Of a DNA stretch of 21,786 bases, positions 1 to 21,786 are shown piece by piece (the stretch's first letter is position 1; the number at the start of each line of letters is the position of its first letter). The notes beneath the pieces were generated by a model that was not told the origin of the DNA, searched no databases, and saw only the letters and a list, made by a program, of their open reading frames with translations. The position numbers and the translations under genes are program-made. Origin of the DNA: Candidatus Poribacteria bacterium (lineage in GTDB: Bacteria > Abyssobacteria > SURF-5). The stretch spans positions 1-21,786 of the forward strand of contig JACRIR010000165.1 of assembly GCA_016215705.1 (NCBI GenBank). Direction: 5' to 3'.

Positions 1-184
1 ATAAAGCATGAGACCTCCGTGTATCTATCTTGGATTCCGGATTGAAAGAACAAACCGCAAAGAGTCGGAGATCCGAGGCTCAAGAGACGCTGATAGAAGC
101 AAAGGAGTCGGCCTCACGGATGTCATGAATCGTATCAGTTGGAGGTATGAAAAGCAAGATTCTGCGACATTCTCAATTGACGGT

Positions 185-214
185 TTGACTTGTCACGGAT
201 CGAGTTGCTAATAT
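185..214 (+). promoter_or_regulatory. Predicted sigma70-type promoter of the BON/secretin-N gene
   Basis: TTGACT (185-190) and TAATAT (209-214) are separated by 18 bp, a good match to the -35/-10 consensus. The start point would fall near 221, giving a leader of about 64 nt before the ATG at 285. The leader contains a GC-rich hairpin: TGCCGC at 240-245 pairs with GCGGCA at 260-265, with GAG/CTC inside. The promoter is inferred from consensus only. Bases 1-184 hold no gene that I can support. Confidence 0.5.
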
Positions 215-284
215 TGGCACAGGCGTATTTATTGCTCGCTGCCGCGGAGTAGCGCCTCGGCGGCAAAAGCAGAGGAAACTGTAA

Positions 285-1112
285 ATGGCTAAGGTGTTGT
301 CGCGGGATAAACCGGGTGCAAGAGCGCATCGTTTGAGGCGGCATGAAAACGCCGGAGCGCTCGCCGCCTGTTTCTTCGCTGTGCTGGTTTTTCTCTTTGT
401 GTGCGATGTTGCCGCCATCGCCTTGGACGATGCCTCCCCGAAGCCTTCAGCCGCCGCTGAAGGCGCGGAATCCATTATTACCAAAGAAGAGACCATTGAC
501 ACTCGAGTCGGTGAGAAGAGGCTGGTGCGAACCGGAGCAAAGATTCTGGATGTATCAGTAACGCGGCCCGATGTCGCGGAAGTGTTTGCCGCTGAGGCCC
601 AGGGAATGATTGTGAGCGCAAACTCGCCGGGCATAGGGAGGGCCATCGTGCGACTGAGTGACGGCGAGCGCATGGCCTACACGATTCGCGTGTACGTGGC
701 CGATCCTGAGAAGTTCGCGGCAGAACTGAGACAAGAAATCGGCGGCATACAGGGCATCAACATCGAGGTCGTCAAGGGCAGGATTCTTGTCGATGGAAGA
801 GTCTTAAGCCTGAATGATATGGATGCGATTGAGAGGGCCATCGGCGACAACCCTTCGATCACAAATCTTACCTCGCTCAGTTCGCGCAATGCCCGGATAC
901 TGTCCCGCGAGATAGAGAAGGAGTTCCGCGAATCCGGCATTTATGGCGCTCGTGTCGAGGTCCGAGGCAACAGGGTCACGCTTGTGGGCTCGCTGGGTTC
1001 CGAGTTACTAGTGAGGAAGGCTGAGCGGATTGCCTCAAGCTATACGACCAAATTTGACAATTTGATAAAGATTGCACAAGATTCGCAGGCCGGGAAAGCG
1101 CGCGCGAAATGA
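285..1112 (+). CDS. Secretin/CpaC N-terminal-domain protein with BON-like domains, no secretin barrel
   Basis: 275-residue exported or membrane-anchored protein. A hydrophobic segment at about residues 24-47 looks like a signal peptide or anchor. Residues 62-140 (VGEKRLVRTGAKILDVSV, then P-D-V-A-E-V and a YTIRVYV strand) match the pilus/secretin N-terminal domain found at the start of CpaC and related type II/III secretins. Residues 154-200 and 204-265 look like BON-type repeats (for example the V-x-G-N-R-V-T-L-V-G-S strand). A full CpaC continues for 200 or more residues into the secretin barrel; this protein stops before it, so it cannot form an outer-membrane channel by itself. AGAGGA at 271-276, 8 nt before the ATG, supports the start. 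It is the only plus-strand gene and is convergent with lpxK. A role with a pilus or secretion complex in the periplasm is inference; a stand-alone BON protein is the alternative. Confidence 0.75.
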   Translation: MAKVLSRDKPGARAHRLRRHENAGALAACFFAVLVFLFVCDVAAIALDDASPKPSAAAEGAESIITKEETIDTRVGEKRLVRTGAKILDVSVTRPDVAEVFAAEAQGMIVSANSPGIGRAIVRLSDGERMAYTIRVYVADPEKFAAELRQEIGGIQGINIEVVKGRILVDGRVLSLNDMDAIERAIGDNPSITNLTSLSSRNARILSREIEKEFRESGIYGARVEVRGNRVTLVGSLGSELLVRKAERIASSYTTKFDNLIKIAQDSQAGKARAK

Positions 1113-1155
1113 ACCGCGGACGCGAGAATCCTTTCCGCAAAATCCCGCCAGATTA

Positions 1156-2205
1156 TCACATCATCTCGAGCTCGATTTCGAGGAGTAGCGCGTTCTCCGG
1201 CGGCAGAGGCAGGATGTTGAGCCTGACTCCGTCCTTCTCGGTGGTGACCACATATTCGGCGCCGACTCGTTTGCGGACGGCTTGTATTCTCTCGACATCG
1301 GAGGGTCGGTACCAATAGTGGTCGTTGAACCTGAGTGATTCCACGACGTTTGCGCCGAGTCGCTCGACCGTTTTCTCAAATGCCTGCGGATTCCCGATAC
1401 TTGATAGCGCGATAACGCGCTTTCCTGAGAGACAGTCGCGGGGCATCTCCGTCTGTTCCTTCAGTTTGATCAGCCTTTTTGGGCAGTGCCTGCTTTTGAG
1501 TATCTGCGCGGCCGGGTTGATTCGGTCCAACACGCGGATGACGTGTTCGGAACTTGACTCGTCAGCGCGTGTCAGGAGGAAACAGGTTGCTCGCTTCAGC
1601 GCCGAAAGAGGCTCGCGCAAGAGGCCTCTAGGTAGAAGACGCCCATGTCCAAACGGCGCCGTGCAGTCGATGACCACAATGTCTTCGTCCCTCGCAAGAG
1701 CGACGTGCTGAAAACCGTCGTCGAGCACAATGACCTCTGCGCCGAACTTCTCGATGCCAAAGCGCGCGCCCTTTGCCCTGTCGCCGCACACCACAACCGG
1801 AACTCCCGGAAGCTTCCGCGCGATGAGAAAGGGCTCGTCTCCGGACTCCCGGGGTGAAAGGAGAATTCCAGAGTCGTCCGATACGGCCAGCGGTTCATCG
1901 GCCGGCGTCGTGCGGCCATAGCCTCGACTGAGCACGATCACGTTTCGGCGTTCCTCCGCAAAACGACGCGCAAAATATATCGCGGCCGGCGTTTTGCCGG
2001 CGCCGCCGGCCGTGATATTTCCGACGCTGACTACCCTGGCGTTCACCCTGCTCTGTCGCTTGAGGCCGATTCCGTATGTGGCCCGCCTTATCTCATATCC
2101 GAGACGATAAAGGCCGGAGAGGGCTGATAGCGCGGCCCGGCCGGCGGATGCGCCTATCCCCTTCTCCTCGCCCGAAATGATTCTCATGTAGAGTTCCCGA
2201 TTCAT
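1156..2205 (-). CDS. lpxK: Tetraacyldisaccharide 4'-kinase (lipid A kinase)
   Basis: LpxK phosphorylates the 4' position of the tetraacyldisaccharide 1-phosphate intermediate at the inner membrane, giving lipid IVA. At 349 residues it has the usual family length. The P-loop is seen at about residues 61-73 (VGNITAGGAGKTP), followed by the L-S-R-G-Y-G-R motif at 92-98 and the D-D-G-F-Q-H motif at 162-167. An N-terminal hydrophobic/amphipathic segment (residues 22-45) would seat it on the membrane. The ATG at 2205 has no clear ribosome binding site; a second Met (residue 7, 2187) has GGGAA about 6-7 nt upstream and may be the real start. It follows dprA after 84 nt that contain a palindromic repeat. 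No other lpx gene is in the window. Its presence is the main evidence for a lipopolysaccharide-bearing outer membrane. Confidence 0.96.
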   Translation of the reverse strand: MNRELYMRIISGEEKGIGASAGRAALSALSGLYRLGYEIRRATYGIGLKRQSRVNARVVSVGNITAGGAGKTPAAIYFARRFAEERRNVIVLSRGYGRTTPADEPLAVSDDSGILLSPRESGDEPFLIARKLPGVPVVVCGDRAKGARFGIEKFGAEVIVLDDGFQHVALARDEDIVVIDCTAPFGHGRLLPRGLLREPLSALKRATCFLLTRADESSSEHVIRVLDRINPAAQILKSRHCPKRLIKLKEQTEMPRDCLSGKRVIALSSIGNPQAFEKTVERLGANVVESLRFNDHYWYRPSDVERIQAVRKRVGAEYVVTTEKDGVRLNILPLPPENALLLEIELEMM

Positions 2206-2235
2206 GAAGGTATAGAAGAAGGATTTCTGATTCCC

Positions 2236-2260
2236 TGTGCGAATGAATTCGCGCCTACAG
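2236..2260 (+). repeat. GAATTC-centred palindromic repeat, copy 1
   Basis: The segment reads TGTGCGAATGAATTCGCGCC and then TACAG. Similar short palindrome-like sequences occur at 6009-6035 and 13944-13963. All three lie in intergenic spacers; this one is between dprA and lpxK. Function unknown; probably a dispersed REP-like sequence. Confidence 0.45.
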
Positions 2261-2289
2261 CAGGTTCCTCCGGCCGGGCCGGAGAATCG

Positions 2290-3402
2290 TTACACCCGGC
2301 GGATGAAAAGCTTGCCCGGCAGTTGCTGTATCAATCCCCTAATCTCGAGCGTCACGAGCGAACTTGCCGTTTGCGAAGCGGTCAGGTCGCACGTTTCTCC
2401 TATTTCGTCTATGTGGGAGGGTGTCATCGAGAGGAAGTTGAAGACCTTCTTCTCGTTCGGCGACATGGGCGCGGGGGTCCGTACTTCCTCTTCCACATGG
2501 TCTTCACGCCCGGTCATCTGTATACCGACGAGATTACGCTCGACTTCCTCTATGATATCGTAGATGTTCTCGACGAGTTTCGCGCCATCCTTGATGAGTT
2601 TGTGGCAGCCTTCGCTATATGGTGAAAAAATGTTTCCCGGAATCGCAAAGACCTCTCTCCCCTGATCGAGCGCGTGTCTTACCGTAATCAGCGCGCCACT
2701 CTTGCGCGGCGCCTCGATCACCAGCGTCCCGAGCGAAAGCCCGCTGACGATGCGGTTGCGCATGGGGAAAAAACGAGCATCGGGCTGGGTTCCCATGGGA
2801 AATTCCGAAATGAGGGCGCCGGAAGACGGAATCTGGTCGTAAATCTTCTGGTTGGCCTTCGGATAAACCACGTCTACACCCGAGCCGAGAACGGCGATCG
2901 TGCGCCCGCCTCCGGCGAGAGCTCCCTTATGGGCTGCGGCATCGACCCCGTAAGCGAGCCCGCTCACGATGCAAAAGCCCATTCGCCCGAGGTCTTCCGC
3001 GAACTTCGCGGCCGCCATCTTGCCGTAGTGAGTGGCCCTCCTCGAACCGACGATGCTGATCGCGTTGGCGTCACCCGGGACAAGGGCGCCTTTCACGTAG
3101 ATGATCGGCGGCGGATCGGGAATGGTCTTCAAACGTTCCGGATAATCAGGGTTGCCGAAAGTGATGACTTCGACGCCGTTCTTCTCGATGAGTTGAAGGG
3201 TCTTGTGAAGCTCGACTTTGCATCCGGCCGTAATCGCCTCGATGACCGAGCCGTTGATCTCGGGCACTTTGCGCAACATGGAAGCTGAAGCATCAAGGGC
3301 GCACCTTGCACTGCTGAAGTGGTCAATCAGTCTGAAAAAGGTCTTCGGGCCTACGCCGGGAACAAGGCTGAGTTCCAACCAGTCGAGGATTTCATCTCTC
3401 AT
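2290..3402 (-). CDS. dprA: DNA processing protein DprA (Smf)
   Basis: DprA binds incoming single-stranded DNA during natural transformation and loads RecA. Numbered from the ATG at 3402, the 370-residue protein has a helix-hairpin-helix/SAM-like N-terminus (residues 10-60, LSLVPGVGPKT), a Rossmann DprA core (GSRRATHYG at 119-127, SGLAYGVDAAAH at 147-158, VLGSGVDVVYP at 171-181, then a R-F-P-M-R-N-R-I motif), and a C-terminal winged helix (about 305-370). The frame is open 22 codons further upstream (ATG at 3468), but that extension reads through a near-consensus promoter and is not family-like, so I chose the internal ATG. No ribosome binding site is seen at 3402; the predicted promoter would give an almost leaderless mRNA. 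No comEC or comF is nearby; pilT lies directly upstream. Its presence alone does not prove competence. Confidence 0.95.
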   Translation of the reverse strand: MRDEILDWLELSLVPGVGPKTFFRLIDHFSSARCALDASASMLRKVPEINGSVIEAITAGCKVELHKTLQLIEKNGVEVITFGNPDYPERLKTIPDPPPIIYVKGALVPGDANAISIVGSRRATHYGKMAAAKFAEDLGRMGFCIVSGLAYGVDAAAHKGALAGGGRTIAVLGSGVDVVYPKANQKIYDQIPSSGALISEFPMGTQPDARFFPMRNRIVSGLSLGTLVIEAPRKSGALITVRHALDQGREVFAIPGNIFSPYSEGCHKLIKDGAKLVENIYDIIEEVERNLVGIQMTGREDHVEEEVRTPAPMSPNEKKVFNFLSMTPSHIDEIGETCDLTASQTASSLVTLEIRGLIQQLPGKLFIRRV

Positions 3403-3411
3403 AATGCAGGG

Positions 3412-3441
3412 ATTATACAGGAAAGGACGCGCCAACTCCAA
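3412..3441 (-). promoter_or_regulatory. Predicted dprA promoter
   Basis: On the minus strand, TTGGAG (3441-3436) and a perfect TATAAT (3417-3412) are 18 bp apart. Only 9 bp lie between the -10 box and the ATG at 3402, so transcription would start within a few nucleotides of the start codon. Confidence 0.5.
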
Positions 3442-3488
3442 CGTCAACGGAAGGCGCATGGAATCCATCGACTAGCCGCGCTCATTCG

Positions 3489-3513
3489 GGGACACCATGC
3501 GGCATGGTGTCCC
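3489..3513 (+). repeat. GGGGACA-type palindrome, copy 1
   Basis: Perfect 12-bp arms GGGACACCATGC (3489-3500) and GCATGGTGTCCC (3502-3513) flank one central G. It sits between pilT and dprA, with no T-run on either strand, so it is a poor terminator. It shares its arms with the hairpin at 5881-5923 and the core at 16722-16748. Confidence 0.75.
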
Positions 3514-3548
3514 GGAACAAGCTCTCACGTGCGGATGGACGATGAGGA

Positions 3549-4616
3549 TCAGATAAGGCCGCGCAATCTGAGGGAGAGGTCCTTCGGGCTCGTAGCGAAC
3601 TTCAGCGCCGTTTCCTCGGATACCTCCTCGGCCTCCCAAAGTTCATAGAGATGTTGGTCGAACGTCTGCATTCCGTAGGTCTCACGGCCTTCTTTCATCA
3701 AGGAGAGGATTTGTGATGCGTCGGCAGCCATTTTTATCCGCTCTTTGACGAGAAGAGTGGCTATCAGGACCTCGACGGCCGCGATTCTTCCGGCTCCGGA
3801 CTTGCGGGGAACGAGTCTCTGGGAGACGATTGCTTTCAAACAGTTGGCAAACTGGTTGCGCACCTGCAAGTGCTGCGAGGGCGGGAAGAAATCGGTGATC
3901 CGGTAGACCGTGTCGATGGCGTCGGGCGTATGCAGAGTCGAGAGGACCAAGTGGCCCGTTTCCGCCGCCTGCATGGCCGCGAAGACGGTCTCAGCATCAC
4001 GCATTTCACCCAACATAATCACATCGGGGTCCTGGCGCACGACCGCGCGCATCGCATCAGAGAATGAGTTTGTGTCGATTCCAAGTTGGCGCTGCGTGAC
4101 CATTCCCTGCTTGTCGATATGGACGAACTCGATCGGGTCCTCAATAGTCACCATGTGCTTGGGGAAGTGGGTGTTTATGTACGTTATCATCGCGGCGAGC
4201 GTCGTGGATTTTCCGCTTCCGGTAGGCCCCGTGACCAACACCAACCCTCTTGGCGCCTTGCTGATTTCCTCGAGCACGAGCGGGAGTTTCAACTCACGCA
4301 CCGATGGGATTTCAAACGGGATCAGCCTGAAGACTATCCGCACGTTTCCCATTTCACGGCAGATATTCACGCGAAACCTTGACAACTCGGACACCGCATA
4401 CGATACGTCCAAATCACGGCGCTTTCTGAAGAGCTCCATTTCCTCGTCGGTGAGAATCTGCCGTATCACTTCATCAATATCTTTGCGCGTAAGTGGCGAA
4501 TAGTCGAGTCTTACCAGGCGGCCATCAAAGCGGATAATGGGAGGGTTGCCAGCCTTGAAATGGATATCGGAGCCGCATTGGCCGACCACGGTGTGGAGCA
4601 ACGCATGCAGGTTCAT
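3549..4616 (-). CDS. pilT: Type IV pilus retraction ATPase PilT
   Basis: PilT is the hexameric cytoplasmic ATPase that disassembles type IV pili and drives twitching and DNA uptake. The 355-residue length is typical. Seen in order: N-terminal PAS-like region (1-100, with SDIHFKAGNPP at 16-26), Walker A GPTGSGKST (130-138), Asp box ending TIEDPIEF (157-164), Walker B region DPDVIMLGEMRD (196-207), His box ETGHLVLSTLHT (219-230), and the PilT-type C-terminal G-M-Q-T-F-D-Q motif followed by a SLRLRGLI tail. The start is supported by AAAGGA 6 nt before the ATG. No pilB, pilC or pilin gene lies nearby; its neighbours are dusB (upstream, 171 nt gap) and dprA. PilU is the closest alternative, but the motifs fit PilT well. 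Confidence 0.95.
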   Translation of the reverse strand: MNLHALLHTVVGQCGSDIHFKAGNPPIIRFDGRLVRLDYSPLTRKDIDEVIRQILTDEEMELFRKRRDLDVSYAVSELSRFRVNICREMGNVRIVFRLIPFEIPSVRELKLPLVLEEISKAPRGLVLVTGPTGSGKSTTLAAMITYINTHFPKHMVTIEDPIEFVHIDKQGMVTQRQLGIDTNSFSDAMRAVVRQDPDVIMLGEMRDAETVFAAMQAAETGHLVLSTLHTPDAIDTVYRITDFFPPSQHLQVRNQFANCLKAIVSQRLVPRKSGAGRIAAVEVLIATLLVKERIKMAADASQILSLMKEGRETYGMQTFDQHLYELWEAEEVSEETALKFATSPKDLSLRLRGLI

Positions 4617-4742
4617 GGGTGGTCCTTTTGCCGGTCGTGGCAGTTGTTACTCGGCGCAAACGGAGAATCGGGAACATCCGACAATCCAACACTGCGAGGG
4701 CGCGATGCCGCTGCGGCGAGGCGCCCTGATAGAAGAACAACG

Positions 4743-4757
4743 AATCTCTTCGAGATT
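4743..4757 (-). terminator. Possible weak terminator hairpin after dusB
   Basis: AATCTC (4743-4748) and GAGATT (4752-4757) form a perfect 6-bp stem with a 3-nt loop, about 30 nt past the dusB stop. On the minus strand a mildly T-rich stretch (CGTTGTTCTTC) follows. The stem is short and lacks a GC clamp. Confidence 0.25.
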
Positions 4758-4787
4758 GCAGTTGTCGGACAAAAGTATTCTCCCTCT

Positions 4788-5792
4788 TCAGACTAGTGAG
4801 CAAGACTCGTGCCACTCCTTTTCCAGTCCCCGGCAGATTTCGACTATCTCGTCGATTGTGCCTGCATGATTTATCTTATCCCTTGTGGCCGCAGCGTTTT
4901 TAAGTCCTTTGATATACCATGCGGCGTGTTTTCGCATCCTGAGCGCCGCCCGTCCCCTTTCATCATGATTGGCCGACAACGTGCAGTGCTGCGCAAGAAT
5001 GCGCACCCTTTCATGGGGGGTCGGCTCCGGAGGCAAGGCCCCTGTTTCCAGGAATTGTGTTGTTCGGCTGAGAATCCAGGGATTACCTCTCGCCGCTCGA
5101 GCAACCATCACGAGGTCGCACCCTGTTTCATTCAGCATTCTTCCGGCGTCCTCCGGCGAGCACACGTCGCCGCTTCCGATGACCGGAACGTTCAGATTCT
5201 CTTTTAGCAGCCGGATCAGGCTCCAATCGGCGCGGCCGGAAAAACCTTGCGCCTTCGTGCGCGGATGAATGGCAATCGCCGACGCGCCGGCCTCAGTCAC
5301 TGCTTGCGCCACTTCGAGAGCATTTATTGAATTTGCGTCCCATCCGGAGCGCAACTTCACGGTTACGGGCAGGCCGGTTGCGCGCGCGGCGGCCCTGACG
5401 ATATCCGCCGCCAGTTTTGGAGTGCGCAAAAGGGATGCGCCCGACGCGTGGCCGGCCACTTTCGGAACGGGGCAGCCCATGTTGATATCGATGATGTCGA
5501 CGGGATAAGTATTGAGCATCCCGACGGCCCTGGCTATCGTCTCAGGGTCGCCTCCGAAAATTTGAACCGCCAGCGGACGTTCCACCGGGTCGGAGGCGAG
5601 CAGATCGAGCGTCCTTTGACTCCCGAGACACAATGCTTTTGCGCTGATGAGCGGGATGTACACAAGCGCTGCGCCAAAGGACTTTGCTATCAGCCTGAAC
5701 GCGAGATCGGTGATGCCGGCCATGGGAGCAAGAGCAACCTGACCGGCCACTCCGACCGGCCCTATTTTCGTCTCGACTTTATCCATTGTCAT
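4788..5792 (-). CDS. dusB: tRNA-dihydrouridine synthase (DusB type)
   Basis: FMN enzyme that reduces uridine to dihydrouridine in tRNA using NADPH. The 334-residue protein shows a TIM barrel with LAPMAGITD (21-29), the I-N-M-G-C-P motif with catalytic Cys107, VKLRSGWD (145-152), A-I-H-P-R-T-K-A-Q-G-F-S-G, PVIGSGDV and a G-N-P-W-I-L motif, followed by the helical tRNA-binding C-terminus. The motif usually written GRxxxGNPW begins with Ala here (ARAARGNPW). The start is ambiguous: ATG at 5792, or Met3 at 5786, which has a TTGGA box in front. It lies between a repeat-filled spacer after tsaD and a 171-nt gap before pilT, so it may be its own transcription unit. The subfamily call (DusB rather than DusA/C) rests on general similarity. 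Confidence 0.93.
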   Translation of the reverse strand: MTMDKVETKIGPVGVAGQVALAPMAGITDLAFRLIAKSFGAALVYIPLISAKALCLGSQRTLDLLASDPVERPLAVQIFGGDPETIARAVGMLNTYPVDIIDINMGCPVPKVAGHASGASLLRTPKLAADIVRAAARATGLPVTVKLRSGWDANSINALEVAQAVTEAGASAIAIHPRTKAQGFSGRADWSLIRLLKENLNVPVIGSGDVCSPEDAGRMLNETGCDLVMVARAARGNPWILSRTTQFLETGALPPEPTPHERVRILAQHCTLSANHDERGRAALRMRKHAAWYIKGLKNAAATRDKINHAGTIDEIVEICRGLEKEWHESCSLV

Positions 5793-5859
5793 TCCAAGAG
5801 AAAATCATTTATCGCTGATGCGTAGGGCGCGGCATGGCCGCAGCCAAACAGCACATATC

Positions 5860-5879
5860 GGGCGCGATGAATCGCGCCC
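5860..5879 (+). repeat. GGGCGCGAT palindrome
   Basis: Perfect 9-bp arms GGGCGCGAT (5860-5868) and ATCGCGCCC (5871-5879) with a 2-nt spacer, immediately left of the long hairpin at 5881-5923. Part of the 262-nt repeat-filled spacer between tsaD and dusB. Confidence 0.6.
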
Positions 5880-5880
5880 C

Positions 5881-5923
5881 AGAAAATCGGGGACACGATG
5901 TCGCATCGTGTCCCCGATTTTCT
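5881..5923 (+). repeat. Perfect 20-bp-arm hairpin of the GGGGACA family; possible bidirectional terminator
   Basis: The arms at 5881-5900 and 5904-5923 are exact reverse complements around a TCG loop. The stem carries AGAAAATC outside and GGGGACACGATG inside. Each 3' arm ends in GATTTTCT, so a transcript from either side would have a GC-rich stem followed by U residues. It lies 132 nt past the tsaD stop, so it could terminate the amidase-to-tsaD unit. It is also a repeat-family member, so termination may be incidental. Confidence 0.7.
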
Positions 5924-6008
5924 TCATTCATGTCTGAGGGACGCAATTCATCGCGCGCTTGAAAGAGCAAATTCATTCACACATGATAGAGCGAAGAATT
6001 TCATAAGA

Positions 6009-6035
6009 TTGCGCCAATGAATTCGGCGCTTACAG
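6009..6035 (+). repeat. GAATTC-centred palindromic repeat, copy 2
   Basis: TTGCGCCAATGAATTCGGCG followed by CTTACAG. GCGCC and GGCGC arms flank AATGAATTC. It resembles the copy at 2236-2260 (same ATGAATTC core and TACAG end). It lies 20 nt beyond the tsaD stop. Confidence 0.45.
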
Positions 6036-6054
6036 CCATATGTTCGGGAAAGCC

Positions 6055-7062
6055 TCAGTTGTCCGACAACCTCAAGTTCGGCGAAGCGTTGAGCGTCATG
6101 TCGGCCAGGTGGCCGCCAATGTATCTGTAATAGCCCGCCGAGGCTATCATCGCCGCGTTATCCAGAGTGAGATCGATCGGGGGCGCGAAAACCTCGCATC
6201 CCGCCCGTTCCCTGATAGCCTCTCTGAGCGCTCTATTCGCCATGACGCCGCCTGCCAGCGCCAACTGTTTTGCGCGCGTATCGACTACGGCGCGCCGCGC
6301 TTTTTCCGCAAGCACGTCGGCAATTGCGGCCTGGAAGCCGGCCGCTATATCGGGAATCCGTTCCGAGACGTCGCCGGTTTTCCTGAGGTCATCAAAACAA
6401 TATAGCACCGCCGTTTTGAGCCCGCTAAAGCTGAAATCAAGGCGGGAGTCACTTAGCATGGGACGGGGAAAAGCGAACGCCCGCCGGTTACCTTGAGCGG
6501 CGAGCCGTTCGATCACGGGTCCGCCGGGATATCCGAGACCCAGCATCTTTGCGACTTTGTCGAACGCTTCTCCTGCGGCGTCATCGCGGGTGCGTCCCAG
6601 AATCCGGTACTTGAACGATTCCCGGCATTCGATCAGATCGGTATGTCCGCCGGAGGCCACAAGCGCGACGAAGGGGAAGCGGAGACGGTCATCGACAATG
6701 ATGTTTGCATAGATGTGGCCTTCAAGGTGATGGACGGGGATGAGCGGCTTACGCCCGACGTAAGCCAACGATTTGGCGAAACTGACGCCGACAAGAAGAG
6801 AGCCCACCAACCCGGGCCCGGCCGTCACTGCAACCGCGTCGATCTGATCGAGAGAACATTGCGCCCTCGCAAGGGCAGAGCGAAGCAGGGGCGCTATGAC
6901 CCTGAGATGGGCCCTCGAGGCGAGTTCCGGAACAACTCCTCCGAAGCGGGCGTGGAGCGGAATTTGTGACGCCACTTCATTCGCAAGTATTCTCCGGCCG
7001 TTCTCTACAATGGCCACTCCGGTTTCGTCGCAGGATGTCTCGATCCCGAGTATCAGCATCAT
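6055..7062 (-). CDS. tsaD: tRNA N6-threonylcarbamoyladenosine (t6A) transferase TsaD
   Basis: TsaD transfers the threonylcarbamoyl group to A37 of ANN-decoding tRNAs, working with TsaB and TsaE in the cytoplasm. The 335-residue protein has the ASKHA fold: LGIETSCDET (5-14), PELASR followed by H (45-51), TAGPGLVGSLL (80-90), the metal-binding H-H-L-E-G-H motif (His112 and His116), SGGHT, and the C-terminal L-D-N-A-A-M-I-A with its metal-ligand Asp. Two Met codons stand at the start; AAGCGGA lies just upstream and the first begins only 6 nt after the stop of the deacetylase gene, so the two are co-transcribed. tsaB and tsaE are not in the window. Confidence 0.97.
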   Translation of the reverse strand: MMLILGIETSCDETGVAIVENGRRILANEVASQIPLHARFGGVVPELASRAHLRVIAPLLRSALARAQCSLDQIDAVAVTAGPGLVGSLLVGVSFAKSLAYVGRKPLIPVHHLEGHIYANIIVDDRLRFPFVALVASGGHTDLIECRESFKYRILGRTRDDAAGEAFDKVAKMLGLGYPGGPVIERLAAQGNRRAFAFPRPMLSDSRLDFSFSGLKTAVLYCFDDLRKTGDVSERIPDIAAGFQAAIADVLAEKARRAVVDTRAKQLALAGGVMANRALREAIRERAGCEVFAPPIDLTLDNAAMIASAGYYRYIGGHLADMTLNASPNLRLSDN

Positions 7063-7068
7063 TCCGCT

Positions 7069-8193
7069 TCACTTGGCAAGCTCAGAAGCATAGACGAGCT
7101 CGATACCTTCTTTGTCAACGATGGGAAACATCTCCTTCAGAGCCTGGATCGTGGCGGGGTGGACGTGGCAGATTCCGATCGCTTGTCCTTTTCGGTTCGC
7201 TTCTTCAATCAGCAGATGGATTCTCTCCTTGATATATTCGACGTCCTTCTCGTTGTCCAGGAAAAGATCGTTTTCAGCGGCCCTGAGGCCGAACTCCTTG
7301 CCCACCTTATATGCCACCGAATCGCTTGCGGTGCGGCTGTCAATGAAGAAGATGTTTTTTCCTGCCAGGTAGCGCATGACGTTTGACATTGCCTCCGGAT
7401 TTCGCGTCATTTTTGAGCCTTGATGATTGTTGACGCCGGCCACATAAGGAATCGACCCGAAATCGGCATCCATCATCGAATAGAGTTCTTGTTCACCCAT
7501 TCCGGTAGTAATTATTCCGGGGTTGCGCGCGAGTGTTTCATCGGGCTCCATTGGAAGGTGCATCATCACTTCGTATCCCATACTGTGCGCTGTCTGCGCG
7601 ATCTTTCTTGAATACCGGAGTTGAGGGAAGACTGCAATGGTCATGGGGCGGCGCAATTCCAGAAGCTCGAGCGCGCGTTTCTTGTCGTAGCCTACGTCAT
7701 CCACAATCAGGGCCACCTTGGGACGCTCCTCGCGCCAAAGTCCCTTGGGGATCGAGGCAATGCGTTTCTGCTGAAGCAGCATTTGATAGACGGGAAGTCG
7801 GTCGTAGTACACCGAGAACCGGATTTCTTCGTGAGAAGCGCCTTCCTCTTTCTTGCTTTCTTTGACTGCAAAAACCGGTTTGTTCAGGCTCCTTTGGAGT
7901 GTCTTCTTCAAGGCGTTGAGCGACTGCGAGTCGTCCACTGCGACCACAACCTCGATCTGTTCCCAGTTGACGCCGCCGTTCTTCTTGGGGACATAGTTCT
8001 TTTGTATTTGCGATGACTTGATGTTGGCAGCCTCCAGATTTGCGGAAACGATCGAGTCTACGCGTTTCGCTGCAAGCGAGACGTTTGGCCTCATAAGCAG
8101 TCGCGTGAGGCAATAGGCGCCGGTAAGGATGAAGGCGAGAGAGGCCGCCAGCAGCATTACTTTTGTGTTTTTGTTCAAGTTCAACTTATACAT
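7069..8193 (-). CDS. Divergent polysaccharide deacetylase family protein (YibQ type)
   Basis: 374 residues. An N-terminal hydrophobic segment (about 12-28) suggests a signal anchor, placing the protein in the periplasm. Residues 40-150 are a linker or accessory domain of unknown role. Residues 157-372 match the divergent polysaccharide deacetylase family (YibQ/DUF610), a NodB-like barrel: V-A-L-I-V-D-D-V-G with Asp165/Asp166, VFPQLRYS, MHLPMEP (His212), GVNNHQGS (His257), FFIDSRT (Asp285) and CHVHP (His345). In proteobacteria the family often sits beside the amidase activator EnvC; here the neighbour is the amidase itself, with a GerMN protein between (12-nt gap upstream). Action on peptidoglycan or another glycan is inferred; the substrate cannot be read from the sequence. 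No strong ribosome binding site precedes the ATG. Confidence 0.88.
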   Translation of the reverse strand: MYKLNLNKNTKVMLLAASLAFILTGAYCLTRLLMRPNVSLAAKRVDSIVSANLEAANIKSSQIQKNYVPKKNGGVNWEQIEVVVAVDDSQSLNALKKTLQRSLNKPVFAVKESKKEEGASHEEIRFSVYYDRLPVYQMLLQQKRIASIPKGLWREERPKVALIVDDVGYDKKRALELLELRRPMTIAVFPQLRYSRKIAQTAHSMGYEVMMHLPMEPDETLARNPGIITTGMGEQELYSMMDADFGSIPYVAGVNNHQGSKMTRNPEAMSNVMRYLAGKNIFFIDSRTASDSVAYKVGKEFGLRAAENDLFLDNEKDVEYIKERIHLLIEEANRKGQAIGICHVHPATIQALKEMFPIVDKEGIELVYASELAK

Positions 8194-8205
8194 AATCGCA
8201 CCAAA

Positions 8206-8811
8206 TCAATCTTCCGGTTTCTCATGAAATCGGGCCGTCATCCATTTTGTGTCCGGAGATAGCGGCCTCCTGATATCAATGTGTCCTGCGAGCGTCTCTG
8301 TTTCCTCTCCTTCGATCAGTATCTGCACTTTATTTATCCCCCGGAGGTTCTCGGTCACTGTGTTGACAATGGAGTAAACCGTTGCAAGTTCCCCGGCTGA
8401 GCCTCCCGGGTGGTTGGTCTGAAGCTCGCGCGTGAAATCAAGAATCAAGGTGTCGCCTAATTCATATGCGCTGAGCAGGCGGACACCCGGAGGGATACTG
8501 GCGAAATGGTCTCCCGATTCCGGTCCCTTTATGAGTTCGGAGATAATCGCCGCTCCATCCACGGCGCCACCCGCACCAAGGTCCACGCTGCGTTTTTCCG
8601 CGACCAGGCCGGCCGCGTCCTCATCCATGAAATAGAGTTTGACGGCGCGCTCCTTCATATCAGGCGGAGGAACAGGGGCCTGAACGGATGCGCGTCTTCC
8701 CGGCGGATGCGAAAACTCCTTCAGGAGCTTGAAAGCGAAACCAGCCAACACCATTACAGCCACCGCCCACAAGACCGCCAGAGCTATTTTCAAGGAGCGT
8801 CCCTTTGTCAC
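8206..8811 (-). CDS. GerMN domain-containing membrane-anchored protein
   Basis: 201 residues starting at a GTG whose GTGA overlaps the amidase stop by 4 nt, which indicates translational coupling. One membrane segment at residues 8-30, then a Pro-rich linker (36-52), then a GerMN domain at about 56-185 (VKLYFMDEDAAGLV, I-S-E-L-I-K-G-P, LDFTREL, VNTVTENL, V-Q-I-L-I-E-G-E-E, AGHIDIRRPL). GerMN domains are known from the spore germination protein GerM and from many proteins in non-sporulating bacteria, where they occur beside amidases. No lipobox Cys is present, so it is anchored by the helix rather than by lipid. A role in guiding or regulating the upstream amidase is inference from gene order. 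Confidence 0.85.
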   Translation of the reverse strand: MTKGRSLKIALAVLWAVAVMVLAGFAFKLLKEFSHPPGRRASVQAPVPPPDMKERAVKLYFMDEDAAGLVAEKRSVDLGAGGAVDGAAIISELIKGPESGDHFASIPPGVRLLSAYELGDTLILDFTRELQTNHPGGSAGELATVYSIVNTVTENLRGINKVQILIEGEETETLAGHIDIRRPLSPDTKWMTARFHEKPED

Positions 8812-10391
8812 GGGCTTGACTCCTGATTCACCAGACCGAGTTTCGCCTCATAACGCTCCTTGAAGGTTGTTACCGCCGCCTCCAGGCATTCAGCGCACTT
8901 GTTCTTGAAGTCTTCCGTCTTGAGTCTAGACTCCTCGGAACGATTCGATATGAAGCCGACTTCGACGAGGACAGAGGGCATCGCGACGCCGGAAAGAACG
9001 ATGAACCGAGCCTGTCGCACCCCACGATCCCGGGTGTCGAGACGTTTGCCTAACTCCTCCTGCGTTATGAATGCAAGAGCGCTGCTGTCGGCGATGAATT
9101 CCGCGTATTGCAGGTCCCACAGTATGCTTGCGACCGAGGTTTCTTCCGGCCCATCCGTATCCTCAAGGTTCACCACGGCGTTCTCGAGGGCGGCCGTTGC
9201 CTCAGCGCCGGGGTCTACCGCGTCAGAAACGTAGTAGGCTTCGAATCCCCCCACACTCGGGCTGACGTGCGAATTGGTGTGAATGCTTATGAACAAATCG
9301 GCGGGCGCCCCGTTTTTGGCGCGATTCGCAATTACGGTCCTTCCTCTGAGCGACACAAAAGAGTCATCGGAGCGCGTGAGGGTAACTCTCACTCCGGCGG
9401 CCTCCAGGCGTTCTTTAAGCTTGAGCGCAATACTCAGCGTGACGTCCTTTTCCAGCAACCCGCCACGTCCTCCCGCGCCGTGGTCCTTGCCTCCGTGGCC
9501 GGGGTCGATAACGACTGTCGTGAAGGGCGTCGTTCCGCGGGCTATTTCCGGTTCCTGGTCGGCCCATGCTCCCGATTGCACGGGTAGATGAGCGCTTGCG
9601 CGAAGATCGGCCAATACGCCCGGAGCGGCGGGTTTGACGTCGACAACAATCCTCGCCGGCTCATCATACTTCTGCGTCTCATATTCGAAATCGTCCACAT
9701 TCGTTCTCACGATGACGCTGGCGCCGGAACCAGTCCGGCCAACCTCTATCCGTTTTATGAATCGGTCACCGACCTCTATGGGAGCCGCCGCCTGTCCGAC
9801 GCCCGTTTTGGGAAAATCTATCTCCAATGCGGCAGCGCCCTCGATATGCTTCAGCTTGACATCGCCTACATTGCCACTCTTTGAAAGGTTGATCACGAGT
9901 CGCGTGAAGTCGGGATACGAGACATGTCGAACTCCTTCAATCCGGCTTCTCTCGTCACGCTCGATACGCGGCGTGGCCAAGAGCCCGGTCGAGATTTCTT
10001 TGGCGGTAACGGTTCGCCCGAGCAACCGTGAGAAAAGCGCCGTCGCGTCCGCAAGCGACATTGTCACGGCGTCGTTGGCCGCGACAACCGGCGTCGCGAG
10101 GGTCAGCAAATGACCGTCGATCCGCGCATGTTTTGCCCCAATGAGAATTTCGGCGCAGTGATTCTCCCGGGTGAGCAGGAGTTTCCCTTCAGCCGGTTTC
10201 CAATGTGTCGTCACATCCAAACCTCGCGCCGCCTCCGGGAGTGAGACTCGCTCGTCTGCAAAGGCGCTCGAAGGCGGCGCTTCAGCGAAAGCTGAAGGAA
10301 AAGGGCTGAAGATCAATCCGAAAGCCAGAAAGACCGTCAGCGCCGCCGACTTCTCAAGAAACCGCATACAAGCCACGGCGCATTTTTTCAT
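8808..10391 (-). CDS. N-acetylmuramoyl-L-alanine amidase with AMIN domain (AmiC type)
   Basis: Zinc amidase that cleaves the bond between MurNAc and L-Ala in peptidoglycan, used in daughter-cell separation. I start it at the ATG at 10391 (527 residues) because GGGAG lies 5 nt upstream and the product then begins M-K-K with a signal peptide ending near A-F-A-E-A; an ATG four codons earlier (10403) is also open. After export: a domain resembling the copper-amine-oxidase-like N-terminal fold (about 48-140), an AMIN domain (about 155-253) that usually targets the septum, and Amidase_3 (about 293-505) with VVIDPGHGGKDHG (His299), L-L-E-K-D (Glu314), S-I-H-T-N (His371) and the catalytic V-E-V-G-F-I-S-N near the C-terminus. 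No LysM or SPOR domain. It heads the operon continuing into the GerMN protein, the deacetylase and tsaD. Confidence 0.93.
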   Translation of the reverse strand: MKKCAVACMRFLEKSAALTVFLAFGLIFSPFPSAFAEAPPSSAFADERVSLPEAARGLDVTTHWKPAEGKLLLTRENHCAEILIGAKHARIDGHLLTLATPVVAANDAVTMSLADATALFSRLLGRTVTAKEISTGLLATPRIERDERSRIEGVRHVSYPDFTRLVINLSKSGNVGDVKLKHIEGAAALEIDFPKTGVGQAAAPIEVGDRFIKRIEVGRTGSGASVIVRTNVDDFEYETQKYDEPARIVVDVKPAAPGVLADLRASAHLPVQSGAWADQEPEIARGTTPFTTVVIDPGHGGKDHGAGGRGGLLEKDVTLSIALKLKERLEAAGVRVTLTRSDDSFVSLRGRTVIANRAKNGAPADLFISIHTNSHVSPSVGGFEAYYVSDAVDPGAEATAALENAVVNLEDTDGPEETSVASILWDLQYAEFIADSSALAFITQEELGKRLDTRDRGVRQARFIVLSGVAMPSVLVEVGFISNRSEESRLKTEDFKNKCAECLEAAVTTFKERYEAKLGLVNQESSP

Positions 10392-10437
10392 TGCCACTCC
10401 CATCTAACCGTCTTTTTCAAGGGGGAAAAGTCAACGT

Positions 10438-10470
10438 TCCCCCCTTCCGTCATGCAGGAGGAAGGGGGGA
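10438..10470 (-). terminator. Hairpin downstream of ssrA, possible terminator
   Basis: TCCCCCCTTCC (10438-10448) and GGAAGGGGGGA (10460-10470) are perfect 11-bp arms with an 11-nt loop, about 54 nt past the tmRNA 3' end and 35-47 nt upstream of the amidase start. On the minus strand GACTTTT follows 6 nt after the stem, so the U-tract is short and displaced. A competing fold uses GGGGGAA at 10421-10427. It could end the smpB-ssrA transcript, or be an attenuator before the amidase. Confidence 0.4.
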
Positions 10471-10523
10471 CCGCACATATCGGATACTTTTACGCTTTCT
10501 TATTTTCAACAAAGCGTCTAATT

Positions 10524-10875
10524 CGGTGGAGGCGGGGGGAATCGAACCCCCGTCCAGAGATACCACCTCATGAGCGTCTACATGCTTATCTCATGCTTTG
10601 TTCTCGCGGCATGCGGCTCCCGTGAGAAGGATCCGCATGCCGCCAGCCTGTTAATTTTCGCATCGACGGGCCAGGCGCTCCGCCGCCGCTATCCTGCTAA
10701 TCGGCGGTCTTTCCCCGCCCGCAGGCCGGCGGAGAAGACCGGGCAACCTTGTTAGGCAGCCATTGCTAGATGATTGTCTGCAATTACATTTTTTCCCATC
10801 CGTTTAACGAGTGGTCGGGGACCTCGGCATGCGACCCAGGAAGCGGACTATCACTGTCGAACCCATTTCGCCCCC
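10524..10875 (-). ncRNA. ssrA: Transfer-messenger RNA (tmRNA)
   Basis: tmRNA rescues stalled ribosomes: it is charged with alanine and then serves as a short message. The 5' end GGGGGCGAAATGGGTTCGAC (from 10875) is the standard tmRNA start, and the 3' end carries the T-arm GGGGGTTCGATTCCCCC. GGGGGCG at the 5' end pairs with CGCCTCC at the 3' end (one G-U) to form the acceptor stem, followed by discriminator A at 10527. The genome then reads CCG rather than CCA, so the final A must be added or corrected. The tag frame at 10781-10752 reads GCA GAC AAT CAT CTA GCA ATG GCT GCC TAA, giving ADNHLAMAA after the alanine from the charged RNA. Long GC-rich stems between the tag and the 3' end fit the pseudoknots. 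Length is about 352 nt. It starts 18 nt after the smpB stop. Confidence 0.96.
10752..10781 (-). other. tmRNA proteolysis-tag reading frame (ADNHLAMAA)
   Basis: Ten codons including the TAA stop, following AATGTAATT. I place the resume codon at GCA because the upstream bases (T at -5, A at -4) fit the conserved resume context and the tag ends in the protease-recognised hydrophobic-A-A form. The encoded part is nine residues, on the short side for bacterial tags. Confidence 0.8.
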
Positions 10876-10883
10876 AAAGTCCG

Positions 10884-10908
10884 CTGAAGGAAATCATCTC
10901 TCCTTCAG
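10884..10908 (-). promoter_or_regulatory. Hairpin spanning the smpB stop at the smpB/ssrA junction
   Basis: CTGAAGGA (10884-10891) and TCCTTCAG (10901-10908) are perfect 8-bp arms with a 9-nt loop that contains the smpB stop codon. The stem base is 8 nt from the tmRNA 5' end. It may mark a processing site separating the mRNA from pre-tmRNA. There is no T-run, so it is not a standard terminator. Confidence 0.45.
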
Positions 10909-11343
10909 GTCACGTTCCATTTCTCTTTCAGCATCCCTCCTCTTTATGGCGTCTCTCTTCTCATACTCGCGCTTGCCGCGGGCGAGACCAATCTCTACCT
11001 TTGCGCGGCCGTGCGCGAAGTAGACTTTCAAAGGGACCAGCGTAAGCCCCTTCTCCTCAGTCTTCCCTGTCAGCCGCTTAATCTGTTGTCTGTGAAGCAA
11101 CAACTTCCGGTTGCGGAGAGGATCATGATTCTGGATATTCCCATGAGAATACGGGCTTATATGGGCATTTACCAGGAAGACCTCTCCGTTCTGAACCTTT
11201 GCATAACTATCCTTCAGGCTTATCCGACCCTCTCGAAGGGATTTTACCTCGGTCCCCTTCAAAGCCATGCCGGCTTCGACGGACTCAAGAATCTCGTAAT
11301 CCCTTCTGGCTTTGCGATTTACTGCGACGGTTTTTTCACTCAT
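10894..11343 (-). CDS. smpB: SsrA-binding protein SmpB
   Basis: SmpB binds the tRNA-like part of tmRNA and delivers it to stalled ribosomes. From the ATG at 11343 the protein is 149 residues, normal for the family. Seen: VNRKARRDYEI near the N-terminus, L-K-G-T-E-V-K-S-L-R, the S-Y-A-K segment, NAHISPYSHGN, HDPLRNRKLLLH, LTLVPLKVYF, K-V-E-I-G-L-A-R-G-K, and a basic C-terminal tail (KREYEKRDAIKRRDAERE) that enters the empty mRNA channel. An in-frame GTG at 11367 would add eight residues (MVLLYVDH), but it overlaps the predicted -10 box, so I prefer the ATG. The partner RNA gene ssrA follows 18 nt after the stop, so the pair is probably co-transcribed. Confidence 0.96.
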   Translation of the reverse strand: MSEKTVAVNRKARRDYEILESVEAGMALKGTEVKSLREGRISLKDSYAKVQNGEVFLVNAHISPYSHGNIQNHDPLRNRKLLLHRQQIKRLTGKTEEKGLTLVPLKVYFAHGRAKVEIGLARGKREYEKRDAIKRRDAEREMERDLKER

Positions 11344-11357
11344 ATGGTCAACATATA

Positions 11358-11386
11358 ATAATACCACAAAGAAGGTCTGAATTCAA
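11358..11386 (-). promoter_or_regulatory. Predicted smpB-ssrA promoter
   Basis: On the minus strand TTGAAT (11386-11381) and TATTAT (11363-11358) are 17 bp apart. The -10 box is 14 bp from the smpB ATG, so the 5' leader would be only about 5-8 nt, and no ribosome binding site is visible. Confidence 0.5.
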
Positions 11387-11481
11387 GCTAATTGCGGGAT
11401 CGTCGCATGTTGTAAGACATTGTGGAACAAGATGTTATATCTTATTCTGCGTTTTGGAGCGCCGAGAATTCCGGGAACCCG

Positions 11482-12297
11482 TTACCAGTTCACCTGAGAA
11501 AGAATATTGTTAAGGATTTGTTTGTCCTGGGATTCCGCGACGACGACCACGGATTCCGACGACTTGACTTTGCGTTTGAGGGAGGAGTTGGTATCTGCGG
11601 TTGCAAGACGGCGACTGAGATAATGGGCTGCATCTTCGGATTCGCAACTGTAGTATTGCAGCATTGCTCTTTCGCGATTTACTATGAATTCCTGCAGAAT
11701 GATTCCCTGAATCCTGACGCCGTATTTCTGTTCGAGTGCGGCTACTTCCCGGCGAGGCAAGTATCTCTCTCCCGTCAGGGTCCATTCTCCGGGCAGGCTG
11801 TCAGCCCTGATCTTAAGGAGATGAGCCGGATCGGGTTCGAGCATACGAGCAAGCTTGTTTTCGAGGTCTTTTTTTGTGGCGGCCAGTTGCACAATAACGC
11901 CATTCTTCGTAATGACAAGGCTTTTGTCTGCGTCGGTCGCCACCAGCTTCGAGTATCCGAAATCGAGCCATTCATCGCCGGCCGGGACCATATAGTTCAC
12001 CTTCGCTTGTTCTTGTCCGTATGTGATGCTCTGGTTAACGAGGGCGACGAGAGGGAATCCGATCCTCACGCGCGCGTTGCGAACCTGGGAGGTGGAAGCG
12101 CGGGTTTCACGGGTGATCTTCATGCCTTGGGGAAGCGAATCCGCGGTAAGCTTCACTTGAGAGATCGCATCCCTTTCCGCGTTGTCTTCAGAAATCGCTT
12201 TGCGTTCCGCTTTTGTCCCCCATGGAATTGAAGAGCAACCGCAGAGAACCAATGATATTGCCACCGGGAGAAGTTTCCTTTTAGCCAGTTCAATCAT
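11482..12297 (-). CDS. Predicted lipoprotein of unknown function
   Basis: 271 residues. The N-terminus is a lipoprotein signal: basic A-K-R-K, a hydrophobic stretch, and an L-C-G-C lipobox with the modified Cys at 21 followed by S-S, which does not signal inner-membrane retention. The mature part has no domain that I recognise: mixed alpha/beta, with a short Lys/Glu-rich stretch at 28-50, a W-L-D-F-G-Y-S-K-L segment near 110, and a Ser/Lys-rich C-terminus. No repeats or catalytic motif stand out. Its ATG lies inside the end of the radical SAM gene (8-nt overlap, ATGATTGA), so the two are translationally coupled and probably functionally linked. Its stop is 115 nt before the smpB promoter region. 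Assigned as a lipoprotein only. Confidence 0.8.
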   Translation of the reverse strand: MIELAKRKLLPVAISLVLCGCSSIPWGTKAERKAISEDNAERDAISQVKLTADSLPQGMKITRETRASTSQVRNARVRIGFPLVALVNQSITYGQEQAKVNYMVPAGDEWLDFGYSKLVATDADKSLVITKNGVIVQLAATKKDLENKLARMLEPDPAHLLKIRADSLPGEWTLTGERYLPRREVAALEQKYGVRIQGIILQEFIVNRERAMLQYYSCESEDAAHYLSRRLATADTNSSLKRKVKSSESVVVVAESQDKQILNNILSQVNW

Positions 12298-13927
12298 TTG
12301 TCGCTACCCTTCTGTGCGCCGCAGGCGGCTTGATTGTGTTCCACGGGCGCATGCCGGCGCCTTCGGTCCGGGCGTCCAGATATCGTTTTATCCGGTCTCC
12401 GAATCCCCGCATGGCTTCGGCCGCGGAGTCTCCTTCAGCGACCCTTTCAGCAAGAAAGGCCACACGCCGGTCGCCGCGGGCAAATGCGCACTGCAGTTTT
12501 GCCATGCGAGGACTTTCAATGATCAGGCGTGTGTTTGGAACGCGGGTAACACCCCGGCGCAATATCGCGGCGCGTTTCGAAAGCACGGAAGTATCCGCGA
12601 ACGGAGCGTATTGCCAGGGAGTAAAAGGCTTTGGGACAAACGGGTTCACGCTCAGGGTCAGACTTCCGACTTTTCCGAGACCCTTTGCGGCTTGTTGCAT
12701 TTTCCTCTGCACTTTCGACACAAGGGCGGTAATCGCCTCGACATCGTTGTCTTCCTCACCGGGAAGGCCAATAATAAAATACAGTCGGAAATGGATGATA
12801 TGGTGTCTGAGGGCCATATCGGCTGCGGCGAGGAGCATCTCCGCCGTAATGTTCTTTCCGGTGAGAGCGGCGAGCTTTTCAGAGCCGACTTCCGGCGCGA
12901 GGGTGAGTGTCCGTTGCGACGCCGCTTTCATGCCTTCGAGCAAATCGTCGGTAATCGAGTCGGCGCGAACGGACGAGACCGAGAATCCGAGACCCATCTG
13001 CAGGAGAAAATCAAGCAATTCTTTCCTGTGGGGGTAATCGGCGAGGTCGGAGGTCACAAGCCCAATCCTGTTTGACAGTGGCCGGGCTGCGCGAATCTGA
13101 GTTGTGAGCGAATCAAGCGACCTGACGCGTCTCAGATATGTGTAGCAGGCAGAACAATACTTGCATCCTCTCCTGCATCCCCGGCCGAGTTCCACAAGAA
13201 ACATGCCTGCAAACTCGGTTTCGCGTGTGATGATAACAGAAGAGCACGGATGTTTGTCAAGGTCGGCCACGATTCTGGGGGCTATGGGGAGGCCGTCCCC
13301 GCGTCTGGCTTCCATGCGCATCAACGTCCCGTCGTCTGAATAGACCGGCGAAAAAAGAGACGGCACATATGCGCCCGGGATGCGAGAGAGATTGTGGAGC
13401 AAGGGCTCCTTTCTCAACCTGTATTTACGCGCATCCAGGACGGTGTCCACCACTTCGAGAATCAGTTCCTCGCCCTCGCCGATAGCGCAAAGATCGAAGT
13501 AATCGGCAAGCGGCTCAGGATTAGAGAATATGCAAGGACCTCCGGCAATAACCAGAGGATGCAGTTCATTGCGGTCGCAGGTTCTCAGGGGGATACGGGC
13601 GGCGCGCAGCGCCTTGAGGACGTTGGGATAGTCGAGCTCGAAGGAGACGGAAAAAGCAATGATGTCGAAATCTCCGAGGGGGGCCCCGGTCTCAAGCGAC
13701 CTGCCAATCAGCGGTTCTTCGCAGAAACTTCGCTCGCAGGAACAATCTTTCCTCGCATTCAGGATCGAATAAAGCGTGTGAACGGCAAGGTTGGACATAC
13801 CTGTATGGTAGGTGTTCGGGAAAACGAGGCAAACTCTGAGCGGCGCGGTTCGCTTTATGATCGCGCCGTTTTCATTCGATAGTCTTGCCTTGCGGTATCT
13901 TTCCAGGTCATGCGCGCTCGTTTTCAT
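12290..13927 (-). CDS. B12-binding-domain radical SAM protein (uncharacterised family)
   Basis: 545 residues. Residues 28-165 have the fold pattern of a cobalamin-binding domain (VCLVFPNTYHTGMSNLAVH, AFSVSFELDYPN, VIAGGPC at 126-132, then A-I-G-E-G-E-E), but the DxHxxG motif that supplies the cobalt-binding His is not present. The radical SAM core follows: C-x3-C-x2-C with Cys251, Cys255 and Cys258 (GRGCRRGCKYC), L-A-P-E-V-G-S in the core, and F-I-I-G-L-P-G-E. The C-terminal part (about 430-545) has N-P-F-V-P-K-P-F-T-P-W. This layout matches widespread uncharacterised proteins (TIGR03960-like) that in other bacteria are often joined to or beside a DUF2344 partner; that partner is absent here, and a lipoprotein gene overlaps the 3' end. 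GGTGA lies directly before the ATG. Substrate unknown. Confidence 0.9.
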   Translation of the reverse strand: MKTSAHDLERYRKARLSNENGAIIKRTAPLRVCLVFPNTYHTGMSNLAVHTLYSILNARKDCSCERSFCEEPLIGRSLETGAPLGDFDIIAFSVSFELDYPNVLKALRAARIPLRTCDRNELHPLVIAGGPCIFSNPEPLADYFDLCAIGEGEELILEVVDTVLDARKYRLRKEPLLHNLSRIPGAYVPSLFSPVYSDDGTLMRMEARRGDGLPIAPRIVADLDKHPCSSVIITRETEFAGMFLVELGRGCRRGCKYCSACYTYLRRVRSLDSLTTQIRAARPLSNRIGLVTSDLADYPHRKELLDFLLQMGLGFSVSSVRADSITDDLLEGMKAASQRTLTLAPEVGSEKLAALTGKNITAEMLLAAADMALRHHIIHFRLYFIIGLPGEEDNDVEAITALVSKVQRKMQQAAKGLGKVGSLTLSVNPFVPKPFTPWQYAPFADTSVLSKRAAILRRGVTRVPNTRLIIESPRMAKLQCAFARGDRRVAFLAERVAEGDSAAEAMRGFGDRIKRYLDARTEGAGMRPWNTIKPPAAHRRVATND

Positions 13928-13943
13928 TCACCAGCCGATGCGA

Positions 13944-13963
13944 GTGCGAATTCATCCGCACAG
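13944..13963 (-). repeat. GAATTC-centred palindromic repeat, copy 3
   Basis: On the minus strand CTGTGCGGATGAATTCGCAC, with GTGCG/CGCAC arms around GATGAATT. It resembles the copies at 2236 and 6009. It lies in the 204-nt spacer between ftsZ and the radical SAM gene. Confidence 0.4.
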
Positions 13964-14071
13964 AATACGACCGCCGGCGCAATAAACCGTGGTCTCACAA
14001 ATAAAAGGCAATCGTTGCGCAAAACGCGGTCGAATGGATTCGACTTCACGGGGAGTTTGTCCCGTTCAGCA

Positions 14072-14094
14072 GGAGCGCACAGCCGTGCGCCCCC
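14072..14094 (-). repeat. GCGCAC palindrome after ftsZ
   Basis: GCGCAC (14075-14080) and GTGCGC (14085-14090) pair with a 4-nt loop, extended outside by GG/CC. It lies about 40 nt past the ftsZ stop. It could fold at the 3' end of the dcw transcript, but no T-run follows. A second small hairpin (ACGGG/CCCGT) is at 14048-14065. Confidence 0.4.
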
Positions 14095-14131
14095 ACAAGT
14101 GTAAACCAATGGTGGAACAGATTCATACACG

Positions 14132-15340
14132 TCAGTCGGCTTTTCCCCGGGGCGCGGCCACGGGCATTCTTTGCAGCCCTTTCCTGCGGATGAACGTAGG
14201 TATCTCCAGATTCTCTCTGAGGATTCTCTCGCTGCTCTTCGCAGGCAACACCTTCATCTTCTTATTGGCGCCCGCATGCCTGACGAAGGCGGGAGTATTG
14301 CCGAGCTCTTCTATGGAGAACAGTTCCATGGGTTTGCCCGGCTCATGCGCGGTCTGCTGCCTGGCCGCTTCCTCTTCGGTCTGGAAGCCGGTGGCAATCA
14401 CCGTCACCTTTATTTCATTTGTAAGGTCGGGATCGATGACCGCGCCGAAGATCACATTTGCCTCCTGGTCGGCGGCCCTCGAGACAATGGTTGCGGCTTC
14501 GTTCACCTCGTAGAGAGAGAGGTCGGTGCCGCCCACTATATTGATGATAACACCCTTGGCGCCGCTCATATCGGAGTTCTCAAGCAACGGCGATGAAATG
14601 GCCTTTTTTGCAGCCGCGATGGCGCGCCCTTCGCCCGAGGCCGAACCGACCCCCATGAGCGCCGACCCCTTTCCCGACATGATCCGGCGGACGTCGTTGA
14701 GATCGAGGTTGATGAGTCCCGTCATCGTTATCAGGCCGGAGATGCACTCGACGCCTTGCCTCAGGATGTCGTCGGCCATGCGAAAGGCCTCCACGATGGT
14801 CGTATTTTTGTTTATCATCTCGACCTCGAGGAGCTTTTGATTCGGCACGACGATCAAAGTGTCGACGCATTTTTTCAACTCCTCGATGCCCGCCTTTGCG
14901 TTGTCGTGCCGAGGCTTTCCCTCGAAATTAAACGGCTTCGTGATGATTGCGACTGTCAGCGCCCCCATGCTCTTTGCCACTTCGGCGATGACCGGGCCTG
15001 CGCCGGTCCCCGTGCCGCCGCCGAAACCGGCCGTCACAAACACCATCTCTGCTCCCTTCAGCGTCTCTCGAATCAGCTCCACGTCTTCGAGAGCGGCCTG
15101 TCTTCCGGTCTCGGGATTGCCGCCCGAGCCGCGGCCATTTGTGAGGACAGCGCCGACTTGCATTTTGACGGGCGCCCGCGAGCGTGTGAGCGCCTGGGAG
15201 TCAGTATTAACCGCGATAAATTCGACTCCGGTTATCTTGGCCTCGATCATGTGGTCTACCGCGTTGTTGCCGCCGCCGCCCACACCGATCACAATAAGAC
15301 GACCGCCCGCATTGGGTTCATCTATAAATTCAAAAGCCAT
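14132..15340 (-). CDS. ftsZ: Cell division protein FtsZ
   Basis: Tubulin-like GTPase that forms the Z-ring at midcell. The 402-residue protein shows VIGVGGGGNNAVDHM (17-31), AVNTDSQAL (43-51), NGRGSGGNPETG (68-79), the tubulin signature GGGTGTG (107-113), ITKPFNFEG, and the T7 loop INLDLNDVRRIM that completes the neighbour's active site. A short linker (about 320-376) leads to the conserved C-terminal peptide LEIPTFIRRK, which binds FtsA. The ATG has GGGAGGG upstream, 27 nt after the ftsA stop. Last gene of the dcw cluster; a 204-nt spacer follows. Confidence 0.98.
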   Translation of the reverse strand: MAFEFIDEPNAGGRLIVIGVGGGGNNAVDHMIEAKITGVEFIAVNTDSQALTRSRAPVKMQVGAVLTNGRGSGGNPETGRQAALEDVELIRETLKGAEMVFVTAGFGGGTGTGAGPVIAEVAKSMGALTVAIITKPFNFEGKPRHDNAKAGIEELKKCVDTLIVVPNQKLLEVEMINKNTTIVEAFRMADDILRQGVECISGLITMTGLINLDLNDVRRIMSGKGSALMGVGSASGEGRAIAAAKKAISSPLLENSDMSGAKGVIINIVGGTDLSLYEVNEAATIVSRAADQEANVIFGAVIDPDLTNEIKVTVIATGFQTEEEAARQQTAHEPGKPMELFSIEELGNTPAFVRHAGANKKMKVLPAKSSERILRENLEIPTFIRRKGLQRMPVAAPRGKAD

Positions 15341-15367
15341 TTTGTCAAGCCCTCCCGAAAGATTCCA

Positions 15368-16597
15368 CTAGAGATTTATCTTGAACCATTGTTTCATTCG
15401 CCCGATGAGTTTTCCTACCGGAGAGCCATTATCATTCCTGTTGCCGCGCCGCATGAGACCATAGCGCGCGAGGCCGGTGACAGTGGAATAGAGAGGATCA
15501 TCGAGTTTGTTGAAATCCTCGATGTTCTCGATGTACCGCGGTCTCCCTAACCTCACCGGACATCCGAATATTTCCTCGCTCATCTCGGTAACGCCGGGAA
15601 GGAGCGCGGCCCCTCCCGTGAGGACGATCCCGCCTGCGATAAGTTCCGCGTAACCGGTAAGCTGAATTTCCATTTGAATCAGGCGCACCAATTCATCCAT
15701 CCGGATTTCGATTATCTCGACGAGTTCTCGAAGCGGAATCTCACGGTCGCGCCGGTCCCCCACGCTGGGCACCGCGATTGTCTCGCCGTTCCGAACCATA
15801 GAAAGCAGGGCGCATCCGTGCGTCTTCTTGATGGCTTCAGCCTTCTCGTGCGGCGTGCGCAGGCCGACCGAAATGTCGCGAGTCACGTGTTCCCCGCCGA
15901 GACTGATGACCTCGCTGTGTCGTACGGAGCCGTTCAGATAGATGACGATATCCGAGGTGCCGCCGCCGATGTCCACTACCGCCACACCGAGATCCTTCTC
16001 GTCATCAGTCAGGATCGATTCCGCAGAGGCGAGGGGTTCGAGGACAACGCCTTCCATGTCGAACCCGGCTCGGTTGACACTTTTGATCAGGTTCTGCACG
16101 GAAGTGACCGCGCCTGTGATTATGTGAACGTCCACCTCGAGGCGCACGCCTAACATGCCGAGCGGGTCGCGGATGCCGTCCTGACCGTCGATTATGTAGC
16201 CGTAAGGGAGAACGTGGACGACTTCTCTGTCGATAGGGATCGCCACGGCCTTGGCGGCTTCTATGGCCCGGCGCACGTCCTCTTGCGTTATCTCCCTGTC
16301 ATGTTTTGCCACGCCGGTCATTCCGCGGCTGTTCAAGCTCTTGATGTGTCCGCCGGAAATGCCGATGACGACGGAGTTCGCCTCGAGGCCAGCCTGGGTC
16401 TCTGCTTCTTCGATGGCCTGCTGGATGGCGGCAATGGTCCGCTCGATATTTACGATGACTCCTTTTCTCAAACCCTCGGACTTGCTCTCGCCAAACCCCA
16501 GCACCCTGATTTTCTGGTCGGACCCCGATTCTCCGATAAGGGCGCATATTTTGTTCGTTCCAATGTCAAGACCTACCACCGGGGTTTCTCTTGCCAT
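15368..16597 (-). CDS. ftsA: Cell division protein FtsA
   Basis: Actin-like ATPase that tethers FtsZ to the inner membrane and recruits later division proteins. From the ATG at 16597 (GAGGGAG 5-6 nt upstream) the protein is 409 residues. Seen: phosphate-1 VVGLDIGTNKICALIGE (7-23), the 1C subdomain with G-I-S-G-G-H-I, phosphate-2 AVVDIGGGTSDIVIY, GGEHVTRDI, adenosine motif VLTGGAALLPGV, and a C-terminal amphipathic helix L-I-G-R-M-K-Q-W-F-K-I-N that serves as the membrane-targeting sequence. An in-frame ATG 19 codons upstream (16654) is open, but the extension is charged and not family-like. ftsQ lies upstream across a spacer containing a palindromic repeat; ftsZ follows. Confidence 0.97.
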   Translation of the reverse strand: MARETPVVGLDIGTNKICALIGESGSDQKIRVLGFGESKSEGLRKGVIVNIERTIAAIQQAIEEAETQAGLEANSVVIGISGGHIKSLNSRGMTGVAKHDREITQEDVRRAIEAAKAVAIPIDREVVHVLPYGYIIDGQDGIRDPLGMLGVRLEVDVHIITGAVTSVQNLIKSVNRAGFDMEGVVLEPLASAESILTDDEKDLGVAVVDIGGGTSDIVIYLNGSVRHSEVISLGGEHVTRDISVGLRTPHEKAEAIKKTHGCALLSMVRNGETIAVPSVGDRRDREIPLRELVEIIEIRMDELVRLIQMEIQLTGYAELIAGGIVLTGGAALLPGVTEMSEEIFGCPVRLGRPRYIENIEDFNKLDDPLYSTVTGLARYGLMRRGNRNDNGSPVGKLIGRMKQWFKINL

Positions 16598-16689
16598 GAT
16601 TGCTCCCTCACCTGCCTTCCGCTTTTCAAGCTCACGCCGACTGATTGGATTCAACTCCTAAAGAACGGAGTGTTCAGAACCCCTTCATT

Positions 16690-16782
16690 GGGGACATCGT
16701 GCGGCGAAGCGCCTTTTTTTCGGTGGAACGATGCGGCATCGTATCCCCGAAAAAGGCGAAGTCGCCCGGGGCTCATGTCCCC
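16690..16782 (-). repeat. Nested palindromic element of the GGGGACA family between ftsQ and ftsA
   Basis: Outer arms GGGGACAT (16690-16697) and ATGTCCCC (16775-16782) bound a 93-nt imperfect palindrome. Inside are paired CGAAGCGCC/GGCGAAGTCG segments and runs of T and A (16711-16717 and 16750-16754). The core 16722-16748 has perfect ACGATGC/GCATCGT arms like the hairpins at 3489 and 5881. The right arm includes the ftsQ stop codon. Confidence 0.75.
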
Positions 16783-17741
16783 TTGAATTTTGCGGGCACA
16801 ATTGAATCGAACCTCATGTCCACCCTTTCCAGATTGACTATCCGAAGTCGTTCGTTCTCGCTTATTGCCTCGGCTATCTTAATCAGTCTCCACAGTTTGT
16901 CCTCGAGGTCTTCGCCTGAGCCGAGGAACACGCTTGCGCCCGACTGCTCCGCAACCATGATGATGTTGGACGGATCGTCAATGTTTATTTCCGCCAGCCC
17001 AAGTTCCGGCGGCACATTCTTCTCACTCGCAATCCGAATCAACTCGAGAGCCCTGTCGATGCCTTCGACTCCAAGTGTGTCGCCCGGTTTCAGGCCTGCG
17101 AGCGCCTTGGCGGTAATGAGAGGCGCACAAATACTGTCTGATGGGTCGAATTGAGCGAGCACTTTGCCTTCCGAATCTATGTAAAGGAGTTCATCCGAGA
17201 CTGCCACCGCCACCGGTATGCGCTCGGTTATCTCTATATGGACTTCGTCAGGAAGCGCTCTTTCGATTCGCGCCTTGTCCACCCACGGTATTCGCCCGAT
17301 GGATGCCGCCGTCTCGGCAAGGCTCACCTGAAAGATGTTCATCCCTTCGCCTATTCCCGACTGCGCTATGACTTCCCTGGCGGTCACATGCGTATTCCCG
17401 CTGACGGCTATGTGCGAAATCGCAAACGTAGGAGATGTATTCAAATGGTGGAACACGTTGGCGCCCACACATACCAGAGCCGTTCCGAACAGAAATAGCT
17501 TTACGGCGGCCTTGACAGCGTTCGTGATCCTCTTCTTCCTTGCCATCACAACACGCTGTCGCCGCTTGACTCTCTGGTGGCGCTGCGGAGAGTTTCTGGC
17601 GGTTTGAATCATCTTCTTCTCGCCCTGGAATCTGCCCGCAAGAATCCGTCTCGGGTCGCCCTGCTCCAACACGTTGCGCAGAGCGCCCCATCCCATTACC
17701 AGCTTCGATTCAGTCTTTGTCGTTTTCTGCGCCACTCTCAA
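16773..17741 (-). CDS. ftsQ: Cell division protein FtsQ (POTRA domain)
   Basis: Bitopic division protein linking early and late divisome parts. Read from a TTG at 17741 that overlaps the murB stop by 4 nt (TTGA), it is 322 residues: a long basic cytoplasmic tail (1-77), one membrane segment (about 78-98), a POTRA domain (about 107-180: FAISHIAVSGNTHVTAREVI, IPWVDKARIERALPDEVHI), then the FtsQ beta domain ending V-D-M-R-F-D-S-I-V-P-A-K-F-K-G-T. The tail is longer than in E. coli FtsQ; inner starts (Met16, Met44, Met66) exist but none has a good ribosome binding site, so the start is uncertain. The last codons and TGA lie in the palindromic element at 16690-16782. The usual ddl between murB and ftsQ is missing. 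Confidence 0.92.
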   Translation of the reverse strand: MRVAQKTTKTESKLVMGWGALRNVLEQGDPRRILAGRFQGEKKMIQTARNSPQRHQRVKRRQRVVMARKKRITNAVKAAVKLFLFGTALVCVGANVFHHLNTSPTFAISHIAVSGNTHVTAREVIAQSGIGEGMNIFQVSLAETAASIGRIPWVDKARIERALPDEVHIEITERIPVAVAVSDELLYIDSEGKVLAQFDPSDSICAPLITAKALAGLKPGDTLGVEGIDRALELIRIASEKNVPPELGLAEINIDDPSNIIMVAEQSGASVFLGSGEDLEDKLWRLIKIAEAISENERLRIVNLERVDMRFDSIVPAKFKGT

Positions 17742-18646
17742 TCTCTTCCCAGTATCTCGATTTCCTCTTCGAGCTCGATTCCCGCCGAGCCGCGGACGCG
17801 GCCCTTGATTTCAGATATGATCCTCATGACATCGGCGGCGGTGGCCGAACCTGCGTTTATGATAAAGTTGGCGTGAACGTCTGAGACCATTGCGTCCCCG
17901 CTCATGTATCCCTTGAATCCGAGCGCGTCGATCAGCGCGCCGGCATGGCAGCCGGTAGGATTCTTGAAGACGCACCCCGCGCTCTTGAATCCGACGGGCT
18001 GGGTCTCGGCCCTTCGCGCCAGGTGTTCTTTCATCCGCGCGCGTATGGTTTCGGGTTCGGCGCGCGTCACGTTGAACTCGGCCTCGAGCACGACGCCGAA
18101 GGAGGCAATATCGGATTTCCTGTAATCGAAGCTGATCTCGTTTCTCGGGACTTTTCGGGTTTTCCCGGCCCCGGGAGTGTAAATCCGCGCGCCTGCCAGG
18201 ATATCGCCCATACTCACTCCCCATGCGCCTGCGTTTGCAACGAGCGCTCCCCCGACGCAACCCGGTATGCCGACGCAGAACTCGAGGCCCTGCAAGCCTT
18301 TTTCGGCGGCGAATCTGACCGCGCGGCCGAGAGACACACCCGCGCCGGCAATAATGCGTTCGCCCTCCGCCGCCAGGTTCCGGCAGGCGTCGCGCAGGCT
18401 TATCACCACGCCGTCAATGCCGCCATCGCGCACAAGCAGGTTCGTACCGTGACCGACCACCCTGTATGGGATATTTTTCTTCTCGCACACGTCGAGTAAT
18501 GCAAAGAAGTCTTCAAGGGTTTCGGGCGCCGCCCATGCGTCAACGGGTCCTCCTATCCCGAAAGAAGTGTGTTTCGACATGGGTTCATTTGCTTTCAGCG
18601 TGCCCTTCATGAGTCCCTTGAGTTCCTCGCAAATATCGTTGTCCAT
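17738..18646 (-). CDS. murB: UDP-N-acetylenolpyruvoylglucosamine reductase MurB
   Basis: FAD enzyme that reduces enolpyruvyl-UDP-GlcNAc to UDP-MurNAc. 302 residues, the size of the shorter (type II) MurB. Seen: N-terminal N-E-P-M-S-K-H-T-S-F-G-I-G-G-P (20-34), V-V-G-H-G-T-N-L-L-V (63-72), EFCVGIPGCVGGALVANAGA (122-141), the substrate Tyr-Arg pair in FDYRKS (173-178), SAGCVFKNP (222-230), and E-L-E-E-E-I near the end with the catalytic Glu at about 295. The proton-donor position, Ser in E. coli (GSFFKNP), is Cys225 here; this Cys variant is, to my knowledge, found in part of the family. The ATG is 49 nt after murC with no strong ribosome binding site. It runs into ftsQ by 4 nt. Confidence 0.97.
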   Translation of the reverse strand: MDNDICEELKGLMKGTLKANEPMSKHTSFGIGGPVDAWAAPETLEDFFALLDVCEKKNIPYRVVGHGTNLLVRDGGIDGVVISLRDACRNLAAEGERIIAGAGVSLGRAVRFAAEKGLQGLEFCVGIPGCVGGALVANAGAWGVSMGDILAGARIYTPGAGKTRKVPRNEISFDYRKSDIASFGVVLEAEFNVTRAEPETIRARMKEHLARRAETQPVGFKSAGCVFKNPTGCHAGALIDALGFKGYMSGDAMVSDVHANFIINAGSATAADVMRIISEIKGRVRGSAGIELEEEIEILGRD

Positions 18647-18695
18647 ATCCGAAATTCTTGAGCCCGCCAGGCGAGCTTCCTATGATCGATCCGTT

Positions 18696-20156
18696 TCAAA
18701 GGTTTCTCGTTCCGGCCGGCGCGCCGAACTTCCGGTTGACCCGACGCGCGATTTCGTCGGCTATTTTCCAGATGTCGCCTGCGCCGAGCACGAGCACGAC
18801 GTCCCCCGGCAAAAGTATGGCATCAACGGCGTCGGGCACACTCCACTTATCCTCAAAGAACTCGGCGGCCCCGTGTCCGAGGTCGCGGGCTATGTTCACG
18901 ATGTTCACGCCGCTCACTCCCGGCATCGGTTCTTCGCGCGCCTTGTATATCTCGGTTACAAACAGTTTGGAGGCCGGCAGCAGTGACTGTGCGAATTCTT
19001 TCGTAAAGAACTTCGTCCGACTGTACAAATGCGGCTGGAATATCGCGAGGATACGTTTGGCCCCGAAATGCGAAGCCGCATCCAGCGTGGCCGCTATCTC
19101 GGTCGGATGGTGCGCATAGTCCTCGACAACCAGCACGCCGCCCGTGTTAGCCTTGATTTGAAGTCTTCGCTCGACGCCGTCGTAAAGGAGAAGCCCTTCG
19201 CAAATCTGGTCGAAGGCCATACCAAGCCCGAGGCCGACTCCGATGGCGGCAAGCGTGTTCAACACGTTATGTTTTCCGGCAGCTCTGACTCGCACACGCC
19301 CAAGCGACCCGACGGGCGCCAGTTCCTTATTCGCATTCCTCACCTCGAAGGAGGTCTCGATGCGCTCAACGCCGTATCTGCCGTTCTGGAAGGCGGGCGG
19401 ATTCGTGTGAATCGAGGATGCTTCCAGATCGGCGGGATAGTTTATGGCATAAGTCACATGATTTGCGCGTATCTGCGGCAGGAGGTCGCGAACATTGGCA
19501 TCCTCCTTGTTAACCACCGAGAACCCGTAGAATGGGATTCGATTGACGAAATCGAGGAATGCCCGCTTTATCGCGTCTATCGTGCCGTAGTACTCGAGGT
19601 GTTCGGCGTCCACGCTTGTCACGACGGTGATGGTGGGGAACAGCTTCAGGAAGGAGCCGTCATGCTCGTCGGCTTCGGCCACCAGGAAATCGCCCGTGCC
19701 CCAGGACACATTGCTCCCCTTTCGATTGAGGATGCCGCCGATTATGGCCGTCGATTCTATGTCGGCCTTCTCGAGGATGGCGGCGATCAGCGAGGTCGTC
19801 GTGGTCTTTCCGTGGGTTCCCGCCACGGCGATGGCATTCGGCTTCAACCTCATCAAGTCCGCCAGCATTTCGCTTCGGGGGATACAGGGAATCTTTGCCG
19901 CTTGGGCCGCGAGTAATTCTGGATTATCTTTTCGTATGGCGGCGGAATAGACTACGATGCTTGCCCCTTGAACGTTCTCCGCCAAGTGGTCTTTGTAAAA
20001 GACCGCGCCGAGTTTTTCGAGACGGTCGGTAATTGCGCTCGACTGAATGTCAGAGCCTGAAACTTGATAACTCAGATTGAGAAGGATTTCGGCGAGGCCG
20101 CTCATGCCGATACCTCCGATCCCCACAAAATGGACTTTCTTGACGGGCTTAATCAC
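18696..20156 (-). CDS. murC: UDP-N-acetylmuramate--L-alanine ligase MurC
   Basis: ATP-dependent cytoplasmic ligase adding the first residue, L-Ala, to UDP-MurNAc. 486 residues in three Mur ligase domains: UDP-binding (HFVGIGGIGMSG at 9-20, VSGSD), central ATPase (P-loop GTHGKTTT at 113-120, V-A-E-A-D-E-H-D-G-S-F, H-L-E-Y-Y-G), and C-terminal (V-V-E-D-Y-A-H-H-P-T-E, F-Q-P-H-L-Y-S-R-T). The start is a GTG with GGAGA 6 nt upstream. It lies 23 nt after murG and 49 nt before murB, consistent with one transcript. Confidence 0.98.
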   Translation of the reverse strand: MIKPVKKVHFVGIGGIGMSGLAEILLNLSYQVSGSDIQSSAITDRLEKLGAVFYKDHLAENVQGASIVVYSAAIRKDNPELLAAQAAKIPCIPRSEMLADLMRLKPNAIAVAGTHGKTTTTSLIAAILEKADIESTAIIGGILNRKGSNVSWGTGDFLVAEADEHDGSFLKLFPTITVVTSVDAEHLEYYGTIDAIKRAFLDFVNRIPFYGFSVVNKEDANVRDLLPQIRANHVTYAINYPADLEASSIHTNPPAFQNGRYGVERIETSFEVRNANKELAPVGSLGRVRVRAAGKHNVLNTLAAIGVGLGLGMAFDQICEGLLLYDGVERRLQIKANTGGVLVVEDYAHHPTEIAATLDAASHFGAKRILAIFQPHLYSRTKFFTKEFAQSLLPASKLFVTEIYKAREEPMPGVSGVNIVNIARDLGHGAAEFFEDKWSVPDAVDAILLPGDVVLVLGAGDIWKIADEIARRVNRKFGAPAGTRNL

Positions 20157-20179
20157 TTACTTTCTCCGCTTCTCTTCAC

Positions 20180-21283
20180 TTATTCGAAGACCAGTTCAAA
20201 CAGAATGTTCACGATTCTCTCTGCCGCATCAGGCTTGCCGAATTGTTTGCTCCGGGACCGCATCAGGCTCAGCGCCTGCTCATTTTGCGAGAGCGCGTTT
20301 ATCCTGTCGGCCAGCCCCTTTCCCCCGAGTTCGCCGTTCATGATTATCTCCGCTGCGCCGGCCTCGACGACTGCGCGAGCGTTCAGTTCCTGATGCCTGT
20401 CCGTCGCATGAGGATACGGCACCAGGATCGCGGGCAATCCGACGGCTGCAATCTCGGCAAGAGTGCTGGCGCCCGCCCGCGACACGACAAGGTCAGCGGC
20501 AGTATATGCAATGACCATGTCGTCAATGAACTGAAAGACGACCGCGGAGAGACCAGCCCGGTCGCAGGCGTCTCTTACCCATCGGTAGTCTTCCTTCCCG
20601 GTCATGAAAACGAGTTGGAAACGCCTCGGATCAAGATGCGGTAGCGCGTCCACCATCGCAACGTTCAACGAATGAGCTCCACGGCTGCCGCCAAGCAAGA
20701 AGACCGTGAACTTGTCCGGATTCAGTCCAAGCTTTCGCCTCGAATCGGCGCGGTCGGCTGTTTCGAGGCGGCGCGGCAGGAAATCGGAGCGGATAGGATT
20801 ACCCACAGCCCGGGATGTCTTTCCGCGGAAATACTGCGACGATTTCTCGAAGTTAACGGCAAGGACGTCCGCGAAGCGGGCGGCCATGCGATTGGCCTTG
20901 CCCGGAACGCAGTTCTGCTCATGTATCACCGTTGGAATCCGCAGAATTCTTGCAGCGAGGACAGGCGGAAGGCTGACGTAGCCACCCGTGCCTATGACGG
21001 CCTGCGGTCGGAATCGAAACAGAATAGCCAGCGACTGAACGACCCCTACCGCCGCGCTCAGGGTCGAGCGAAGCTTCTTGAGAACGTTTCCGCTCGGCAA
21101 TCCCTCGACGATGATTGACCTGAACGGTATCATCTTCTCGGCGGCGACGCGCTCTTCAAGGGATCCCTTTTTCCCGAGATACATGAGCTGGAGATTAGGG
21201 TCCCGTCTCTTCAGTTCTTCGGCGATGGCGACTGCGGGGAACACATGTCCGCCGGTGCCGCCGCCCGCAAGCGCAACTTTCAT
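20180..21283 (-). CDS. murG: Undecaprenyl-PP-MurNAc-pentapeptide GlcNAc transferase MurG
   Basis: Peripheral inner-membrane GT-B glycosyltransferase that converts lipid I to lipid II. 367 residues. Seen: first glycine loop GGGTGGHVFPAVAIA (7-21), second loop GTGGYVS (98-104), I-H-E-Q-N (120-124), LLGGSRGAHSLN (196-207), and the UDP-GlcNAc site SRAGASTLAE with Glu277 followed by LVPYPHATDRHQ. GAGGA lies 6 nt before the ATG. It is the first gene of the leftward dcw run in the window; upstream is about 500 nt of repeat elements instead of ftsW, which is the usual neighbour. Confidence 0.98.
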   Translation of the reverse strand: MKVALAGGGTGGHVFPAVAIAEELKRRDPNLQLMYLGKKGSLEERVAAEKMIPFRSIIVEGLPSGNVLKKLRSTLSAAVGVVQSLAILFRFRPQAVIGTGGYVSLPPVLAARILRIPTVIHEQNCVPGKANRMAARFADVLAVNFEKSSQYFRGKTSRAVGNPIRSDFLPRRLETADRADSRRKLGLNPDKFTVFLLGGSRGAHSLNVAMVDALPHLDPRRFQLVFMTGKEDYRWVRDACDRAGLSAVVFQFIDDMVIAYTAADLVVSRAGASTLAEIAAVGLPAILVPYPHATDRHQELNARAVVEAGAAEIIMNGELGGKGLADRINALSQNEQALSLMRSRSKQFGKPDAAERIVNILFELVFE

Positions 21284-21309
21284 GGAAGTCCTCTATCTTC
21301 GTCAACTGC

Positions 21310-21441
21310 CTAGTGTAGTGTCTCTAACGCTTCTTTACATTGATCTTCGGGGACAGTCCCGATTCTACGGCGCAAAGCGCCCGTAAATCCGGGACGGTCC
21401 CCTTCGCAGCGCTTCAAGTTATTTCTGAGACACTACACTAG
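21310..21441. mobile_element. CTAG-bounded MITE-like element 1
   Basis: 132 bp with perfect 15-bp terminal inverted repeats: CTAGTGTAGTGTCTC (21310-21324) and its reverse complement (21427-21441). The inside is itself a palindrome: GGGGACAGTCCCGATT (from 21349) faces a matching arm ending GGTCCCC (21402), followed on both sides toward the centre by CGGCGC/GCGCCCG around AAA. No coding potential. Probably a non-autonomous element. Confidence 0.75.
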
Positions 21442-21545
21442 TAAAGAGACACACTAATTGCGAAACATTAGGCCGAATGAGTTCCCATTTCCAAAAGCTC
21501 ATGCGCCATTTGTAATGTTTTACTGTTTCTGTGTCGACATACTAG
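21438..21545. mobile_element. CTAG-bounded MITE-like element 2
   Basis: 108 bp sharing its left CTAG with element 1 and its right CTAG with element 3. The ends align without gaps over 33 bp with 23 identities, including CTAGTA, GACACA and AAACATTA blocks. The terminal repeats are more diverged than those of elements 1 and 3, suggesting greater age. Confidence 0.6.
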
Positions 21546-21651
21546 TGTGCTGAGTCATAAAGACGTAATCAGTTCCATGGGCCAAAATCTCAGCAAAATC
21601 GGACAAAACCGCATGTAACTTCATAAACGAATTAATGACTCAGGACACTAG
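21542..21651. mobile_element. CTAG-bounded MITE-like element 3
   Basis: 110 bp. The left end CTAGTGTGCTGAGTCAT (21542-21558) matches the reverse complement of the right end (21635-21651) at 16 of 17 positions, with weaker matching further in. The AT-rich inside has no coding potential. Shares CTAG with both neighbours. Confidence 0.75.
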
Positions 21652-21781
21652 TAGAGCGCTTCCTAAGTAACGTTGCAATAGCCATAAAGAACGAGATTCT
21701 TCGCTTCGCTCAGAATGACGGTTATTGTTAGGCTCATCCTCAAAATGCTTATGCTATGTTATTTAGGAAACGCGGTACTAG
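21648..21781. mobile_element. CTAG-bounded MITE-like element 4
   Basis: 134 bp. The left end CTAGTAGAGCGCTTCCTAAG aligns with the reverse complement of the right end (CTAGTACCGCGTTTCCTAAA) over 35 bp with 27 identities. Near its middle it carries ATTCTTCGCTTCGCTCAGAA, a small imperfect hairpin (ATTCT/AGAAT) of a type that I associate with dispersed repeats in many bacterial genomes. It ends 5 nt before the window end. Confidence 0.65.
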
Positions 21782-21786
21782 ATTCC

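Follow-up and report, generated by a model that had tools for sequence, protein, structure and literature searches.

Transposons of the IS630 family, such as IS630 of Shigella sonnei and ISY100, carry one transposase gene, move by a cut-and-paste mechanism and duplicate a TA target (PMC2170065). Bacterial MITEs with comparable ends have been described as well: RUP of Streptococcus pneumoniae is a 107-bp element whose ends resemble those of IS630-Spn1, and RUP, BOX and SPRITE elements are known to cluster and to insert into one another (PMC3049150). In Pseudomonas syringae, the 100-bp MITEPsy1 inserts at CTAG or YTAA (PMC3189936). Pithoviruses harbor two MITE-like repeat families, M1 and M2, which lie side by side and have a target dinucleotide in common (PMC10664404). 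In plants, unrelated non-autonomous elements were reported to form linear arrays without nesting, namely the SaTar elements of guayule and rice and the MITE multimers of rice, and this type of array architecture was said to be undescribed in prokaryotes (PMC5907723).

The locus presented here, a chain of four short elements (E1 to E4) in the genome of a Candidatus Poribacteria bacterium, resembles each of these systems in part. Like the elements, the IS630 of the same genome and its relatives feature CTAG at both ends; unlike IS630 and ISY100, E1 to E4 lack a transposase gene and are linked in chains whose members are unrelated. The clusters of RUP, BOX and SPRITE, in contrast, are described as nested or grouped and not as end-to-end chains on one common target, and their ends are different. 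MITEPsy1 differs by its suggested IS5 origin, its 4-bp duplication and its ends, whereas the pithovirus repeats comprise two families in a giant virus, with no identified transposase and no CTAG target. SaTar elements are Mu-like and target microsatellites, while the arrays of E1 to E4 combine IS630-type ends and a CTAG target in a bacterium. The array thus functions in the SaTar manner without belonging to the SaTar type. Its parts are already known, i.e., IS630, the targeting of CTAG, IS630-derived bacterial MITEs and side-by-side MITEs with a common target dinucleotide. Arrays of this open-ended, non-nested type, built from unrelated MITEs, appear to be new for a bacterium, and no description of such an array form in bacteria was found in the open-access literature searched. 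The arrays offer a simple rule for bacterial transposons, according to which the ends complete the target and one rare CTAG is replaced by two. Given the rarity of CTAG and the stop codon TAG within it, an insertion can be accommodated in an operon of essential genes and leave the neighboring genes unbroken. In the present case, moreover, the transposase can be identified and the target rule is directly testable.

The four-element chain and its place between ftsW and murG

The window, i.e., the whole stretch of 21,786 nucleotides that was analysed, carries at positions 21310-21781 (472 bp) four elements with terminal inverted repeats which lie end to end and measure 132, 108, 110 and 134 bp; no strand is assigned to any of them. 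E1 (21310..21441) is a 132-bp MITE with perfect terminal inverted repeats of 15 bp (CTAGTGTAGTGTCTC) and an internal palindrome (GGGGACAGTCCC/GGGACGGTCCCC). E2 (21438..21545) is a MITE-like element of 108 bp with imperfect terminal inverted repeats (12/16), and ends of its type read CTAGTAACGAGACACACTAATTGCG and CTAGTATGTCGACACAGAAAC. The 110-bp MITE E3 (21542..21651) is bordered by the terminal inverted repeats CTAGTGTnCTGAGTCAT, and the 134-bp MITE E4 (21648..21781) by CTAGTA(n)GCGnTTCCTAA. Neighboring elements have one CTAG in common at each join, at 21438..21441 for E1 and E2, at 21542..21545 for E2 and E3 and at 21648..21651 for E3 and E4. An earlier inspection of the letters without database searches (in the following the sequence-only reading) had delimited the same four CTAG-bounded elements, and their lengths, common sites and exact coordinates were reproduced.

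Within the first 16 bases of the terminal repeats, 15 positions are paired in E1, 12 in E2, 15 in E3 and 13 in E4. Folding into hairpins is far stabler than for shuffled sequence, with z values of -9.3 (E1), -3.1 (E2), -5.0 (E3) and -5.4 (E4). E1 to E4 thus unite the short length, the terminal inverted repeats and the stable hairpin of MITEs. No open reading frame of at least 80 amino acids lies inside the chain and the elements are too short for a transposase gene, which is likewise a feature of MITEs. CTAG is absent from the interior of all four elements, and scans of the chain for Rfam families, promoters and terminators yielded nothing indicating a regulatory role.

The accumulation of CTAG in the chain stands out against the rest of the genome. 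The window holds 12 such sites in 21.8 kb, five of them within the 472 bp of the chain. In 531 kb sampled from the genome, CTAG occurs at a density of 0.39 per kb (L266-L305; 0.27 in coding and 1.02 in non-coding sequence), and the first 223 kb of this sample gave 0.34 per kb versus 2.98 expected from base composition, so that the motif is about 8-9 times rarer than predicted. Given this strong avoidance of CTAG, with a background of 0.34-0.39 per kb, five copies in 472 bp are not due to chance.

The window ends 5 bp beyond the chain, and its final 141 bases recur without a mismatch at the end of contig C52. On that contig, murF-mraY-murD-ftsW are read in the direction that murG-murC have in the window (gene names were assigned by reading the translations). 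Due to this overlap, the chain can be placed between ftsW and murG, where it interrupts a murD-ftsW-murG-murC operon of division and cell-wall genes. A continuation of the chain past position 21786, which the sequence-only reading had considered, did not appear: E4 is the last element and is followed by ftsW on C52. The outer CTAG of E4 (21778..21781, minus strand) contains in its TAG the stop codon of ftsW, whose open reading frame ends with ...GGA ATC TAG. On the other side, murG (20180..21283, minus strand) lies downstream of the chain, and 26 bp separate its start codon from the outer CTAG (21310). Collapsing the chain to a single CTAG would leave a spacer of 26 bp between ftsW and murG, and both flanking reading frames are intact. 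In two genomes of the same family but of other genera (G001 and G002; murG orthologues at 71-77% identity), ftsW is located directly upstream of murG with a comparably short, insert-free spacer. As these relatives lack the insert, the ftsW-murG junction represents an insertion site unoccupied in both of them, as had been looked for on the basis of the sequence-only reading. Filled and empty versions of a site, as known for MITEs, thus exist at this locus, the comparison covering the ftsW-murG junction alone, against G001 and G002.

The location at a contig end and the repetitive nature of its parts raise the question of whether the chain was created by an assembly that joined repeats, the more so as the overlap between contigs C93 and C52 measures exactly 141 bp, which is typical of a k=141 assembly graph. 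Such an artefact is nevertheless highly improbable. With lengths of 108-134 bp, all elements fall below the 141-bp overlap word; a single graph word thus covers an element together with both flanks, and joins inside the contig are therefore unlikely to be artefacts. Moreover, chains also occur inside the long contigs C9, C89, C90 and C168, and the gene order across the break, ftsW and then murG, is that of the relatives.

Stop codons are found at other element borders, too. Of 57 outer CTAG edges in the genome, 16 supply the TAG that terminates an open frame of 100 codons or more, compared to 47 of 414 CTAG sides taken from the sample. Survival may favor insertion at stop codons, and some of these edges could instead belong to genes truncated by the insertion.

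Copies and further chains in the genome

All four elements are multi-copy and occur solo or with other partners and in other orders, as the sequence-only reading would have it. For E1, the genome contains 24 matches at an identity of at least 87%, mostly of full length. E2 recurs in other joins, with three further copies of 94-95% and two of 77% identity; E3 has seven further matches at 98-99%, one of them cut short, and about twenty further copies of E4 show 95-100% identity. The boundaries of the copies are constant and the flanks differ from copy to copy, which corresponds to the dispersed multi-copy occurrence of MITEs. Neither a lack of other copies nor a 470-bp block that always behaves as one unit was observed, the two findings which the sequence-only reading had named as speaking against it.

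The same CTAG rule applies to two additional elements, E5 (109 bp; C84:27297-27405) and E6 (111 bp; C84:47595-47705), and likewise to variants of E2 and E4. A census based on sequence searches and on two contig samples chosen by number (531 kb) revealed at least six families, 35 CTAG sites common to two elements and about 90 one-sided edges, the latter including a few at contig ends or of borderline nature. All of the shared sites (35/35) are situated at element ends, i.e., the elements form non-nested linear arrays of unrelated members as in the SaTar type. The longest other chain, E2b-E4b-E4-E3, is located at C9:17497-18019.

The recurrence of chains in the genome could also be understood if a chain were one composite element, moved or inherited as a unit. 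This has next to no probability, as each element is also encountered alone and with other partners, orders and orientations. The 32 most clearly classified joins represent 25 end-to-end types, five within one family; hence pairs are not copied as units, and movement of a composite unit was rejected on these grounds.

Beyond this genome, a strict three-CTAG chain pattern was applied to 386 genomes and returned three chains in the genome under study and none in the control. The same pattern gave isolated matches in eight other genomes, with printed ends that lack matching inverted repeats, and the plasmid records searched contained no related sequence. E1-type ends were also detected in another genus of the family (G002: L114, L109) and in G032, a distant genome with a pair of them 174 bp apart on contig C3 (L112). 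The occurrence of E1-like MITEs thus extends beyond this species.

A further observation concerns the cores of the elements. REP-like palindromes occupy the core of E1 (21349-21402; GGGGACAGTCCC) and that of E4 (21690-21720; GAGATTCTTCGCTTCGCTCAGAATGAC) and are unrelated to the IS630-type ends that enclose them. Further cores of this kind are CCCCCTTTGAAAAAGGGGG in a 101-bp variant of E4 (C50:937-1037) and GTAGGGGCACGGCGCGCCGTGCCCCTAC in E5 and E6, and all of these are also present elsewhere in the genome. A given type of end was seen around different cores, and a given core between different ends, as though element cores had been swapped or captured.

Kinship with IS630 and the target site

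The genome encodes one intact IS630-family transposase (C250:30821-31960, 379 aa), which scored 213.7 bits with the profile NF033545 (cut-off 100) and 72 bits with DDE_3 (cut-off 28.6). With an IS630 equivalog transposase featuring a DDE_3 domain, the C250 element belongs to the IS630 family. It comprises 1254 bp (C250:30742-31995), possesses E4-type ends and itself abuts an E4-type end. The ends of E4 match both ends of this element (z 6.8 and 4.9), and E4-type ends were also found on IS630s of many phyla. Likewise, relatives of the C250 transposase at 51-66% identity, from many phyla, have similar element ends, and related IS630 copies from other phyla carry CTAG at both ends in at least 54 of the 60 measured. 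The ends of E1 match both ends of an IS630 from the distant genome G039 with a consistent left/right pairing (z 5.9 and 5.0), and those of E3 the surviving end of a defective IS630 of the same genome as the chain (z 5.3 and 5.1). The latter (L068; C57:1-383), with its E3-type end, contains an N-terminal and a middle (EKSQIQALDRTQP...) piece of a transposase in different frames and is cut by the contig end. Its N-terminal piece alone gave no significant match to a family model; the assignment to IS630 is based on a six-frame profile match and on the EKSQIQALDRTQP segment, which is also present in intact IS630 transposases. For E2, the other IS630 loci searched provided no matching end.

Judged by their ends, at least three of the four elements, namely E1, E3 and E4, are very probably MITEs derived from different subgroups of the IS630 (Tc1/mariner) family, and E2 is provisionally filed as an IS630-derived MITE. 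The sequence-only reading had proposed MITE families of the IS630/Tc1-mariner type for the entire chain, which is borne out by the end matches of E4, E3 and E1 and lacks a parent in the case of E2. As only one intact IS630 transposase was assembled, E1 to E3 may have been moved by transposases which are now lost or unassembled.

All canonical element edges read CTAG, which is compatible with a duplication of either TA or CTAG, and a target consensus longer than CTAG was sought and not found. Duplication of four bases (CTAG or YTAA) would point to an IS5-like group instead of IS630, with MITEPsy1, which inserts at these sites and generates a 4-bp duplication, as a precedent (PMC3189936). One copy of E4 (L039; C166) indeed has CTAA on both sides, edges compatible with an exact duplication of 4 bp, for which no mutation would be required, as well as with insertion at CTAA and a single mutation. 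However, the ends of E4, E3 and E1 match IS630-family elements with transposase genes or remnants thereof, and an IS630 relative (L133) has two different flanks, ATAG and CTAG, as predicted for TA duplication. An IS5-like origin is therefore very improbable. We infer that TA is the duplicated part of the target. Duplication of TA in the course of cut-and-paste transposition was described for ISY100 (PMC2170065), and a preference of IS630 for the TA in CTAG is stated in the title of Tenzen and Ohtsubo (1991), as cited in PMC2170065.

Proposed growth of the chain and the use of element edges

From the comparison of sequences, the chain very probably arose by successive cut-and-paste insertion of IS630-type MITEs at the TA within CTAG. 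An IS630-type transposase would excise an element and insert it at this TA, which would thereby be duplicated. Since the element starts with G and ends with C, both edges would read CTAG after the insertion, and each insertion would consume one CTAG target and create two. Due to the lack of CTAG inside the elements, later insertions would be possible only at the edges, and chains would grow without nesting. As CTAG is rare, absent inside the elements and usually a harmful target inside genes, an occupied and tolerated site would become the richest local source of targets. Any family that targets CTAG could add to these edges, resulting in an open-ended, non-nested chain. At the locus studied, four insertions would have gathered at the CTAG that holds the stop codon of ftsW, leaving the frames of ftsW and murG intact. 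That an insertion at the TA in CTAG recreates its target had been put forward in the sequence-only reading, and the solo copies, the many joins, the empty locus and the IS630 end matches of E4, E3 and E1 argue for it. E4 could putatively be mobilised in trans by the C250-type IS630 transposase, an intact enzyme whose element has E4-type ends; the order of insertions, the transposase moving E2 and present-day activity are what we infer beyond this.

The sequence-only reading had further suggested that the families may prefer each other's ends. In such a case, a transposase, or a transposase bound to resident ends, would direct new insertions to existing element ends. The number of joins appears to favor such an attraction, as 35 joins among about 80 elements contrast with about 7 expected if the 770-900 non-coding CTAGs were equally usable; for chance to account for 35 joins, only about 150 usable (tolerated or accessible) sites would be needed. 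In the vicinity of existing elements, however, edges make up 113 of about 127 non-coding CTAGs (about 90%); for the 52 element clusters examined, only about 14 further non-coding CTAGs lie at a distance of up to 500 bp. Next to 31 abutting insertions, 3-4 non-abutting neighbors would be expected from local availability, compared to about one found, an estimate subject to the coarse gene prediction and the fragmentation of the assembly. This comparison discriminates in part between an attraction to ends and a limited number of usable sites. The local control thus gave no sign that edges are used in excess of other CTAGs nearby, and there is no target consensus beyond CTAG which the ends would fit better. 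An attraction between ends is accordingly unlikely. The same degree of doubt applies to the idea that several IS630 MITE families, though unrelated, jointly assemble end-to-end arrays in a self-seeding manner, which would concentrate insertions away from genes. For successive insertion at CTAG, no preference for ends is needed once a region is tolerant: since edges dominate the nearby non-coding CTAGs, abutting insertions would be expected anyway.
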